This document shows positions 1 through 64,000 of a stretch of DNA of 64,000 bases, in pieces. Source of the DNA: Aequorivita capsosiphonis DSM 23843 (GTDB lineage: Bacteria > Bacteroidota > Bacteroidia > Flavobacteriales > Flavobacteriaceae); NCBI RefSeq assembly GCF_000429125.1, contig NZ_AUBG01000010.1, forward strand, positions 149,645-213,644, given 5' to 3'. Positions within the stretch are counted from its first letter, which is position 1. Each line of letters starts with the position of its first letter. The notes beneath the pieces are model-generated. The model was given only the letters and a program-made list of their open reading frames with translations. It ran no database searches and had not been told where the DNA came from. Position numbers and translations under genes: made by a program.

Positions 1-95
1 GAGGAGTTGAGGAGTTGAGGAGTTGAGGAGTTGAGGAGTTGAGGAGTTGAGGAGTTGAGGAGTTGAGGAGTTGAGGAGTTGAGGAGTTGAGGAGT
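1..95. repeat. 8-bp tandem repeat (GAGGAGTT), about 12 copies
   Basis: Perfect head-to-tail copies of GAGGAGTT run from the first base of the window to 95, the last copy lacking one base. The array is cut by the window edge, so its true length is unknown. No gene covers it within the window. An 8-bp unit is not a multiple of three, so inside a reading frame it would be phase-variable; here it appears intergenic. A degenerate sequence of the opposite orientation (CTCCT / CTCATCGACT-like) lies at 598-635, on the other side of the next gene. Confidence 0.97.
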
Positions 96-209
96 AAGAA
101 AATTGATATCAAGTTAAATAACAAAAAAAAATGCAAATAATTTTCAACAAATTTACAGGTTCTATAAATAACTGAATAGCAACAATATACTAACTAAAAA
201 TTAATCAGT

Positions 210-593
210 ATGAAAATTTTCGGTTTTGAAAAATTACAGGTTTGGCAAAAGTCAAGACAGACCTCTATTAAAATTTATAAAGCAACTGCGAATTTTCCTT
301 CGGAAGCCGTGCCTGCCGGCAGGCAGGAAAGATTTGGGCTTACAAGTCAAATGAGAAGAGCTGCTATATCTATTTCGTCAAATATAGCAGAAGGAACCGG
401 AAGACATTCAAACAAAGATAAGGCCCGTTTTACCGAAATCGCATATGGGTCAGCTCTCGAATTATTAAATCAATGTATCCTTTCTAATGATTTGGAATTT
501 TTAAATGAAGAAAAATATCTGGAACTACGACAAAATCTAACCGAAATAACAGCAATGCTAGATGGACTATACAAGTCACAAATTTCCAAATAA
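210..593 (+). CDS. four helix bundle protein (23S rRNA intervening-sequence protein family)
   Basis: A 127-residue protein of the family named after proteins encoded in 23S rRNA intervening sequences; members form four-helix bundles and most have no known function. The diagnostic motif LTSQMRRAAISISSNIAEG is near residues 44-62, followed by a helical half containing YGSALELL. The Avd accessory protein of diversity-generating retroelements has the same fold, but no reverse transcriptase is visible here. Residues 31-41 carry an extra VPAGRQ stretch absent from the usual NFP-to-YGLTSQ link; it is encoded by a GC-rich palindrome at 310-325. The gene stands alone between an octamer array and the efflux operon. 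Family assignment is firm and the function is unknown. Confidence 0.9.
   Translation: MKIFGFEKLQVWQKSRQTSIKIYKATANFPSEAVPAGRQERFGLTSQMRRAAISISSNIAEGTGRHSNKDKARFTEIAYGSALELLNQCILSNDLEFLNEEKYLELRQNLTEITAMLDGLYKSQISK
310..325. repeat. 16-bp perfect GC-rich palindrome inside the four-helix-bundle gene
   Basis: TGCCTGCCGGCAGGCA reads the same on both strands and is far richer in GC than its surroundings. In frame it encodes the VPAGRQ segment inserted between helix 1 and helix 2 of the four-helix-bundle protein. I recall similar CCTGCCGGCAGG elements dispersed in Bacteroidota genomes, so it is read here as an in-frame insertion of a dispersed palindrome; only one full copy is in this window. Confidence 0.75.
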
Positions 594-653
594 ACCCACT
601 CCTAAACTCATCGACTAATACACTTATCGACTATTTAAAAAAACAATCAACAA

Positions 654-1814
654 ATGAAAAAATCATTCTTATTTATAATCTTAATAGCCACGTTGGTCTC
701 TTGTAGCGGCGACAAAAAATCAGTTGATGCTATTATCGATTCTGGCGACCTTTCCGCAGTTAAATCAAAAAGAACGGAGCTGAATCAACAACAACGAGAT
801 CTAAAAACCGACATCGATAAACTCAACGAATATATAGATTCACATGAAAAGAAGGAGCGCCCAGTTTTAATTACAGCAGAAGTAATAAAAGACACTGTTT
901 TTAAACATTTCGTAGAAGTTCAAGGAAATGTGGAAACGGACCAAAACGTTGTATTGAACGCAGAATTTTCTGGTGTGCTTACCAATATATATGTTAAGGA
1001 AGGTCAACGTGTTTCAAAAGGACAGCGTTTGGCAAAAATTGACGATGGTGGTTTATCAAGTCAAGTAGCACAGCAAGAAGCACAGCTTGCGTTATCAAAA
1101 ACTACTTTTGAGCGTCAAGAGCGACTTTGGGAGCAAAAAATAGGTTCAGAAATTCAATTTCTACAAGCCAAAACAACTTATGAAGCCGCCAAGAATGCAA
1201 CACAGCAATTACGCTCGCAGTTAAGCAAAACTATTATCACTGCTCCTTTTAGTGGGGTGGTAGATGATATTATTTCAGATCCCGGACAAGTTGTTTCACC
1301 AGGACAAACGCCAATAATACGTTTGGTGAACTTGAGTAATATGTACGTAAAAGCCGCCATTCCAGAAAACTATATCAAAAACATAAAAAAAGGAACTCAA
1401 GTAAAAGTTAGACTGACTTCTATAAACGAAGAATTTACTGGAACTGTGCGTCAGGTTAGCAACTACATCAACCCAAATAATAGAAGCTTTGAGATACAGG
1501 TTGAGATTCCAAATAAAAACGGATTAGTAAAGCCAAACTTAATCGCTACCGTAAAAGTGAACGATTACACGGCTGAAGATGCAATTACAATTCCTGAGAA
1601 CATACTTCAGGAAAATGCCGCAGGAGAAACTATTGCTTATTTGTATAAACCTGTAAATGATTCTGTGGGTACTGCTAAACGTATCATTCTTGAAACTGGA
1701 CTTTCGTATGAAAACCACACACAGGTAAAATCAGGACTTAAAAAAGGCGATACCATTATTATAGAAGGTGCCAAAACCCTTCGCGATGGCCAAAAAGTAA
1801 CTATCAAAAAATAA
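654..1814 (+). CDS. RND efflux periplasmic adaptor lipoprotein (HlyD/AcrA family)
   Basis: A membrane-fusion protein of 386 residues that would link an inner-membrane RND pump to an outer-membrane TolC channel. The N-terminus is a lipoprotein signal with lipobox LVSC and Cys17 as the lipidated residue. A coiled-coil stretch (about 37-70) precedes the split biotinyl-lipoyl/barrel-sandwich domain (GVLTNIYVKEGQRVSKGQ near 105; GVVDDIISDPGQVVSPGQ near 200), with a helical hairpin between and a beta-barrel after it. It is followed 15 bases later by the pump gene, so the two form an operon. The TolC partner and regulator usually found upstream are not within the window. The substrate cannot be told from sequence. 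Confidence 0.93.
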   Translation: MKKSFLFIILIATLVSCSGDKKSVDAIIDSGDLSAVKSKRTELNQQQRDLKTDIDKLNEYIDSHEKKERPVLITAEVIKDTVFKHFVEVQGNVETDQNVVLNAEFSGVLTNIYVKEGQRVSKGQRLAKIDDGGLSSQVAQQEAQLALSKTTFERQERLWEQKIGSEIQFLQAKTTYEAAKNATQQLRSQLSKTIITAPFSGVVDDIISDPGQVVSPGQTPIIRLVNLSNMYVKAAIPENYIKNIKKGTQVKVRLTSINEEFTGTVRQVSNYINPNNRSFEIQVEIPNKNGLVKPNLIATVKVNDYTAEDAITIPENILQENAAGETIAYLYKPVNDSVGTAKRIILETGLSYENHTQVKSGLKKGDTIIIEGAKTLRDGQKVTIKK

Positions 1815-1829
1815 GAAACCCTTTGCACC

Positions 1830-4800
1830 ATGAGCAAAAACCCGTACAAAGAATTTAGTATTTCATCTTGGGCCATTGATAATAAAATGACAGTCTATGT
1901 AGTGATGGCCATTATTTTATTTTTAGGTGCCTTCGCATATTACAGTATGCCACGAGAGGCCTTCCCAGAAATCATAGAGACAAAGATCTACGTGAGTTCC
2001 GTCAACCCAGGAAACTCGGCGGAGGATGTGGAGAAATTTATCACCGAACCGCTAGAAGAAGAGTTTAAAGACGTTGCTGGTGTAAAGGAAATTACATCCA
2101 CAACGCTTCAGGATTACTCTATTATTATTGTGGAATTTGAGGAAACGGTTGAAATTCCTGTAGCCAAACAATTGGTTAAGGACAAGATAGATCAAGTAAA
2201 AGCTGAAACCACTTGGCCTGTTCTCACCAATGGTGCTAAAGTGGAACCCAATGCTTTCGATCTAAATTTTTCGGAAGAATTTCCTATTCTAAACATCAAC
2301 CTAACTGGGGATTATACGGTTCAAAAATTAAAAGACTACGCCGAATATCTTCAGGATAAGATTGAACTGCTTCCGCAGATAAAAGAAGCAACGATAAGAG
2401 GTGCCGAAGAAAAAGAAGTTGAAATAGGTGTTGACATTTATAAAATGACCGCTTCGCAGGTGAGTTTTGACAATATTATAAATGCCATAAAAGGTGAAAA
2501 TAACACTATTTCTGGCGGAAACATTATCACCAACGGCGTTCAGAAAAACATACGTATTACGGGCGAAATTCAAAACCCGAAAGAACTTGAAAATGTAGTA
2601 GTCAAAAAGGACGATGGGATCATATTTCTAAAAGATATTGCCTCAGTCAAGTTTCAGGAGAAAGATCCAACAACATACGCTCGCGAATATGGCAAACCAG
2701 TGGTCATGCTTGATATTAAGAAGCGCGCCGGAAAAAACATGATCGAGGCCGTTGCGGATATCAAAGAATTATTAGCCTCGGAACAAGAAAATTACTTACC
2801 AAAGAGTCTAGAAATTAGTCTTTCAAACGACCAATCCATAAAAACCGAAAACCAAGTAAATGACTTAGTGAATAACATCATCTTCGGAGTTATTTTGGTG
2901 GTACTCGTTTTGATGTTCTTTTTAGGATTTAGAAATGCACTTTTTGTCGGGTTTGCGATTCCACTCTCTATGTTGATGTCGCTCGTTATCCTTTCAGCAT
3001 TAGGCTTTACGCTAAACACGATGGTTTTGTTTGGTTTAGTGATGGGGCTTGGAATGCTCGTGGACAACGGGATTGTAGTAGTTGAGAACGTGTACACATT
3101 GATGAGCGAAGGAATGTCTCCACGAAAAGCCGCAAAACAAGGAATGGGCGAAATTGCTTGGCCCATCATTGCGTCAACCGCAACCACTTTGGCAGCGTTT
3201 TTTCCACTTGGGCTTTGGCCAGGAACCATAGGTAAATTTATGGTTTATTTCCCTATCACGCTTTCGGTAGTGCTATCATCATCACTTTTTGTGGCGCTTA
3301 TTATTAATTCCATGCTTACTTCAGAATTTATGAAAGTAGAGGAAGAGCCATTGACAAAAAAGAAACTCATTCGTTGGAGTTTAATTTTGATAGGAGTTGG
3401 CGCGATCCTTTTAATCGCAGGTTTTGCGTTGGATATCGCAGCTTTCCGTGGTTTTGGAAACCTAGCAATATTAACGGCGCTATTGCTTTGGCTATATAAG
3501 TATGTATTGGCTGGAGCTGTGGATTATTTTCAGTTTAAATCCCTTAAAAAGCTGGAGAATTCCTATGAGAAAACTCTAAAATACGCTTTGCGCGGAAGAA
3601 AGGCGTATGTGTTTTTCTTCGGAACTATAATCGTTTTAATCCTGTCTTTCGTTTTAGTGGGGTTAGTGCAACCCAAAGTGCTCTTTTTCCCCGAAAATGA
3701 ACCCAATCAGATTATTACCTATATAGAATATCCACAGGGAACGGACATTGAAAAGACCAATGAGCTCACAAAAAAGGTTGAAAAGCGAATTTACGATGCC
3801 ATAAAAAAATACGATGAAAACGGCTACAACTATATGGTAGAATCTGCGGTTTCACAGGTAGGAGAAGGTGCTGGAAACCCACAAACTGATGGAGGACAGA
3901 GCAATGAAATGCCGCAAAAAGGAAAAGTAACGCTTTCTATGCGCGACTATCAACTGCGCCGAGGTGTAAAAAGTAGTGACGTTTTGGAAGAAGTACGAGA
4001 ATCGGTAAAAGGATTTCCCGGTGCTTCCATTATTGTGGAAAAAGATGCCGCAGGACCTCCTGTGGGCTATCCTATAAACATTGAATTGAGTGGAGAGGAT
4101 TATGTGGAAATGCTTCGCGAAGCCGAAAACCTACGTACTTATATTGAAGGACTGGGTATTAGCGGAATCGAAGAACTGAAAATAGACGTAAACAAAGGAA
4201 AACCCGAAATGAATATTACCGTAGATCGTGAAAAAGCGGGGCTGTTAGGCATTTCTACAGGACAAATTGGACAGACCTTGCGACGCGCTATTTTTGGGGA
4301 AGAAGCTTCCACGTACAAAGAAGGCGATGACGATTATGAAATAAATGTGCGGCTTGCAGAACAGTATCGTCACGATGAAAGTGTACTTTTCAATCAGCCG
4401 GTTACCTTTAGAAATAATCAAGGAAAAATTGTGCAAGTGCCAATTTCTTCTATGATTACCAAAAAGAACACGTCTTCTTTTAGCTCTATTAAAAGAAAGA
4501 ATTTAAAGCGTACCATCACTGTTTACTCAAACGTAATTGGTGGGTATAATGGAAACGAAATTGTAAACGATCTTAAATCTGAATTGCAAAGCTATAATCT
4601 TCCAAAAGATATAACGCTTGCTTTTACGGGAGAACAAGAAAAACAAGCGGACAATATGAGTTTCCTATTAATGGCGCTATTTTTTGCCTTAGGAGGAATT
4701 CTGTTGATATTGGTTGCACAGTTTAACTCGCTTTCCAAACCGGTTATCATCTTAACTTCAGTTGTTTTAAGTTTGGCAGGAGTATTCTTGGGCTTAGTAA

Positions 4801-5327
4801 TTTTCCAGATGGATTTTGTGATTATTATGACGATGATGGGGATTATTTCCCTCGCGGGGATTGTGGTGAACAACGCAATTGTATTGATAGATTACACCCA
4901 AATCCTGATAGATCGAAAGATGGACGAACTACAAATGGATGAGGATCAAATGCTAACCAAAAGACAGTATTTTGAAATCATAGTAGCAGGTGGAAAATCA
5001 CGTTTGCGTCCTGTTTTGCTAACTGCCATTACAACTGTTCTAGGTCTTATTCCATTGGCAATTGGATTTAACATAGACTTCTTCGGCCTGTTTACAGATT
5101 ACAGCCCAAATATTTATATTGGTGGAGACAACGTCATTTTCTGGGGTCCACTTGCTTGGACGGTAATCTTCGGATTGATTTTCGCAACTTTCTTAACCCT
5201 GATCGTAGTGCCAGTAATGTTCTATTTGGTAAACCGCGCCAAGATTAAAATTAGAAAGAAACGCAGATTGAAGAAGCTCACTAAAGTAAGAGCGAAACAA
5301 GCTGCTTATAATGATCGGATTGCTTAA
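1830..5327 (+). CDS. RND-family efflux transporter permease subunit (AcrB-like)
   Basis: An inner-membrane proton-driven exporter of 1165 residues. It has the two-fold RND layout: TM1 near 20-40, a large periplasmic porter loop (about 45-340), TM2-6 (about 345-500), a second loop and TM7-12. The motif GLVMGLGMLVDNGIVVVENV in TM4 holds the charged proton-relay Asp, and a second half-repeat appears at GIISLAGIVVNNAIVLIDY. It is longer than AcrB (about 1050) because of an extra membrane/linker segment around 510-580 and a basic C-terminal tail. The start lies 15 bases after the adaptor stop. Whether it exports drugs, bile acids or other hydrophobic compounds is not visible; it lacks an obvious metal-pump signature. 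Confidence 0.93.
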   Translation: MSKNPYKEFSISSWAIDNKMTVYVVMAIILFLGAFAYYSMPREAFPEIIETKIYVSSVNPGNSAEDVEKFITEPLEEEFKDVAGVKEITSTTLQDYSIIIVEFEETVEIPVAKQLVKDKIDQVKAETTWPVLTNGAKVEPNAFDLNFSEEFPILNINLTGDYTVQKLKDYAEYLQDKIELLPQIKEATIRGAEEKEVEIGVDIYKMTASQVSFDNIINAIKGENNTISGGNIITNGVQKNIRITGEIQNPKELENVVVKKDDGIIFLKDIASVKFQEKDPTTYAREYGKPVVMLDIKKRAGKNMIEAVADIKELLASEQENYLPKSLEISLSNDQSIKTENQVNDLVNNIIFGVILVVLVLMFFLGFRNALFVGFAIPLSMLMSLVILSALGFTLNTMVLFGLVMGLGMLVDNGIVVVENVYTLMSEGMSPRKAAKQGMGEIAWPIIASTATTLAAFFPLGLWPGTIGKFMVYFPITLSVVLSSSLFVALIINSMLTSEFMKVEEEPLTKKKLIRWSLILIGVGAILLIAGFALDIAAFRGFGNLAILTALLLWLYKYVLAGAVDYFQFKSLKKLENSYEKTLKYALRGRKAYVFFFGTIIVLILSFVLVGLVQPKVLFFPENEPNQIITYIEYPQGTDIEKTNELTKKVEKRIYDAIKKYDENGYNYMVESAVSQVGEGAGNPQTDGGQSNEMPQKGKVTLSMRDYQLRRGVKSSDVLEEVRESVKGFPGASIIVEKDAAGPPVGYPINIELSGEDYVEMLREAENLRTYIEGLGISGIEELKIDVNKGKPEMNITVDREKAGLLGISTGQIGQTLRRAIFGEEASTYKEGDDDYEINVRLAEQYRHDESVLFNQPVTFRNNQGKIVQVPISSMITKKNTSSFSSIKRKNLKRTITVYSNVIGGYNGNEIVNDLKSELQSYNLPKDITLAFTGEQEKQADNMSFLLMALFFALGGILLILVAQFNSLSKPVIILTSVVLSLAGVFLGLVIFQMDFVIIMTMMGIISLAGIVVNNAIVLIDYTQILIDRKMDELQMDEDQMLTKRQYFEIIVAGGKSRLRPVLLTAITTVLGLIPLAIGFNIDFFGLFTDYSPNIYIGGDNVIFWGPLAWTVIFGLIFATFLTLIVVPVMFYLVNRAKIKIRKKRRLKKLTKVRAKQAAYNDRIA

Positions 5328-5355
5328 TTTATAAGAATAACTATAACATTAAACT

Positions 5356-5393
5356 GACCTGCAGGATTTCATATTTCTTGCAGGTCTTTTTTT
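5356..5393 (+). terminator. Rho-independent terminator after the RND operon
   Basis: GACCTGCA (5356-5363) pairs with TGCAGGTC (5379-5386) and is followed by seven T residues. It sits 30 bases after the pump stop codon and separates the efflux operon from aspS. Confidence 0.88.
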
Positions 5394-5461
5394 ATATACG
5401 ATGTTTTTTTCATTGCTAATAATAATCCCTTCAAAACCACGACAATTCATTTATTACTTGT

Positions 5462-5469
5462 TAAATTTG
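5462..5469 (+). promoter_or_regulatory. putative -7 element of the aspS promoter
   Basis: TAAATTTG matches the Bacteroidota -7 consensus TAnnTTTG and lies 26 bases before the aspS ATG. No clear TTG occurs at the -33 position, so the call rests on one element only. Confidence 0.45.
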
Positions 5470-5494
5470 CTCCTCAATTTTTTTTCAGAATAAA

Positions 5495-7252
5495 ATGTAC
5501 AGAACGCACAATAACGGCCAACTTCGCGCCGCAGATATCAATAAAGAGGTAACACTTTCAGGATGGGTTCAAAAAACTCGTGATAAAGGATTTATGGTTT
5601 GGGTAGATCTTCGCGATCGCTACGGAATTACCCAACTTATCTTTGACGAGGAAAGAACTTCAAAAGAAGTAATGGACCAATGCACCAAATTGGGTCGCGA
5701 GTTCGTAATTCAAGTGAAGGGAACCGTAATAGAACGCGAATCCAAAAATCCGAATATGCCAACTGGCGACGTGGAAATTTTGGTTTCTGAACTTCTTATT
5801 CTGAATGAATCGAAAACGCCTCCCTTCACCATAGAAGACGAAACTGACGGCGGTGAAGATTTACGTATGAAATACCGCTACCTTGACATTCGAAGAAAAC
5901 CGGTACGTGAAAATTTAATTTTTCGTCATAAAGTTGCGATTGCTGTAAGAAACTATCTTTCAACAGAAGGTTTTATAGAGGTAGAAACTCCATATTTAAT
6001 AAAATCAACTCCTGAAGGGGCGCGCGATTTCGTAGTTCCTTCAAGAATGAACGAAGGTCAGTTTTATGCCCTTCCGCAGTCACCTCAAACGTTTAAGCAA
6101 TTGCTAATGGTTGGCGGATTGGACAAATATTTCCAAATAGTAAAATGTTTCCGCGATGAAGATTTGCGTGCCGACCGTCAGCCAGAATTCACACAAATAG
6201 ACTGCGAGATGGCTTTCGTAGACCAAGAAGACATCTTGAACGTTTTTGAAGGCCTGACCAGACATTTGCTAAAAGAAATAAACGGCGTAGAAATTTCTGA
6301 ATTTCCAAGAATAACTTACGACCAAGCCATGGCCAAATACGGAAACGACAAACCAGACATTCGTTTTGGGATGGAGTTTGGCGAGCTAAACAAAGTTACA
6401 CAGCATAAAGACTTCGGCGTTTTTAACCAAGCTGAATTAGTTGTCGGAATAGCAGTTCCTGGAGGAAACAGATTCACAAGAAAAGAAATTGACAAATTAA
6501 TTGACTGGATAAAACGACCACAAGTTGGCGCTTTAGGAATGATCTATTCACGTTGCAATGACGACGGAACTTATAAGTCTTCCGTAGATAAATTTTATGA
6601 CCAAGAAGACTTAGCGAAATGGGCCGAAGTAACTGATGCAAAAGCTGGCGATTTAATCTGTGTTCTTTCTGGAGATAAGAATAAAGTGCGCACCCAACTA
6701 AGTGCCTTGCGAATGCATCTAGCCGAAGAACTCGGTTTAAGAAAGAGCGATGAATTTGCGCCACTTTGGGTTGTAGATTTTCCACTTTTGGAATGGGATG
6801 AGGAAACGGAGCGTTACCACGCCATGCACCACCCGTTTACTTCTCCTAAACCAGGACAACTAGAACTTTTAGACACCAATCCTGGCGAAGTAAAAGCAAA
6901 CGCTTACGATTTAGTTTTAAACGGAAACGAAATCGGCGGTGGTTCTATAAGAATTCACGATAAAAAAACACAAGCATTAATGTTCGATTATTTAGGTTTT
7001 ACCCCTGAAGAAGCAAACGCACAATTCGGCTTTTTGATGGACGCCTTTCAATACGGCGCCCCACCACACGGCGGACTTGCTTTTGGATTGGATAGATTGG
7101 TTGCAATACTTGGCGGACAGGAAACCATCCGTGACTTTATTGCATTCCCTAAAAACAATTCGGGACGTGATGTTATGATTGATGCCCCTGCTCCTATTGA
7201 TGCAAAGCAGTTGGAAGAATTAAATCTTGCCGTTACCCTCTCCAAGAAATAA
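5495..7252 (+). CDS. aspS: aspartate--tRNA ligase
   Basis: Class II aminoacyl-tRNA synthetase of 585 residues, the normal bacterial length, charging tRNA-Asp in the cytoplasm. An N-terminal OB-fold anticodon-binding domain (about 1-110, with [20 protein letters not shown]) is followed by the catalytic core. Motif 2 is seen as [19 protein letters not shown] near 217-235 and motif 3 as [13 protein letters not shown] near 530-542. The region between them (about 285-420) is the bacterial-type GAD insertion. It is preceded by a terminator and a TAnnTTTG element, so it is probably transcribed on its own. Whether the enzyme is discriminating or also charges tRNA-Asn was not determined; no gatCAB genes are present here. 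Confidence 0.97.
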
Positions 7253-7305
7253 CATAAACTCGAATATTCAGCTATTTTGAAAGTTTGACTATAAAAAAAT
7301 AGTTT

Positions 7306-7851
7306 ATGAAAATTCTAAAAATCATTACATTTATAGTTTTAGGTCTTTGCATCTTAGCACTATTAGTGTTCTTTGGTGGATGGTTGTACTACAACAATAA
7401 ATTTCCGGTGGACGAGGAAAAATATCCTAACTACGTTGGTTACATAAATCAAGAAACGGCTGCTTTAAACGATGTTTATTCGCTTTGCAATGCTGAAGCT
7501 ATTTACCATGTACATCACGGGGCTTCAGAAAAAGGATATGCCGGCAATAAAAAGCAATTCAGAGATTCTATATTAGCGAATTACAAAAATGAAAATTATA
7601 CTGATTCGGGATATTTAAATTTTCGATTTTTGGTTACATGCGAAGGTAATCCTGGTTGGTTTGAAACCATCCAAGTAGACATAGATTACAACAGCACCCA
7701 TTTTTCCAAAGATCTAGTTATGCAATTGCAAACGCTTACCGCGCAACCTGAAAACTGGAACGTAATTTCAATTGAAGATAATCCCGTTGATTATTATATG
7801 TATGTATCCTATAAACTGAAAGATGGAGAAATCACTGAAATATTACCTTAG
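7306..7851 (+). CDS. hypothetical single-pass membrane protein
   Basis: I do not recognise this 181-residue protein. It begins with one hydrophobic helix (about 5-29, IITFIVLGLCILALLVFFGG), after which a soluble domain rich in Tyr and Asn would face the periplasm. The body contains YHVHHG near 64-69 but no motif I can tie to a family. Its last 29 bases overlap the start of the next gene, which implies coupled translation, and a third small membrane protein follows, so the three probably act in the same envelope process. It starts 53 bases after aspS, without a terminator visible between them. Confidence 0.72.
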   Translation: MKILKIITFIVLGLCILALLVFFGGWLYYNNKFPVDEEKYPNYVGYINQETAALNDVYSLCNAEAIYHVHHGASEKGYAGNKKQFRDSILANYKNENYTDSGYLNFRFLVTCEGNPGWFETIQVDIDYNSTHFSKDLVMQLQTLTAQPENWNVISIEDNPVDYYMYVSYKLKDGEITEILP

Positions 7852-8701
7852 TATACTGCTGCTGACTACCGTTTTTATTTCTTGTGAGAAGAATATTTCC
7901 ACAATGTCAGAAACTGAAAGGAAACAACACTCAGCTAAGCTTTATAAAGATGCACAAAGCTTACATCATGGACAAGGAATACCTATGGTGATGACAAAAT
8001 TAGAAGAAGCCGTTAAAGTGGATCCTAATAATTGTGATGCGCTCCGAGAACTTTCTGTAGCCTATTTAAAGCGAGGATTAATTGATGATTGGAAGATCAA
8101 ATTCGACAAAGCTGCCGCATGTGATCCTAAAATATGGGTACCATGGCGCGGTTATCTTTACGTTCAATTTTTTAGGGATTACGAAAAAGCAGTTGCAGAT
8201 TTTGACGCTTCGGATACGTTAACCCCAAATTTCACAGATGCTCCTCAAGGCCACAGTGTAGATTATTGGCGAGGTATTGCATATTTAGGATTGAAGAATT
8301 ATGGAAACTCCATTGAATATTTTGACCGTTATCTAGACGAAGTAACTGAAAAGAACGGAGAGGATTGGGCAGAACCAACAGCATTTTTATACCGTGGAAT
8401 CGCCCATTATGAAAACCAAAATTCGGAAGCAGCGATCCAAGACTTTGAAAAAATGATTCATTACAACAAAAACACATCAGCAGACGGGAATTATTATAAC
8501 GCCTTAATTCTATTTGAAGATAATAAATGTGAAGAAGCCAAAAAGGAACTAGAGAAGGCAATAGAAAACTTTAATCTTGGTTACTACAATAAGCACGACT
8601 ACACCGAAGTTTTAAAACAAATTTATATTCAGGATCTTAATAATCTAAAAGCTGCGATAGAAAAGGGATGCCGAGGTAAGGAAGAGGTTTTAGATTTATA
8701 A
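7823..8701 (+). CDS. TPR-repeat lipoprotein
   Basis: A 292-residue protein with a lipoprotein signal (lipobox FISC, Cys21) and tetratricopeptide-like helices across about 50-260; phrases such as AVKVDPNNCDALRELSVAYLK and AIQDFEKMIHYN have TPR spacing. TPR lipoproteins act as scaffolds in the periplasm; no partner can be named. The start codon lies inside the end of the preceding gene (29-base overlap). The chosen ATG gives an intact lipoprotein signal, and a later start would remove it. Confidence 0.82.
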   Translation: MEKSLKYYLSILLLTTVFISCEKNISTMSETERKQHSAKLYKDAQSLHHGQGIPMVMTKLEEAVKVDPNNCDALRELSVAYLKRGLIDDWKIKFDKAAACDPKIWVPWRGYLYVQFFRDYEKAVADFDASDTLTPNFTDAPQGHSVDYWRGIAYLGLKNYGNSIEYFDRYLDEVTEKNGEDWAEPTAFLYRGIAHYENQNSEAAIQDFEKMIHYNKNTSADGNYYNALILFEDNKCEEAKKELEKAIENFNLGYYNKHDYTEVLKQIYIQDLNNLKAAIEKGCRGKEEVLDL

Positions 8702-8723
8702 TATTCCAAATTTTAATCATACA

Positions 8724-8984
8724 ATGAAATATTTTATAATCATATTATTCATTTCTATCGTAATAAGCATAAGTATTGGGTTTTATATAAAGCCTGAAGA
8801 CGAAGCTACTGGAAAATTAATAATCGGTCTTTCGCTTATGGCAGGTTTCTTTGTTCTTATGCCGGCGTTTATCTATCATCGTTGGAAAGACAGAAGTGTA
8901 AAGGATTATATGTTGAATAAAGAAAACATATTAAAAATGCAAGAGTATCAAAAGGGTAAAGAGAAAAATAAACGTAAATCTTAA
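8724..8984 (+). CDS. small two-helix membrane protein, unknown function
   Basis: An 86-residue protein with two predicted membrane helices (about 2-21 and 31-52) and a basic, Lys-rich C-terminal tail that should be cytoplasmic. I do not recognise a family. It starts 22 bases after the TPR lipoprotein gene in the same direction and so is probably the last gene of that operon. It ends 100 bases before a large perfect palindrome. Confidence 0.62.
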   Translation: MKYFIIILFISIVISISIGFYIKPEDEATGKLIIGLSLMAGFFVLMPAFIYHRWKDRSVKDYMLNKENILKMQEYQKGKEKNKRKS

Positions 8985-9083
8985 AAATAATTCTAAAAGA
9001 GTAATTATATTTCTCACTTTAAGGTAACTGAATCTTTCTATAGATGACTGGTGGTTTTATTTTCAAAATTAAGGTAGCTGAGT

Positions 9084-9123
9084 GATCTCGATTATCCCGA
9101 TTGCTATCGGGATAATCGAGATC
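9084..9123. repeat. 40-bp palindrome (18-bp perfect arms, 4-base loop) between convergent genes
   Basis: The arms at 9084-9101 and 9106-9123 are perfectly complementary around TGCT. The core CCCGATTGCTATCGGG resembles palindromes I recall as dispersed in Flavobacteriaceae. It lies between the end of the small membrane gene and the end of tadA, which converge on it, so it could serve as a bidirectional terminator, although no clear T-run follows on either strand. Confidence 0.9.
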
Positions 9124-9132
9124 GTACCGAAT

Positions 9133-9582
9133 CTAGTTTAAATTACGTCTTTCAATAAAAAACCGTTTTAGCAGTTTAGACGCTTCATCTGCCAAAACGC
9201 CGCCAGTCATTACGGTTTTTGGATGTAGTTTTGTGTTTAATGCAATACAGCCTCTTTGCTCGTCTCTAGCACCATAAACTATCTTAGATACCTGACTCCA
9301 AAATAGTGCGCCCGCACACATCTGGCAAGGTTCTATGGTTACATAAATAGTACAATCAATTAAATATTTCCCGCCTAAATAATTTGCCGCAGCGGTAATC
9401 GCTTGCATTTCTGCGTGAGCAGTTACATCGTTTAGCGTTTCAGTAAGGTTATGGCCACGCGCAATTATCTGATTATTTATGACGACTACCGCGCCAATTG
9501 GAATTTCACCCTTTTCATAAGCGGCTTCAGCTTCCTGTAGCGCGCGTTTCATAAAGTAAGTATCGTCGTATGGATTGATCAT
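9133..9582 (-). CDS. tadA: tRNA-specific adenosine deaminase (TadA-like nucleoside deaminase)
   Basis: A zinc deaminase of the cytidine/deoxycytidylate deaminase fold, about 149 residues. TadA converts A34 to inosine in tRNA-Arg(ACG). The HAE motif (THAEMQ) supplies a zinc ligand and the catalytic Glu, and PCQMC supplies the other two ligands. The ATG giving MINPYDDTYF is preferred over one 12 bases upstream (9594) because it matches the usual start of this family. It lies 26 bases after the isoaspartyl peptidase gene on the same strand, so both are probably co-transcribed. Guanine deaminase is the nearest alternative. Confidence 0.9.
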   Translation of the reverse strand: MINPYDDTYFMKRALQEAEAAYEKGEIPIGAVVVINNQIIARGHNLTETLNDVTAHAEMQAITAAANYLGGKYLIDCTIYVTIEPCQMCAGALFWSQVSKIVYGARDEQRGCIALNTKLHPKTVMTGGVLADEASKLLKRFFIERRNLN

Positions 9583-9608
9583 TTTAGTGTTCAAGTTTTC
9601 AAGTAAAC

Positions 9609-10541
9609 TTACTTATAAATACTAACTTCTTTTTGTCCATTGGAAGTTTTATAGGCGCGGTACATTCCTTCAGTGTTGAAAGGCATGGCAATATTTCCTT
9701 CAGTGTCAACAGCAATTAAGCCACCATCACCGCCCAATTCTAGAACTCTCTTATTTATTACTTCGGAAGAAGCTTCTTCCAAGGACAATCCTTTATATTC
9801 CATTAAACAAGAAACATCGTAGGCAACTACGCCACGGATAAAAAATTCGCCACTACCTGTACAACTTACAGCGCAGGTTTTATTATTCGCATAATTTCCA
9901 GCACCTATTATTGGACTATCACCCACGCGACCCCAACGTTTGTTGGTCATTCCGCCTGTTGATGTTGCAGCCGCAATATTCCCTTCTTTATCACAGGCTA
10001 CGGCTCCCACTGTGCCAAATTTCCCTTCTTTCTTCATACTGTGATCCAACTGAAAAGTATCGCTATCTTTTATATTTTGCCACTGTTGATAGCGGTGTTC
10101 ATCATAAAAATATTCAGAACATTCCAGAGAATAATCCAAACTTTTAGCAAAACGCATGGCGCCTTCCCCTGCCAAAAAAACGTGATCACTTTTTTCCATA
10201 ACGTCACGCGCTAAGGAAACAGGGTTTTTAATTCCTGTTATTAGTGACACCGCACCTGCATCCAAAGTTTTCCCATCCATAATGGCGGCATCCATTTCGT
10301 GCGTGCCGTCATTAGTAAAAACACTCCCTTTTCCAGCATTAAAAAGTGGTGAATCTTCCAAATGGTTTACGGCAGCTTCAACAGCATCCTTCGCGCTTCC
10401 ATTATTTTCTAAAACACTATATCCCTTTTCAAGTGCTTCATTTAGAGCAGTATTGTACTGTTCTTCCTTTTCGGGTGTCATCAATCCTTTTACGAGTGTT
10501 CCGGCGCCGCCGTGGATTACTATGGAATATTTTTTATTCAT
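9609..10541 (-). CDS. isoaspartyl peptidase / L-asparaginase (Ntn hydrolase)
   Basis: A plant-type asparaginase/isoaspartyl dipeptidase of about 310 residues, made as a precursor that cleaves itself to free an N-terminal Thr nucleophile. The opening SIVIHGGAG is diagnostic, GTVGAVACD holds the cleavage site (the Thr after Gly), and STGGMTNKRWGRVGDSPIIG follows. It degrades isoaspartyl peptides from damaged proteins, and also asparagine. The start MNKKYSIVIHGG at 10541 is chosen over 10553, because a TAnnTTTG element at 10563-10570 would put the transcript start almost on the upstream ATG. No signal peptide is visible, so it should be cytoplasmic. Confidence 0.92.
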   Translation of the reverse strand: MNKKYSIVIHGGAGTLVKGLMTPEKEEQYNTALNEALEKGYSVLENNGSAKDAVEAAVNHLEDSPLFNAGKGSVFTNDGTHEMDAAIMDGKTLDAGAVSLITGIKNPVSLARDVMEKSDHVFLAGEGAMRFAKSLDYSLECSEYFYDEHRYQQWQNIKDSDTFQLDHSMKKEGKFGTVGAVACDKEGNIAAATSTGGMTNKRWGRVGDSPIIGAGNYANNKTCAVSCTGSGEFFIRGVVAYDVSCLMEYKGLSLEEASSEVINKRVLELGGDGGLIAVDTEGNIAMPFNTEGMYRAYKTSNGQKEVSIYK

Positions 10542-10562
10542 TATTACTAACATTTATTGAAA

Positions 10563-10570
10563 CAAAAATA
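10563..10570 (-). promoter_or_regulatory. putative -7 element for the isoaspartyl peptidase-tadA operon
   Basis: On the minus strand TATTTTTG fits TAnnTTTG and lies 22 bases before the chosen ATG at 10541. No TTG is visible at the expected -33 spacing. Confidence 0.45.
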
Positions 10571-10711
10571 CACTTTGGTTTTAAATATTGACGTGAAAAA
10601 ACCTTCGAGATTTCAAAAACTCTAGAGTTATCTAAAGGATTATTTCTTTTTCATAGAAAAGGCTTCAATTGTGAGGGGTTATTTTTATTTTTGAAGACAA
10701 TAGCAATGTCC

Positions 10712-10796
10712 GTTCGAATGCAGTCGAGAACTTCATTCTCTGGAAGTCTATTAAATTAATCCCTTGATGTAGTTTATGCTGAGCGCAGCCAAAGCA
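10712..10796. repeat. two short imperfect inverted-repeat elements upstream of polA
   Basis: GTTCGAATGCAGTCGAGAAC at 10712-10731 has TCGA on both sides of a 6-base centre, and TGCTGAGCGCAGCCAAAGCA at 10777-10796 has a similar layout. A related element with TCGA-N6-TCGA abuts the frr start codon (28863-28880), and CCACTACGCTCAGCAACC near 17796 looks related. They are read as degenerate copies of one dispersed family. The rest of 10571-10833 contains nothing else I can name. Confidence 0.5.
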
Positions 10797-10833
10797 CTCG
10801 GGGGAGACATTCAGTTTTAAAATACAATCATTT

Positions 10834-13674
10834 ATGTCTACCCAAAAACGCCTTTTCCTTCTAGATGCCTATGCCCTTATTTTTCGCGGGTATTATGCAC
10901 TTATAAAAAATCCCACCATAAATTCTAAAGGTCAAGATACTTCGGCTGTTTTAGGGTTTATGAATTCACTTTTTGATGTTATCCGTCGTGAACGTCCAGA
11001 CCATCTTGCAGTGTGTTTTGATAAAGATGGAAGCGCAGAACGCATCGAACTATTTCCAGAATACAAGGGAAATCGAGATGCGACACCAGATGTTATTAAA
11101 CAATCCATCCCAATAATTCAAGAAATTATTAAAGCGATGCACATTCCGTGTGTAGAACTTTCAGGTTTAGAAGCAGATGATATTATCGGCACCTTAGCAC
11201 AACAAGCCGAAAAAGAAGGCTACCAAGTTTTTATGGTAACACCAGATAAAGATTTTGCACAGTTGGTTACCGAAAATATTTTTATGTATCGTCCAGCAAG
11301 AATGGGGAACGCCATAGAAATTTGGGGTATTCCTGAGGTTCAAAAACGTTTTGGCGTAGAGCGACCAGAGCAGGTAATAGATTATTTGGGAATGATGGGC
11401 GATGCCAGTGACAATATTCCCGGACTTCCAGGCGTGGGCGATAAAACGGCGAAAAAATTTATCGCAGAATTTGGTTCTATGGAAGCACTTTTAGCAAATA
11501 CCGATAAGCTAAAAGGAAAAATGAAAGAGAAGGTTGAAGACAATGCAGAACTCGGCATGCTTTCCAAAAAACTAGCGACAATTATTACCGATTGCGACGT
11601 GACCTTCCACGAAAAAGATTACGAACTTTCTATGCCAGACGGCGAAAAAGTGCAACAAATCTTTGAAGATCTAGAGTTCCGAAGATTAAAAGATCAATTT
11701 CTAAAATTATTTTCAGAAGAAGGTGCTTCAGAAAAAACGACGCAGATTTCAAACTCTGAATCTGCAAAAAAAGCAACTTCTGATTCCGCAGGAAGTGGAC
11801 AATTCTCACTGTTTGGAGGTGACGGAGAGTCTTCTGACGAAATAAAAGATTACAACTCTCGCGCTACAATTGAAAACACCGAGCATTTCTATCAAACGGT
11901 TCAACCTGGCATGGGTACCAAGCTTTTTCTTCAGAATTTAATGAAACAGAAAAGTGTGTGTTTTGATACCGAAACTACCGGTTTAAATCCGCTGGAGGCG
12001 GAATTGGCTGGAATCGCTTTTTCTTGGGAAAAGGGAAAAGGCTTTTATATTCCTTTCCCCGAAAACCGTGAAGAAACGCAACAACTTTTAGAAGAACTAC
12101 GTCCGTTTTTTGAAGATGAAAGCATTCAGAAAATTGGGCAGAACTTAAAGTATGATATAAAGGTATTGGCTAAATATAATATTTCGGTAAAAGGAAAACT
12201 TTTTGATACCATGCTCGCACATTATCTTATTAACCCAGATATGCGCCACAATATGGATGTTTTGAGCGAAACCTACCTCAACTACACCCCCGTTTCCATC
12301 ACAGAGTTGATAGGCAAAAAAGGGAAGAATCAGCTTAATATGCGTGATGTTTCAATTGAGAAACAAACCGAATACGCTGTTGAAGATGCCGATGTAACTT
12401 TTCAGTTAAAAGAACATTTCGAAAAAGAACTGGGCGAAGCAAACACTCAAAAACTTTTTGATGAAATTGAAGTGCCACTGCTTCGCGTGTTGGCAGATAT
12501 GGAGTTGGAGGGAATCAATCTAGATAAGGATTTCTTAAACAACCTTTCAGGCGCTCTGGACAAAGACATTCTTCAACTTGAAAAAAACATTTACGAAGAA
12601 GCTGACGAAACTTTCAACATTGCTTCCCCAAAGCAATTGGGCGAGATTCTCTTCGGAAAAATGAAGTTGATAGACAAGCCGAAAAAGACCAAAACAGGGC
12701 AGTATTCCACTGCGGAAGATGTGCTTTCCAATTTAGCAAAAGATCATAAAATTATTAGAGATGTTCTGGAATATCGCGGTTTGGCGAAGCTTAAAAGCAC
12801 CTATGTTGATGCCCTACCAGAACAAGTGGAATCTACTACCGGAAGAGTTCATACCGATTATATGCAAACTGTTGCCGCAACAGGCCGATTGAGCAGTAAC
12901 AATCCAAACCTTCAAAACATTCCAATTAGAACGGAGCGCGGACGCCAAGTGCGAAAAGCATTTGTTCCTCGAAACGAAGATTATGTTTTGATGGCTGCGG
13001 ATTATTCACAAATAGAACTTCGAATTATCGCAGCTTTAAGTGAAGAAGACAATATGATAGAAGCCTTTAAAAACGGAGAAGACATTCACGCTTCTACCGC
13101 CGCAAAGGTTTTTAATGTTCCTTTAGATGAGGTTACTCGCGAACAAAGAAGCAATGCCAAAACCGTAAACTTCGGGATTATATACGGTGTTTCCGCTTTC
13201 GGTTTAAGCAACCAAACCGATCTCTCCCGTGGCGAGGCAAAAGATTTGATAGAAACCTATTATAAAACCTACCCAAAACTGCGGAACTACATAAGCGAAC
13301 AAATAAATTTTGCGCGTGAAAATGGTTATGTACAAACGGTTTTAGGAAGAAGACGTTATTTAAAAGACATCAACGGAAGCAACGCCATTGTACGCGGTGC
13401 CGCAGAAAGAAACGCGGTAAACGCACCAATTCAAGGAAGCGCGGCGGATATTATTAAAATCGCGATGATCAGCATCCACAAAAAATTAGAAGAAAAAGAC
13501 TTCAAAAGCAAGATGTTGCTTCAGGTTCATGATGAATTGGTTTTTGATGCTTATAAACCTGAATTAGAAGATTTAAAAACGCTCGTGAAACACGAAATGG
13601 AAAACGCTTATAAACTTACAGTTCCGTTAGATGTGGATATGGGCGTTGGAGAGAATTGGTTGGAGGCACACTAG
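10834..13674 (+). CDS. polA: DNA polymerase I
   Basis: Full-length family A polymerase of 946 residues for Okazaki-fragment processing and repair synthesis. The 5'-3' exonuclease domain spans about 1-290 (FLLDAYALIFRGYYA; SGLEADDIIGTLA). The 3'-5' proofreading domain spans about 360-545; its catalytic residues look intact, with Asp378 and Glu380 in FDTETTGLN, NLKYD, and YAVEDAD as the last motif. The polymerase domain follows, with motif A DYSQIELR (Asp723), the O-helix RSNAKTVNFGIIYG, and motif C QVHDELVFD (Asp900). A linker of about 60 residues rich in Ser and Glu lies between the exonuclease domains. A terminator follows the gene. Confidence 0.97.
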   Translation: MSTQKRLFLLDAYALIFRGYYALIKNPTINSKGQDTSAVLGFMNSLFDVIRRERPDHLAVCFDKDGSAERIELFPEYKGNRDATPDVIKQSIPIIQEIIKAMHIPCVELSGLEADDIIGTLAQQAEKEGYQVFMVTPDKDFAQLVTENIFMYRPARMGNAIEIWGIPEVQKRFGVERPEQVIDYLGMMGDASDNIPGLPGVGDKTAKKFIAEFGSMEALLANTDKLKGKMKEKVEDNAELGMLSKKLATIITDCDVTFHEKDYELSMPDGEKVQQIFEDLEFRRLKDQFLKLFSEEGASEKTTQISNSESAKKATSDSAGSGQFSLFGGDGESSDEIKDYNSRATIENTEHFYQTVQPGMGTKLFLQNLMKQKSVCFDTETTGLNPLEAELAGIAFSWEKGKGFYIPFPENREETQQLLEELRPFFEDESIQKIGQNLKYDIKVLAKYNISVKGKLFDTMLAHYLINPDMRHNMDVLSETYLNYTPVSITELIGKKGKNQLNMRDVSIEKQTEYAVEDADVTFQLKEHFEKELGEANTQKLFDEIEVPLLRVLADMELEGINLDKDFLNNLSGALDKDILQLEKNIYEEADETFNIASPKQLGEILFGKMKLIDKPKKTKTGQYSTAEDVLSNLAKDHKIIRDVLEYRGLAKLKSTYVDALPEQVESTTGRVHTDYMQTVAATGRLSSNNPNLQNIPIRTERGRQVRKAFVPRNEDYVLMAADYSQIELRIIAALSEEDNMIEAFKNGEDIHASTAAKVFNVPLDEVTREQRSNAKTVNFGIIYGVSAFGLSNQTDLSRGEAKDLIETYYKTYPKLRNYISEQINFARENGYVQTVLGRRRYLKDINGSNAIVRGAAERNAVNAPIQGSAADIIKIAMISIHKKLEEKDFKSKMLLQVHDELVFDAYKPELEDLKTLVKHEMENAYKLTVPLDVDMGVGENWLEAH

Positions 13675-13754
13675 ACGCCTTAGGGCGAAAACTTCAATAA
13701 AATAAAATTCCAAATTTTCGAAATTGACAAAAAAGAATTTAGATGTTATAAAAA

Positions 13755-13780
13755 AGGCGTTTCCAAAGAAGCGTCTTTTT
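13755..13780. terminator. terminator between polA and the lipocalin-like gene
   Basis: AGGCGTTT (13755-13762) pairs with AAGCGTCT (13769-13776), including two G-U pairs, and a T-run follows. An A-run precedes the hairpin, so it could stop transcription from both convergent genes. Confidence 0.75.
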
Positions 13781-13801
13781 ATTTTAAATTAGTTTTGTTT
13801 T

Positions 13802-14263
13802 TTAATTTCGATCGGCTACAAATTCCAGCGTTCCGAAATCTCCTGCAGATATCGTAATACTTATTGTATTACTATTCAAATCTATGATCGTGGTACTAGT
13901 TTCTGATTCTGGAGCGTCAGGAGTCAAGGTAAGTTGATTTCCGTTAAGCTCATAAGTTCTCGAACCAACAATGTCTCCATTACAGTTAAAAACTATAGTT
14001 CCATCAACTTCCTCTTCATCTACTTTGCATAAAGTAGATAGGTAATTACCATCTGCGGTAAACGTTGCGTTTCCTTTTATACAAGGAATTTCTTCTATAA
14101 CATTGCGATTTGCTGTTCCGTCATTATTCAGATCTAATGGGATTGCTGCGTTCAGCTCCACGAGCTTCCACGAGCCTACTAATGTCGTTCCACTATTAGT
14201 ATCATCAGATGAACAGGCCGAGAAGAAAATCGCGATAAGCAAAACACTCATTAATCTTTTCAT
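13802..14263 (-). CDS. lipocalin-like lipoprotein
   Basis: A 153-residue lipoprotein (lipobox FSAC, Cys17) with a body typical of the small Bacteroidota lipocalin-like/DUF5004 group: LVGSWKLVELN at about 28-38 opens the barrel, and F-T-A-D-G-N-Y and Y-E-L-N-G-N-Q-L-T-L strands follow. Such proteins are found on the outer membrane and have no established ligand. It stands alone, convergent with polA. The family call is from overall pattern rather than a catalytic motif. Confidence 0.78.
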   Translation of the reverse strand: MKRLMSVLLIAIFFSACSSDDTNSGTTLVGSWKLVELNAAIPLDLNNDGTANRNVIEEIPCIKGNATFTADGNYLSTLCKVDEEEVDGTIVFNCNGDIVGSRTYELNGNQLTLTPDAPESETSTTIIDLNSNTISITISAGDFGTLEFVADRN

Positions 14264-14454
14264 AACCTATATGCTTAGTTGTCAGTTGTTTCACATAAAC
14301 CGGATTATTGTTTTAAAACCTCAATATTACCAAATACTTAAGTGTTTTTTATTAAGGCATTATCGCTTTGCGGCATTAAAAAACTCTTAACTAACTCTTT
14401 CTTAGGTAAAAAGAAAATTGTACCTTACATAAGGTAAATTTAAATGCTACTATT

Positions 14455-16026
14455 ATGAAGACAATAACTACACTTTTGGCCCTACTACTTTCCGTTATAA
14501 CCTTGCAAGCTCAAAACTCCGGTATTCTTTGGCAAAAAACCATTGGTGGTACTAATTCTGATATGCTATCATCCATAATTGAAACCAGTGATGGAGGATA
14601 TCTTGTTGGAGGAACATCCGAATCAGACATATCAGGTGAAAAAAGTGAAAATTCCAAAGGAGGAAAGGATTACTGGATTTTGAAATTAGACACTACTGGC
14701 AACATAGTTTGGCAAAAAACCTATGGCGGTGATGCTGACGATGGCTTAGGAACTTTTAAACAAACAAGTGATGGAGGCTATATTATGGGAGGAACTTCAA
14801 AGTCCGGTATTTCTGGTGATAAAACTGAAGATTCCAGAGGAAAAGCGGATTATTGGATGTTAAAATTAGACTCAAACGGCAATATAGAATGGCAAAAAAC
14901 CTATGGCGGTAACGAGTATGATAAGTTAGTAGCAATAGTTGAAACAAATGATGGCGGCTATTTAGTAGCAGGTCAATCTAGTTCAGCAGTATCTGGTGAT
15001 CGCACCGTTAGTAGAAATGGTCTCCCAGATGCTTGGGTTCTAAAATTAGATTCCAGCGGAGCTATTGTTTGGCAAAAATCATACGGTTCTACTGATTATA
15101 ATTTTGCGTGTAACCTTAGCGGTCTTGCAAAAACAAATGATGGAGGTTTTATATTAAGTTCAGACTTGATTATTTTTCAGAGCCAAAATTTTCCATTTTG
15201 GGTATTAAAGATTGATGCCTCTGGAAATGAAATTTGGGATAGGACTATAAAAGGAGATAAAATAGATTGGTTTCCAAAAATAAATTCAAACCCAGATGGG
15301 TCCTATATCATAGCAGGCATCTCAAATTCTGATGCTTACGAAGATAAAACAGAAAATGCCATAGATGAATCTTTTGATTATTGGGTTTTAAAATTAGATG
15401 AAACAGGCACTATTGTATGGCAAAATACAATTGGAGGTGCAGGACAGGAAGGAGGTGTGGGTGCAATGTCTCAAACCACAGATGGAGGTTATTTAATTTG
15501 TGGATATTCAGATTCTAATATTTCAGGAGATAAAACCGAAAACTCCAAAGGTTCGTCAGATTTTTGGTTTCTTAAACTTAATAAGGTAGGAATTATTGAA
15601 TGGCAGAAAACAATTGGTGGTTCCTTGGGCGAAATCGGTGGACGTTCCATACAAACTGGCGATGGAAATTTTTTAACAGCTGGCTCTTCAGAATCTAATA
15701 TTTCTGGAGACAAAACCGAAAACTCTCGAGGAGGTTATGATTATTGGATCGTAAAACACGCCGCCACATTAGGCATTGAAGAAAACACCTTCTTCGGTAC
15801 AATAAGCATATATCCCAATCCCGTAAATAGCACATTACAAATAAACACCCAAGGCATAAGCATAGATCAAATAAACATCTATACCATTTTGGGCAGCCGT
15901 GTTCGGCAGATGAATGTTGACACTGTTTCCCCAAGTGTAGATGTATCTAGTTTGGCTTCGGGAGTTTATTATATTCAATTTTATTCTGGGAAAAATGTGG
16001 CTTTAAAAAAGTTTATTAAAGAGTAA
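14455..16026 (+). CDS. T9SS type A secreted seven-repeat protein, paralog 1
   Basis: A 523-residue secreted protein with a signal peptide (about 1-19, ending LQAQ). Seven copies of a unit of roughly 62 residues fill about 22-435; each has WQKT.GG, then DGGY..GG.S, then SGDKTENS, then DYW.LKLD. The third copy has DRTVSRNG and the fourth is degenerate. Seven beta-rich repeats suggest a seven-bladed propeller, which is inference. Residues about 445-523 are a type A T9SS sorting domain (ISIYPNPV near the start, ASGVYYIQFYSG, KKFIKE at the end). It would be exported across the outer membrane and attached or released. A close paralog follows. No catalytic residues were recognised. Confidence 0.88.
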   Translation: MKTITTLLALLLSVITLQAQNSGILWQKTIGGTNSDMLSSIIETSDGGYLVGGTSESDISGEKSENSKGGKDYWILKLDTTGNIVWQKTYGGDADDGLGTFKQTSDGGYIMGGTSKSGISGDKTEDSRGKADYWMLKLDSNGNIEWQKTYGGNEYDKLVAIVETNDGGYLVAGQSSSAVSGDRTVSRNGLPDAWVLKLDSSGAIVWQKSYGSTDYNFACNLSGLAKTNDGGFILSSDLIIFQSQNFPFWVLKIDASGNEIWDRTIKGDKIDWFPKINSNPDGSYIIAGISNSDAYEDKTENAIDESFDYWVLKLDETGTIVWQNTIGGAGQEGGVGAMSQTTDGGYLICGYSDSNISGDKTENSKGSSDFWFLKLNKVGIIEWQKTIGGSLGEIGGRSIQTGDGNFLTAGSSESNISGDKTENSRGGYDYWIVKHAATLGIEENTFFGTISIYPNPVNSTLQINTQGISIDQINIYTILGSRVRQMNVDTVSPSVDVSSLASGVYYIQFYSGKNVALKKFIKE

Positions 16027-16056
16027 ACTAAACTGTTATTAAAATAAATTTACAAT

Positions 16057-16087
16057 AAAAGGACTCAATTACTGCGAGTCCTTTTTT
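16057..16087 (+). terminator. terminator after the first T9SS repeat protein
   Basis: AAAAGGACTC (16057-16066) pairs with GAGTCCTTTT (16076-16085), with a continuing T-run. It lies about 30 bases after the stop, so the two paralogs are probably separate transcripts. Confidence 0.88.
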
Positions 16088-16204
16088 GTTTTTAAATAAT
16101 TAAGTTTCTTTTATCAAGTCTTTAATGATTTTCATTTTCAAAAAAATTTTGTTTTTGATTAAGGTTATATATATTGTGTAACGAAAGTCCAAATTAAATT
16201 TATT

Positions 16205-17749
16205 ATGAAAAAGACCTTTACCCTGTTAGCATTATTACTTTCAGTATTTTCCATTTACGCCCAAGACCCGAATATTCTTTGGCAGCGGACTATTGGGGGG
16301 AGTGAATTAGAAGAGCCCACATTTATAAGTGGAACAAATGACGGTGGATTTATTGTTGGTGGATTTTCAGAATCTGACATTTCTGGTGAAAAAACTGAAA
16401 ATTCTCGTGGTGGATATGACTATTGGGTATTAAAATTTGGTAGTAGTGGGAACATTGAATGGCAAAAAACTATAGGCAGTAGCCAAGATGATTATTTAGC
16501 TGATGCAAAACAAACCCCAGAAGGAGATTATATTTTGTTAGGTGGTTCAGATTCTGATATTTCAGGAGATAAGACTGAAAACTCTCTTGGATATACAGAT
16601 TATTGGGTGATAAAACTTGATTCAACAGGAAATATTATTTGGGAAAATACTATTGGGGGTGATGGATATGACAATGCTGCCGAAGTACAAATAACAGCTG
16701 ATGGAGGGTATATAATTGGTGGAACCTCGGAGTCTGGAATTTCAGGAGACAGAACGGTTTTTAATAGTTCTGGGAGAGATGCTTGGGTCTTAAAACTGGA
16801 TGAAAACGGGAATATTTTATGGCAAAGAAGCCATAACTTGATGGATAGTTTTTCCATGGGAAGCATAAAAGTTACAGCTGATGGCGGCTATATTATCGGT
16901 GGAACGAGTAGGAGTCCGGATTTTTATTCATTCATGAAAGTAAATGCCAGCGGAAATAACGTGTGGGAAAAATATTATGGAGCAGACGGGTGGCAAGCAT
17001 TGACAAATCTAATCATAACTTCCGATGGTGGTTATTTGGGAGTTGGGTTTTCAGATGCTGATGCGTCTGGCGATAAGACCGAAGATTCACAAGGAGGCCT
17101 CGACTACTGGCTTTTAAAACTAAATTCCAATGGTAATATTGAATGGCAAAATACAATAGGTGGCGATTCAGGTGACGCGCCATATACTGCAACTGAAACG
17201 GCAGACGGAGGTTACTTTATAACCGGATATTCCTATTCAAACATTTCTGGCGATAAAACTGAAAACACTTTTGATTCACCCGATTTCTGGATTATTAAAC
17301 TCAATTCACTTGGTATAATTGAATGGCAAAACAATATTGGAGGCACTAATGTAGACAGATTGCCAAATACTGTTTTATATAACGATGGAAATTTTATAAT
17401 CTGTGGACAGTCTGCATCAAATATATCTGGTGACAAAACCGAAAACTCAAGAGGAGGGTATGATTTCTGGATTATAAAACACGCAGCAACCTTAGGCTTA
17501 GAAGAAAACCCTTTTGCAGCCGCAATTAACCTCCATCCCAACCCCACAACAAACACGTTGCAACTTAACACCCAAGACAAAATAATTAACCAAATAAACA
17601 TTTATTCAATGACTGGTAGTAAAGTTTTACAATTGGATATTAATACCGTTTCCCCAACCGTAGATGTTTCTAGTTTAGCTTCAGGCGTTTATTATATTCA
17701 GCTGTATTCTGGGAAAAATGTTGCCTTGAAAAAGTTTGTGAAGGAATAA
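16205..17749 (+). CDS. T9SS type A secreted seven-repeat protein, paralog 2
   Basis: A 514-residue paralog of the preceding gene with the same plan: signal peptide (about 1-19, ending IYAQ), seven units with SGDKTENS and DYW.LKL signatures (the fourth degenerate, as in paralog 1), and a C-terminal T9SS type A domain from about 440 (INLHPNPT, ASGVYYIQLYSG, KKFVKE). That the third and fourth units deviate in the same way in both proteins suggests duplication of a whole ancestral gene rather than separate repeat expansion. The third unit in both has DRTV and DAWVLKLD. The function is unknown; an exported binding or structural propeller is plausible. Confidence 0.88.
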   Translation: MKKTFTLLALLLSVFSIYAQDPNILWQRTIGGSELEEPTFISGTNDGGFIVGGFSESDISGEKTENSRGGYDYWVLKFGSSGNIEWQKTIGSSQDDYLADAKQTPEGDYILLGGSDSDISGDKTENSLGYTDYWVIKLDSTGNIIWENTIGGDGYDNAAEVQITADGGYIIGGTSESGISGDRTVFNSSGRDAWVLKLDENGNILWQRSHNLMDSFSMGSIKVTADGGYIIGGTSRSPDFYSFMKVNASGNNVWEKYYGADGWQALTNLIITSDGGYLGVGFSDADASGDKTEDSQGGLDYWLLKLNSNGNIEWQNTIGGDSGDAPYTATETADGGYFITGYSYSNISGDKTENTFDSPDFWIIKLNSLGIIEWQNNIGGTNVDRLPNTVLYNDGNFIICGQSASNISGDKTENSRGGYDFWIIKHAATLGLEENPFAAAINLHPNPTTNTLQLNTQDKIINQINIYSMTGSKVLQLDINTVSPTVDVSSLASGVYYIQLYSGKNVALKKFVKE

Positions 17750-17760
17750 GGAGGGAAAAC

Positions 17761-17788
17761 GAAATCGAAATCGAAACCGAAATCGAAG
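17761..17788. repeat. GAAATC hexamer array (about 4.5 copies)
   Basis: Four copies of GAAATC, one as GAAACC, plus a partial copy, starting 11 bases after the stop of the second T9SS repeat gene. The same hexamer occurs at 22978-23007 and, inverted, at 57856-57879. Confidence 0.85.
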
Positions 17789-18010
17789 ATGTACTTCCAC
17801 TACGCTCAGCAACCTTATTTTTTTGAAGTTGAAACCGAAAAATTTGAATATTGACCTTTAGAAAAGAAAATATCAAATTCCAAAGAAGTGATTTTTCAAT
17901 TCTAAATTTCTCTTTTTTCTTTTCTCTTTAATCTTTTTTCTTTGTCTAAAATCTCAAGTCTCATATCTAAAATCTCAACCTCAGCAACCTTAAAAACTCG
18001 AAACAAAATT

Positions 18011-18062
18011 CTTTGCGTCTTAGCGCCTTTGCGTGCAATTTTTCTCTCGCCAAGTCGCCAAG
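18011..18062. repeat. dispersed CTTTGCG element, copy 1
   Basis: The element starts CTTTGCGTCTTAGCG, contains GCGTGCAATTTTTCTCTCGC, and ends CCAAGTCGCCAAG. It shares the central GCGTGCA-TTTTTCTCTCGC block with a copy at 23013-23055, and its ends form an imperfect inverted repeat. Confidence 0.75.
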
Positions 18063-18263
18063 TTTTTGAAATAGTGGCTAATTTTCAATACGTGAATCAA
18101 TTCCAAAGAAATAATCTATCATTATTAACAAGAAATGCTGCATCTCACGTCTCACATCTCAAGTCTCAAGTCTCACATTCAAGTCTAAAACCCAAAATCT
18201 TACAGCGAAGCGGTCTTACGTGTTTAATGAAATCCATATCTTTAAAAAATATTTCCCAAAGCT

Positions 18264-19358
18264 ATGGAGGATCAAAAACTTATTTCAAAAAAGAAACCCG
18301 CCTATCCTATTACCAATGCGCTCTTAAAATATTTGACGCGGCATGGGCGCACCATTAAAATCCCTATTTATTACGACGATTTACTGCGTTTTCAAGGTTC
18401 GGTAACTGTTTATGACAAAAATGGAAAGGATACTTTATGGGTTAGTGTATATTATTCTGAATTTGAAACCGAAGAGATTAATCAGAGTCTAAAGAAAGTT
18501 TATTCCATTTTACATTCCGATGGAACAGACACCATTTTGCCCTTCCTCAATATAGATAGTATAGACTTTTGCACTTTTGGAAACTCAAAACCATTTAGAA
18601 TAAAAGTCCGTAATATTCTAAACGACAACTATCTCTTCCTATATATTAAAAAAGCCGATGCCTCCCGTATTTACGGTTTGGAGTTGGAAGATCTGCTTTC
18701 GCCAAACCATATAAATTTTTTAGTTCGGAAAAATACTTTAATAGAAGAGCACATCTCTGGTATTCCCGGAGACGATTTTATAAACAATCATTTTGACAAT
18801 TGTTCCCCTCGTGACAAAGTTGAAATTGCCAAGGAGTTTGTAAAATTCAACGAACGTTGTTTTGTACGTTTATTGGGCGATATGCGCTCTTATAATTATG
18901 TTATGGTCCTTACCCACGATTTTGACCGAATTCAATATAGAATTCGCGCTATCGATTTTGACCAACAATCTTATGAAGGCAACGCAAAGGTTTATAAACC
19001 ACAATTTCTGAAAGAGAATAATAAATTTGTAGAAATGACGATGGATCTGCTTCAACAAACATCCATAGATCAATATATAAGCGAGGAAAGATCTTTGTTA
19101 GCAAAACGGGCACGGAGCGAGCGAAAAAGACTTCGGGGCCTGCTCGCTTGTATGAAGAACGACACAATTTCGCCTCCTGAAAAAGTGGAGCAGCTAAAAA
19201 TGGACCTCTTTGAACTTACGGGTGACGTAAACTTCAAAAAGGCAAATAACATGGGTGAAATACTAGAAGGCGCTCTAGATTTTGTGATTCGGAATTACAA
19301 AAGCGATAACAAATACATTATAAAAAGAAAAAGAACACAGCAGCAATCTAGAAAATAG
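18264..19358 (+). CDS. unrecognised protein with kinase-like (APH-type) fold signatures
   Basis: A 364-residue cytoplasmic protein with no signal peptide; I do not recognise a named family. Features in order: a beta-rich N-terminal part; FLYIKK with Lys129/130 where a kinase has its ATP-binding Lys; LIEEHISGIPG (159-169), which looks like a hinge; GDMRSYN (205-211), in which Asp206 and Asn211 have the exact five-residue spacing of a kinase catalytic loop; then AIDFD (229-233), matching the DFG/DFD magnesium-binding step of aminoglycoside-phosphotransferase-like kinases. The C-terminal 100 residues are helical and very basic. It stands alone before pyc after a repeat-rich spacer. The kinase reading is inference; a pseudokinase is possible. 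Confidence 0.6.
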   Translation: MEDQKLISKKKPAYPITNALLKYLTRHGRTIKIPIYYDDLLRFQGSVTVYDKNGKDTLWVSVYYSEFETEEINQSLKKVYSILHSDGTDTILPFLNIDSIDFCTFGNSKPFRIKVRNILNDNYLFLYIKKADASRIYGLELEDLLSPNHINFLVRKNTLIEEHISGIPGDDFINNHFDNCSPRDKVEIAKEFVKFNERCFVRLLGDMRSYNYVMVLTHDFDRIQYRIRAIDFDQQSYEGNAKVYKPQFLKENNKFVEMTMDLLQQTSIDQYISEERSLLAKRARSERKRLRGLLACMKNDTISPPEKVEQLKMDLFELTGDVNFKKANNMGEILEGALDFVIRNYKSDNKYIIKRKRTQQQSRK

Positions 19359-19520
19359 AGAAATAAGGCTTTGCCGTAACAATAGCTTATTTAAATACGC
19401 CGGCATCTTCCATTTCTTTGTATTTAAAAAAATTCTGTGAAACTTTTCAAATTTTTATATTTTGAGGCGATGCGTTTTCTATCTTTATCGCCTTAAACCC
19501 TACTTTTAAAATATGCTTTA

Positions 19521-22500
19521 ATGAAAATACAAAAAATTTTAGTCGCCAATCGTGGAGAAATCGCTATTCGAATATTGCGTGCGTGTACCGAGATAAACAT
19601 TGCTACGGTTGCAATATACACCTATGAAGATCGCTATTCCCAACATCGTTATAAAGCAGACGAAGCCTATCAAATTGGCGAAAACGATGCTCCACTAAAG
19701 CCCTATTTGGATGGAGATGCTATAATTGCCATCGCAAAAGCGAAAAATGTAGATGCCATTCATCCTGGATACGGCTTTCTTTCTGAAAATTCAGACTTCG
19801 CAAGAAACTGTGCGAAAAATGGAATTATTTTCATCGGCCCAGATCCTAAGGTCATGGATGCGCTTGGCGATAAGATTACGGCGAAGAAAATCGCAGAAAG
19901 ATGTGATGTGCCCATCATAAAAAGTAACACTAAAAAACTGAATTCTTTAAAAATTGCGCTTTCCGAAGCAGAAGCTATTGGTTATCCGGTAATGCTAAAA
20001 GCTGCCTCTGGCGGTGGTGGAAGGGGAATGCGCGTCATTAGAAGCGAGGAAGACCTAAACAACAATTTTGAATCTGCCAGAAGTGAATCGCTAAATGCTT
20101 TTGGGGACGACACCATGTTTCTCGAAAAATATGTTGAAAACCCGAAGCATCTAGAAGTACAAATTGTAGCGGACAATCACGGTACTATTCGGCATTTATT
20201 TGAACGCGACTGCTCGGTACAACGCAGGCATCAAAAAGTAGTTGAGGTTGCTCCATCATTTAATGTTTCAACCCGCGTTAAAGATTTACTTTATAAATAT
20301 GCTGTCAAAATTGCTACAGAAGTAAATTACAACAACGTAGGGACAGTAGAATTTCTAGTTGATCAAGAAGACAATGTGTTTTTTATAGAAGTAAATCCTA
20401 GAATTCAAGTAGAACATACCGTAACTGAAATGGTAACGGGGATTGATCTTATAAAGACTCAAATTTTTATTGCAGGTGACTACAAACTTTCAGACACACA
20501 GATAAAAATTTACGAACAGGATACTCTGGAAACTTACGGTTTCGCCATGCAATGCCGTTTGACAACAGAAGATCCCGAAAATAATTTTACGCCAGATTAC
20601 GGCACTATCACAACCTACCGAAGTGCTTCGGGAATGGGCATCAGGCTGGATGAAGGTAGTATTTATCAGTCTTACAGCGTCAGTCCTTTCTTTGACTCCA
20701 TGCTCGTAAAAGTTTCCGCGCACGGAAGAACCTTGGATGGTGCCGTTCGGAAAATGGTACGTGCTTTAAAGGAGTTTCGCATTCGCGGAGTAAAAACAAA
20801 TATCCATTTTCTTCAGAATGTAATTCAGAATGAAACCTTTAGAGATGGTAAGGCTACCGTTAATTTTATAGCCAATACTCCTTCTTTATTTGAAATAAAA
20901 CTTCCACAGGACAGGACATCAAAAATTGTAAATTATTTAGGCGAAGTAATTGTAAATGGCAATCCAGATGTAAAAACATTCGACAAAAATAAAATCTTTA
21001 GAACGCCAAAAATTCCAAAGTTCGATCCAAAAAAAGAATATCCGAAGGGCACAAAAGATTTGCTTACGGAAATGGGACCCGAAAAATTCTGTGCATGGTT
21101 AAAAGATGAAAAAAAGATCCACTATACAGATACTACTATTCGAGATGCGCATCAATCGCTTTTGGCAACAAGAATGCGATCTTATGACATGACCAAAGTA
21201 GCCGAAAGTTTTGCTAAAAACCATCCGAATACCTTCAGTATAGAAATGTGGGGCGGTGCTACGTTTGATGTTTGTCTGCGTTTTTTACATGAAAGTCCGT
21301 GGACAAGGCTGCGTGAGCTTAGAAGCTTAATGCCGAATATACTTTTTCAAATGTTGCTTCGCGGCTCCAATGGAGTTGGCTACAAAGCATATCCTGATAA
21401 TTTAATTGAAAAATTTATTGAAACTTCTTGGGAAAACGGAATCGATATTTTTAGAATCTTCGATTCATTAAACTGGGTAAAGGCAATGGAACCCAGCATT
21501 AATTATGTTAGAAATAAAACTGGTGGAATTGCTGAGGCAGCCATTAGCTATACAGGTGATATCCTGGATCCCAAAGAAACTAAATACACCTTAAAGTATT
21601 ATACCCAGCTGGCAAAAGATCTGGAAAATGCGGGTGCACATATGATAGCCATCAAAGATATGGCGGGCTTATTAAAACCTTACGCCGCGAGCGAACTGGT
21701 TTCGGCTCTGAAAGACACATTAAATATTCCACTCCATTTACACACGCACGACACCTCCTCTATTCAGTCGGCAACTTACTTAAAAGCTATTGAAGCAGGA
21801 GTAGATGTGGTTGATGTAGCGTTAGGTGGATTATCGGGACTAACATCACAGCCCAATTTCAACTCTATTGTTGAAATGATGAAAAATCAAGAACGGGAGC
21901 ACGAGTTTGATATTCCTAAACTAAACGAATTTTCAAACTATTGGGAAGATGTGCGCGAAGTATATTATCCGTTTGAGTCTGGCCTAAAAGCTGGAACGGC
22001 TGAAGTTTATCAACATGAAATTCCTGGAGGACAATATTCAAATTTACGTCCGCAAGCAGAAGCGCTTGGTTTGGGAGATCAATTTGACGAAGTGAAAAAG
22101 ATGTATGCCCGTGTAAATGAAATGTTTGGAAACCTCGTAAAAGTGACCCCTAGTTCAAAAGTAGTTGGAGATATGGCCATTTTTATGGTTACAAACAATC
22201 TCTATCCGGAAGACGTGATGGAACGTGGGGAAGATATTTCCTTTCCAGAATCGGTTATCAATTTCTTTAAGGGTGACTTGGGACAACCCTTGGGAGGATT
22301 TCCAAAAGAACTTCAACGGATTATCCTTAAAAACCAAACTGCTTATACCGATAGGCCGAATGCACATTTAGCACCTATAGACTTTTATGAAGAATTTAGT
22401 GTCTTCAAGAAGAAGTTTCAAAAAGGTTTTACCCGCCCTATCGAATTTGAAGATTTTCTTTCCTATAGTTTATACCCAAGAGTATTTGAAGATGCTCACG

Positions 22501-22973
22501 AAAAGTATAAGTTATATGGCAATACGGCGATTCTTGCTTCTACAAATTTCTTTTATGGCATGAAACTTCGTGAGGAAGCTATTATTGAATTGGAACCGGG
22601 GAAATCTGTAATTGTAAAACTACTTTCCATTGGAATTCCCAATGATGACGGTATTCGCATTGTATTCTTTTCGGTAAACGGTGAAAACCGATTTGTTGAG
22701 ATCAAGGACAAATCCATCGAAGTTAAAAAAGAAGTACACGTAAAAGCCGAAGAAAATAATCCCAATCAATATGGCGCTCCTTTACAGGGAAGTCTATATA
22801 AGGTATTGGTTAAAAAAGGACAAGAGATCAAGAAAAACGATCATCTCTTTATTATAGAAGCTATGAAAATGGAGACTACTATTACTGCTAACAAAGCGGG
22901 GAAAGTAAAATCTGTAGCTCTTAAACCGGGAACCATGGTAATGAAAGGCGATTTGATTTTGACTTTGGAATAG
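19521..22973 (+). CDS. pyc: pyruvate carboxylase
   Basis: A biotin enzyme of 1150 residues that carboxylates pyruvate to oxaloacetate with ATP and bicarbonate, replenishing the TCA cycle. The biotin carboxylase domain fills about 1-455 (VANRGEIAIRILRA at 8-21; ASGGGGRGM; FIEVNPRIQVEHTVTE). The carboxyltransferase barrel follows at about 530-800 (DTTIRDAHQSLLATRMR; HLHTHDTS with metal-binding His residues). The C-terminal biotinyl domain ends the protein, with Lys1116 in EAMKMET as the biotin site. Carrying all domains on one chain is the normal alpha4-type layout. It stands alone; the spacer after it is full of repeats. Confidence 0.97.
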   Translation: MKIQKILVANRGEIAIRILRACTEINIATVAIYTYEDRYSQHRYKADEAYQIGENDAPLKPYLDGDAIIAIAKAKNVDAIHPGYGFLSENSDFARNCAKNGIIFIGPDPKVMDALGDKITAKKIAERCDVPIIKSNTKKLNSLKIALSEAEAIGYPVMLKAASGGGGRGMRVIRSEEDLNNNFESARSESLNAFGDDTMFLEKYVENPKHLEVQIVADNHGTIRHLFERDCSVQRRHQKVVEVAPSFNVSTRVKDLLYKYAVKIATEVNYNNVGTVEFLVDQEDNVFFIEVNPRIQVEHTVTEMVTGIDLIKTQIFIAGDYKLSDTQIKIYEQDTLETYGFAMQCRLTTEDPENNFTPDYGTITTYRSASGMGIRLDEGSIYQSYSVSPFFDSMLVKVSAHGRTLDGAVRKMVRALKEFRIRGVKTNIHFLQNVIQNETFRDGKATVNFIANTPSLFEIKLPQDRTSKIVNYLGEVIVNGNPDVKTFDKNKIFRTPKIPKFDPKKEYPKGTKDLLTEMGPEKFCAWLKDEKKIHYTDTTIRDAHQSLLATRMRSYDMTKVAESFAKNHPNTFSIEMWGGATFDVCLRFLHESPWTRLRELRSLMPNILFQMLLRGSNGVGYKAYPDNLIEKFIETSWENGIDIFRIFDSLNWVKAMEPSINYVRNKTGGIAEAAISYTGDILDPKETKYTLKYYTQLAKDLENAGAHMIAIKDMAGLLKPYAASELVSALKDTLNIPLHLHTHDTSSIQSATYLKAIEAGVDVVDVALGGLSGLTSQPNFNSIVEMMKNQEREHEFDIPKLNEFSNYWEDVREVYYPFESGLKAGTAEVYQHEIPGGQYSNLRPQAEALGLGDQFDEVKKMYARVNEMFGNLVKVTPSSKVVGDMAIFMVTNNLYPEDVMERGEDISFPESVINFFKGDLGQPLGGFPKELQRIILKNQTAYTDRPNAHLAPIDFYEEFSVFKKKFQKGFTRPIEFEDFLSYSLYPRVFEDAHEKYKLYGNTAILASTNFFYGMKLREEAIIELEPGKSVIVKLLSIGIPNDDGIRIVFFSVNGENRFVEIKDKSIEVKKEVHVKAEENNPNQYGAPLQGSLYKVLVKKGQEIKKNDHLFIIEAMKMETTITANKAGKVKSVALKPGTMVMKGDLILTLE

Positions 22974-22977
22974 GTTC

Positions 22978-23007
22978 GAAATCGAAATCGAAACTGAAAT
23001 CGAAATT
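22978..23007. repeat. GAAATC hexamer array (5 copies)
   Basis: Five six-base units of GAAATC with single changes (GAAACT, GAAATT) begin four bases after the pyc stop and run almost directly into the CTTTGCG inverted repeat. Confidence 0.85.
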
Positions 23008-23012
23008 GAACT

Positions 23013-23055
23013 CTTTGCGGCTTTGCGTGCATTTTTCTCTCGCTAAGCCGCAAAG
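23013..23055. repeat. dispersed CTTTGCG element, copy 2 (11-bp perfect arms)
   Basis: CTTTGCGGCTT (23013-23023) is the exact inverse complement of AAGCCGCAAAG (23045-23055), around a centre that matches the copy at 18011-18062. Low-complexity GTCTTACGTCTTACGTC-type sequence follows (about 23076-23093). It may also act as a weak terminator for pyc, though it is followed by TTTTATTTATTT only. Confidence 0.82.
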
Positions 23056-23153
23056 TTTTATTTATTTCATGGTGAAGTCTTACGTCTTACGTCATAAAGC
23101 GCCGCGACCTGCACGCCGTAGGAGGGTCTTAAGTCTTTTTTCACCTACCCACC

Positions 23154-23183
23154 TTGTTATTCAAATAAATAACATTACATTTG
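23154..23183 (+). promoter_or_regulatory. rplM-rpsI promoter (TTG-N19-TAnnTTTG)
   Basis: TTG at 23154-23156, then 19 bases, then TACATTTG at 23176-23183: an exact match to the Bacteroidota housekeeping promoter with the preferred spacing. It predicts a leader of about 70 bases before the rplM ATG. Confidence 0.82.
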
Positions 23184-23186
23184 CAC

Positions 23187-23218
23187 CCCTCTTAGACAAA
23201 ATCCGTTTTGTTAAAGGG
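23187..23218 (+). promoter_or_regulatory. leader hairpin upstream of rplM
   Basis: CCCT (23187-23190) pairs with AGGG (23215-23218), and inside it GACAAAA pairs with TTTTGTT around TCCG. The structure begins about where transcription should start and is not followed by a T-run, so it is not a plain terminator. An autoregulatory leader bound by L13 or S9 is possible but unproven. Confidence 0.5.
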
Positions 23219-23257
23219 TGAGAAAACAATGAAATATTAACAATTGACAAAGACTAA

Positions 23258-23713
23258 ATGGATACATTAAGTTACAAAACAGTATCTGCCAACAAGGCAA
23301 CCGTTGTAAAAGAATGGTTACTGGTAGATGCGGACGGGCAAACATTGGGTCGTCTTGCAAGCGAAGTTGCTAAATTACTTCGCGGTAAGCACAAACCAAG
23401 TTTCACCCCGCACGTAGATTGCGGTGATAACGTGATTGTTATCAACACCGGGAATATAAACCTTTCCGGAAACAAATGGCAGGATAAAACCTACATTCGC
23501 CACACAGGATATCCTGGTGGACAACGTAGCCTTAACGCTACAGAATTGTACAAAAAAGACCCTGCAAGGCTTGTTGAAAAAGCTGTAAAAGGTATGCTTC
23601 CAAAAAATAAATTGGGCGCAGAAATGTTCAGAAACTTGAAAGTGTATGCAGATGCAAACCACGGTCAAGAAGCACAAAAACCTAGAGCTATTAACTTTAA
23701 CGACAACAAGTAA
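23258..23713 (+). CDS. rplM: 50S ribosomal protein L13
   Basis: Large-subunit protein L13, 151 residues. Hallmarks are the opening segment [20 protein letters not shown] (about 21-40), GDNVIVIN, and [12 protein letters not shown] near 106-117. It is the first gene of the usual rplM-rpsI pair; its stop codon shares one base with the rpsI start (TAATG), so translation is coupled. A consensus promoter and a hairpin leader precede it. Confidence 0.97.
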
Positions 23714-24099
23714 TGGAGACAATTCACAAAATAGGCAGAAGAAAAACCGCTGTTGCACGTGTGTACCTTAAAGAAGGTAAAGGAAACATTACTGTCAACA
23801 AGCGTGAGTTTGAAAACTACTTTCCTACTGGAACTCTTCAGTACAAAGTAAAACAACCTTTAGCACTTACAGATAACGAAACAACTTTCGACATTACAGT
23901 AAATGTATTTGGCGGTGGTATTACAGGACAGGCAGAAGCCATTCGTCTTGCAATCTCCAGAGCTATGTGTACGCTTAATGACGAAAACCGTGGCATCTTG
24001 AAACCAGAAGGTTTACTAACAAGAGACCCAAGAATGGTGGAACGTAAGAAGTTCGGACAGAAAAAAGCCCGTAAAAAATTCCAATTCTCAAAACGTTAA
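23713..24099 (+). CDS. rpsI: 30S ribosomal protein S9
   Basis: Small-subunit protein S9, 128 residues. IGRRKTAVARVYL near the N-terminus, GGGITGQAEAIRLAISRA (about 73-90), and the basic tail ending in Lys-Arg after FQFS are diagnostic; the terminal Arg reaches the P-site tRNA. It begins at the overlapping TAATG with rplM. The following 221-base spacer before rpsB contains several hairpins. Confidence 0.97.
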   Translation: METIHKIGRRKTAVARVYLKEGKGNITVNKREFENYFPTGTLQYKVKQPLALTDNETTFDITVNVFGGGITGQAEAIRLAISRAMCTLNDENRGILKPEGLLTRDPRMVERKKFGQKKARKKFQFSKR

Positions 24100-24159
24100 T
24101 ACTTCAACTTCGCTTGGCAATTTGCTACAGCGTTTGTTGATAAATATAATACTCAACTC

Positions 24160-24189
24160 AATTGGGTATCTCATTTGGGATACCCAATT
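24160..24189 (+). terminator. hairpin after rpsI (possible terminator)
   Basis: AATTGGGTATC (24160-24170) and GATACCCAATT (24179-24189) are exact inverse complements around an 8-base loop; CAACT and AGTTG outside extend the stem with bulges. There is no T-run, so it could be a processing site or a partial terminator between the rplM-rpsI and rpsB-tsf units. Confidence 0.55.
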
Positions 24190-24232
24190 AAAGTTGAAAA
24201 GTTCATAATCATTATTAATTAAAAAGCTGTTA

Positions 24233-24268
24233 ACCCGAAACATTCGGGTGTTAGTTTAGCATCTAAAC
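24233..24268 (+). promoter_or_regulatory. paired hairpins in the rpsB leader
   Basis: ACCCGAA/TTCGGGT (24233-24249, loop ACA) is followed at once by GTTTAG/CTAAAC (24254-24268, loop CAT). A third segment, 24269-24295, can compete by pairing AACC with GGTT. The structures lie 52-88 bases before the rpsB ATG. They resemble an r-protein leader, but I cannot match them to a named family. Confidence 0.5.
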
Positions 24269-24320
24269 CAAAGCTCTGCTTAGGTTGCTATCCTTTCACA
24301 GAACGTAAACTAAAACAAAA

Positions 24321-25202
24321 ATGGCAAGAAAAATAGTAGTAAAAGACTTACTAGAAGCTGGTGTACACTTTGGACACCTAACCCGCAAATGGAACCCGAA
24401 CATGGCACCGTATATCTATATGGAGCGTAATGGGATCCACATTATCAATCTTTACAAAACCGCTGCAAAAATTGAAGAAGCTGGAGAGGCTCTTAAAAAA
24501 ATTGCAGGTAGTGGACGCAAAATCCTTTTTGTAGCTACAAAAAAACAAGCAAAAGACATCGTTGCTGAAAAGGCAAAAGCTGCTAACATGCCCTACATTA
24601 CTGAAAGATGGCCTGGTGGTATGCTTACCAACTTTGTTACTATCCGTAAAGCCGTTAAGAAAATGGCTACTATTGATAGAATGAAGCAAGATGGTACTTT
24701 TATGACGCTTTCTAAAAAGGAACGTTTGGCAGTAGATCGTCTTCGTACTAAATTGGAAAAAAACTTAGGTTCTATTTCTGATATGAGCCGTCTTCCTGCA
24801 GCTTTATTTGTTGTTGATACAACTCGTGAGCACATTGCAGTTGCAGAAGCTTTAAAACTTAACATTCCAATCTTTGCCATGGTGGACACCAACAGTGACC
24901 CACGTGTAATTGACTACGTAATCCCTTCAAACGATGATGCTTCAAAATCTATTGATGCTATCATGAGTTTTGTTTCTGAAGCTGTAATCGAAGGTCTTTC
25001 CGAAAGAAAATCTGGTGGAAAAGACGACGAGGATGAAGAAAAAATGGAAAAAGCAGCCAAAAAAGATAAAGCAGCTAAACCTGCTAAGAAAGAAAAGGCT
25101 GAAGTTCCCTCAACTGACAAGGAAGATGTAGAAGCAATGAAAGAAGCTAAGGAACCTGTTCGTCAGAAGTCTAAGAAAGAAGTTCTTAAGGAAGAAGAAT
25201 AA
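24321..25202 (+). CDS. rpsB: 30S ribosomal protein S2
   Basis: Small-subunit protein S2, 293 residues. LLEAGVHFGHLTRKWNPNM at about 9-27 is the family signature, and PIFAMVDTNSDP near 187 is also typical. Beyond the normal end (about residue 230) there is a tail of some 60 residues made mostly of Lys, Glu, Asp and Ala, with repeated KKDKAAK-like runs; such tails are common on S2 in this group, and their role is not known to me. It is followed by tsf, with a hairpin and T-run in the 97-base gap, which would reduce but not abolish read-through. Confidence 0.97.
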   Translation: MARKIVVKDLLEAGVHFGHLTRKWNPNMAPYIYMERNGIHIINLYKTAAKIEEAGEALKKIAGSGRKILFVATKKQAKDIVAEKAKAANMPYITERWPGGMLTNFVTIRKAVKKMATIDRMKQDGTFMTLSKKERLAVDRLRTKLEKNLGSISDMSRLPAALFVVDTTREHIAVAEALKLNIPIFAMVDTNSDPRVIDYVIPSNDDASKSIDAIMSFVSEAVIEGLSERKSGGKDDEDEEKMEKAAKKDKAAKPAKKEKAEVPSTDKEDVEAMKEAKEPVRQKSKKEVLKEEE

Positions 25203-25221
25203 TCTCGATATTTTAAAATCT

Positions 25222-25273
25222 AAAAGTCGTTTGGTTCTTTTCTATCTCGAAAATTGATTAAACGACTTTTTTT
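25222..25273 (+). terminator. terminator or attenuator between rpsB and tsf
   Basis: AAAAGTCGTTT (25222-25232) pairs with AAACGACTTTT (25260-25270), and the T-run continues to 25273. The 27-base loop is long for a terminator, so attenuation between S2 and EF-Ts is also possible. Confidence 0.65.
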
Positions 25274-25299
25274 AATATTAAACTTAAAAATTTAAAAAA

Positions 25300-26265
25300 A
25301 TGGCAAACATAACAGCCGCAGAAGTTAATAAACTAAGACAAGCCACCGGAGCCGGAATGATGGACTGTAAAAAGGCATTAGTTGAGGCAGAAGGAAATAT
25401 GGAAGACGCAATTGCTATCCTTAGAAAAAAAGGACAGAAAATCGCTGAAAAAAGAGCTGATCGCGACTCTAGTGAAGGTGTTGCTACTGCAAAAATAAAC
25501 GACACCAACACAAAAGGTGTTATCATTTCTTTAAACTGTGAAACTGACTTTGTTGCCAAAAACGATTCTTACGTTGAAATGGCAAACAAAATGGCAGCAG
25601 TCGCTTTGAATACATCTTCAAAAGATGAGTTTTTAGCTGCAGATTTTGATGGAATGACCATTGCAGAAAAATTAACTGAACAAACCGGTGTTATCGGTGA
25701 GAAAATTGAAATCGGTGGTTTTGAAATTCTAGAGGCTCCATTTGTAGGTGCTTATGTTCACGTTAACAAGATTGCTGCTTTAACTGGTCTTTCAAAAGCA
25801 GTTGATAACGCAGAAGAATTGGCAAAAGACGTTTCTATGCAAGTTGCATCTATGGGCGCTACTACCCTTTCTTATAAAGATTTTGATGCAGAATTCGTAG
25901 CTTCTGAAACGGAAGCAAGAATCGCTGTTATCGAAAAAGATAATATCGAATTGGGACGCTTGGGTAAAACTAAGAAAAATGTACCATCATACATTTCAAG
26001 AGCACAATTAACTCCTGAAGTATTGGCAAAAGCCGAAGAAGATGCAAAAGCTGAATTGAAAGCTGAAGGTAAACCAGAACAAATCTGGGATAAAATTCTT
26101 CCTGGAAAATTGGAGCGTTTTATTAGCGACAACACTACGCTTGATCACGAAAAAGCCTTGCTTGACCAAAATTTCATTAAAGACGACAAGAAAAGCGTTG
26201 CAGATTACGTAAAATCGTATGGCGATGTTGAAGTAGTTGGCTTTAAGAGAGTTTCTTTAGCATAA
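25300..26265 (+). CDS. tsf: translation elongation factor Ts
   Basis: Guanine-nucleotide exchange factor for EF-Tu, 321 residues. The UBA-like N-terminal domain has VNKLRQATGAGMMDCKKAL (about 8-26), and the core has ISLNCETDFVAKND (about 73-86). There is a duplicated central region and the C-terminal coiled coil typical of Bacteroidota EF-Ts, which is longer than the 283 residues of E. coli. It follows rpsB, as in most bacteria, and ends before a strong terminator. Confidence 0.97.
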   Translation: MANITAAEVNKLRQATGAGMMDCKKALVEAEGNMEDAIAILRKKGQKIAEKRADRDSSEGVATAKINDTNTKGVIISLNCETDFVAKNDSYVEMANKMAAVALNTSSKDEFLAADFDGMTIAEKLTEQTGVIGEKIEIGGFEILEAPFVGAYVHVNKIAALTGLSKAVDNAEELAKDVSMQVASMGATTLSYKDFDAEFVASETEARIAVIEKDNIELGRLGKTKKNVPSYISRAQLTPEVLAKAEEDAKAELKAEGKPEQIWDKILPGKLERFISDNTTLDHEKALLDQNFIKDDKKSVADYVKSYGDVEVVGFKRVSLA

Positions 26266-26290
26266 GCTTTAAACAAATATTTATAATTCG

Positions 26291-26324
26291 AAAAGAGGCT
26301 GATTGCTTTCAGCCTCTTTTTTTT
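26291..26324 (+). terminator. terminator after tsf
   Basis: AAAAGAGGCTGA (26291-26302) pairs with TCAGCCTCTTTT (26309-26320), followed by more T residues to 26324. It lies 25 bases after the tsf stop. Confidence 0.92.
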
Positions 26325-26386
26325 GTGTTATAGTTTATTGTATATCTGTATTTAATAATAAAACAAAAAAATTATAATTTATTACC

Positions 26387-26419
26387 AGACCTCACAGGTC
26401 TCAGAGACCTGTGAGGTCT
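26387..26419. repeat. 33-bp palindrome (15-bp perfect arms)
   Basis: AGACCTCACAGGTCT (26387-26401) and AGACCTGTGAGGTCT (26405-26419) are exact inverse complements around CAG. No T-run follows. I recall GACCTGTGAGGTC palindromes as dispersed elements in flavobacterial genomes; this is the only copy in the window. It lies between the ends of the convergent tsf and M23 peptidase genes. Confidence 0.88.
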
Positions 26420-26455
26420 TTCAATTTGTGGATATTCAGGTAGTTTTTTCACAGC

Positions 26456-27853
26456 CTATTTCTTCACAATCTTCTTAACCAGTTTTTTCCCTTCGGAAGA
26501 AATGACCGCCAGGTACATTCCTGTAGTTAGATGACTCAGACTTAGTTCCGTTTTTTCGGCTAAGGGCGAAACTTCTAAAACCTTTCTTCCCATAAGATCA
26601 AAAACTTCAATATTTTGAATCTGTCCATTCGCTTCTACAAATATGTTATTCGCTGAAGGGTTCGGATATAACGCTATTTCAGTTTGCTTTAAATCTTCAA
26701 TTCCAAGATTTGTATTAACCCCAAAAATAGTTTGATATGTCTTCGCATCAAATTGTACCGTAATGGTGTAAACTCCATCCATCGAATTGCCATCAATTGG
26801 GAAATTCCACTGTCCCCAAGCTGCTGTATAATCTGGCCAAGTAGAATCAAAATCGTAATCATAAAGAATGCTTCCGTCCGGTTTCTTTACGTTAATATGT
26901 GTTCTGGCATTCGTCTGTAAATCGCGATAAAAAATGCGAAATCTTACGGTTTCACCGGGGTGGAAATTGAGTTCGCGATAGGTGTTTTCAACAATTCCAC
27001 AAGCGTCGTCAAAAGCGTCTGAGTTGTGCGTGGAGAGGGTCAAGATTTCAGGAACAAAATAATCTGGTTGCTCCGCCCACCAGCTTTCAGAATTTAAACT
27101 ATTACACGGTCCTGCATAAGGGTCAATAAGATGGCCATCCGAATCGTGTACTTCAAAATGCACATGCGGAATATCGCTGCTGCCAGAACTTCCAGCCCTG
27201 CCCAAATATTCTCCAGCTTCAACGGTATCTCCCACGCCTTTTGAGGTTATGCTTCCACTTTTGAAATGCCAATACCAAGTTCGCGAGCCATCGGCGTGTT
27301 CCATGATAATTCCATTCCAATTTTGGTTACCATTGTTATCACAGTTTTTGTCAAAGTTTCCGTCCTTTTTTTGTAGAATAATACCTGGAGCGGCAGCCAC
27401 AATCTCCATCACATCCTCCTCCATTTTTTTCCAAGGGTAGGGCCAAACCACATAATCTGTTCCTCGATGATTTCCACCAACGTAATCATAGGTTCTTTCG
27501 CCACAATTGTAATCCAATAAATGTCCATTGGAAGTAGGATCTTGATCTACTTGATTGAACAATGAATAATAGCCATAATCATCATACCCAGCTTTCGGCC
27601 GAAAAGGTAGAATAAATAAAGGATGCGCTGTAGCGCGTTGCTGAAAAAAGGTTGGATTTTTTTCAAGAATCAGGTTTCTATGCGCAGTAATTTCTCGCAT
27701 CACCTCTTGTCTTTGGGTATCGGGAATACATGCTGTTACTTCCAAAGAAATGGGATGAAAGGAAACTGGAGATGGTGGTTTTTTAAAGTCATTGTTTTGG
27801 GCGGTTGCAAAAGCCGTGACGCCCAGTAATATATAAAATAAATGTGTTTTCAT
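26456..27853 (-). CDS. secreted M23 (LytM-type) peptidase with T9SS sorting domain
   Basis: A 465-residue exported metallopeptidase. Signal peptide (about 1-18, ending FATAQ). The M23 core spans about 125-250: HRGTD supplies two zinc ligands and HVHFEVH near 230 supplies the catalytic and third-ligand His. It is the usual peptidoglycan or glycyl-peptide endopeptidase fold. A beta-domain of unknown role (about 270-375) is followed by a T9SS type A tail (ALYPNPS, LTTGMYLAVISSEG, KKIVKK). Secretion through T9SS suggests action outside the cell, for instance on other bacteria or extracellular protein, rather than on its own wall. It is convergent with tsf. Confidence 0.9.
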   Translation of the reverse strand: MKTHLFYILLGVTAFATAQNNDFKKPPSPVSFHPISLEVTACIPDTQRQEVMREITAHRNLILEKNPTFFQQRATAHPLFILPFRPKAGYDDYGYYSLFNQVDQDPTSNGHLLDYNCGERTYDYVGGNHRGTDYVVWPYPWKKMEEDVMEIVAAAPGIILQKKDGNFDKNCDNNGNQNWNGIIMEHADGSRTWYWHFKSGSITSKGVGDTVEAGEYLGRAGSSGSSDIPHVHFEVHDSDGHLIDPYAGPCNSLNSESWWAEQPDYFVPEILTLSTHNSDAFDDACGIVENTYRELNFHPGETVRFRIFYRDLQTNARTHINVKKPDGSILYDYDFDSTWPDYTAAWGQWNFPIDGNSMDGVYTITVQFDAKTYQTIFGVNTNLGIEDLKQTEIALYPNPSANNIFVEANGQIQNIEVFDLMGRKVLEVSPLAEKTELSLSHLTTGMYLAVISSEGKKLVKKIVKK

Positions 27854-28007
27854 AATGCAAAATATTAAGGATTATTAGTTACTTAGTATTGTAACATCGA
27901 AATAGAAGGAGGAATGTCATCAAGAAAAAAATCTTACTAACTTTTGATAAATTTCACTTCCAAAAACTACTTTCATTAATTACTTACACCGCATCAATAT
28001 TTTTCTT

Positions 28008-28015
28008 TATTTTTG
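28008..28015 (+). promoter_or_regulatory. putative -7 element of the pyrH promoter
   Basis: TATTTTTG fits TAnnTTTG and lies 18 bases before the chosen pyrH ATG. Its last bases form the TTG that would be an alternative start at 28013, which argues against that start. Confidence 0.5.
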
Positions 28016-28033
28016 CCCCAGCAAATCCAAATT

Positions 28034-28741
28034 ATGCAATACAAAAGAATTCTTTTAAAACTTTCTGGTGAAGCCTTGATGGGCAATCAACAATATGGAA
28101 TTGATCCTGTTCGCCTTAAGGAATACGCTCAAGAAATTAAACAGATTACCGAAAAAGGAGTAGAAGTAGCCATTGTTATTGGCGGCGGAAATATTTTTAG
28201 AGGTTTGTCTGGAGCTAGTAGCGGCATGGACCGAGTTCAGGGAGATCACATGGGAATGCTCGCAACTGTAATCAATGGCCTAGCCCTACAGAGCGCCTTA
28301 GAAAATGAAGACGTGCCTACCCGCTTGCAAAGCGCTATTAACATCAATGAAGTTGCAGAGCCGTTTATCCGAAGAAAAGCGATACGCCATTTAGAAAAAG
28401 GACGTGTAGTAATTTTTGGAGGTGGCACAGGAAATCCTTATTTTACAACCGATTCCGCAGCCGTTTTACGCGCTATTGAAATCAGTGCCGACGTTATTCT
28501 GAAAGGAACCCGCGTGGACGGAATATACACTAGCGATCCAGAAAAAGATAAACTTGCAACAAAATTCGATTTCATCACTTTTGAAGATGTATTGCAAAAA
28601 GGTTTAAAAGTCATGGACACGACAGCCTTTACTCTAAGTCAAGAAAACGAGTTGCCAATTATTGTTTTTGATATGAACACCAAAGGAAACCTATTAAAAG
28701 TAATTTCTGGAGAAAAGATTGGAACGAAAGTAAATTTGTAA
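28034..28741 (+). CDS. pyrH: UMP kinase
   Basis: Uridylate kinase, 235 residues, phosphorylating UMP to UDP in pyrimidine synthesis; amino-acid kinase fold. [15 protein letters not shown] opens the protein, [11 protein letters not shown] binds phosphate, and [15 protein letters not shown] and the [13 protein letters not shown] region complete the site. The longest frame starts seven codons earlier at a TTG (28013), but the ATG at 28034 gives the standard MQYKRIL start and leaves room for a promoter. frr follows after 139 bases that contain repeats, so the common pyrH-frr pairing is kept. Confidence 0.96.
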
Positions 28742-28749
28742 CCCACCAG

Positions 28750-28763
28750 CCCCCTAAAGGGGG
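28750..28763. repeat. short C/G palindrome after pyrH
   Basis: CCCCCT (28750-28755) faces AGGGGG (28758-28763) with only two bases between, so the inner pairs cannot all form. It sits 8 bases after the pyrH stop, lacks a T-run, and resembles the dispersed CCCCCT-AAAGGGGG elements I recall from flavobacteria. Confidence 0.5.
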
Positions 28764-28862
28764 AACGTAAGGATAAATAAAATTGAATTTTGAATAATAA
28801 ATTCTTAGTTTTGAAATTATTCAATTTTAAACAATAACTAGTATTAATTTATTCGCCCGGTT

Positions 28863-28880
28863 ATCGAGCGAAGTCGAGAT
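28863..28880. repeat. TCGA-N6-TCGA element abutting the frr start codon
   Basis: ATCGAGCGAAGTCGAGAT ends on the base before the frr ATG, so it occupies the whole ribosome-binding region. It shares the TCGA-N6-TCGA layout with the element at 10712-10731. Confidence 0.6.
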
Positions 28881-29435
28881 ATGGAAGACGAAATAGATTT
28901 TATCATTGAAGGCACAAAAGAAGCCATGGCTAATGCCTTAAAACATCTTGAAAAACAATTGGTTAATATCCGCGCCGGAAAAGCTTCACCATCTATGGTT
29001 GGTGGCGTGATGGTAGATTATTACGGAAGTCCAACGCCGCTGGGGCAAGTTGCCAACGTAAACACTCCAGATGGAATGACCATTTCCATCCAACCTTGGG
29101 AAAAGGGCCTGATCCCAGAAATTGAGCGCGGCATTCATCTTGCAAATCTAGGCTTTAACCCCATGAACAATGGTGAAAGCGTAATCATCAACGTTCCCCC
29201 TTTGACCGAAGAACGAAGAAAAGATCTCGCTAAACAGGCCAAGTCTGCATCTGAAGAGGCAAAAATTGGAGTTCGTAACGATCGTAAAAATGCGAATAAC
29301 GATCTTAAAGATTTAGATATTTCTGAAGACCTTCAAAAAGGGCTGGAAGGAGACATTCAAGAAATGACAGACCAGCACATCAAGAAAATTGATGAAATCT
29401 TTGCGAAAAAAGAAAAGGAAATAATGACAGTTTAA
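28881..29435 (+). CDS. frr: ribosome recycling factor
   Basis: RRF, 184 residues, close to the standard 185; with EF-G it splits post-termination ribosomes. The three-helix domain has LVNIRAGKASPSMV (about 29-42) and the C-terminal KNANNDLKDL; the small domain has VDYYGSPTPLGQVANVNTPD. The start is fixed by the family N-terminus. Its ribosome-binding region is formed entirely by a dispersed inverted-repeat element. A very strong terminator follows. Confidence 0.96.
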   Translation: MEDEIDFIIEGTKEAMANALKHLEKQLVNIRAGKASPSMVGGVMVDYYGSPTPLGQVANVNTPDGMTISIQPWEKGLIPEIERGIHLANLGFNPMNNGESVIINVPPLTEERRKDLAKQAKSASEEAKIGVRNDRKNANNDLKDLDISEDLQKGLEGDIQEMTDQHIKKIDEIFAKKEKEIMTV

Positions 29436-29454
29436 GACTCTTTCCGTTAAACTA

Positions 29455-29495
29455 AATACAATAAAGCGGCACATTTGCCGCTTTATTGTATTTTT
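29455..29495 (+). terminator. strong terminator after frr
   Basis: A 17-bp perfect stem (29455-29471 with 29476-29492) around CATT, ending in a T-run. The central GC-rich part is AAGCGGCA/TGCCGCTT. Confidence 0.95.
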
Positions 29496-29525
29496 AGGAG
29501 CAACAACTATCCGCAAATCAAATAT

Positions 29526-30791
29526 ATGCAAAAACCTTTCTTCCTTTTTTTGCTTCTTCTTGGATTTTCTACTTATGCCCAAGAACCGGCGGTACAGACT
29601 AAAAAGGACACCATTTCTACTATTGAAGAGAAAAAGGAACATCCACTTTCTACAGGGTATTATCCCATAGGTTTTTTTGATGTTGATTTAAAAACCATCA
29701 TTAAATTAAACCAGTATGAAGGATTTAGATTAGGTATTGGAGGTCTTACCAACGATAAACTTTTTGAGAAATATAAATTGGGAGGCTATATAGCCTATGG
29801 ATTTAAGGATCGCGCCCTAAAATACAGTCTTGGCGCAAGTGCACGCGTAAACAAGGAAAAAAAAGCATGGATAAGTCTTTACTATGCAGATGATATCAAG
29901 GAAATAGGAACCTACGATTATCTTACTGACGCGCGCGTTTATTCTATTTTTGAACCTAGATTGATAAACATTATCCAGTTTTATAAATATAAAAAATGGT
30001 ACGCCAATATAGCCAGCGAACTTACTCCGAAAATACTTGCAGAATTTCGAATTGAGCACAGTAAGGTGGAAAACGTGGAGAATTATTATTTTATAAATGA
30101 CGGCATTCCTTATAGGAACTATAAATTAGCAGAAGCGACGCTTTCCTTCAGAATAAGTCCAAAAACAAACTTTTTTACGAATGAAGACGGCACCAAAGAA
30201 TATTTTGACGGTTTCCCAAAGATTAGCGCACAAATAACACAAGGATTTAAAGGGATTGCCGGCAGCGATTTTAACTATACCAAATTTGCATTAAAATTTG
30301 ACTATTACATAAAACGTACCGATCTTTCCTCTACTAATATTTTATTGGATGGGTCTCTGGCATTAGGCGACGTACCTTTAACGCATTTATTTCACGCCTA
30401 TCCAAACCAACCTAACAAGGAAAAACTAACCCAGCGATTTTCAGTTGCAGGTGTCCAAAGTTTTGAAACCATGCACTTTGGAGAATTTTTTTCAGATAGG
30501 TTAATGATGCTTCAGATAAAGCACAGTTTGCGAAGGTTTAAACTAACTGAAAAATGGAAGCCAGAGCTCGTGTTTATTACGCGTCATGCTTGGGGAGATA
30601 TGAGCAATACCAACCGCCACTTCGGAATTCCTTTTAATACCCTGGAACATCTTTACAACGAAAGTGGCCTAGAATTAAACAAGATCCTTTTTGGATTTGG
30701 ACTCAGTGCGGCTTATCGATATGGCTATTATAACTTACCGAGTTTTGAAGAAAACTTATCCTTTAAGTTTACTTTTAATTTAAAAATATAA
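29526..30791 (+). CDS. outer-membrane beta-barrel protein, DUF5686-like C-terminal part
   Basis: A 421-residue exported protein. The start at 29526 gives a clean signal peptide (MQKPFFLFLLLLGFSTYAQ); the longer frame from 29475 would place 17 extra residues before it. The body, from NQYEGFRLGIGGLTND (about 61-76) through LGGYIAYGFKDRALKYSLG to the C-terminus ending in aromatic/hydrophobic alternation, has the pattern of the barrel of DUF5686 proteins. Those are usually near 800 residues, with an N-terminal carboxypeptidase-regulatory-like domain; that part is absent here. It is therefore a short family member or the product of domain loss. No function is established. It follows the frr terminator. 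Confidence 0.7.
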   Translation: MQKPFFLFLLLLGFSTYAQEPAVQTKKDTISTIEEKKEHPLSTGYYPIGFFDVDLKTIIKLNQYEGFRLGIGGLTNDKLFEKYKLGGYIAYGFKDRALKYSLGASARVNKEKKAWISLYYADDIKEIGTYDYLTDARVYSIFEPRLINIIQFYKYKKWYANIASELTPKILAEFRIEHSKVENVENYYFINDGIPYRNYKLAEATLSFRISPKTNFFTNEDGTKEYFDGFPKISAQITQGFKGIAGSDFNYTKFALKFDYYIKRTDLSSTNILLDGSLALGDVPLTHLFHAYPNQPNKEKLTQRFSVAGVQSFETMHFGEFFSDRLMMLQIKHSLRRFKLTEKWKPELVFITRHAWGDMSNTNRHFGIPFNTLEHLYNESGLELNKILFGFGLSAAYRYGYYNLPSFEENLSFKFTFNLKI

Positions 30792-30862
30792 AGTCAAATT
30801 TCTTTCGGAATGCTCCTGCAATACTTCAGTTGTAATATCGAATTATATTGAACAAATTGCTT

Positions 30863-32074
30863 TTATTCCTCTTCGCTATATTCATTATATAGAAAATTGT
30901 TATACGGAAAACGGGTAGTGTGTATTTCCTTTACCTTTTCATATAGCATTTTTCGAAATTCATTAAAGTTCTCTTTGTTCAATGCAGAAATAAAAATGGC
31001 TTCACCATTTACTTTGGCCATCCAGGTTTGTTTCCATTCATCTAAAGTATGGTGGGCCGTTGTTTTTTCAGTTATTAAGTCGTCCTCCTCTATTTCCTCG
31101 GGATTATACGCATCAATTTTATTAAAAACCATCACTGTTGGCTTATCTGCACTACCTATCTCGTCTAAGGTTTTATTAACAGAAGCAATATGATGTTCAA
31201 ATGATGGATGACTAATATCAACCACGTGAAGCAATAAATCTGCCTCCCGTACTTCATCCAGCGTACTTTTAAAAGATTCCACTAATTGCGTGGGTAATTT
31301 TCTAATAAAACCAACGGTATCGGTCAACAGAAAAGGAAGGTTTCCAATAACAACTTTTCGAACCGTTGTATCCAATGTTGCAAAAAGTTTATTTTCAGCA
31401 AATACCTCGCTTTTGCTGATTACATTCATCAAAGTAGATTTACCAACGTTTGTATATCCCACAAGAGCCACGCGAACCAATGATCCGCGATTGCCTCTTT
31501 GCACATCCATCTGACGGTCTATTTTCTTTAATTTCTGTTTCAATAGAGTAATACGGTCACGAACAATTCGTCTATCAGTTTCAATCTCGGTTTCACCAGG
31601 GCCGCGCATTCCAATACCACCGCGCTGACGCTCCAAGTGCGTCCACATTCCTGCTAGTCTTGGCAATAAATATTCATATTGAGCCAGTTCAACTTGCGTA
31701 CGCGCATAACTGGTTTGGGCGCGTTGAGCGAAAATATCAAGAATCAAATTGGTTCTATCTATTATTTTACACTGAAGAATTTTTTCAATATTTTTTTGTT
31801 GTGCGGGAGAAAGTTCGTCATCAAAAATAGCAACGCTTATGTCGTTTTCCTCGACATAATTTTTAACCTCGTCCAACTTTCCAGTTCCAATAAAGGTTTT
31901 TGGATTTGGCACTTCCATCTTTTGGGTGAAGCGTTTCGAGACCTCACCTCCAGCGGTGAAGGCCAAAAATTCGAGTTCATCAAGGTACTCCGTTGATTTT
32001 TCCTCGTCTTGATACTGTGTAATCAGGCCGATTAACACTGTTTTTTCATAAGAAATATCCGTTCTTTCAATCAT
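30863..32074 (-). CDS. hflX: GTPase HflX
   Basis: A ribosome-associated GTPase of 403 residues that splits stalled or heat-damaged 70S ribosomes in other bacteria. The N-terminal HflX domain (about 1-180) contains FDDELSPAQQKNIEK and RTNLILDIFAQRAQT and is followed by a coiled coil with GPGETEIETDRR. The G domain follows: G1 GYTNVGKST near 206, G3 DTVGF, and G4 NKID. A short C-terminal region ends in acidic residues. It is a single gene, divergent from the T9SS type B gene; a TAnnTTTG element on the minus strand lies about 90 bases upstream. Confidence 0.95.
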   Translation of the reverse strand: MIERTDISYEKTVLIGLITQYQDEEKSTEYLDELEFLAFTAGGEVSKRFTQKMEVPNPKTFIGTGKLDEVKNYVEENDISVAIFDDELSPAQQKNIEKILQCKIIDRTNLILDIFAQRAQTSYARTQVELAQYEYLLPRLAGMWTHLERQRGGIGMRGPGETEIETDRRIVRDRITLLKQKLKKIDRQMDVQRGNRGSLVRVALVGYTNVGKSTLMNVISKSEVFAENKLFATLDTTVRKVVIGNLPFLLTDTVGFIRKLPTQLVESFKSTLDEVREADLLLHVVDISHPSFEHHIASVNKTLDEIGSADKPTVMVFNKIDAYNPEEIEEDDLITEKTTAHHTLDEWKQTWMAKVNGEAIFISALNKENFNEFRKMLYEKVKEIHTTRFPYNNFLYNEYSEEE

Positions 32075-32160
32075 ATAATTATGTTAGCGCTAGCGATGTG
32101 GTTTTTACTTTAAATAGCAATAGGGGTATTGCAACCTCCATATAAAATTAACATGGATCA

Positions 32161-32168
32161 CAAATGTA
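32161..32168 (-). promoter_or_regulatory. putative -7 element of the hflX promoter
   Basis: CAAATGTA on the plus strand is TACATTTG on the minus strand, matching TAnnTTTG, 87 bases before the hflX ATG. No TTG at standard spacing. Confidence 0.42.
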
Positions 32169-32486
32169 CGAAAACACTAAGCAAGAGTTTTTTTACTTTA
32201 GAAGCAATTAACATCATTTTATTCATAAATAATAAATTTTTTTTAACTTAGCATCTAAAAACATTGAAATACGCTTAGAAATTAGGATCGATTTTAAGGT
32301 TTATGTGAAAAGTCATCTTGTTGAAATAAAGTATAAAGGATCAAAAAGCTCAGAATCCAAGATTAAGAATTTGATTATCAACAAGGAACAAGTTTGTGAG
32401 GCAGACTTTGGATTCTTGCAACTTTTACGTTAAAAAGATAAATAAGCCTTGACGTCCTTCTTTTATCAGAATTTTTATCTATTTTC

Positions 32487-32507
32487 GTGTTAAATTTAGG
32501 TTAACAC
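32487..32507. promoter_or_regulatory. inverted repeat overlapping a promoter-like box
   Basis: GTGTTAA (32487-32493) and TTAACAC (32501-32507) are exact inverse complements with 7 bases between. The TAAATTTA box lies in the left arm and centre, 35-50 bases before the type B gene ATG. This could be an operator, but no regulator is known. Confidence 0.35.
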
Positions 32508-32541
32508 ACAATAACAGATTTTCACTTCCAAAAAAAACTTT

Positions 32542-34803
32542 ATGAATAAAAAATTACTTCTCTATTTACAAAGTTGTCATTATTTTTTTAAAGCCAACTT
32601 TAGACAGCACGCCTTAGCGCTTTTTAGTTTCTTACTAATATCTTTTTCTGCATTTGCGCAAGGACCTGGATGTCCTAACGTTTTTGCCGGCGACGATGTA
32701 GCGTTGGACTGCGACGAACCATGTACCGACCTTACCGCAAGTTATCTCAATACTGGAGAAACATCGAGTTATGCAGTTTCTTCCATTCCTTATGAACCTC
32801 CATTCCCATTTACGGGCGGAACTCCTGTTTCTGTGGACACAGATGATGTATGGTCTAACGCAATTCAATTACCCTTTGACTTTTGCTTTTTCGGGGAAAC
32901 TTATACGGAAATGGTAATTGGCTCTAACGCAGCAATCTCATTTGATTTGAATGCAAACTCTCCCGGCGGCTATTGTGGTTGGAGTTTTGACGAATCAATT
33001 CCTAACCCGAACTTATTTTCAGCAGCGATCTTTGGACCGTATATGGATGTTGATCCATCGGTATCTGGCTCCGGACAAATTAATTGGACCGTTTTTGGAG
33101 AGGCACCTTGCCGAACCATGGTAGTTAATTTTCCAGGAATCCCATTTTATAGTTCTTCTTGCAACAACCTTGAACTAACGTCACAAGTAGTTATTTATGA
33201 AACTACCAATGTAGTAGAGGTATACGTAGAGGATAGATCTAACGGTTGTACTTGGAACGATGGCAACGCTGTTTTGGGAATCCAAAATGAAGGCGGTAGC
33301 CAAGGATATACTCCTCCAGGAAGAAATACTGGTAATTGGAGTGCTTCCAACGAAGCGTGGCGTTTTACGCCCGATGGCGAATCAAACGTTGAATTCACCT
33401 GGTTAGATTCAAACGGAGAAGTAATTGGCACAGAGCCAACCCTTAATGTTTGCCCAACGGAAGCTTCAACTGTATATACAGCACAAGCAGTTTACACCAA
33501 CTGTAATGGAGATGTGGTTACTGAATCTGATGATGTAACGGTAACCAGAACAGGATCTTTTACACTTAATCTTGGTGGAGATCAGGAATTGTGTGACACA
33601 CCAAGTTATGAAATTACTGCAGAAGTAATAGACGGAAATCCCGCAGATGCTACCTTCCTATGGAGCACAGGGGAAACCACACAAAGTATTACTGTAACCG
33701 ATTCTGGAACTTATACCGTAGATGTTTCTATTGGTACTTGCACCCTTATTGGTTCAGTGGATATCAATTTTAACGAACGTCCGTTGTTTGATTTAGGTGA
33801 TAACATGGAAACTTGCTTTTCTGAGCCAGTTATTCTAGATGCTACCCCATCCAATTACAACCCTACTGACGCTACTTATGAGTGGAGTCTAGATGGCACT
33901 GTACTGGCAGACGAAACAAACCCAACGCTCAATGCAAGTGACTATGGTGTTTACACCGTAACTGTTGATGTGGCAGGTTGTTCGGCTACAGATGAAGTAA
34001 CGATTTCCGAACAAGACCTTCAGGTTTCTTTAGGAGAAGATCTTGAATCTTGCTTTGAAGGATCTGAAACCCTTACCGCCCAAGCAACGGGCTTCAACCC
34101 TAGCGACGCAAATTATACTTGGAAATTAGATGGTGAAACCATTGAAGAAGAAAATAGTTCTACATTAATAATATATGAAATAGGAACTTACACTGTAACG
34201 GCTTCTATTGGAAGCTGTAGCGCAACAGATAGTATAGATGTTACATTTAAAGACGACCTTGAAGTTACTATTGAGGGAGGTGATTTCCAAACCTGTCCAA
34301 AAGAAGAGCACACTTTAAAAGCATCTACACGTGAAAATGGCGCAACCTACCAATGGTATCTTAATGGAGATATATTGACTGGAGAAACAAACAGTACAAT
34401 CGATATTATGTTAGAACCAGGAACCATGGGATCTCAAATCTACTTGGTGGAGATTTCAGCTGGTGGCTGTACCGGATCAGATTCTGTAGAGGTCAGTTTA
34501 TACGATCTTACAAACTGCGTAATTACTCAAGGAATTTCACCAAACAATGATGGCTTTAATGATTCGTTGGAGCTTAGCTGGCTAAACGACAGATCTGGGA
34601 TTGTAAAACTTAAAATCTATAACAGATATGGAACATTGGTTTTTGACCAACGTGATTATAGCAACCAGTGGAATGGCCAGTCTGATAAAGGCAATGAGCT
34701 CCCAACGGGTACCTATTTTTATGTAATTGACCTTAAAAATGTTGATGCTGTTTACGGATCACGAACTACCGGTTGGATTTATCTGAACCGGAAAGCCAAC
34801 TAA
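32542..34803 (+). CDS. T9SS type B (gliding-motility C-terminal domain) surface protein with Ig-like repeats
   Basis: A 753-residue exported protein. The signal peptide is long (cleavage near AFAQ at about 40, with a basic n-region). An N-terminal beta-sandwich (about 45-285) is followed by four Ig/PKD-like units of about 80 residues, each with a C...TLTA/ILDATP strand and a TYTVTV.IG.C strand; the paired Cys suggest disulfides. The last 90 residues, from GISPNNDGFNDSLEL, form the CHU_C/type B T9SS domain, with KIYNRYGTLVF and GTYFYVIDL. Type B cargo needs an SprF-like partner, and such a gene follows, then an OmpA-like gene. The likely role is adhesin or surface fibre. Confidence 0.92.
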   Translation: MNKKLLLYLQSCHYFFKANFRQHALALFSFLLISFSAFAQGPGCPNVFAGDDVALDCDEPCTDLTASYLNTGETSSYAVSSIPYEPPFPFTGGTPVSVDTDDVWSNAIQLPFDFCFFGETYTEMVIGSNAAISFDLNANSPGGYCGWSFDESIPNPNLFSAAIFGPYMDVDPSVSGSGQINWTVFGEAPCRTMVVNFPGIPFYSSSCNNLELTSQVVIYETTNVVEVYVEDRSNGCTWNDGNAVLGIQNEGGSQGYTPPGRNTGNWSASNEAWRFTPDGESNVEFTWLDSNGEVIGTEPTLNVCPTEASTVYTAQAVYTNCNGDVVTESDDVTVTRTGSFTLNLGGDQELCDTPSYEITAEVIDGNPADATFLWSTGETTQSITVTDSGTYTVDVSIGTCTLIGSVDINFNERPLFDLGDNMETCFSEPVILDATPSNYNPTDATYEWSLDGTVLADETNPTLNASDYGVYTVTVDVAGCSATDEVTISEQDLQVSLGEDLESCFEGSETLTAQATGFNPSDANYTWKLDGETIEEENSSTLIIYEIGTYTVTASIGSCSATDSIDVTFKDDLEVTIEGGDFQTCPKEEHTLKASTRENGATYQWYLNGDILTGETNSTIDIMLEPGTMGSQIYLVEISAGGCTGSDSVEVSLYDLTNCVITQGISPNNDGFNDSLELSWLNDRSGIVKLKIYNRYGTLVFDQRDYSNQWNGQSDKGNELPTGTYFYVIDLKNVDAVYGSRTTGWIYLNRKAN

Positions 34804-34926
34804 ACACATTAATTATTTTTAACTACCAAATAGATAAATATGAAATGCCCAATTTCACTTAACCCTATAATCAAAGATGAATTATTTGGGCATTCCATCT
34901 TCCATTTTATAAAATATTTTATACAG

Positions 34927-35844
34927 ATGAAAAAACATATATATAGCATAATAGTATTGATGGCAGTGTTGTTGTTTCAGGACGCACAGGCGCAACAAGA
35001 TCCTCAATATACCCAATACATGTACAACATGAATGTGGTGAATCCTGCTTATGCGGGTTCTAAGGAAAGTCTTTCCTTTACTGCACTTTATAGAGATCAA
35101 TGGTCAGGTTTTGACGGCCATCCTGTTACCTTCGCTTTCTCGGCACATTCGCCAATAAGTGAAAGAGTAGGCCTTGGTGTATCAGCCATAAAAGATGAAC
35201 TTGGCCCAGTTCAAGAAACCAATGTGTATGCAGACTTCTCATACACCATTCCTGTGAATAACAGGGTGAAACTTGCTTTGGGTCTAAAAGCAGGAGCAAC
35301 TTTTCACAAAGTAGGGCTCTCCACTTTAGAACTACAGGATCCAAACGATCCATTCCTGTCTGAAAACATAAACAACACCTACCCCAACGTAGGTGCTGGA
35401 GCTTTTCTCTATGGCGATTCGTTCTATATTGGAGTTTCAGTTCCTAATATGTTGAAATCCGTCCATTTGGATGAAAACGGTATTAAGTATGGCTCAGAAG
35501 TCAATCACTACTTTGCAACAGGAGGGTTCATTTTCGATGTTAATAAAAACTTTAGGCTGAAACCGTCCATAATGGTTAAAGGTGCTACTGGTGCCCCAGT
35601 TTCTTATGACTTAAACCTAAACTCACTATTTTACGACACTTTTGAACTTGGAGTTTCTTACAGAATAGAACAAACTTTTAGTGGATTAATTGGTTTTCAA
35701 CTTACGGAGAATATAAAAATTGGCTACGCTTATGATCATGTATCCGGCGGTTTATCAGCAATATCACGGAGTTCTCACGAAGTGTTTTTCGCGTTTGATC
35801 TTTACTTTAAGCCACGTGTATTACGTTCGCCAAGATTCTTTTAA
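34927..35844 (+). CDS. PorP/SprF family type IX secretion system membrane protein
   Basis: A 305-residue outer-membrane barrel of the PorP/SprF family. The ATG at 34927 gives a proper signal peptide (MKKHIYSIIVLMAVLLFQDAQA), whereas the longer frame from 34840 adds 29 unrelated residues. QDPQYTQYMYNMNVVNPAYAG directly after the signal is the family hallmark, and the C-terminus ends in RSPRFF. In Flavobacterium johnsoniae SprF is needed to export and display SprB, a type B protein; the type B gene just upstream should be this protein's client. The next gene, 24 bases on, is the usual OmpA-like third member. Confidence 0.95.
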   Translation: MKKHIYSIIVLMAVLLFQDAQAQQDPQYTQYMYNMNVVNPAYAGSKESLSFTALYRDQWSGFDGHPVTFAFSAHSPISERVGLGVSAIKDELGPVQETNVYADFSYTIPVNNRVKLALGLKAGATFHKVGLSTLELQDPNDPFLSENINNTYPNVGAGAFLYGDSFYIGVSVPNMLKSVHLDENGIKYGSEVNHYFATGGFIFDVNKNFRLKPSIMVKGATGAPVSYDLNLNSLFYDTFELGVSYRIEQTFSGLIGFQLTENIKIGYAYDHVSGGLSAISRSSHEVFFAFDLYFKPRVLRSPRFF

Positions 35845-35868
35845 CAACAAAAAAAAAATTCATATAAT

Positions 35869-37758
35869 ATGAACAAGATATATACAATACTTTTACTGAT
35901 AGCCGTAAGCACATCTATGATTACCGCTCAGAATCGTAACACCAAAAAGGCTGATCAATATTATGATCGCTTGCAATATACCGATGCTACCGCCGCTTAT
36001 GAAAAGCTCCTAAATGAAGGCGAGAAAAACACCTATGTTTATGTACGTTTAGCAAATAGCTACTATTTTATCAACGATACAAAAAATGCCGAAAGATTTT
36101 ACGAGAAGGCAATAAATGATGAAGGAATTACCTCTGAAACAGTTTATAATTACGCACAATCTTTAAAGGCGAATGGTAAATTTGAAATGTACAATAAGTG
36201 GATGAAAATATTTGCTAGCATGATACCGAGCGATTCTCGAGCTATGGCTTTTATGGAAAACCCGAATTACCTACCTAAAATCATGGATTCCACAGCACAA
36301 AGGTATTTTGTAACCAATCTTACTGAATTGAACTCGAAATTTTCAGATTTTGGAGGGACAGCTTTTCAAAATGAACTTTATTTTAGTTCGGCCAGAAACG
36401 AAACTGGTAAAGTTTATGGCTGGAATGAAGAACCTTATTTGGAGATTTATACAGCTACCATTAATGCCGATGGTTCTGTAAAAAATGCAAAACTCCTAAA
36501 AGGTGATGTTAATACAAAATATCATGAAAGTACAGTGGCTATTACCCCAGACGGGAAACGTATGTATTTTGATAGAAATGATTACTACGGAGGTAAATAC
36601 AAAAAGAATTCTGCAGGTATAAACCAGTTAAACATATATTACGCTGAAAACGTAAACGGTGCATGGAAAGACATAAAATCCGTGTCGTTTAACGATAATG
36701 AATATTCAAACAGTCACCCAGCACTTAGTCCAGATGGTAAGACCTTGTATTATACAAGTAATCGTCCAGGAGGAATAGGCAACTCAGACATTTATAAAGT
36801 GAGTGTCAATGAGGACGGTAGTTTTGGAGTACCAGAAAATCTAGGTGAACCAGTAAATACAGAAGGAGACGAAGGTTTTCCTTATGTAGATTCAGATGGT
36901 ACACTCTATTTCAGTAGTAATGGACATTTAGGAATGGGTGGATTGGATGTTTTTGCAGCCAAAGCAACAGATGACGGTTTTGGGAAACCAAAAAACCTAG
37001 GAATCGGAGCTAATAGTAGTGCCGACGATTTTGCTTTCACTTATAATCCAGAGACGAAACAAGGTTATGTTTCTTCGGACAGAGCTGGCGGTAAAGGTAG
37101 CGACGATATTTACAAAATTGGGAAATCAGATCTTTGTAATCTAAATGTTCTAGTGGTAGATGCCAATACTGATATGCCAATCTCCGGCTCACGAATAGAA
37201 CTTTATGACGAGTTTGAAAATAAACTAAAAAGCCAGACTACAGAAACCGATGGAACAACTGTGTTAACCGTGGATTGCAGCCAAAATCATGTGGTGCAAG
37301 CGTTTATGGAAGGTTACGAAAGTAATTCCGAGACTGTTTCTTCTTCAGAGGACGACGAGTTAAATGTTCGTATAGCACTTCGTCCAATCGGTGAAATTGT
37401 TGATGGTAATACTGTAAAATTAAATCCAATTCTCTTTGACTTTGATAAACATAACATCAAACCACAAGCGGCTTTTGAACTAGATAAACTAGTGGAATTG
37501 ATGAAGAAAAACCCTGAAATGATTATTAAAGTGGAGAGCTTCACAGATAACCGTGGCTCAGACTCCTATAATTTGGGTCTTTCAGATAGACGTGCAAAAA
37601 GCACCGTACAATACGTAATTTCAAAAGGTATTGCGAAAGACAGAATCAGCGGAAAAGGTTTTGGCGAAAACAACCCCGCGGTTGATTGTGGCGCAAATTG
37701 TACTGAAGCACAGCACCAAGAAAATAGACGTTCAGAATTTACTGTGATGAATAAATAA
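35869..37758 (+). CDS. OmpA-family protein with TPR and PD40 propeller domains
   Basis: A 629-residue envelope protein. Signal peptide (about 1-20, ending ITAQ), then TPR-like helices (about 25-130), then a PD40/WD40-like propeller (about 145-420) with repeated SPDGKTLYYTSNRPGG-type blades, then a carboxypeptidase-regulatory-like domain (about 425-505), then a C-terminal OmpA-like domain (about 515-629: LNPILFDFDKHNIKP and NLGLSDRRAKSTVQYV with the Asp/Arg pair that binds peptidoglycan). It belongs to the type B cargo-SprF-OmpA trio and likely anchors the surface complex to the cell wall. Confidence 0.93.
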   Translation: MNKIYTILLLIAVSTSMITAQNRNTKKADQYYDRLQYTDATAAYEKLLNEGEKNTYVYVRLANSYYFINDTKNAERFYEKAINDEGITSETVYNYAQSLKANGKFEMYNKWMKIFASMIPSDSRAMAFMENPNYLPKIMDSTAQRYFVTNLTELNSKFSDFGGTAFQNELYFSSARNETGKVYGWNEEPYLEIYTATINADGSVKNAKLLKGDVNTKYHESTVAITPDGKRMYFDRNDYYGGKYKKNSAGINQLNIYYAENVNGAWKDIKSVSFNDNEYSNSHPALSPDGKTLYYTSNRPGGIGNSDIYKVSVNEDGSFGVPENLGEPVNTEGDEGFPYVDSDGTLYFSSNGHLGMGGLDVFAAKATDDGFGKPKNLGIGANSSADDFAFTYNPETKQGYVSSDRAGGKGSDDIYKIGKSDLCNLNVLVVDANTDMPISGSRIELYDEFENKLKSQTTETDGTTVLTVDCSQNHVVQAFMEGYESNSETVSSSEDDELNVRIALRPIGEIVDGNTVKLNPILFDFDKHNIKPQAAFELDKLVELMKKNPEMIIKVESFTDNRGSDSYNLGLSDRRAKSTVQYVISKGIAKDRISGKGFGENNPAVDCGANCTEAQHQENRRSEFTVMNK

Positions 37759-37794
37759 TTTTTTTTTAAAAAGAGTAACTAAGTAACTAACCAG

Positions 37795-37843
37795 AAAAGC
37801 CTTCGCAGGTTCGAGTAATCGAATGTTGCGAGGGTTTTTTTTT
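37795..37843. terminator. terminator between the OmpA-like gene and the GNAT gene
   Basis: AAAGCCTTCGCA pairs imperfectly with TGCGAGGGTTT, with a second inner hairpin TTCGA-GTAA-TCGAA, and a nine-base T-run follows. The A-rich left flank allows use by both convergent genes. Confidence 0.72.
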
Positions 37844-37844
37844 A

Positions 37845-38333
37845 TTATAATTTCATTTTATAATAAGCAGCGGGTAACCCAATGTATTCTCCGTTATAAT
37901 CCCATTGAAAACCTTGGTTTACCAAAATTCTTTTAGACGCAGTATTTTCTGGGTCAATAATGGCGATCAAATTATGAATCTCATCAACATGTTTTCCAAG
38001 GTTTATTAATGTTTGGGCGATTTCAGTACCGTAACCTTTTCTCCAAAATTCTGGCATAAGTAGATAACCAATCTCTGCCTCGTTTTCTTTAGTCATTTCA
38101 AGCTTTGAATGCGCTACAAAACTACCATCAGAAAGGAGTGATACTTTAAAATGACCGATTCCAGGATTTTCCCTATTTATTTTTAACATTTTTTCTAAAC
38201 GCTTTCTTGCTTCATCCTCAGGATCGGGTCGCCCCGTTACCATTTCCATAACATCGGCGTTGCTTACCAATTGATAATAATCATCAAAATCTGCAGCGGT
38301 ATAATGGCTAAATATTAATCTTTCAGAATTCAT
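37845..38333 (-). CDS. GNAT family N-acetyltransferase (RimJ/RimL-like)
   Basis: A 162-residue acetyl-CoA-dependent acetyltransferase of the RimJ/RimL type. IGYLLMPEFWRKGYGTEIAQ (about 88-107) contains the R-K-G-Y-G-T acetyl-CoA pyrophosphate loop, and HNLIAIIDPENTASKRILVNQGF covers the family's N-A-S-x-R/K helix. Members acetylate ribosomal protein N-termini or small molecules; the substrate is not predictable. Convergent with the OmpA-like gene. Confidence 0.9.
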   Translation of the reverse strand: MNSERLIFSHYTAADFDDYYQLVSNADVMEMVTGRPDPEDEARKRLEKMLKINRENPGIGHFKVSLLSDGSFVAHSKLEMTKENEAEIGYLLMPEFWRKGYGTEIAQTLINLGKHVDEIHNLIAIIDPENTASKRILVNQGFQWDYNGEYIGLPAAYYKMKL

Positions 38334-38414
38334 GTTTGCTGATTTTTATAAAAGTAAAAAAAACTACCTCATAATAAAACGGTTTCTTTGCGAAGAAAAG
38401 TCATCATTTAAAGT

Positions 38415-39800
38415 TTATTCAGTCACAGAAATATTATCAATTTGATAAGTAGTTTTAATGCCACTTGAAGCACCTAGGTATCGATAGGCAACATACACCA
38501 CATTTCCGGCATAATCCGAAAGATCAACATCACCAGAAGGAGTAAATTCGGCTCCATAGCCGGCAGTATTTCCTGAGGAAATAATAGCGCTCAAGTCAGT
38601 CCATTCGGCCGTTGTAACATCTCCTGTGAAGTCTGTAGAAACCTTTACGGTTAGCGCCATTCCGTTATAAAAACCATCATTGGTGTCAAAAGTGAGTTTT
38701 GGAGAAGAACCACTTGGCAAATTTAAGCCAGGAGTAACCAACCAAACTTCGCAAGGATTCTCCCCTGAACTCTTGGCCGTTGTTTGTGCATAGTTATTTG
38801 AATTGAATTCCATCACTTCAAACACTGTAGACCTGCCGTTTACGTTTACGTTTGTCCATCCCTCAATATCCACTGGTATATCGGTTCCGGAATTCTGCCC
38901 TTCAAAATCTTGTAAAAATGGTAATTCCAAAATAGCTCCAGTTCCTCCTTGATTACAACGTTCATCATTCATCACAACATCATCAATATCTCGTATAAAT
39001 AATTGTACATCATTATTAAAGCGACTTAAAACAGCGGTCAACGTGCCTTTACCTTCTGGAAGCAACAAGCCCTTAAAATCTGAGAAACCACTTGTTCGTA
39101 ACATGATGGTTTCTTCATCACAATTTTCCAATTGCCTATTAACGCTAAAGGTATTACTCGGATTTCCATAATGTGCAACTCCCGCAAGACCGTCAGGAAA
39201 CTGGATATTTTCAAATTTAATCAGCGTGTTTAAAAATTCACTGTTCGTATCATTATCGTTTACTTCGGAAATTGTAACAATTTGCGGAAGAATTTGAATA
39301 GTATCCATAGAGCGAAGAATTCTAGAATCAAAATCTTCAACGTTAATACGCCCCACTTCGTCACCATCTTGAATTCCGATGCTAGGCAATCCAGCGTATT
39401 CCCCAATATATAATCCATCTACTCGGAAATAAATTTTACGGCCCGGTTCATATTTTGTGTACAGGTTAGTTGCTTCCGTAGAAATAGCTACGCCCGCTGT
39501 TGGATTTTGGGGAGCATCTTGAATAACCAAAGATTTGTAGAAATTCCCGGTTTCATCGCTGGAAACCACATAGCCTTGCAAATACAACGCTCTATTTGAG
39601 CCATCACCAGCTTCAATTATCTTAGGTTCAAAACCGCGGTAAATACTTTTTACCGCTATGATATTGGTGTTTACATCAACAATTGGCTCGTCAACATTTA
39701 TCTCCGGCACATTATAATCATCGTCGTGTACGCATGATACCGTCATCATTCCAAAGAAGAATAAGAGGCTTAGCGTTTTTAAAATTTTCAAATTTTTCAT
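38415..39800 (-). CDS. DUF5689 domain lipoprotein
   Basis: A 461-residue lipoprotein (lipobox TVSC, Cys23). The DUF5689 region (about 45-275) contains IKSIYRG-like sequence and LYLQGYVVSSDETGNFYKSLVIQD, an OB-like beta-barrel pattern. A C-terminal beta-sandwich (about 290-461) begins LPFLQDFEGQ and resembles the choice-of-anchor/cleaved-adhesin type. It lies 28 bases after the TonB-receptor gene and is in the place a SusD-like partner would take, so it may be the surface binding subunit of that transporter. The opposite-strand endonuclease-fold gene beyond the receptor hints at nucleic-acid or phosphate scavenging. Confidence 0.87.
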   Translation of the reverse strand: MKNLKILKTLSLLFFFGMMTVSCVHDDDYNVPEINVDEPIVDVNTNIIAVKSIYRGFEPKIIEAGDGSNRALYLQGYVVSSDETGNFYKSLVIQDAPQNPTAGVAISTEATNLYTKYEPGRKIYFRVDGLYIGEYAGLPSIGIQDGDEVGRINVEDFDSRILRSMDTIQILPQIVTISEVNDNDTNSEFLNTLIKFENIQFPDGLAGVAHYGNPSNTFSVNRQLENCDEETIMLRTSGFSDFKGLLLPEGKGTLTAVLSRFNNDVQLFIRDIDDVVMNDERCNQGGTGAILELPFLQDFEGQNSGTDIPVDIEGWTNVNVNGRSTVFEVMEFNSNNYAQTTAKSSGENPCEVWLVTPGLNLPSGSSPKLTFDTNDGFYNGMALTVKVSTDFTGDVTTAEWTDLSAIISSGNTAGYGAEFTPSGDVDLSDYAGNVVYVAYRYLGASSGIKTTYQIDNISVTE

Positions 39801-39828
39801 AGCTATATCATTTAATGCTTTATCTCAA

Positions 39829-42588
39829 TCAAAATCGAACGTAGAAATTTATATAATAAGTAGTTCCGTAACCATACCAATATTTTGAGCCAAAAACGCG
39901 GGTATCATTGGCGGAATCTTCGGAAAGTGTTCTGTAGTTCGAATTTCTTCCTTGTTCAAAGCCACCCGTTTTGTATTTTTTGTCCAGAATATTATTAATG
40001 GTGGCAAAAAACCCTAGATAATAGTCTTTGATTCTCCAAGATTTGCCTCCTACTACATTCAGTAATATATAATCATCAAACTTTTCTTGCTTCAATAATG
40101 CCCTTGCAATTGCTGGATCATAATCATTGAAAGGCATTCCATCTGTATCGAGATAAAAATTTTTGGTGCGCGTTAAGGGAGAGATACTAACATAAGCATT
40201 CGAAAAATAGTTTGCTGTTGCTCCAACCCACCAGAAACCGGGATCGCGGTATTCAAAACCAATTTGATAGGCCTGTTCAGGCCCACCCGATACTTTGTAA
40301 TTTTCAAGCGCTGATTTTCCATAGAACTGTGGTTCGTCCAAATCATCTGAAGTTAAATAGAGGTTTGGGTTGTTGTCGTATGTATTTTGACCATAGGCAG
40401 CAGCTCCCTTTAGTTTAATGGTGGGAGTAACCTGGGCTTCAATTCCCACTTCTAAACCTACATTCTTCTTGTCTATATCGGTAAGCACTTCTTGAACAAA
40501 AGCAGTTGACGCAGAACGTCCAGGAACCGAAATTCCATCGGCATAATAAAAAGAAATTTCAGAAGCATTCTGCATCAAAGTATAATAACCAGTCACTCTT
40601 GCTTTCACTATTGACGAACGGAATAAATAACTTCCATCAACATTAATAAACTTTTCTTCGGCTAAACCAATTACCGTGGCGTTGTTCTGTCTTGAATTTG
40701 AAAAGGCATTTCTCACAGTAGGTGCCGCAGTAAAATAAGCCGTATTAATGTCTAAGATATGCTTTCCAGTTAATCTGTAAGTCGCACCGGCCTTGGCTCC
40801 ATAGGTGGTAAAGTCAAGTTTTTCGCTTTTCCCAAAGGAATCATTTTCATTGGGATAAGACCCGTTTCTATACAAGCCATTGCGTTGGTAAGAAGTTTTT
40901 CCCACTTTTCCCGCCAAATAGAAATCTATTGTGGAATATGAAAACTGTCCCTGTACAAAGCCATTGAAGTCGGTTGCATCAATTTCAAAATTGTATTTAA
41001 ATTTATCGTCTTTTCCTATTACGCGGTTGGGATTGTTTAAATCATTTTCTGCCGAATCTCCAGTGTTAAACGTATCGATATCCAAATAACCATCTCCTCC
41101 CAAAAGATCAATCATATTTGCGAAATTGGCCGAATTCAGACTTCTATAGTTTAAAGAAGCATTCAGTGCAATATTTTCGGTTAACTGAGATCTTAAAATA
41201 GTGTTTACAGAAATCTGTTTATCATCATTCCGGTCTTCATATAAATAATAACGGGAAGTTCCACCGTAAAAAATATTGGTTTCATAAATATCTTGCCAGT
41301 TTATTTGGCCGTCGTTTACGAAGGTGGAATATGCTTGGTAAGCTCCTTCATAATTTGGTCCATTCTTCTCAGTCAAAAAATAGCTGGGTAGTTTTTTGTA
41401 ATAGCTTGGATCTGGATTGGGCGCATTATCATAACCTAATCGGCTATTTCCAGTTTTTCCAAATTGATAGCCTATATTGGTATTAAGTTCTGTGTTATTT
41501 GAAATACTCCAAAAATGGTTAAGCATAATAACCGGTTCTTCCACTTCCTTAATTCGTGAATTTCGAATTTCACCTTCCTGTTTTCCCCAATAGGAATTAT
41601 ATCTTGTGTCTTTTAGATCATACACCTCTTGCGTATTAGGCGAAGATTTCCCTCTGCGGTTTGGCGTATAGAAAGCCGTAAAATTTAAACTATGGCTTTC
41701 ACCGAATCTTTTTTCAACGGAAGCAAAAATTGAATTTGCATCATACAAAGTACCTTCATTATATCCTTCTTTAGCAAAACGCCTTCCAATCAAAGCAGAA
41801 TATGCCCATCCACTTGAAAGCAGCCCGCTATTATAAAAACCTACCGTGCGGCCGCGGTAACTACGGTTGCTGGAGGCATAAGAAATACGTCCTCCTTTGC
41901 GATACTGAGATGCCCGCATAATAATGTTGGTAGTTCCAGCGAGATGCCCGAAAGTGTACTCATTCGCAGAAATACCCATAGAAAACATCTGATTGCGCTG
42001 AGATTCATTGAGACCACCCCAATTGCTCCATTGTGGCCTACCATTGTATAGTTTATTCATTTCGAGACCGTTGATAAGCACTTTCCCATCTTCGGAATTA
42101 TAACCTCTTGGTCTAAAAAAAGTAGTGCTAAAATCATAGGCCGCAGCATTCAAAAAAACATCTTTAGACGCTTGAAGCAAACTCGAAACATTATAGGAAG
42201 TTCCCTCATCTTCATCTAATTGATCGTCGGAAAGACTGATTACACCAATTTGTTCATTAATTTCTTTTAGGTCGACTACCAAGAGAATAGCTCTTAAATC
42301 AATTGGAGCATCATTTTGAATAGTGATAGGAATTTTTAAAGGAAGGTAGCCTGTTTTTGAAATTTTCAAAACCTGTTCCCCCTTTGGCAGATCCTTCTGA
42401 AAAAAGGAAAATGCCCCTTGGGCATCTGTATTAGAAGTGAAGATACTATTTTGAATGCTTACAATAACATCCGGAATTGGTTCGCTAGAGATTTTATCAA
42501 ATACTTTTCCAGATACAACAGCAACTTGAGCGAGGGTCGGAAAACCACCGAATAGAACTATCCATAATATTAAAGTGATACTTTTCAT
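39829..42588 (-). CDS. TonB-dependent receptor with carboxypeptidase-regulatory-like N-terminal domain
   Basis: A 919-residue outer-membrane transporter. Signal peptide (about 1-20), then a CarboxypepD_reg-like beta-sandwich (about 22-100: VSGKVFDKISSEPIPDVIVSI), a plug region (about 125-230, with FRPRGYNSEDGKVLINGLEM) and a barrel ending in NFYVRF, whose terminal Phe is the outer-membrane insertion signal. It is 28 bases upstream of the DUF5689 lipoprotein gene on the same strand, forming a two-gene uptake unit. The substrate is not visible in the sequence. Confidence 0.92.
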   Translation of the reverse strand: MKSITLILWIVLFGGFPTLAQVAVVSGKVFDKISSEPIPDVIVSIQNSIFTSNTDAQGAFSFFQKDLPKGEQVLKISKTGYLPLKIPITIQNDAPIDLRAILLVVDLKEINEQIGVISLSDDQLDEDEGTSYNVSSLLQASKDVFLNAAAYDFSTTFFRPRGYNSEDGKVLINGLEMNKLYNGRPQWSNWGGLNESQRNQMFSMGISANEYTFGHLAGTTNIIMRASQYRKGGRISYASSNRSYRGRTVGFYNSGLLSSGWAYSALIGRRFAKEGYNEGTLYDANSIFASVEKRFGESHSLNFTAFYTPNRRGKSSPNTQEVYDLKDTRYNSYWGKQEGEIRNSRIKEVEEPVIMLNHFWSISNNTELNTNIGYQFGKTGNSRLGYDNAPNPDPSYYKKLPSYFLTEKNGPNYEGAYQAYSTFVNDGQINWQDIYETNIFYGGTSRYYLYEDRNDDKQISVNTILRSQLTENIALNASLNYRSLNSANFANMIDLLGGDGYLDIDTFNTGDSAENDLNNPNRVIGKDDKFKYNFEIDATDFNGFVQGQFSYSTIDFYLAGKVGKTSYQRNGLYRNGSYPNENDSFGKSEKLDFTTYGAKAGATYRLTGKHILDINTAYFTAAPTVRNAFSNSRQNNATVIGLAEEKFINVDGSYLFRSSIVKARVTGYYTLMQNASEISFYYADGISVPGRSASTAFVQEVLTDIDKKNVGLEVGIEAQVTPTIKLKGAAAYGQNTYDNNPNLYLTSDDLDEPQFYGKSALENYKVSGGPEQAYQIGFEYRDPGFWWVGATANYFSNAYVSISPLTRTKNFYLDTDGMPFNDYDPAIARALLKQEKFDDYILLNVVGGKSWRIKDYYLGFFATINNILDKKYKTGGFEQGRNSNYRTLSEDSANDTRVFGSKYWYGYGTTYYINFYVRF

Positions 42589-42712
42589 CTCGATACATGT
42601 AGTTTAGCATAGTTTTATTCTTAAATGATACTATAAATATATAATAATTTAACTTAAAATTCACATTTTCAGCTAAATACCTTAAATTTAACAAGTTTAA
42701 CCTAGTTTACAC

Positions 42713-43768
42713 ATGAAAACTGACTTGTACTTTTTAGCAATATTCATTCTTTTTATAGCTTCTTCTTTTGGACAGAACAAGAAGGAATACAAAATAATTA
42801 CGGTCGCATTTTATAATGTTGAAAACCTTTTTGACTATGAGGACGATCCCCTCACCTTTGACGATGATCGTACTCCAGAAGGAAAAGATCATTGGACCAA
42901 AGAAATTTATGAGGCAAAAGTGAAGAATATAGCAAAAGTGATTGCCGATATTGGGCAGGATCTTACCCAAACCTCACCTGCAATAATAGGGCTTTGCGAA
43001 GTAGAAAACCGACGTGTTCTCGAAGATCTTGCAAACGACCCAGCTCTTTTAGAAAAAGATTATGGTATGGTTCACTTTGACAGCCCAGACCGCCGGGGAA
43101 TTGATGTGGCACTCCTATATAAAAAAAAATTGTTCACCCCTTCAAACTACAAAGCGCATGAACTTCTTCTCTACCAAGATCACAATAGAAGTAAACGTAT
43201 TTATACACGCGATCAGCTTTTAGTAAGCGGGATGTTGGATGGGGAAAAAATACATTTTATTGTCAATCACTGGCCATCTCGATACGGTGGCGAAGAGCGG
43301 AGTCGCCCAAAAAGATTGAAAGCCGCAGCACTTAATAAAAGGATAATAGATTCTCTTTTCAGTGAAGATCCCTATGCTAAAATCATTACTATGGGTGATA
43401 TGAATGATGATCCCACAAGCCCGAGCATTAAGAGTGTTTTAAATGCAAAAAATGAAAGACAAGCCATGGGGCTAAAGGAATTGTATAATCCTATGGAGAA
43501 TATGTATAAAAAAGGAATGGGCACTTTGGCGTATCGGGATGCCTGGAATCTTTTTGATCAAATGATAATTTCTACAGAACTGGCTAAAAAAGAGTATTCC
43601 TCTTATCGTTTTTACAAAGCTGGTATTTACAATAAAAACTATCTTGCCACTCCGCGCGGACAATATAAGGGTTATCCTTTTAGAAGCTTTGCAAATGGCT
43701 ACACTGGTGGATATAGCGATCACTTTCCAGTATATATCTATTTAATAAAGGAGAAATTTTCAGAATAA
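42713..43768 (+). CDS. secreted endonuclease/exonuclease/phosphatase-fold protein
   Basis: A 351-residue protein with a signal peptide (about 1-20, ending SSFGQ) and the DNase I-like metal-dependent phosphoesterase fold. Signatures in order: VAFYNVENLFD (about 31-41), with the Asn used in metal binding; LCEVENRRVL, with the catalytic Glu; HFIVNHWPSR, with catalytic His; TMGDMNDDP, with metal-binding Asp and Asn; and GYSDHFPVYI, with the final Asp-His pair. All expected catalytic residues are present. It should cleave phosphodiester or phosphate esters outside the cytoplasm. It is divergent from the TonB receptor/DUF5689 pair across 124 bases. Confidence 0.92.
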   Translation: MKTDLYFLAIFILFIASSFGQNKKEYKIITVAFYNVENLFDYEDDPLTFDDDRTPEGKDHWTKEIYEAKVKNIAKVIADIGQDLTQTSPAIIGLCEVENRRVLEDLANDPALLEKDYGMVHFDSPDRRGIDVALLYKKKLFTPSNYKAHELLLYQDHNRSKRIYTRDQLLVSGMLDGEKIHFIVNHWPSRYGGEERSRPKRLKAAALNKRIIDSLFSEDPYAKIITMGDMNDDPTSPSIKSVLNAKNERQAMGLKELYNPMENMYKKGMGTLAYRDAWNLFDQMIISTELAKKEYSSYRFYKAGIYNKNYLATPRGQYKGYPFRSFANGYTGGYSDHFPVYIYLIKEKFSE

Positions 43769-43779
43769 TATTATAAATA

Positions 43780-43819
43780 AAAATGGTAGGCTTACAAATA
43801 ATCTGAGGCCTACCATTTT
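43780..43819. terminator. bidirectional terminator after the endonuclease-fold gene
   Basis: AAAATGGTAGGC (43780-43791) and GCCTACCATTTT (43808-43819) are exact inverse complements between two convergent genes, with A-rich and T-rich flanks. Confidence 0.85.
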
Positions 43820-43837
43820 GTATTGATTAACTATCTT

Positions 43838-44278
43838 TTAAAACCACTGTCCCCAAGGAATACGGCTTAGCATCAATAGCAATGCTATGGTGTAAAATAT
43901 AGAAAGGGTTTTAAATTTCTTGCTTGAAAGCAATTTTTTCTTGTGTTTTGAATATCCAATGGTAATAAAAACCACGGTTAGGATCATCACAAATGGATGT
44001 TCCACAGCGTAGAGACGTAATGTAGAATCCTTCATTACTACGCCCATTCCGTTAGTGGTTATGCTTTGTAAGCCCAAAGGCGAAACAAAATAAAGAATAA
44101 GCCCAATAAGCAGTTGAATATGAACAACAATTAGTGCAAAGAGTGAGATTCTAAAGTCTTTTGCACCGTATTCTCTTTTTGAAAAGAATCCAGCAAGTGC
44201 ATTTAGCGTTGCGAGCACAACAATTAAAAGAACCAAATAGGCCCAATAAGAGTGAATGAATTGTAAGGTATTAGCCAT
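43838..44278 (-). CDS. four-helix membrane protein (often named cytochrome b-like)
   Basis: A 146-residue protein with four hydrophobic helices (about 12-32, 44-67, 92-110, 123-140). His residues near the first (FIHSYW), second (VVHIQLL) and third (VEHPFVM) helices could ligate heme, which is why relatives are labelled cytochrome b; no c-type heme motif is present. The chain ends RIPWGQWF. I know of no proven function. It lies between a terminator and the second TonB receptor, transcribed with the latter's strand. Confidence 0.72.
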   Translation of the reverse strand: MANTLQFIHSYWAYLVLLIVVLATLNALAGFFSKREYGAKDFRISLFALIVVHIQLLIGLILYFVSPLGLQSITTNGMGVVMKDSTLRLYAVEHPFVMILTVVFITIGYSKHKKKLLSSKKFKTLSIFYTIALLLMLSRIPWGQWF

Positions 44279-44331
44279 AGTTTTTAAATGTTTTTAGAAG
44301 TTTCCCAAAGATAAGGTTTATAAACAAAAAA

Positions 44332-44355
44332 AATGCCCCAAAAGATTGGAGCATT
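44332..44355 (-). terminator. terminator of the second TonB receptor gene (minus strand)
   Basis: On the minus strand AATGCTCC pairs with GGGGCATT (one G-U pair) and is followed by a T-run (an A-run on the plus strand at 44326-44333). It lies 23 bases after the gene's stop. Confidence 0.75.
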
Positions 44356-44377
44356 TTTCTATATAAAGTAATCGATA

Positions 44378-47011
44378 TTAAAAATTGTAACGAACACTAG
44401 CGTTCCAAGTTCTTTCAACACCATAATAGTATCCATAAGAATCTTTTTGGCCTAAGTAAATTTCATTTGTAACATTATAAACGTTTCCACGAATGGTAAA
44501 AGCATTTTTACCAAAGTCAAATTTGTAGGTAATCCCAAGATCCAATAAGCTATAAGGGCTTAAACGCTCGGCTTGGTACACTTCATTATTAAGAGCGGAT
44601 TCTGTAACGTCTTCTGCATCCACAAAACCGTAAAGATCTGTATAGATGTTGTAAGCACCGTCTAAACTAAGTCCGCCAACAACGTTATAATTGAAACCAA
44701 AACCAAAAGAAGTCTGTGCAGCATTACCCACTTTAGTTCCCGTAAGATCAATCTTTCCTTCTTCTAATAATTCGTTAGTTTGGTCGGCTCTAGTTTGGAA
44801 AGGTGTTGTACCATCATATTTCCAGTTACCAATACTACCAAATGCTCTAATCATAAAGTCACTTGAGTATCTGTATTTTGCTTCAAATTCAAACCCTGTA
44901 TGAAGTTGAGTAATACCTGTAAATCTCTGGTAACGATCAACTTGTTCTATTGGATCTGAAGAATCTGGATTTGCTCTAATAAATCCACCTGAAAGGAATC
45001 TGTTACCCCACTTAGTGTAATAACCATTCAAATCTAAGCTAAAGCTCCCAGCACGAAGTCTGTATCCAGCCTCAACTCCTAAAATTTCCTCGTTATCAAT
45101 TTCATTTTCACCCTCAAGGATATAGTTTGAGTTTCTAATATCAGAGAAAATGTTATCTAGGAATGGTTGTCTAGAATAGTAACCAGCATTTGCAAATACA
45201 GTACTATTTTCAAGGAAAGTGTAACCCAAACCTCCTTTAAGGTTGTATCCAATTTTGTTAATTTTAGCAGATTTCCCAAGACCATCTACACCCTCAGTTT
45301 CTCTACCTGAAGCACGCCCTTCTCTTTGATAGCTCTGTGTAGAAACAGCTCCTTGCACAAAAGCAGAGAAATTATCATTTTTATATTCTGCTTGACCAAA
45401 ACCACCGAAGTAATTTATAAATTCAGAATAATCATAGTTGAAACGCTGACCTTCATCGGCTGAGTTAAATAAAGAAGCCCAAGGACTAGCCTCAAAAGTT
45501 TCGCTAATTACGTAGTCTGGATCTCTGTCAGCATAATTTTGGTTTTCAGCATAACCCTGAAGACCTAAAAGATTGTTCATTTGGTACCAGTGGTTTCCTT
45601 TATAGAAACGTGTATCTATACCAACATTTACAGTAAAATTATCACTTACGGCACTCTCAAGGTTTGTTAGGAAACCATACCAATTGTGGTTGTTTACAGA
45701 CATTCTTCTGGCTAAGGAACCACGTGAGTAACTTCCAATTCCATTTTCAGCACCAGCAATATTGCTGGCTTCAATAGCGTCAAAATTTACTTCCCCGTTA
45801 TCATCATTCCTGATAATATTTCTAGAGCTACCTGCAGGACCTGTTCCTCCTCCACGACCCCAAGAGGCATAAAGCACAGAGGACAAGTTTGTTTTTTCAC
45901 TAATATTCCAATCCCAGTTTAGGTTTGCAATAGGTTTGTGGTAATAATTTCTTCTCAGTGTAAATCTTTCACCATTGTAAAATCCAGAGTTGTCGTTATA
46001 GCGTCTTCCGTATTCTTCGTACTTCTCAAGTGATTTTGAAAAGTTTTGGTCGTGCCATTGTGGTGCACCAGTTAACAACAAGTTGAAGGAGTGCTTATCG
46101 TTAGGCACAAAACCAATTCCTATAAAATAGTTTTGTCCTTGACCTGCAGTGCCTTCAGCATACTTTTTATGCCCTTGCCAGTGATCCAATAAAAATGAGT
46201 AAGCCCATTTTCCTTGTAGTCCAGAATCGTAACTGATTGTTCCCTTTAAATAACTGTCGTTACCTGTCATGAAGCGAGCAAAACCGCCTTCTTTTCTTCC
46301 AGCAGCACGAGAAATGATATTAACAGTACCTCCAACTGAGGATATAGCCAATTTTGAAGACCCTAAACCACGTTGAACTTGGATTGCATTGGCAACGTCT
46401 GACATACCAGACCAGTTAGACCAGTACATTCTACCATCTTCCATTCCGTTAATTGGTTGTCCGTTTAAAAGGAATGCGGTATTTGTTTGGTCAAAACCAC
46501 GTAAAAACATTTGCGAGTCACCAAAACCACCTGCTTGATTAGCAACGTAAACACTAGGAGTACTTTTTATAGCCTCTGGGAATTCTACGTTACCTACAGC
46601 TTTCGCTTGAATTTCTGCAGAAGTAATTGTTGAAACGGCAATAGGAGTTTGACGATCTCTAGCCAAATCTATAATCCCTCTTCCTACAATAACTACCTCA
46701 TCAAGGGCATCAGAATCTGAAGTAACCTTAATGTTACCAAGACTTGCATTTCCATTCACAACTTTAAAGGAAACTTTTTCAACAGTATACCCTATGTATG
46801 AAATTGTAATTGTACCCGAATTGGCAGAAGTTTCTAATATGAAATTCCCATCAAAATCGGCAATAGCACCATTTGTAGTGCCAGTCTCAACCACATTGGC
46901 TCCTGCCAATGGATTGTTTGTTTCAGAATCAATTACAGTACCTGTAACCTTTCCTTGTGAAAAAGCGGAAAAACCGCCAATTAAAAAAACAAGAAGTAAT
47001 AGTTTTCTCAT
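44378..47011 (-). CDS. TonB-dependent receptor
   Basis: An 877-residue outer-membrane receptor. The start at 47011 (MRKLLLLVFLIGGFSAFSQ) gives a normal signal peptide; the frame is open 13 codons further, but those codons lie over the promoter. CarboxypepD_reg-like domain (about 20-100: VTGTVIDSETNNPLAGANV), plug (about 115-240: QMFLRGFDQTNTAFLLNGQP; RGLGSSKLAISSVGGTVNII), then a barrel ending in Phe (NASVRYNF). No SusD-like gene is adjacent, so an iron chelate or vitamin is as likely as a glycan. It has its own promoter and terminator. Confidence 0.93.
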   Translation of the reverse strand: MRKLLLLVFLIGGFSAFSQGKVTGTVIDSETNNPLAGANVVETGTTNGAIADFDGNFILETSANSGTITISYIGYTVEKVSFKVVNGNASLGNIKVTSDSDALDEVVIVGRGIIDLARDRQTPIAVSTITSAEIQAKAVGNVEFPEAIKSTPSVYVANQAGGFGDSQMFLRGFDQTNTAFLLNGQPINGMEDGRMYWSNWSGMSDVANAIQVQRGLGSSKLAISSVGGTVNIISRAAGRKEGGFARFMTGNDSYLKGTISYDSGLQGKWAYSFLLDHWQGHKKYAEGTAGQGQNYFIGIGFVPNDKHSFNLLLTGAPQWHDQNFSKSLEKYEEYGRRYNDNSGFYNGERFTLRRNYYHKPIANLNWDWNISEKTNLSSVLYASWGRGGGTGPAGSSRNIIRNDDNGEVNFDAIEASNIAGAENGIGSYSRGSLARRMSVNNHNWYGFLTNLESAVSDNFTVNVGIDTRFYKGNHWYQMNNLLGLQGYAENQNYADRDPDYVISETFEASPWASLFNSADEGQRFNYDYSEFINYFGGFGQAEYKNDNFSAFVQGAVSTQSYQREGRASGRETEGVDGLGKSAKINKIGYNLKGGLGYTFLENSTVFANAGYYSRQPFLDNIFSDIRNSNYILEGENEIDNEEILGVEAGYRLRAGSFSLDLNGYYTKWGNRFLSGGFIRANPDSSDPIEQVDRYQRFTGITQLHTGFEFEAKYRYSSDFMIRAFGSIGNWKYDGTTPFQTRADQTNELLEEGKIDLTGTKVGNAAQTSFGFGFNYNVVGGLSLDGAYNIYTDLYGFVDAEDVTESALNNEVYQAERLSPYSLLDLGITYKFDFGKNAFTIRGNVYNVTNEIYLGQKDSYGYYYGVERTWNASVRYNF

Positions 47012-47039
47012 GAGTTTGAGTTTTGGTTTAAATTTTCGG

Positions 47040-47047
47040 CAAAAGTA
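47040..47047 (-). promoter_or_regulatory. putative -7 element of the second TonB receptor promoter
   Basis: On the minus strand TACTTTTG fits TAnnTTTG, with a TTG 21 bases further upstream. It lies 29 bases before the ATG at 47011 and falls inside the longer open frame, which supports the shorter start. Confidence 0.55.
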
Positions 47048-47126
47048 CAATCTTTAATATCTTTAAACCAATAAATTTGATTAAGAAATATTTAAGATTG
47101 TCTGTTGTATCCAAAGATAAAATTTA

Positions 47127-47177
47127 AACCATAAAGCCTTGAGAATTCAAGCTTTAGTTAATAACAAGGTTATTAAC
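47127..47177. repeat. two adjacent inverted repeats between the M23 lipoprotein and TonB genes
   Basis: GTTAATAAC-AAG-GTTATTAAC (47157-47177) has 9-bp perfect arms. Beside it, AAAGCCTTGA and TCAAGCTTT (about 47132-47155) pair with one bulge. They lie after the end of the minus-strand M23 gene and upstream of the TonB receptor promoter. A terminator without a T-run or an operator is possible. Confidence 0.55.
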
Positions 47178-47198
47178 ATGTTATAGTGAAGTTAAAGT

Positions 47199-48422
47199 TT
47201 AAAATGTAATACAGTCCAATTCTTCCTTAAGCGGAAGCAATTCTGCAAAATATTGATCGTGCAATTCTTCCGGCAAGGGTTCCGAAAATGGTGTTTCTTC
47301 TTGAAAAGGATCTACCTGTTTTCCGTTTTTCCAAAAGCGATAACATACATGAGGACCACCTGTGTTGCCAGTCATTCCTATCCAACCAATAACATCGCCT
47401 TGGCTAACAAATTGCCCAACTTTAACCTTCCGTGCTTTCATATGAAGATATTGGGTCTCATAAGTACCGTTGTGCCGGATCTTTACATAATTGCCATTTC
47501 CGCCTCTATACTCAGATTTTGTAATTACACCATCGGCAGTCGCCAGAATAGGTGTTCCTATTGGAGCGGCAAAATCCGTCCCCTTGTGCGGACGAAGTTT
47601 AAAACCATAATATTTTATGCGTCTATTTAAATTATAACGGGAGGATATACGACTAAATTTTACAGGCGCCTTCAAAAATGCCCGCTTTAGGTTATTGGCT
47701 TGTTCATCATAATATCCTGAAATATTGTCTAAGGAATCCGAAGAGAAATTAAAAGCATAAAGCGGTTTGCCATGGTGCTCAAAATAGGCAGCCTTGATCT
47801 CGTGGAGTCCAGCTGGAATGGTATCATCTATAAATCTTTCTGTATAAATAACCTTAAACCGATCCCCTTTCTGTAGTTTAAAAAAGTTTATGGTCCAAGC
47901 ATAAATGTTCGCTAGCTGATCCGTCATATTTGGACTTAAATTCTGCTCTTCCATAGTTGCAGAAAGCGAATTGCTAATAATCCCTGATGCCTCGCGCTCC
48001 TGATAGCGTATAGGTTTTTGATTATTATAGATGGAAATTTCATCACGAAAATCGACTACTGCATAATCGATTTTGTTGGTTTCATAGATAAAAACTTGCG
48101 TTTGATTAAGCGAGTCTTTTGAATTGAGTAATATATATGGTTTCCCAACACGAATTCTCCGCACATCAAAACTGTCGCGAAACTTTGTGGCAACTTCCAT
48201 TATTTTATCATGAGATACACCGTTGGAATAAAGTATATCGCCAAAGGTATCACCCGAACGAATAGTGTCTCTAGTTACATTAAAATCATTAAAAATGTAG
48301 CCGTACTGCTGAATGATCGGTTCTTCAACAACCTCTTGGATTTCAGGTAGGTCGTCTTTTGTGTTTTCACAAGATGTTGTGAGTAGACTAAGTGTTAAAG
48401 CCAGTAAAATTAAATTCTTCAA
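47199..48422 (-). CDS. M23 family peptidase lipoprotein
   Basis: A 407-residue lipoprotein (lipobox TTSC, Cys18). The N-terminal part (about 40-260) includes an opacity-associated/LysM-like segment (IRSGDTFGDILYSNGV) and the MepM-like second domain. The M23 core spans about 270-385: HKGTDFAAPIGTPI supplies two zinc ligands. The second motif, normally HxH, reads HVCYRFW, so Cys replaces the His that should be the third zinc ligand; the rest of the site looks normal. I recall this variant in other Bacteroidota M23 proteins, so activity is not excluded. Probable role is cell-wall cross-link hydrolysis. It starts 30 bases after the DUF3108 gene. Confidence 0.88.
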   Translation of the reverse strand: MKNLILLALTLSLLTTSCENTKDDLPEIQEVVEEPIIQQYGYIFNDFNVTRDTIRSGDTFGDILYSNGVSHDKIMEVATKFRDSFDVRRIRVGKPYILLNSKDSLNQTQVFIYETNKIDYAVVDFRDEISIYNNQKPIRYQEREASGIISNSLSATMEEQNLSPNMTDQLANIYAWTINFFKLQKGDRFKVIYTERFIDDTIPAGLHEIKAAYFEHHGKPLYAFNFSSDSLDNISGYYDEQANNLKRAFLKAPVKFSRISSRYNLNRRIKYYGFKLRPHKGTDFAAPIGTPILATADGVITKSEYRGGNGNYVKIRHNGTYETQYLHMKARKVKVGQFVSQGDVIGWIGMTGNTGGPHVCYRFWKNGKQVDPFQEETPFSEPLPEELHDQYFAELLPLKEELDCITF

Positions 48423-48452
48423 TCCAGGGGAGTTTTCGGTATTATAATTCTA

Positions 48453-49226
48453 TTAATTCGCAATGATCTTGAATGAATGTTGCAAGCCTTTAAATTCAGT
48501 TAAGGTTGCCTTTAACGAACCTACCGCCAAATTGGCTTTTATAAGTAATGGTATTTTATTTTTATCATCACTTATCCAAACAGTTAGGCTTTCTTTTTCC
48601 TTAAAAACACGACCAGATTGAACATAAGGCCTAAAGACCAAAGTGCGAACGCGCCCAAAATTAGTATCTAAAACTTCTTTACCAAGGAATTTTAACCTGA
48701 ATTTGTAATTTTCTTTGTCAAAAAACATATTCATTTCTACAACGTCACCTTCTTTTATGTTTTCAGTCTCTAATTTGTTTCGAAGAAAGTAGAAAGCAGA
48801 GATCATATCCTGCGTTTCTTTAGGAAACGAAAATTCACTCGTTTCATTGTGCTTTTTGTCAATTACACGCGCTTTATTATTGAAATGATCAAAATCTATT
48901 TGAAGATCTTTGGTATATCCACCTTCATCAATCTTCCGAATAAAACGGTAGGGGATATCCTTTTCTCTATCAATATAGGATTGATAATCGTCTTGGACAT
49001 TAAAAAACCATTTTGAAAGACCCACGGTTTCACCATAACCGCGCACGTGAAAAACATCGTTTCCATTTACGGATGCGTTTTTTACCTGAAGGGTGGCATA
49101 GCCAGCAGTTACAAAACCATAGTGGACCCGGAATTTAAAAAATTCACCATCACCATAAGCTCTTTCCTGCGCAGAAAGAAAAAATATATTTCCAAAAATA
49201 AATAAAAGCACAAGTAGCTTCTTCAT
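48453..49226 (-). CDS. DUF3108 domain periplasmic protein
   Basis: A 257-residue exported protein with a signal peptide (about 1-19, ending LSAQ). The DUF3108 pattern is seen as EFFKFRVHYGFVTAGYATLQV near the N-terminus and VWISDDKNKIPLLIKANLAVGSLKATL near the C-terminus, a beta-barrel-like fold of unknown role. It is co-directional with the M23 lipoprotein gene 30 bases downstream, an association that suggests envelope work. A terminator separates it from hppD. Confidence 0.87.
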   Translation of the reverse strand: MKKLLVLLFIFGNIFFLSAQERAYGDGEFFKFRVHYGFVTAGYATLQVKNASVNGNDVFHVRGYGETVGLSKWFFNVQDDYQSYIDREKDIPYRFIRKIDEGGYTKDLQIDFDHFNNKARVIDKKHNETSEFSFPKETQDMISAFYFLRNKLETENIKEGDVVEMNMFFDKENYKFRLKFLGKEVLDTNFGRVRTLVFRPYVQSGRVFKEKESLTVWISDDKNKIPLLIKANLAVGSLKATLTEFKGLQHSFKIIAN

Positions 49227-49275
49227 AAATTGAGACTTAGGACGTTTTTGAGATTAAAAATGCAACTTCCGTTCC

Positions 49276-49314
49276 AAAAAAATAAACCCCACCTTCCTTA
49301 TGACGATGGGGTTT
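49276..49314 (-). terminator. terminator of hppD (minus strand)
   Basis: On the minus strand AAACCCCA (plus 49307-49314) pairs with TGGGGTTT (plus 49284-49291), followed by ATTTTTT. It lies 17 bases after the hppD stop. Confidence 0.85.
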
Positions 49315-49330
49315 ACTTATTGTTACCTTT

Positions 49331-50491
49331 TTACAATGTGCCTCTTTGCTCTTGTTCGCGTTCTATAGATTCAAAAAGCGCCTTAAAGTTTCCAGCTCCA
49401 AAACCTTTTGCCCCCATTCTCTGAATTATTTCGAAAAACAAAGTTGGACGGTCTTCCAAAGGTTTTGTGAATATTTGAAGTAGATATCCTTCTTCATCGG
49501 CATCTATCATAATGGAAAGATCGCGAAGTTCATTTAAATCTTCCTTCATCATTTTCATATGATCTCCTAAACGTTCTGGAATAGCATCATAGTAAGATTG
49601 CGGTGGAGGCGGTAAAAACTCAATTCCACGCTCTTTTAATTGGCTTACTGTTTTTATAATATCATCGGTTGCCACTGCTAAGTGCTGTACGCCCGCATCT
49701 TCGTAAAAGTCAAGATACTCCTCAATTTGTGACTTCTTGGCCGCTTTAGCAGGCTCATTAATTGGAAATTTTATACGCCCGTTGCCGTTACTCATCACCT
49801 TACTCATCAAAGCAGAATATTCGGTGTGAATTTGTTTATCGTCAAACGATAAAAAGTTTACAAAGCCCATCACTTCCTCATACCATTTTACCCATACGTC
49901 CATTTGGTTCCAGCCTACGTTACCTACCATATGGTCAATATATTTTAAACCGGTTGATGTAGGATTGTAATCACTTTTCCATGCACGGAAACCGGGCAAA
50001 AATGTTCCATTATAGTTTTTTCGTTCCACAAACATGTGCACGGTTTCACCATACGTGTAAATCCCACTTCGCACTACTTCCCCGTGTTCATCTTTTTCAA
50101 CCTTAGGTTCCATATATGATTTGGCACCGCGTTTGGTAGTTTCTTCGTAAGCACTTCTCGCATCTTCCACCCAAAGTGCAATTACTTTTACACCGTCACC
50201 ATGTTTTACAATATGGTCATTTATGGGAGATTTACTGTTTAAAGGGGTGGTTAGCACAAGAGTTATCTTGTCCTGTTTCAATACATAGCTCACAGAATCA
50301 CGCGATCCTGTTTCCAGCCCTTTATATGCATAGGATTGAAATCCGAATGCTGTTTTATAGAAATGGGCACTTTGTTTCGCGTTACCCACGTAGAACTCTA
50401 CATAATCTGTTCCTAATAATGGCAGAAAGTCTTCTGCGCCTTCAAAAATCTTCTCCAGTCCATAATCGACCGATTTTACGTCTTTACTCAT
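49331..50491 (-). CDS. hppD: 4-hydroxyphenylpyruvate dioxygenase
   Basis: A non-heme Fe(II) dioxygenase of 386 residues that converts 4-hydroxyphenylpyruvate to homogentisate in tyrosine breakdown. It has two VOC (glyoxalase-fold) halves; in the C-terminal half the iron ligands are the His of IDHMVGNV, the His of QHLAVATDD, and the Glu of TLFFEIIQRMG. The C-terminal gate helix GFGAGNFKALFESIE is intact. The next enzyme, hmgA, is 700 bases upstream on the same strand, separated by a toxin-antitoxin pair. The end product may also feed pyomelanin. Confidence 0.96.
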   Translation of the reverse strand: MSKDVKSVDYGLEKIFEGAEDFLPLLGTDYVEFYVGNAKQSAHFYKTAFGFQSYAYKGLETGSRDSVSYVLKQDKITLVLTTPLNSKSPINDHIVKHGDGVKVIALWVEDARSAYEETTKRGAKSYMEPKVEKDEHGEVVRSGIYTYGETVHMFVERKNYNGTFLPGFRAWKSDYNPTSTGLKYIDHMVGNVGWNQMDVWVKWYEEVMGFVNFLSFDDKQIHTEYSALMSKVMSNGNGRIKFPINEPAKAAKKSQIEEYLDFYEDAGVQHLAVATDDIIKTVSQLKERGIEFLPPPPQSYYDAIPERLGDHMKMMKEDLNELRDLSIMIDADEEGYLLQIFTKPLEDRPTLFFEIIQRMGAKGFGAGNFKALFESIEREQEQRGTL

Positions 50492-50584
50492 AATTTACTT
50501 TTTCTAAAAATTCTATTTTTATTTACTAATTAATTTAGAAGATTTTCGATAAGAATATCTTCATTTAATCACTTAAACGATTAT

Positions 50585-50893
50585 TTATTTATATCCCTTC
50601 AAATTAAAGCCATAAGGATCCTGTCGCGTATCCCAAACCTTTAACACTTCAATATACTCTTCACGAATTCTATACACTAATTTAAAATCTTTCACTATTT
50701 GAATCCGAACATTCGTGATGTTAGTCTCAATTCCAGCAAAAGGGAAAATTGCCACAATTTTTATAGTATCATTAAATAATAACTCCAATTTTTCTGCATA
50801 TAACGCGGATTGGTTTCTATTGGTCCAATATTCAAAAATAGAGAGTTTATCCCTAGTGGCGGCTAAAGTCCAACGGATTTCTCTTGAAACCAT
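50585..50893 (-). CDS. RelE/ParE-type toxin
   Basis: A 102-residue protein of the RelE/ParE superfamily. The IRWTLAATRDKLSIFEYWTNRN opening (W..A...L..I..Y) and FKLVYRIREEYIEVLKVWDTRQDP near the C-terminus are characteristic; the family either cleaves ribosome-bound mRNA or poisons gyrase, and the D-T-R-Q-x-P ending is more ParE-like. Its start overlaps the end of the antitoxin gene by 31 bases, so it is translationally coupled to it. Length and motifs are intact, with no sign of decay. Confidence 0.85.
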   Translation of the reverse strand: MVSREIRWTLAATRDKLSIFEYWTNRNQSALYAEKLELLFNDTIKIVAIFPFAGIETNITNVRIQIVKDFKLVYRIREEYIEVLKVWDTRQDPYGFNLKGYK

Positions 50894-51105
50894 TTAGCTA
50901 TCAATTTTTCAGATTCTTTTTGCGTGAAATATCTACCGTTATCTGCATCATCTATCGCTTCATTAACCTGTTTGAGTTCGTTTGATGAAAATTCATAAAC
51001 TTTGTCAATTTTTTTTTCAGTAGAAATCAAATTATAGATTTCATTCAAAACAGTTTCGTCCTCTATGGAGTTTACTCTATCTATTATTTTCTGTTTTACT
51101 GTCAT
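50863..51105 (-). CDS. antitoxin of the ParE-type module
   Basis: An 80-residue acidic protein encoded just before, and overlapping, the toxin gene, the standard antitoxin position. The N-terminus (KQKIIDRVNSIEDETVLNEI) is helical, and the C-terminal half, with an Asp-rich turn and KWFQEKS, would wrap the toxin. It has no recognised DNA-binding domain of the RHH or Phd type, although short Bacteroidota antitoxins of this form are common. It probably represses the module together with the toxin. Confidence 0.75.
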   Translation of the reverse strand: MTVKQKIIDRVNSIEDETVLNEIYNLISTEKKIDKVYEFSSNELKQVNEAIDDADNGRYFTQKESEKLIAKWFQEKSVGL

Positions 51106-51186
51106 ACTTTGTGTTCTTTGTTCAAATATTTACAACTAGAATTTAAGATTTACAGAAATTGTCAAAGTGCTGCCAACTGCACACTG

Positions 51187-52350
51187 CTACTCTTTTTCCA
51201 GCCAACTTTGATAATACGTACCGTCCGATAGTTTCAATCCATCTTCAGTAACCTGCAAGGGTTTAAAAGTATCTACCATTACTGCCAATTCTTCCGTTTC
51301 GGTTTTACCTATACTTCTTTCGGCAGCACCTGGATGTGGTCCATGCACAATACCTGCTGGGTGTAATGTTATATACCCAGGTTTAATATCGTTTCGGCTC
51401 ATAAAATCACCATCTACATAATAAAGCACCTCGTCACTATCAATATTACTATGATTGTATGGCGCAGGTATGCTATTTGGATGATAGTCAAATAAACGCG
51501 GAACAAAACTACAAATTACCATAGCACTTGTCTCAAAGGTTTGGTGCACTGGTGGCGGTTGATGAATGCGTCCCGTAATAGGCTCAAAATCGTGGATAGA
51601 CAATGCATACGGAAAATTGTATCCATCATATCCCACTACATCAAAAGGATGCTTGGCATAAACCATTTCAAAAATATCATCTTGCTTTTTCACCTTCACT
51701 AAAAACTCACCTTTTTCGTTATGGGTTTCCAATTCCTGTGGTTTGCGGATATCCCGCTCGCAAAAAGGAGAATGTTCCAACAACTGGCCAAACCAATTTC
51801 TATAACGTTTTGGTGTATAAATTGGGTTTCGCGATTCAACGATAAGAAGTCGGTTGTCTTCGGTATCAAAATCTATTTGGTAAATAACTCCTCGGGGAAC
51901 TAAAAGATAGTCGCCGTATTTGAAATCTAGATTCCCTAAAAAAGTACGCAGTTTTCCCGAGCCTTTATGGATGAAGAGAAGTTCATCGGCATCTGTATTT
52001 TTATAAAAATAATTTTTTAATGATTGCTGTGGAGCAGCAAGAATAATACTGCAGTCGCTATTGGTAAGCACTGTTTTCCGACTATCCAGATAATCATTTT
52101 CAGGTTTTACGTCAAATCCTTTTAGTTTGAGCGACTCCATGTTGTTAGCGCGTGCAATCTTAGGAGCAACATGATATTGTTTCTTAATTTCCTTTACTTG
52201 GGTGGGTCTGTTTTCGTGGTAAATGTTACTATACATTCCATCAAAACCCACGGTTCCGAAAAGTTCTTCGGAATAAAGGCTTCCATCTGGTTTTCGAAAT
52301 TGCGTGTGGCGTTTGGGCGGGATTTTACCCAGTTTATGATAAAAAGGCAT
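51187..52350 (-). CDS. hmgA: homogentisate 1,2-dioxygenase
   Basis: A cupin-fold Fe(II) ring-cleaving dioxygenase of 387 residues, opening homogentisate to maleylacetoacetate. DELLFIHKGSGKLRTFLGNLDFKYGDYLLVPRG is the first cupin segment. In the second half HQTFETSAMVICSFVPR, DSDEVLYYVDGDF and HPAGIVHGPHPG hold the His and Glu iron ligands. The protein is shorter than the 430-445 residues of proteobacterial enzymes, as usual in Bacteroidota. It lies upstream of hppD on the same strand, with a toxin-antitoxin module between. Maleylacetoacetate isomerase and fumarylacetoacetase genes are not in the window. Confidence 0.94.
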   Translation of the reverse strand: MPFYHKLGKIPPKRHTQFRKPDGSLYSEELFGTVGFDGMYSNIYHENRPTQVKEIKKQYHVAPKIARANNMESLKLKGFDVKPENDYLDSRKTVLTNSDCSIILAAPQQSLKNYFYKNTDADELLFIHKGSGKLRTFLGNLDFKYGDYLLVPRGVIYQIDFDTEDNRLLIVESRNPIYTPKRYRNWFGQLLEHSPFCERDIRKPQELETHNEKGEFLVKVKKQDDIFEMVYAKHPFDVVGYDGYNFPYALSIHDFEPITGRIHQPPPVHQTFETSAMVICSFVPRLFDYHPNSIPAPYNHSNIDSDEVLYYVDGDFMSRNDIKPGYITLHPAGIVHGPHPGAAERSIGKTETEELAVMVDTFKPLQVTEDGLKLSDGTYYQSWLEKE

Positions 52351-52511
52351 CTTTTGAGATTATTAGGTTAATGAGATATTGAGTTACTGATCAATCAACA
52401 ACTATTAGATTGAGACATTAAATCCCACCTAATAACTTAAAAATCAATAAACTTAATTACTCTTCCCTACAAATATCGTAAAAATATTGGAGCTAAACCT
52501 TCAAGATTATG

Positions 52512-54743
52512 CTAAAACCTATATCCCAAGGCTACATACCATTCGCCTTTGTCCAGTTCGGGAGAATAGGCATATTTGATTTCCATGGGACCTAAAATTG
52601 TTTCCAGACCGTAGCCCATCGCATAGGCTGAATAATTTACCCCATCTATCCATTTACCCTTTTCAAAAAGATCGTTGCCAACATTGGCAATATTCGCACT
52701 AATATTCAAATGGTTTTTTTTGAAAATTTCATAATCAAAGGTCAGTGTGGTTTTAAGGTAGGTATTTCCACGAATCGAAATCGCATCATAACCCAAAAAA
52801 GGAATTATATTATTCATCTCCTTAAATCCATAGCCACCAAGAGCAAAATCCAATGTAGTTGTTTCGGTCCCGCCCAATTTAAATCCACCCTCAGTAGTTA
52901 AATGTCCCGATAGGTTTCCGAAAATTTTATGAGCATAGCCTATTTTAGCTTTCGCCACTGAAAAAGGTTCAAAATCCTTATTTCTGCCGTTTGCAAGGAG
53001 GTACCAATGAAAATCTCCTGAAAAGTAAGCGCCACTTTTTGGAAAAAAGCTATTGTCATAAGTATCATATTTCAAAAACCCATAAGTACTGTAATAATTG
53101 GTACTCTCAAAAACGGTACGAGGCAAATTATTGGAATCAGTTCCTATAGTTTCAGAGAGATAACGGAGATATTTATGTTCTCCTCCAACTCCAAAAACAA
53201 AAGTTCTTCGGAAGAGTGTTTGAAAATAAAGCTGGTTTGTGAAATCGCTGTAATTGATCGATAATTTATTTATGGGAAGACTAAGTTCTGATTCCATATC
53301 TACGCCGACAAAACTCAATGGAACATCGGTTTCAAAAAAGTGGTATTTTGAATTGAAACCCACACTCCAATAGAAACCTTTATCAATATAATATTCAAAA
53401 TTATAACGAAGGTTGTCGCCAACAATAAGATCTAATGAAGCAATGTCATTATTGGTCAGAAGTCGTTTTTTAGTAATATTTACTAATGCCGCCGTTTTAA
53501 ATAGATTGTCATAATGCGCAGCAAAACGCAAGGACATCGACGATTTATTTTCCCTTAACTGTAATAGCAACGTATTTTGACCACTTTCATCTTCATAAAA
53601 TTTATAATTGATATCTTGAAAGTTCCCTGTTGCAGAAAGATTGTTGATTCCTTCCGTAAAATATTTGTAAGTGACTTTATCCGGAGTGCGCAATTTAAGT
53701 TTACCCAATACATAACTTCTTGAGTATTCTTCGTTTCCTTCAATTTTTACATCCTTTATATAAATAGTATCTCGCTTTTCGAATTTAATTTCCTTCTTTT
53801 TTACAGGCTTTTGTTTTGATGCAATGTCTTGAAGTTGTTTTCGGTAAGCTTCCGTTGCAACAACACCAGATTCCACGATGTTCCTACCTGCACTAAAAGA
53901 GACCACTGAAAAATCCTTAATATTTGGATGGATATACACATCGGTTTCTTTACGTTTTTCAATCATATCATTAATAGTGCGGTAATTGTTAATCTGCACT
54001 AAAACATCAAGTGCAGATCTAAGTTTATCTCGGGTTTTAAGACTGTCCTGAACATCAACGCCAATAATAAGATCCATGCCTTTGGCTTTCACCTCGCCTA
54101 CTGGATAATTATTGACCACTCCACCATCAATCAAAACTTGGTCTTTAATGATAACGGGACTAAAAAGCGAGGGTAAAGCTCCACTGGCTGAAACCGCCCG
54201 AGGCAGATAACCGTGATTCAAAATAACCTGCTTCCCAGTTTCAACATTGGTGGCAATGCAAAAAAATGGAATTGGCAACTTGCTGAAATCTGAAATACTA
54301 CTCACATGGCCCGTCAATCTTGAAAGCAAATTGTAAACATTCTGACCCTTAGAAAGTCCTGAAGGAAATCCAATTCTAAACTTATCAAAAGGGAGCACCA
54401 AGGCATATTTTTCAGCTTCCTGTTTTTCATAAAATGTTTTTGCACTTCGCGGAACTTTATCCTGTATTAAAGTGCTAAAATCAGTTTGGCTAAAAATACT
54501 GTCTAATTGTTTGGCAGAATATCCCGAGGCATAAAGTGCTCCAATGATAGCTCCCATACTGGTTCCGCCAATATAATCTATGCGCACTCCCGCTTCCTCT
54601 ATCACTTTTAGAGCTCCTATATGGGCCAATCCTTTTGCTCCACCGCCACTGAGCACGAGCCCTACCTTTAAATCCTTTTGCTGCTCCTGCGAAAAGGAAA
54701 AAGTGGATATTATTAGGAATACTATAAAAAGTATTTTTTTCAT
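52512..54743 (-). CDS. patatin-like phospholipase with POTRA and outer-membrane barrel
   Basis: A 743-residue exported protein with the type Vd autotransporter (PlpD-like) architecture. Signal peptide (about 1-18), then a patatin domain (about 25-310): oxyanion loop LSGGGAKG, nucleophile elbow GTSMG, and the catalytic DGG of LIDGGVVNNYP; the Ser-Asp dyad is intact. A POTRA-like segment follows (about 328-395: IYIKDVKIEGNEEYSRSYVLGKL), then an Omp85-type barrel ending in LGYRF. Expected to be a surface or periplasmic phospholipase A. It starts 23 bases after uvrC and is likely read from the uvrC transcript. Confidence 0.92.
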   Translation of the reverse strand: MKKILFIVFLIISTFSFSQEQQKDLKVGLVLSGGGAKGLAHIGALKVIEEAGVRIDYIGGTSMGAIIGALYASGYSAKQLDSIFSQTDFSTLIQDKVPRSAKTFYEKQEAEKYALVLPFDKFRIGFPSGLSKGQNVYNLLSRLTGHVSSISDFSKLPIPFFCIATNVETGKQVILNHGYLPRAVSASGALPSLFSPVIIKDQVLIDGGVVNNYPVGEVKAKGMDLIIGVDVQDSLKTRDKLRSALDVLVQINNYRTINDMIEKRKETDVYIHPNIKDFSVVSFSAGRNIVESGVVATEAYRKQLQDIASKQKPVKKKEIKFEKRDTIYIKDVKIEGNEEYSRSYVLGKLKLRTPDKVTYKYFTEGINNLSATGNFQDINYKFYEDESGQNTLLLQLRENKSSMSLRFAAHYDNLFKTAALVNITKKRLLTNNDIASLDLIVGDNLRYNFEYYIDKGFYWSVGFNSKYHFFETDVPLSFVGVDMESELSLPINKLSINYSDFTNQLYFQTLFRRTFVFGVGGEHKYLRYLSETIGTDSNNLPRTVFESTNYYSTYGFLKYDTYDNSFFPKSGAYFSGDFHWYLLANGRNKDFEPFSVAKAKIGYAHKIFGNLSGHLTTEGGFKLGGTETTTLDFALGGYGFKEMNNIIPFLGYDAISIRGNTYLKTTLTFDYEIFKKNHLNISANIANVGNDLFEKGKWIDGVNYSAYAMGYGLETILGPMEIKYAYSPELDKGEWYVALGYRF

Positions 54744-54766
54744 TATCGATGTTTCGTTTATCTCTT

Positions 54767-56608
54767 TTAGTCCTGTTTCTCGTCTTCCTTTGGCTCTGCT
54801 TCCTTTTTATCAGATTTCGAATCACGAAAATGGGCAATCAATTTTTTTGCACGGCTCGGTCCCACAACTTCTGAAATCTCTTCAAAACTGGCAGATGCAA
54901 TCCGTTTCGTGCTCTTAAACTGCTTTAACAATTCAACAATGGTTTTTTCACCAATACCTGAAATGGATTCCAACTCTGTGTTTAAAGCTTGTTTGCTGCG
55001 CTTGCTTCGGTGAAAGGTAATCCCAAAACGGTGCGCTTCATTTCGCAATTGCTGGATTATTTTTAAAGTCTCACTCTTTTTATCCAAGTATAGCGGAATG
55101 GGGTCGTCTGGGTAAAACAATTCTTCCAAACGCTTGGCAATGCCGATAATCGCGATTTTTCCGCGCAAGTTTAACTTGTCTAAACTTTTTAACGATGAAG
55201 AAAGCTGCCCCTTTCCTCCATCTATGATGATAAGCTGCGGCAATGGTTGCTCTTCTTCCAGCAATCTTTTATACCGGCGATATACAACTTCTTCCATCGA
55301 AGCAAAATCGTCCGGCCCCACGACGGTTTTAATATTGAATTTACGATAATCCTTCTTACTCGGTTTTCCATTTTTAAAAACTACACAAGCTGCAACGGGG
55401 TTTGTTCCTTGAATATTACTATTGTCAAAACACTCAATATGTCGCGGTTCTTCAGAAAGTCGAAGATCTTTTTTCATCTGCGCCATAATCCGTTTCTCGT
55501 GCCGATCTGGATCTACAATTTTTGCTTGTTTGAATTTCTCCATTCGGAAATATTTCGCATTTCGCTCCGAAAGATTCAAGATTGCCTTTTTATCGCCCAA
55601 CTTTGGTACGTGTACTTTTATCTCTTCCCCAAGCTCCACTTCAAAAGGCGTATAAATTTCTTTTGAAAGCGAATTAAAACGTTGTCGTAATTCAACAATT
55701 GCCAACTGAAGCAACTCTTCATCAGTTTCATCCAATTTCTTTTTTATTTCCAAGGTGTGCGATCGGATAATGGCACCATGAGACAGCTGAAGGAAATTTA
55801 CATACCCATAGCTTTCATCTGAAATAATTGAAAACACATCAACATTGTTTATTTTTGGATTAACCACTGTCGATTTGCTTTGATAGTTTTCCAAAATATC
55901 AATTTTTTCCTTGACGCGCTGTGCCTCTTCAAATTTTAAATCGGCGGCCAAGGCTTTCATTTGGCTTTTAAATTTATGTAAGGAATCTTTAAAGTTTCCC
56001 TTCACAATATTTCGAATGGCTTCAATATTTTCGTGATATTCCTTTTCGGAAAACAATCCTTCGCAAGGCCCCAAACAATTGCCTAGATGATATTCCAGAC
56101 ACACCTTATATTTTCCGGCTCTAATTTTTTCTTCGGAAAGATCATAATTGCAAGTGCGCAACGGATACAAGCCTTTAATTAAGTCCAATAAGGTATGCAC
56201 GGTTTTCATGCTGGTGTAGGGCCCAAAATATTCTGAACCGTCCTTAATCATTCTACGGGTAGAGAAAACTCTCGGGAAACGCTCGTTTTTAATGCAGATC
56301 CACGGATAACTTTTATCATCTTTCAACAAAACGTTATAGCGCGGCTGATATTTTTTTATCAGATTGTTTTCCAACAGCAGCGCATCCGTTTCCGTTTGTA
56401 CCACAATATGCTTTACGGTATCGATTTTTTTTACAAGAATTCTTGTTTTGCCGTTGTCCTGTTGTTTATTAAAATAGGAAGAAACCCGTTTTTTCAGGTT
56501 TTTAGCCTTCCCCACATATAGCAGTTTCCCGTCTTTATCATAGTATTGATAAACACCTGGTGAATCGGGAAGTGTGGAAATTTGAAGCGTTAAGGAAGCA
56601 TTTGCCAT
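54767..56608 (-). CDS. uvrC: excinuclease ABC subunit C
   Basis: UvrC, 613 residues, makes both incisions in nucleotide excision repair. The GIY-YIG nuclease domain is at about 16-95 (DSPGVYQYYDKDGKLLYVGK), a Cys cluster at about 150-180 (C..Y.LG.C.GPC), a UVR motif near 205-240 that binds UvrB, the RNase H-like second nuclease (ECFDNSNIQGTNPVAACVVF; IDGGKGQLSS) at about 390-530, and a C-terminal helix-hairpin-helix pair (SISGIGEKTIVELL). The acidic/Lys-rich tail after 595 is low complexity. A TAnnTTTG element begins five bases upstream of the ATG, so the message may be nearly leaderless. Confidence 0.96.
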   Translation of the reverse strand: MANASLTLQISTLPDSPGVYQYYDKDGKLLYVGKAKNLKKRVSSYFNKQQDNGKTRILVKKIDTVKHIVVQTETDALLLENNLIKKYQPRYNVLLKDDKSYPWICIKNERFPRVFSTRRMIKDGSEYFGPYTSMKTVHTLLDLIKGLYPLRTCNYDLSEEKIRAGKYKVCLEYHLGNCLGPCEGLFSEKEYHENIEAIRNIVKGNFKDSLHKFKSQMKALAADLKFEEAQRVKEKIDILENYQSKSTVVNPKINNVDVFSIISDESYGYVNFLQLSHGAIIRSHTLEIKKKLDETDEELLQLAIVELRQRFNSLSKEIYTPFEVELGEEIKVHVPKLGDKKAILNLSERNAKYFRMEKFKQAKIVDPDRHEKRIMAQMKKDLRLSEEPRHIECFDNSNIQGTNPVAACVVFKNGKPSKKDYRKFNIKTVVGPDDFASMEEVVYRRYKRLLEEEQPLPQLIIIDGGKGQLSSSLKSLDKLNLRGKIAIIGIAKRLEELFYPDDPIPLYLDKKSETLKIIQQLRNEAHRFGITFHRSKRSKQALNTELESISGIGEKTIVELLKQFKSTKRIASASFEEISEVVGPSRAKKLIAHFRDSKSDKKEAEPKEDEKQD

Positions 56609-56612
56609 AGCT

Positions 56613-56620
56613 CAAAGATA
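56613..56620 (-). promoter_or_regulatory. putative -7 element directly before uvrC
   Basis: On the minus strand TATCTTTG fits TAnnTTTG and is separated from the uvrC ATG by only AGCT. If active, transcription would begin at or next to the start codon. Confidence 0.42.
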
Positions 56621-56740
56621 ATGGATTGTAAATTTTATTAGACCTAGTTTTACAAAGCAATATGTTAATTATGGATTTATCTTTTACAGGTTCCATGCAC
56701 TACCACCTTTTTGATTAAATTGCGCCATCAATAATCAACT

Positions 56741-57613
56741 ATGAACATTGCCATTTTATCCCGTGGAGAAGCACTTTACTCCACAAAAAGCTTGCTAAAT
56801 GCTGGGAAAGCAAGAAATCATTCTATGGAAGTTTTGGATCCTTCCTATTGCAATCTGGCCATTGAAAACGGAAAAGCATCACTCTATTATCAAAATGAAT
56901 TAGTTAAGAATCTCCACGCAATCATTCCCAGAATTGGTGCTTCAAATACGTATTATGGAACTAACGTAGTTCGTCATTTTGAGGCTATGAATTTATTTTC
57001 AGTAGTTTCTTCTGAAGGAATAAGTAACAGCCGCGATAAATGGACGTGTTTTCAAATTTTGGCCAAACACCAAATTCCTGTGCCAAAAACATTTTTCGCT
57101 TCCTATTTTGAATTTGAGGAGCAATTGAAAACTTTTAATGACAAACCAATCATCATCAAACTTTTAGAGGGAACCCACGGGGAAGGGGTGATTCTTACCG
57201 AAAGTCCACAAAATGCCTTGGCAACCATAGAGACATTAAATGCCGCCGGAGTTAAATTTCTACTTCAGGAATATATTGAAGAAGCCAAAGGTACCGATAT
57301 AAGAGCGATTGTTGTTGATGGCTTTGTAGTTGCGGCAATGAAACGAAAATCCAAGGCTGGCGATTTCCGCAGTAACCTGCATCGCGGAGGTACTTCAGAA
57401 ATTATTGAGCTTTCTTCCGCAGAAGAAAAAATAGCTATAAAAGCAGCCAAAGCAATGGGACTTGGGTTTTGTGGTGTAGATATCCTGCAATCCAAAAACG
57501 GACCTCTTGTTTTAGAAATCAACAGTACTCCGGGATTGGAAGGCATTGAAAACACTTCAGGAAAAAATGTTTCTAAAAGCGTCATTGGGTTTATTGAACG
57601 GAATAAAAAGTAG
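56741..57613 (+). CDS. RimK-family ATP-grasp ligase, copy 1
   Basis: A 290-residue ATP-grasp enzyme of the RimK family, which in E. coli adds glutamates to the C-terminus of ribosomal protein S6. The N-terminal preATP-grasp part has AIIPRIGAS (about 65-73). The ATP-grasp core has [17 protein letters not shown] (P-loop-like), [28 protein letters not shown], and the magnesium-binding VLEINSTPGLEGIE at the end. It lies about 300 bases before a RimB-like protease, a second RimK and a zinc hydrolase; repeats separate it from them. Two RimK copies suggest different acceptors or different added amino acids. The substrate is not visible. Confidence 0.9.
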   Translation: MNIAILSRGEALYSTKSLLNAGKARNHSMEVLDPSYCNLAIENGKASLYYQNELVKNLHAIIPRIGASNTYYGTNVVRHFEAMNLFSVVSSEGISNSRDKWTCFQILAKHQIPVPKTFFASYFEFEEQLKTFNDKPIIIKLLEGTHGEGVILTESPQNALATIETLNAAGVKFLLQEYIEEAKGTDIRAIVVDGFVVAAMKRKSKAGDFRSNLHRGGTSEIIELSSAEEKIAIKAAKAMGLGFCGVDILQSKNGPLVLEINSTPGLEGIENTSGKNVSKSVIGFIERNKK

Positions 57614-57622
57614 CAGTTTTCA
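57603..57622. repeat. 20-bp direct repeat, left copy (overlaps rimK copy 1 stop)
   Basis: ATAAAAAGTAGCAGTTTTCA includes the last codons and stop of the first rimK gene. The identical 20 bases recur at 57799-57818. Confidence 0.85.
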
Positions 57623-57626
57623 GTTG

Positions 57627-57677
57627 CAGTGGTCAGTGGTCAGTGGTCAGTGGTCAGTGGTCAGTGGTCAGTGGTCA
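57627..57677. repeat. 7-bp tandem repeat (CAGTGGT), 7.3 copies
   Basis: Seven perfect copies of CAGTGGT and a final CA, starting 14 bases after the stop of the first rimK gene. Confidence 0.95.
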
Positions 57678-57798
57678 AAAATTAAAATAAGTTGGCGGCT
57701 TTACAACTTTGCGCGATAAAAAAGCAGCATTATTTAGTATTCAAAATTTATAACCTTGACGTCCATGCGTTGTCGGCAGGTAGGTGACTTTGTGCGAG

Positions 57799-57818
57799 AT
57801 AAAAAGTAGCAGTTTTCA
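57799..57818. repeat. 20-bp direct repeat, right copy
   Basis: Identical to 57603-57622, 196 bases downstream; the pair brackets the heptamer array. Confidence 0.85.
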
Positions 57819-57855
57819 AATAAAATTTAATTTGAATTAGTTTTAGTCGGTTTTC

Positions 57856-57879
57856 GATTTCGATTTCGATTTCGATTTC
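57856..57879. repeat. GATTTC hexamer array (4 copies)
   Basis: Four perfect copies of GATTTC; this is the inverse complement of the GAAATC arrays at 17761-17788 and 22978-23007. Confidence 0.88.
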
Positions 57880-57915
57880 ATTTTCATACCTTGCAATTAT
57901 AAAACCCCTAAAGCA

Positions 57916-58341
57916 TTGAAAATAAATATAGGCAGAATTGATAAAGCAGATTTTCCATTGCTAAATCTCTTTGATATTGAAGTAAAAATAGATACTGGAG
58001 CATACACCTCTTCCATTCATTGTAGAAATATAAAAGTGGAAGACAACTACCTAAGATGTATTTTTTTAGACCAAGAACATCCCAGTTATCACGAAAGGGA
58101 AATCATTTTTGACGAATATGACGTAAAGGTCGTAAAAAGTAGCAATGGCCAATCTGAAGCCAGATATAGAATTAAAACAGAAATCGTTCTTTTCGGAAAA
58201 ACACAACCCATTTATTTAACATTAAGCGACCGTGAAGAAATGCGTTTTCCTGCACTTCTAGGACGAAGTTTTTTAAGTAAAAAATACATGGTTGACATTA
58301 ACAAAACCAATCTTTCCTTCAAACTAAAAACCAAAAAATGA
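57916..58341 (+). CDS. RimB-like retropepsin-fold protease (RimK-associated, formerly ATP-dependent zinc protease family)
   Basis: A 141-residue single-domain aspartic-protease-fold protein. [14 protein letters not shown] (about 23-36) carries the D-T-G-A active-site motif (Asp26), and [17 protein letters not shown] is the matching C-terminal strand-helix. Such half-length retropepsins work as dimers. In Pseudomonas the homologous RimB clips tails made by RimK. The start is TTG at 57916; it gives the family's short N-terminus and no ATG is available upstream. Its stop overlaps the second rimK start by four bases (ATGA), so the two are translationally coupled, which supports a shared function. 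Confidence 0.88.
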
Positions 58342-59210
58342 AAATCAGGATATTATCGTCTAATGCAAATTTATATTCCACCAAACGTCTTGTGGAAGCG
58401 GCTAAAGCAAGAAAGCATGACGTGGAGATAATAAACCATGCCAAGTGCGATATCGTAATTGAAAAGAAGAACCCGGTAATTATTTACAAAGGCCATAAAC
58501 TGGACCATACCGACGCTGTTATCCCGCGTATTGGAGCTTCAGTAACTTTTTATGGAACAGCCGTGGTGCGACAGTTTGAGATGATGCGCGTTTTTACAAC
58601 CACAGAATCCCAGGCGCTGGTTCGTTCCCGAGATAAACTGCGAAGTTTGCAGATACTCTCCCGTGCCGGATTGGGATTACCGAAAACGGTCTTTACCAAC
58701 TATTCCAAAAACGTAGAGGAAATCGTAGATCAAGCCGGTGGTGCGCCCGTTATCATTAAGTTGTTGGAAGGAACACAAGGGATAGGCGTTATATTGGTGG
58801 AAACCCGAAAAGCGGCAGAATCTGTGATTGAAGCTTTCAACAACCTGCAAGCCCGCGTGATTGTTCAAGAATTTATAAAGGAAGCCGGCGGTGCAGATAT
58901 CCGTGCCTTTATTGTGGACGGACAGGTTGTTGGCGCCATGAAACGACAAGGGAAAGAAGGTGAATTTAGAAGTAATTTACACCGTGGCGGATCGGCTTCA
59001 GTGATAAAGCTTACCGATGAAGAAGAAACCGCCGCCCTTAAAGCTGCCAAAGCCATGGGCCTTGGGATTGCGGGAGTAGATATGCTCCAATCTTCTCGTG
59101 GCCCTTTGATCTTAGAGGTGAATTCCTCCCCAGGTTTGGAAGGAATAGAGACTGCAACAGGCAAGGACATTGCAAATACAATCATAAAATATATTGAACG
59201 GAACGTGTAA
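58338..59210 (+). CDS. rimK: RimK-family ATP-grasp ligase, copy 2
   Basis: A 290-residue ATP-grasp ligase, the same length as copy 1 and paralogous to it. Signatures: AVIPRIGAS (about 65-73), [42 protein letters not shown], and [13 protein letters not shown]. This copy is coupled to the RimB-like gene by a four-base overlap and to the aspartoacylase-family gene by a two-base gap, so it is the core ligase of the operon; copy 1 may be a later or separately regulated duplicate. The family adds Glu, or other amino acids, to protein C-termini or small molecules; S6 (rpsF) is not in the window, so the acceptor is unknown. Confidence 0.92.
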
Positions 59211-59212
59211 GT

Positions 59213-60193
59213 ATGGCCAAAAAAGAAGAACGTGATATCGTTATTTTAAATGAACGCATCGCTTTGGGCGAAAGCCGCACGGTAGATTTTAGCATTGCGA
59301 AACTCTACACCTCAACAAAGGTTGAAATCCCGATTATTATAGAACGTTCAAAAATTCCCGGACCAACGGTTTTGATTACGGCTGCAATTCATGGCGATGA
59401 AATAAACGGTGTTGAAATTGTGCGTCAGCTTATTGCCCGAAAATTGAACAAGCCAAAACGAGGGACTATTATCTGTATTCCTATCTTAAACGTTTTTGGA
59501 TTTTTGAATGGCGATCGTTCATTTCCTGATGGAAGGGACCTCAACAGAGTTTTTCCTGGAACCAAATCGGGGTCTTTGGCAAGCCGAGTGGCATATCATT
59601 TTACTAAAAAGATTTTACCGCACGCCGATTATTGTTTAGACTTTCATACAGGTGGCGCAAGTAGATTTAATGCAGCGCAAATTAGAATAAAACCTGGCGA
59701 CGAAAAATTGCTAGAACTCGCAAAGGTTTTTAATGCTCCTTTTACGGTCTATTCTAATACACTTGATAAATCATACCGCAATACCTGCCAAAAGATGGGA
59801 ATACCAGCTTTACTTTTTGAAGGAGGAAAAAGCCAAGAAAGCAATAAGCACATTGCCAAGGAAGGTGTTGATGGCATATTGCGATTCCTGGAACACTTGG
59901 ATATGTTGGGTAAAAAACTACCTGCTCCAGCACCAAACTCAAAAACAGTTATAATTGAAAAAAGCAAATGGATTCGCGCGCACCGAAGTGGTTTACTCCA
60001 CGTAAAAGTTGATTGCAACAAACACGTAGAAAAAGGCGAGTTCCTTGCAACAATTACCGATCCGTACGGAAAAATGCGATTTAAAGTCACCTCCCCTAAC
60101 GAAGGTTACATCATCAATGTAAATCAGTCGCCCATTGTAAATCAAGGAGATGCTATTTTTCATATCTCCACTTTAAATACTGTAGACAACTAA
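59213..60193 (+). CDS. succinylglutamate desuccinylase/aspartoacylase-family zinc hydrolase
   Basis: A 326-residue M14-like zinc hydrolase of the AstE/AspA superfamily. ITAAIHGDEINGVEIV gives zinc ligands His60 and Glu63; LDFHTGG gives the third, His145; DLNRVFPG (about 109-116) and LLFEGGK with a catalytic Glu are also present. The C-terminal 80 residues form the beta-domain typical of the family, with a biotinyl-like turn. Members cleave N-acyl amino acids such as succinylglutamate or N-acetylaspartate. No arginine-succinyl-pathway genes are near; instead the gene is two bases after rimK, so an amide formed by RimK, or a product of RimB, is a plausible substrate. Confidence 0.9.
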   Translation: MAKKEERDIVILNERIALGESRTVDFSIAKLYTSTKVEIPIIIERSKIPGPTVLITAAIHGDEINGVEIVRQLIARKLNKPKRGTIICIPILNVFGFLNGDRSFPDGRDLNRVFPGTKSGSLASRVAYHFTKKILPHADYCLDFHTGGASRFNAAQIRIKPGDEKLLELAKVFNAPFTVYSNTLDKSYRNTCQKMGIPALLFEGGKSQESNKHIAKEGVDGILRFLEHLDMLGKKLPAPAPNSKTVIIEKSKWIRAHRSGLLHVKVDCNKHVEKGEFLATITDPYGKMRFKVTSPNEGYIINVNQSPIVNQGDAIFHISTLNTVDN

Positions 60194-60423
60194 GGTCAGG
60201 AATTGTAGGATTGAGATTTTAGCCTCGATTATTAGCAATAAAATCATAAAATTCTATTAATTTAAAGTTAATGATGGTCTTTTAATTGTCAGTGTTTCCT
60301 GATGCCATTAGATTTGAACTTTTCTGGATTGTACCTAAAAAATTTAGGGTCGCTGGCTTTAAGTGAATTGCCTATTTTTCAATCCTAATTAATCAAATTT
60401 GATATTAATTTTAAAAAACAATT

Positions 60424-60888
60424 ATGTTTAAATCAGTAAAAGTTAAAAGCTTATTTTTATTTGTTGCCATGATGGGAACTTTTGGTCTTTTTGCACAAGT
60501 TGCACAGGAAACCGAAGTTAGCGATGCCGAATTGACGCAATTTGCGAATGCATACAAAGAAATGCAAGTTCAGAATCAAGAAGCACAACAAGAAATGGTG
60601 AAAATTATTGAAGCCGAAGGAATGGACGTACAACGTTTTAGTACAATTCAACAAGCTTCTATGGATCCAAACCAAGAAGTTGAGGCTACGGACGCTGAAA
60701 TGAAAATGCACGACAATGCGATTGCGAAAATGCAACAAATGCAACCTGAATTGGAGAAAAAAGCTTCAGAAAAGATTGTTGCAACAGGTTTAACTATGGA
60801 GCGTTTTGAAGCCATAGCTGCTGTTATACAAAAAGATCAAGGTTTGCAACAACGCTTACAGGCGATTTTAATGAAAAATCAGGGATAA
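60424..60888 (+). CDS. DUF4168 domain exported protein
   Basis: A 154-residue protein with a signal peptide (about 1-25, ending GLFAQ) and a helical body rich in Gln, Met and Ala. The DUF4168 pattern is seen twice: DAELTQFANAYKEMQ and later DAEMKMHDNAIAKMQQ, each followed by a GMDVQRF or GLTMERF.AI segment, so it is an internal duplication of a helical unit of about 65 residues. The function is unknown and the location periplasmic. It has a clear terminator and probably its own promoter, though I see no consensus element. Confidence 0.85.
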   Translation: MFKSVKVKSLFLFVAMMGTFGLFAQVAQETEVSDAELTQFANAYKEMQVQNQEAQQEMVKIIEAEGMDVQRFSTIQQASMDPNQEVEATDAEMKMHDNAIAKMQQMQPELEKKASEKIVATGLTMERFEAIAAVIQKDQGLQQRLQAILMKNQG

Positions 60889-60911
60889 AAAATTATTCCT
60901 TAAGAATTATG

Positions 60912-60940
60912 AGAGAGGTGATTTTCACCTCTCTTTTTTT
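60912..60940 (+). terminator. terminator after the DUF4168 gene
   Basis: AGAGAGGTGA (60912-60921) pairs with TCACCTCTCT (60925-60934) around TTT and is followed by a T-run. Confidence 0.92.
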
Positions 60941-61047
60941 ATGGAATTCACTTTTATAGCAACAGTCTTCTAAGTTTAAAACTAACTTTATAATACTTGA
61001 TTCTAATGGATGACAATTAAGAACTTCAAAGAATAAATCAATTCATC

Positions 61048-61055
61048 TATATTTG
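61048..61055 (+). promoter_or_regulatory. putative -7 element of the 5-formyl-THF cyclo-ligase gene
   Basis: TATATTTG fits TAnnTTTG, 63 bases before the ATG. No TTG at standard spacing. Confidence 0.45.
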
Positions 61056-61117
61056 TGTGAATTTCCTTTTAAGAATTTTCTCAACTTGAAAACTTTTGAA
61101 GCCATTCAAATAAACCA

Positions 61118-61702
61118 ATGACTGATAAACTTACATTAAGAAAAAAATATAAAAAACTTCGCGAAACAATTTCGGAAGATTCCATGGAAGAAATGAGTCT
61201 TGAAATTGCAAATCAAGCCTTAAAACTGTCCATTTGGGATAAAACGTATTATCATATCTTCCTTCCTATTTCAGAAAAAAAAGAAGTAAACACAGAATAT
61301 CTTATGCATATTCTACAAGGGAAGGACAAAAGCATCGTGGTTTCAAAAGCGGATTTTTCAACCGGTGAAATGACACATTTTTTACTACAGGAAAACACAG
61401 TTTTAAAAAATTCGAAATACGGGATTCCAGAACCAGTATCCGGGATTGAAATTTCCGCCGAAATAATTGAAGTAGTCTTTGTGCCGCTGTTGGCTTATGG
61501 CAAAAACGGGCATCGCATAGGCTACGGAAAAGGGTTTTATGATCGATTTTTAGAGAAATGTAATCCCAACACAAAGTTTGTTGGGCTTTCTTTTTTTCAA
61601 CCCGAACCAGAAATTTCTTTTGAAGCAAATGATGTTCCTTTAGATTTTTGTGTCACCCCACAAAATATATTTGATTTTACAGATAAGAAGCTATCTTTAT
61701 AA
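61118..61702 (+). CDS. 5-formyltetrahydrofolate cyclo-ligase
   Basis: A 194-residue enzyme that uses ATP to turn 5-formyl-THF into 5,10-methenyl-THF, recovering folate. The opening LRKKYKKLRETIS is the family's basic helix, and VFVPLLAYGKNGHRIGYGKGFYDRFL (about 131-156, overlapping the P-loop-like GxGxGxYD) is its signature. Length matches the family. It is followed 34 bases later by a small membrane protein pair of unrelated function. Confidence 0.94.
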   Translation: MTDKLTLRKKYKKLRETISEDSMEEMSLEIANQALKLSIWDKTYYHIFLPISEKKEVNTEYLMHILQGKDKSIVVSKADFSTGEMTHFLLQENTVLKNSKYGIPEPVSGIEISAEIIEVVFVPLLAYGKNGHRIGYGKGFYDRFLEKCNPNTKFVGLSFFQPEPEISFEANDVPLDFCVTPQNIFDFTDKKLSL

Positions 61703-61736
61703 ATTCATGTAATACTTAACCAACCAATTAAAAATT

Positions 61737-62051
61737 ATGGAAACACCAAGCAACCCACCAATGGGAACTCCCGAGCCTAATCAACCTATGAGTCCTCCAC
61801 CCGACAACAATTTAGTATGGGCAATACTTTGCACCGTATTATGCTGCATGCCTTTAGGAATTGTATCGATTATTAAATCTACCCAAGTAAAAGAACTATG
61901 GCTCAAGGGTGATACTGCTGGAGCGCAAAAAGCAGCTAATGACGCTAAGAAATGGGCCATTTGGGGCGCCGTTATTGGCCCGGTTATTTATATCCTTTTT
62001 TTGGTTGTGTATTTTTTGATTTTTGGTCTTTATGCTCTTGGAAGCTACTAA
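61737..62051 (+). CDS. CD225/dispanin-like small membrane protein
   Basis: A 104-residue protein with a Pro-rich cytoplasmic N-terminus (about 1-28) and two hydrophobic segments. The first (NLVWAILCTVLCCMPLGIVSI, about 29-49) with the following VKELWLKGDTAGAQKAANDAKKWA linker is the CD225 pattern, shared with the interferon-induced transmembrane and dispanin proteins of animals; the second hydrophobic segment is at about 75-100. The double Cys in the first helix is typical. In bacteria the role is unknown. Its end overlaps the next gene by 20 bases, so the two are co-expressed. Confidence 0.88.
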   Translation: METPSNPPMGTPEPNQPMSPPPDNNLVWAILCTVLCCMPLGIVSIIKSTQVKELWLKGDTAGAQKAANDAKKWAIWGAVIGPVIYILFLVVYFLIFGLYALGSY

Positions 62052-62448
62052 AACATTAAAGATAGCCCTCATCTTTACAGTGCTTGGGGGCTTTATTCTT
62101 ATATATTATTTCTTCAATCCTTCCACGAACTTTTTTTTGCCCTGCCCTATTTATTACACCACAGGCTTCTACTGTCCTGGCTGTGGATCGCAAAGAGCCA
62201 TTCATTTACTGTTGCACGGGAACATTATTGGTGCTTTTAGGTTTAATCCGTTAATGGTGCTAACATTGCCACTACTAATTTACGGCTTAGGAATTACGGT
62301 TGCCAATTGGATTTTTGGAACAAGTTATCGGTTTATGCTTTTTTACAGCAAGCTCTTTATTTTCGGCTATTTCGGAATTGCTATTCTTTATTGGGTGCTT
62401 CGGAATTTGCCCTTTTATCCGTTTAACCTTCTTTCACCCAGTGGATAA
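62032..62448 (+). CDS. DUF2752 membrane protein
   Basis: A 138-residue protein with three membrane helices (about 10-30, 70-93, 105-125) and the DUF2752 motif FYCPGCGSQRAIHLLLHG (about 43-60), in which the CPxCG pair may bind metal or be redox-active. The ATG at 62032 is preferred to a TTG at 62023. It overlaps the CD225-like gene by 20 bases; this pairing is one I recall from other Bacteroidota, so a joint membrane function is likely but unknown. Confidence 0.88.
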   Translation: MLLEATKTLKIALIFTVLGGFILIYYFFNPSTNFFLPCPIYYTTGFYCPGCGSQRAIHLLLHGNIIGAFRFNPLMVLTLPLLIYGLGITVANWIFGTSYRFMLFYSKLFIFGYFGIAILYWVLRNLPFYPFNLLSPSG

Positions 62449-62473
62449 ATTCTAAAATCAGTTTCGCTCAGAA

Positions 62474-63106
62474 CTAATCTACTTGCGCCGCTAGTCTGGT
62501 TTTTGGATCTCGATTTGGAAAAGCAGTTTTGTTGAAAAGAAGCAACAATATTACACCACAACTTATAGAGGCATCTGCAATATTAAAAACCGGGTCGAAA
62601 AAAGTGAAAAACTTTCCTCCCCAAAATGGCACCCATTCGGGTAGAGTCCCTCCGTATAAAGGGAAATAAAGCATATCTACTACCTTCCCGTGGAAAAGAG
62701 TTCCATAGCCGCCTGCTTCAGGAAACAAGGTAGCCACTTGATGATGGCTATCGCTGAAAATTAAACCGTAAAAAACCGAATCTATAATATTCCCCAAGGC
62801 GCCAGCAAAAATAAGAGCTATACACAAAATCAAAATACGCGACATGTTTTTACGTACAGAGTCCCATAACCAATAACCAATACCACCGATTGCAACTATT
62901 CTAAAAAGCGTCAAAAAAAGTTTTCCGTATTCACCAGGAATTTTTGCACCCCAGGCCATTCCTTCGTTTTCCACAAAAAGAATTCGGAACCAGCCAAACA
63001 CGGGGACTTCTTCACCTAAAACAAAATTTGTTTTAATATAAAATTTTGAAATCTGATCTATCAATAAGATCAAGATGATTATAATTGTAGCTTTTTTTAG
63101 GCTCAT
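62474..63106 (-). CDS. lspA: lipoprotein signal peptidase (signal peptidase II)
   Basis: An inner-membrane aspartyl protease of about 210 residues that removes signal peptides from prolipoproteins. Motifs in order: LLIDQISKFYIK, VENEGMAWG, GALGNIIDS (first catalytic Asp), VVDMLYFP and FNIADASIS (second catalytic Asp). Between the third and fourth there is the extra loop (about 120-145) usual in Bacteroidota. The start at 63106 (MSLKKAT) fits the family better than the ATG 12 bases upstream. It serves the many lipoproteins encoded in this window. Convergent with the DUF2752 gene. Confidence 0.95.
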   Translation of the reverse strand: MSLKKATIIIILILLIDQISKFYIKTNFVLGEEVPVFGWFRILFVENEGMAWGAKIPGEYGKLFLTLFRIVAIGGIGYWLWDSVRKNMSRILILCIALIFAGALGNIIDSVFYGLIFSDSHHQVATLFPEAGGYGTLFHGKVVDMLYFPLYGGTLPEWVPFWGGKFFTFFDPVFNIADASISCGVILLLLFNKTAFPNRDPKTRLAAQVD

Positions 63107-63202
63107 AAAAAGATTCATTTCTATTTCCGAAACAGTCTATACTTAGAATAACTCTAGTTCTTCGAGGTTTTGGAGGATGATGGCTCACTTTCGCTTAAGC
63201 GA

Positions 63203-63308
63203 GCGATGGCATCCCTTCGCTAGCCTCCTTCGCCATAGTAGCATGGCTACGAAGGCCGAAAGGCTTCGGAATGCGATGGCATCCCTTCGCCAAGGCTTCG
63301 GAATGCGA
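63203..63308. repeat. cluster of short direct and inverted repeats upstream of lspA
   Basis: GCGATGGCATCCCTTCGC occurs at 63203-63220 and 63273-63290; AAGGCTTCGGAATGCGA occurs at 63260-63276 and 63292-63308, so a unit of 32 bases is repeated 1.5 times. Between them CTTCGCCATAGTAGCATGGC-type sequence (about 63229-63255) is an imperfect palindrome. The whole block is much richer in GC than its surroundings and lies between two minus-strand genes. Confidence 0.85.
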
Positions 63309-63325
63309 AGGCAAAAGTAACAATA

Positions 63326-63955
63326 TTAATTGGTTTGTAACATGTAAATATCACCATTGATACTTTCGGCTTCAACAAGGAATTTTCCTTCCTTGAAAAG
63401 TGTATTTACCACAGTTCCATTCCGTGAAACGGCTTTTCCAGAAACTTCTTTTTGGGCCTTAAGCTCGATGTTTCCAGTTATTGTTTTTAAACGGGCCCTT
63501 CCTGAAAAATCTGTTAAAATACAACTTCCATTTTGTAAGGAAACCGAAAGATTTTGAATCTTTCCTTTTGTTTCCAAGGAGGCAAGTTTCGATTTTATTT
63601 CTACGGAAATAGTTTCGGGAATATACATTTCTACTTCAATTGCCATTACTTTATGCACGGCGAGTTTATCTTTTTCAAAAGTAAAGTAAGGCATTACCGC
63701 TGTTTTTAATGCAAGCTTCCCTTGGAAACGATTTTCTTCAATTATAATAGCTTCTGCATGCTCCCCAGAAACATGAACCTTCATCTTAATGGATTCTCTT
63801 TTTGATGAATTAATTTTTATACTGAAAATAGAATCATCAGCTATAGACAATCTATGGATCCCTTCGGCAGAAAATTCCTTTTCAATAATTTTTTGAGCCA
63901 TTGCAGAATAACTTCCGAAGAAAAGAAAAGCAATTATAAAGGTTATTTTATGCAT
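63326..63955 (-). CDS. hypothetical exported beta-rich protein
   Basis: A 209-residue protein with a signal peptide (about 1-20, ending SAMAQ) and a body of alternating short strands (LASLETKGKIQNLSVSLQNGSC; ITGNIELKAQK; INGDIYMLQ) that looks like the DUF4097-type beta-solenoid used in putative adhesins. The match is to the general pattern and not to a specific motif, so the family is uncertain. It lies upstream of lspA on the same strand, separated by a repeat cluster. Confidence 0.6.
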   Translation of the reverse strand: MHKITFIIAFLFFGSYSAMAQKIIEKEFSAEGIHRLSIADDSIFSIKINSSKRESIKMKVHVSGEHAEAIIIEENRFQGKLALKTAVMPYFTFEKDKLAVHKVMAIEVEMYIPETISVEIKSKLASLETKGKIQNLSVSLQNGSCILTDFSGRARLKTITGNIELKAQKEVSGKAVSRNGTVVNTLFKEGKFLVEAESINGDIYMLQTN

Positions 63956-64000
63956 AGTTTAACCACAAAGCTACAGATTTTGCAAAGGCCAAGAATAAAT

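Follow-up and report, generated by a model that had tools for sequence, protein, structure and literature searches.

What does a RimK ligase modify in bacteria whose ribosomal protein S6 does not end in glutamate, and what would a protease and a zinc hydrolase do beside it? The available text of PMC11957791 leaves the RimK target open for bacteria with such a Glu-less S6 end, and the question is raised again by a locus in a 64,000-nt stretch of the Aequorivita capsosiphonis DSM 23843 genome (contig NZ_AUBG01000010.1; hereafter, the window). Open reading frames and Pfam matches confirmed the four-gene set that a preliminary description had placed at positions 56741–60193, namely RimK1, a RimB-like protease, RimK2 and an AstE/AspA-type hydrolase (Table 1). 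The tight coupling reported for the last three genes was also borne out, with a 4-base overlap of RimB and RimK2 (ATGA, 58338–58341) followed by a gap of 2 bases between RimK2 and the hydrolase gene. RimK1 is set apart from RimB by 302 nt that contain short tandem repeats, so only these last three genes are tightly coupled. Downstream in the window, a DUF4168 gene separates the hydrolase gene from a cyclo-ligase gene. Relatives of this cyclo-ligase immediately follow the hydrolase in 25 of the 38 surveyed loci that carry it, with an overlap or a distance of at most 20 nt in 23 of these.

Table 1. Features of the RimK locus and of the proposed acceptor gene, in window positions.
Feature	Position	Strand	Details
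RimK1, diverged second RimK-type ATP-grasp ligase, one clade's extra	56741..57613	+	290 aa; PF08443/PF18030
RimB-like retropepsin-type aspartic protease	57916..58341	+	141 aa, TTG start; PF05618; DTGA intact
RimK2, main ligase, RimK equivalog	58338..59210	+	290 aa; NCBIfam NF007764
AstE/AspA-family zinc hydrolase, proposed C-terminal Glu remover	59213..60193	+	326 aa; PF24827
DTGA codons of RimB-like protease	57991..58002	+	
HxxE zinc-ligand codons (H60..E63) of hydrolase	59390..59401	+	
rpsB, ribosomal protein S2, proposed acceptor	24321..25202	+	PF00318 303.7 bits; C-terminus ...KEVLKEEE
EEE-stop codons of S2 (GAAGAAGAATAA)	25191..25202	+	
5-formyltetrahydrofolate cyclo-ligase, neighbour, no proposed part	61118..61702	+	PF01812

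Both ligases match PF08443 and PF18030 (199.6 and 114.8 bits for RimK1; 222.3 and 142.1 bits for RimK2). RimK2 exceeds the cut-off of the NCBIfam S6--L-glutamate ligase equivalog NF007764 (384.7 against 331 bits), RimK1 stays under it with 286.7 bits, and the scores stay below the MptN and CofF cut-offs. Residues 1–289 of RimK2 align without gaps to 7qyr, a 'probable alpha-L-glutamate ligase', and in the comparison with phage records the best of the 15 listed out of 28 was 34.8% identical to RimK2. According to the available part of PMC10092738, S7, S14, R64, S68, R189, N262 and R8 are poly-Glu contacts in P. aeruginosa RimK; the first six are kept in both window RimKs, and R8 is kept in RimK1 and replaced by Ser in RimK2. 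RimK1 forms a separate clade in the quick tree from which RimK clades were taken, and its relatives are the sole RimK in four loci, each directly beside the hydrolase, so that, judging from sequence, the two lineages apparently work in a single pathway. The earlier suggestion that the second ligase uses a different amino acid or acceptor thus remained unsupported, given the retained contacts, the four sole-RimK loci and the EEE tails on both S2 and L17 in G043, whose genome has just one RimK. A separate amino acid for RimK1 was set aside as a candidate, as the contact residues gave no hint of one. RimBK hybrids, defined as a RimK with an open frame of at least 400 aa, occur in 25 of 149 Flavobacteriaceae genomes and form a distinct clade with changes at positions 7 and 202.

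The RimB-like protein matches PF05618 (64.1 bits, cut-off 27) and lies below the NCBIfam RimB equivalog cut-off (53.7 against 200 bits); its PDB matches (9g59, 2pma and 9g58) are weak. It carries IDTGA at residues 25–29, with the catalytic DTG intact (D26 codon, 57991–57993). The hydrolase matches PF24827 (AstE_AspA_cat) with 131.1 bits at a cut-off of 25, and lies below the NCBIfam cut-offs for AstE proper (20.9 against 170 bits) and for the DoeB equivalog (103.1 against 402.7 bits). The HxxE motif and His ligand described as intact were indeed found to be so (H60, E63 and H145), and these residues, together with the catalytic Glu (E203), N111, R112 and R102, are identical in all 91 non-redundant RimK-linked hydrolase homologues; the retained Asn-Arg pair is the one that binds an alpha-carboxylate in this fold. 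With the AlphaFold model (pLDDT 91.3), VIA-align gave Z scores of 34.5 for DoeB (6twm), 27.0 for CphZ (8eip) and 17–18 for AstE and aspartoacylase; by fold, the nearest named function is a deacetylase (DoeB). The predicted structure also scored about 16–17 against M14 carboxypeptidases, and CCP5 appeared in the Foldseek list (TM 0.47–0.48) and was not among the 50 VIA-align entries listed. RimK-linked hydrolases have a mean net charge of +10.7. From 16 listed genomes, 12 pairs of a linked enzyme and its unlinked paralogue could be made, and in all 12 the linked enzyme was the more basic. This greater basicity would fit an acidic substrate, though charge and fold do not fix one. Three haloarchaeal hydrolases whose genes adjoin RimK-RimB fusions have acidic net charges (−13 to −19). 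We infer that the zinc hydrolase may erase the RimK product.

Neighbourhood beyond this genome had been set as a test of the proposed set, and the genes are not rarely neighbours. In 149 Flavobacteriaceae genomes, with hydrolase copies counted at 200 bits or more, a RimK lies directly upstream on the same strand of 108 of 111 copies, in the orders KA (53), BKA (44) and KBKA (11; B, RimB; K, RimK; A, hydrolase). RimB accompanies 55 of the 111 copies and is absent beside the other 56, so a three-part action is not general. Matches below 200 bits were set apart as weak (18 rows): 16 have no adjoining RimK, one of them a contig-end piece, and two are pieces of one gene beside RimK. A phylum set of 198 Bacteroidota genomes, which left out one RimK match under the cut-off (G217) and hydrolase matches below 300 bits, showed RimK, hybrids included, in all 61 hydrolase genomes and the hydrolase in 61 of 66 RimK genomes, counts made without correction for relatedness. 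The two genes adjoin in 47 of these 61 genomes and are unlinked in 14, eight of them being hybrid-bearing genomes of a single genus. Within the host genus, B-K2-A was found in 22 of 24 loci, the window's own included; of the remaining two, L015 is truncated where its contig ends, and L003 (from G012) has different frames upstream of its hydrolase gene. The best 80 named loci comprise 43 BKA, 17 KA and 20 without a RimK beside the hydrolase, many of the latter from Flavobacterium. RimB-RimK-hydrolase was also found in Salinivibrio, Phaeobacter and Acaryochloris, and B-K-A or K-A-B order in these three as well as in Photobacterium and Vibrio. The surroundings of the unit vary (uvrC, sdh-like, nuo-like, DUF952 and others, named partly by eye), and no third neighbour gene shared across other families was found in the loci read. 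By gene context, the ligase and the hydrolase are a steady unit, to which RimB is a frequent addition and RimK1 an extra; conservation across the family, the phylum and beyond strongly supports the proposed ligase-protease-hydrolase set.

Which protein end could such a unit act on? A comparison of S6 C-termini, proposed earlier, gave no Glu or Asp end in any of 70 Flavobacteriaceae S6 proteins; the tail is basic, ending in ...RNRNKKSA in the window genome, and S6 was rejected as the target in this family. A further S6 survey covered 36 genomes, 30 with loci, of which 26 were counted after exclusion of three without an S6 frame and of the misread G246; S6 ends in Asp or Glu in 12 of 16 read from three other families of the phylum.

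Ribosomal protein S2 has at least two Glu at its end in 39 of the 49 genomes that carry a stand-alone RimK and in 1 of the 36 that lack one, in a sample that combines the 30 best-scoring loci with 56 genomes picked by RimK class and is not random (86 taken of 147 genomes with a match; 85 read, G072 being without a frame). The same end was found in 37 of 41 genomes with the hydrolase and a stand-alone RimK and no hybrid, in none of the 23 without any RimK and in none of the 10 whose sole RimK is a RimBK hybrid. The encoded Glu tip is short and nearly invariant: across the 49 RimK genomes, Glu occupies position −1 in 45, −2 in 39, −3 in 41 and −4 in 12. When independent evolution was simulated on an S2-core tree, the observed S2–RimK association was reached in 0 of 3000 cases, and among nine path-independent pairs differing in RimK, S2 changed in four and never in the opposite direction. 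Seven of 45 genomes with hydrolase and RimK have no S2 EE end (G078, G090 and G168, plus G064, G039, G074 and G172, where an extended S2 ends in GVE or GIE). As the tip was found in only one of four genomes with RimK and no hydrolase, RimK and hydrolase are inseparable as the correlate. By these C-termini, S2 is a plausible acceptor in Flavobacteriaceae, and S6 is an implausible one.

L17 ends in EEE in all five genomes read, a set without a RimK-less control. Scanning for a 12-base Glu-end pattern gave 22 matches, most of them in very short frames, against 11 with a reversed control. Further proteins of the window genome end in EEE, their names beyond S2, L17 and a GTPase having been given by eye.

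The reading that we favour, at close to even confidence, is that the four genes are a Rim-type module for C-terminal glutamylation, supplemented by an eraser and directed at S2 and perhaps L17, its activities and target being inferred. RimK2, plus RimK1 where present, would extend the Glu-Glu-Glu end of S2, perhaps also that of L17, by alpha-linked L-glutamates, with S2 taking the place of S6, the acceptor in E. coli and Pseudomonas. RimB would cut long Glu tails endoproteolytically and stimulate RimK, as the available text of PMC11957791 describes for Pseudomonas RimB. The hydrolase would take off the last Glu residues singly, or split the oligo-Glu that RimB sets free, which would reset the tail and recycle Glu. 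Such a working principle would resemble that of tubulin glutamylases with M14 deglutamylases, or of cyanophycin synthetase with cyanophycinase and CphZ. More tentatively, with somewhat less than even confidence, we propose a reversible ribosome-tail code in flavobacteria, in which the RimK target would have passed from S6 to S2 (and L17) and an AstE-family deglutamylase would act as eraser, the same set answering ionic or osmotic change across marine bacteria.

The main rival, which we consider unlikely on balance, is a free polymer: RimK would make soluble oligo- or poly-alpha-glutamate, RimB would cut it and the hydrolase would split the fragments, as with cyanophycin. Polymerised Glu would mean fewer osmotic particles, with the charge for K+/Mg2+ kept, during ionic or osmotic shifts, and the tails of S2 would be incidental. 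Consistent with this, the available text of PMC11957791 reports that Pseudomonas RimB stimulates poly-alpha-Glu synthesis by RimK, and CphZ is a structural relative of the hydrolase. In the accessible parts of the respective sources, Photobacterium damselae shows 52-fold more rimK and 5-fold more MgtE at 1% NaCl than at 3% (PMC10308900), and RimB-like Rlo proteases, together with an ATP-grasp protein, play a part when P. aeruginosa meets hypo-osmotic stress (PMC12239564). A channel or cation transporter (MscS, MgtE, CorA, ZntB or a cation:proton antiporter) lies within about 5 kb in all six annotated RimK-linked records read outside Bacteroidota, and in 3 of 30 control stretches of 10 kb taken from six of the same replicons; however, the gene list was picked after the loci were seen, any inorganic-ion transporter is found in about 11 of the 30 control stretches, and two of the six come from sister species, with more Salinivibrio and Vibrio matches outside the six. 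Moreover, such a neighbour was found in none of three haloarchaeal RimBK-linked loci and in four of nine hydrolase loci without RimK, and the Bacteroidota loci, with neighbours partly annotated, gave one Na/H exchanger (L355). Free poly-alpha-glutamate also leaves the S2 covariation unexplained.

Vertebrate RimK-like enzymes make N-acetylaspartylglutamate-type dipeptides, and a small-molecule pathway like that of the brain, with RimK joining Glu to an N-acyl amino acid and an aspartoacylase-like enzyme cleaving it, would agree with the aspartoacylase fold (Z 17–18); we regard it as highly unlikely, as the families compared share no further gene next to the unit, DoeB and CphZ are closer to the hydrolase in fold than aspartoacylase is, and the RimK-linked enzymes average a net charge of +10.7. 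Alpha-glutamylation of folate or another cofactor, in which RimK would lengthen the folate tail and the hydrolase shorten it, is improbable. Of the 38 surveyed loci, 25 have the cyclo-ligase directly after the hydrolase, and the RimK relatives MptN and CofF act on cofactors, as their family names indicate; yet all 25 loci are apparently one synteny block, the cyclo-ligase is not beside the hydrolase in the family's other block or in the other families read, and the MptN and CofF cut-offs are unreached. The folate link is kept as a weak rival because its neighbourhood is confined to that one block. The classical Rim scheme, where RimK glutamylates S6, RimB trims and the hydrolase is an unrelated passenger, would accommodate both the score of RimK2 above the S6-Glu ligase equivalog cut-off and the Asp/Glu ends of 12 of 16 S6 proteins from three other families, but we judge it very improbable, since 0 of 70 Flavobacteriaceae S6 proteins end in Glu or Asp (NKKSA in the window genome) and RimK and hydrolase co-occur too regularly for a passenger.

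Under the glutamylation-and-erasure reading, the hydrolase would be a missing Rim partner, an eraser accompanying RimK across a phylum, and S2 would be a concrete candidate answer to what RimK modifies where S6 has no Glu end. The RimK-hydrolase link was not found in the bacterial RimK literature among the matches listed. Should S2 be the acceptor, regulated heterogeneity of ribosomes would be common across Flavobacteriaceae, whose ribosomes already start translation without Shine-Dalgarno pairing, as stated in the available text of PMC9976891.

Among known systems, E. coli RimK acting on S6 is matched by RimK2, which passes the equivalog cut-off; here, a protease and a hydrolase are in the operon, another acceptor is likely and the window holds two RimKs. 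Tubulin TTLL glutamylases and CCP deglutamylases combine an ATP-grasp writer with an M14-type Glu eraser; this system is eukaryotic, and the fold likeness between the hydrolase and CCP5 is distant (TM 0.47–0.48). The DoeB/EutE deacetylase ranks with the nearest structures by fold (Z 34.5 at 24% identity), whereas the hydrolase scores 103 of the 402.7 bits required and is distinguished by its RimK linkage. CphZ, the cyanophycin dipeptide hydrolase, has a related fold (Z 27) and completes the breakdown of an ATP-made polymer, but it is 16–17% identical and its substrate, in the available text of PMC10206079, is a beta-aspartyl dipeptide; in the surveyed loci, with neighbours partly annotated, we noticed no cyanophycin synthetase or cyanophycinase gene. 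The Rlo system of P. aeruginosa likewise has a RimB-like protease and an ATP-grasp protein, and differs in the signal peptides of its proteases, in its partner RloB and in that the accessible part of PMC12239564 names no such hydrolase. The RimBK hybrid, in what is available of PMC11957791, unites both domains present in the window set, and differs in its own clade, in the changed positions 7 and 202 and in the lack of S2 EE in 10 of 10 hybrid-only genomes. Finally, RimABK of Pseudomonas fluorescens, as far as the accessible text of PMC7343187 and PMC11957791 describes it, has in common with the window set the RimB-RimK adjacency, the DTG and the RimK poly-Glu contacts; in contrast, no RimA was seen here, an AstE/AspA-family hydrolase is in the operon, and the Glu end that Flavobacteriaceae S6 lacks is found on S2.

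All four genes of the cluster were found where the preliminary description had placed them (table below). RimK2 scores above the curated NCBIfam cut-off for RimK, and RimK1, also a ligase of the RimK family, scores below it. The RimB-like protein keeps the DTGA motif and passes the Pfam cut-off, not that of the RimB equivalog. The last gene encodes a zinc hydrolase of the AstE/AspA family whose top NCBIfam match, the DoeB deacetylase, lies far under that model's cut-off; among the named loci, its five top matches, four from Aequorivita, are 87–94% identical to it. A DUF4168 protein separates the hydrolase from the 5-formyltetrahydrofolate cyclo-ligase gene in the window, unlike in most clade relatives, where these two genes overlap or lie close. 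One genus member (L003 in genome G012) keeps both, and frames resembling by eye a DNA cytosine methyltransferase and its partner hold the place of RimB and RimK2. A small CD225-domain protein further downstream adjoins a DUF2752 protein, a pair kept in several relatives.

Coordinates of the features discussed (positions in the window unless another record is named)
Feature	Positions	Strand	Remark
Ribosomal protein S2	24321-25202		
GTP-binding protein	30863-32074	-	
RimK1	56741-57613	+	
Short tandem repeats	57627-57677, 57852-57879		in the 302-nt RimK1-RimB gap; units GTGGTCA and TTTCGA
RimB-like protein	57916-58341	+	
RimK2	58338-59210	+	
AstE/AspA-family hydrolase	59213-60193	+	
Hydrolase to cyclo-ligase interval	60194-61117		DUF4168 protein, 230 nt past the hydrolase
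Cyclo-ligase	61118-61702		
CD225-domain protein	61737-62051		
Haloarchaeal fusion, locus L387	2503-3885		RimK precedes RimB

We searched 149 genomes of the Flavobacteriaceae (148 genera) for the hydrolase, PF05618 and PF18030, and then compared positions. RimK lies directly upstream on the same strand in 108 of the 111 hydrolase copies scoring at least 200 bits (RimK-hydrolase in 53, RimB-RimK-hydrolase in 44, RimK-RimB-RimK-hydrolase in 11) and is missing from that place in three; among weaker hydrolase rows, 16/18 have no adjacent RimK. A separate RimB accompanied the RimBK hybrid, a fusion of the two proteins, in none of the 25 hybrid genomes of the family sample. Across 198 genomes of the Bacteroidota, RimK (hybrids included) was present in all 61 genomes with a hydrolase of at least 300 bits, the hydrolase in 61/66 RimK genomes and a RimB domain in 54/61 hydrolase genomes; the pairs are adjacent in 47 cases and apart in 14, eight of which belong to one genus with a RimBK hybrid. 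The best 80 named loci comprise 43 with RimB-RimK-hydrolase, 17 with RimK-hydrolase and 20 (many Flavobacterium) without an adjacent RimK. Among non-pathogenic environmental flavobacteria, Leeuwenhoekiella (L225), Gillisia (L229) and Aquimarina intermedia (L215) have the three-gene order, and Aquimarina muelleri (L223) has RimK-hydrolase. The order is kept in several unrelated settings, such as beside uvrC and the cyclo-ligase, sdh-like or nuo-like genes (both by eye) or DUF952. Outside the phylum, annotated records of Salinivibrio, Phaeobacter inhibens and Acaryochloris show RimB-RimK-hydrolase, and those of two Vibrio species RimK-hydrolase-RimB; one unannotated Photobacterium record has the former order and another RimK-hydrolase, and in three haloarchaeal records the hydrolase is divergent from a RimK-RimB fusion. 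The neighbourhood that the preliminary description had proposed to look for is thus widely kept, and these gene orders together make ligase and hydrolase a steady unit, with RimB frequent and RimK1 an extra of one clade. The cluster is real, and a stronger finding than was at first apparent.

Domain order in the haloarchaeal fusion, checked by Pfam in one record, is the reverse of that in the bacterial hybrid. Some hydrolase matches contain an in-frame stop, among them L178 in genome G093, whose hydrolase also has no adjacent RimK. RimK-like genes of cyanophages are 33–35% identical to RimK2 (best 15 of 28 phage records). A survey of rimB and rimK covered 5959 accessions, according to PMC11957791. 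None of the open-access matches listed, which may miss older neighbourhood studies, linked bacterial RimK to an AstE/AspA-family hydrolase or to S2; brain literature names a RimK-like gene together with aspartoacylase.

The hydrolase model was confident (pLDDT 91.3). VIA-align gave Z scores of 35.3 to 3cdx (an uncharacterised family member), 34.5 to product-bound DoeB, 27.0 to CphZ, 17–18 to succinylglutamate desuccinylase and aspartoacylase, and about 16–17 to M14 carboxypeptidases; the tubulin deglutamylase CCP5 was also among the Foldseek matches. In 91 non-redundant hydrolases encoded beside RimK, H60, E63, H145, E203, R102, N111, R112, R158, R189, W253 and R255 are invariant, N111-R112 presumably holding an alpha-carboxylate as the fold would have it, and position 71 is Arg in 90/91 linked and Gln in 22/29 unlinked enzymes. 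These 91 linked hydrolases are all positively charged (mean net charge +10.7), and in 12/12 within-genome pairs the linked enzyme is more basic than its unlinked paralogue; five linked enzymes from outside the phylum range from +2 to +10. The three haloarchaeal enzymes beside fusions are acidic (-13 to -19), as is usual for haloarchaeal proteins. An acidic substrate would therefore suit the bacterial enzymes, its identity not being fixed by charge.

RimK of E. coli and Pseudomonas extends the Glu end of ribosomal protein S6. No S6 ended in Glu or Asp in the 70 genomes read from the family, with RimK present or absent; elsewhere (other families and one extra genome of this family) such an end was found in 12/26, all in three families (12/16 there). 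Where S6 lacks Glu, RimK may have other targets, as stated in PMC11957791. A scan of the window genome for Glu-Glu-Glu-stop gave 22 matches, versus 11 for the reversed pattern, and the real frames among them include S2 and L17. A GTP-binding protein in the window, which we take to be HflX-like, ends in SEEE and has GTP-bdg_N/M and ribosome-binding GTPase domains.

We read the S2 C-terminus in 85 genomes of the family, scoring at least two terminal Glu residues. This end was found in 37/41 genomes with hydrolase and stand-alone RimK, 1/4 with hydrolase, RimK and hybrid, 1/4 with RimK without hydrolase, 1/3 with hydrolase and hybrid only, 0/10 with hybrid only and 0/23 without any; that is, in 39/49 with a stand-alone RimK versus 1/36 without. 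None of 3000 trait simulations on the S2-core tree was as strong, with one or both traits simulated. Among nine path-independent pairs, S2 changed in the expected direction in four, in the opposite direction in none and not at all in five, so that phylogenetic replication is modest. In the RimK genomes, Glu occupies the last three S2 positions in 45, 39 and 41 of 49 and the fourth in 12/49, a pattern that points to selection on the tip, the tail before it varying. Seven of the 45 genomes with hydrolase and RimK have no Glu-Glu end (G078, G090 and G168, and G064, G039, G074 and G172, whose S2 is extended). A long S2 extension ending in GVE or GIE occurs in some family members (loci L504, L464, L460, L466, L475). 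L17 ended in EEE or EEEE in 5/5 genomes read, all of them genomes with RimK.

A quickly built tree of 94 RimK sequences placed the hybrids in a single group and, in the RimK1 clade, the extra copies of the four-gene loci together with four sole RimKs directly adjoining the hydrolase (L037, L174, L210, L213), an arrangement that argues for one pathway shared by both lineages. Six of the seven RimK residues listed as touching poly-Glu in PMC10092738 are kept by both window RimKs (S7, S14, R64, S68, R189 and N262); at the remaining one, R8, RimK2 has Ser. In most hybrids positions 7, 8 and 202 are changed, with Ala at 7 in 24/25 hybrid domains (L055-L080) and Gln at 202 in 20/25. With these residues, and with the S2 tip missing in hybrid-only genomes, the hybrid may have a different target.

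The genomic surroundings bear on another explanation, in which the module would make free poly-Glu or modify tails in response to salt. Genes for MscS, MgtE, CorA, ZntB or a cation:proton antiporter lie near RimK in each of the six annotated RimK-linked records examined outside the phylum, two of them from sister species, and in 3/30 control windows, each of the three from the same haloarchaeon; however, the word list was picked after the loci had been viewed, and counting any inorganic-ion transporter gives about 11/30 control windows. Diguanylate cyclase-type genes lie near three of the same six records. At low salt, P. damselae rimK, which may or may not adjoin the hydrolase gene, rises 52-fold and MgtE 5-fold (PMC10308900), and RimB-like Rlo proteases matter under hypo-osmotic stress (PMC12239564). 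The neighbouring ion genes, the low-salt rise and the Rlo role therefore make free poly-Glu or a salt-responsive tail modification possible.

For modification of S2 we chose the mechanism that needs least, in which RimK would write on the S2 tail, RimB would trim it and the hydrolase would erase it. That a Rim-type writer-trimmer-eraser module acts on S2 can be put forward about as readily as it can be doubted. A reversible ribosome-tail code moved from S6 to S2 (and L17), with an AstE-family deglutamylase as eraser and serving an ionic or osmotic response across marine bacteria, is a possibility that we hold to be, on balance, doubtful. Both readings lose a little confidence through the seven exceptional S2 ends among 45 and the 20/80 named loci without an adjacent RimK. 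S2 as acceptor is a target prediction specific enough to be tested. Pseudomonas RimK and RimB are known to have the writer and trimmer activities (PMC7343187 and PMC11957791), and to these we add, by inference, the eraser step and S2 as target. In P. fluorescens, S6 Glu tails are lost independently of RimB, as PMC7343187 reports, a finding that makes a second eraser conceivable in general.
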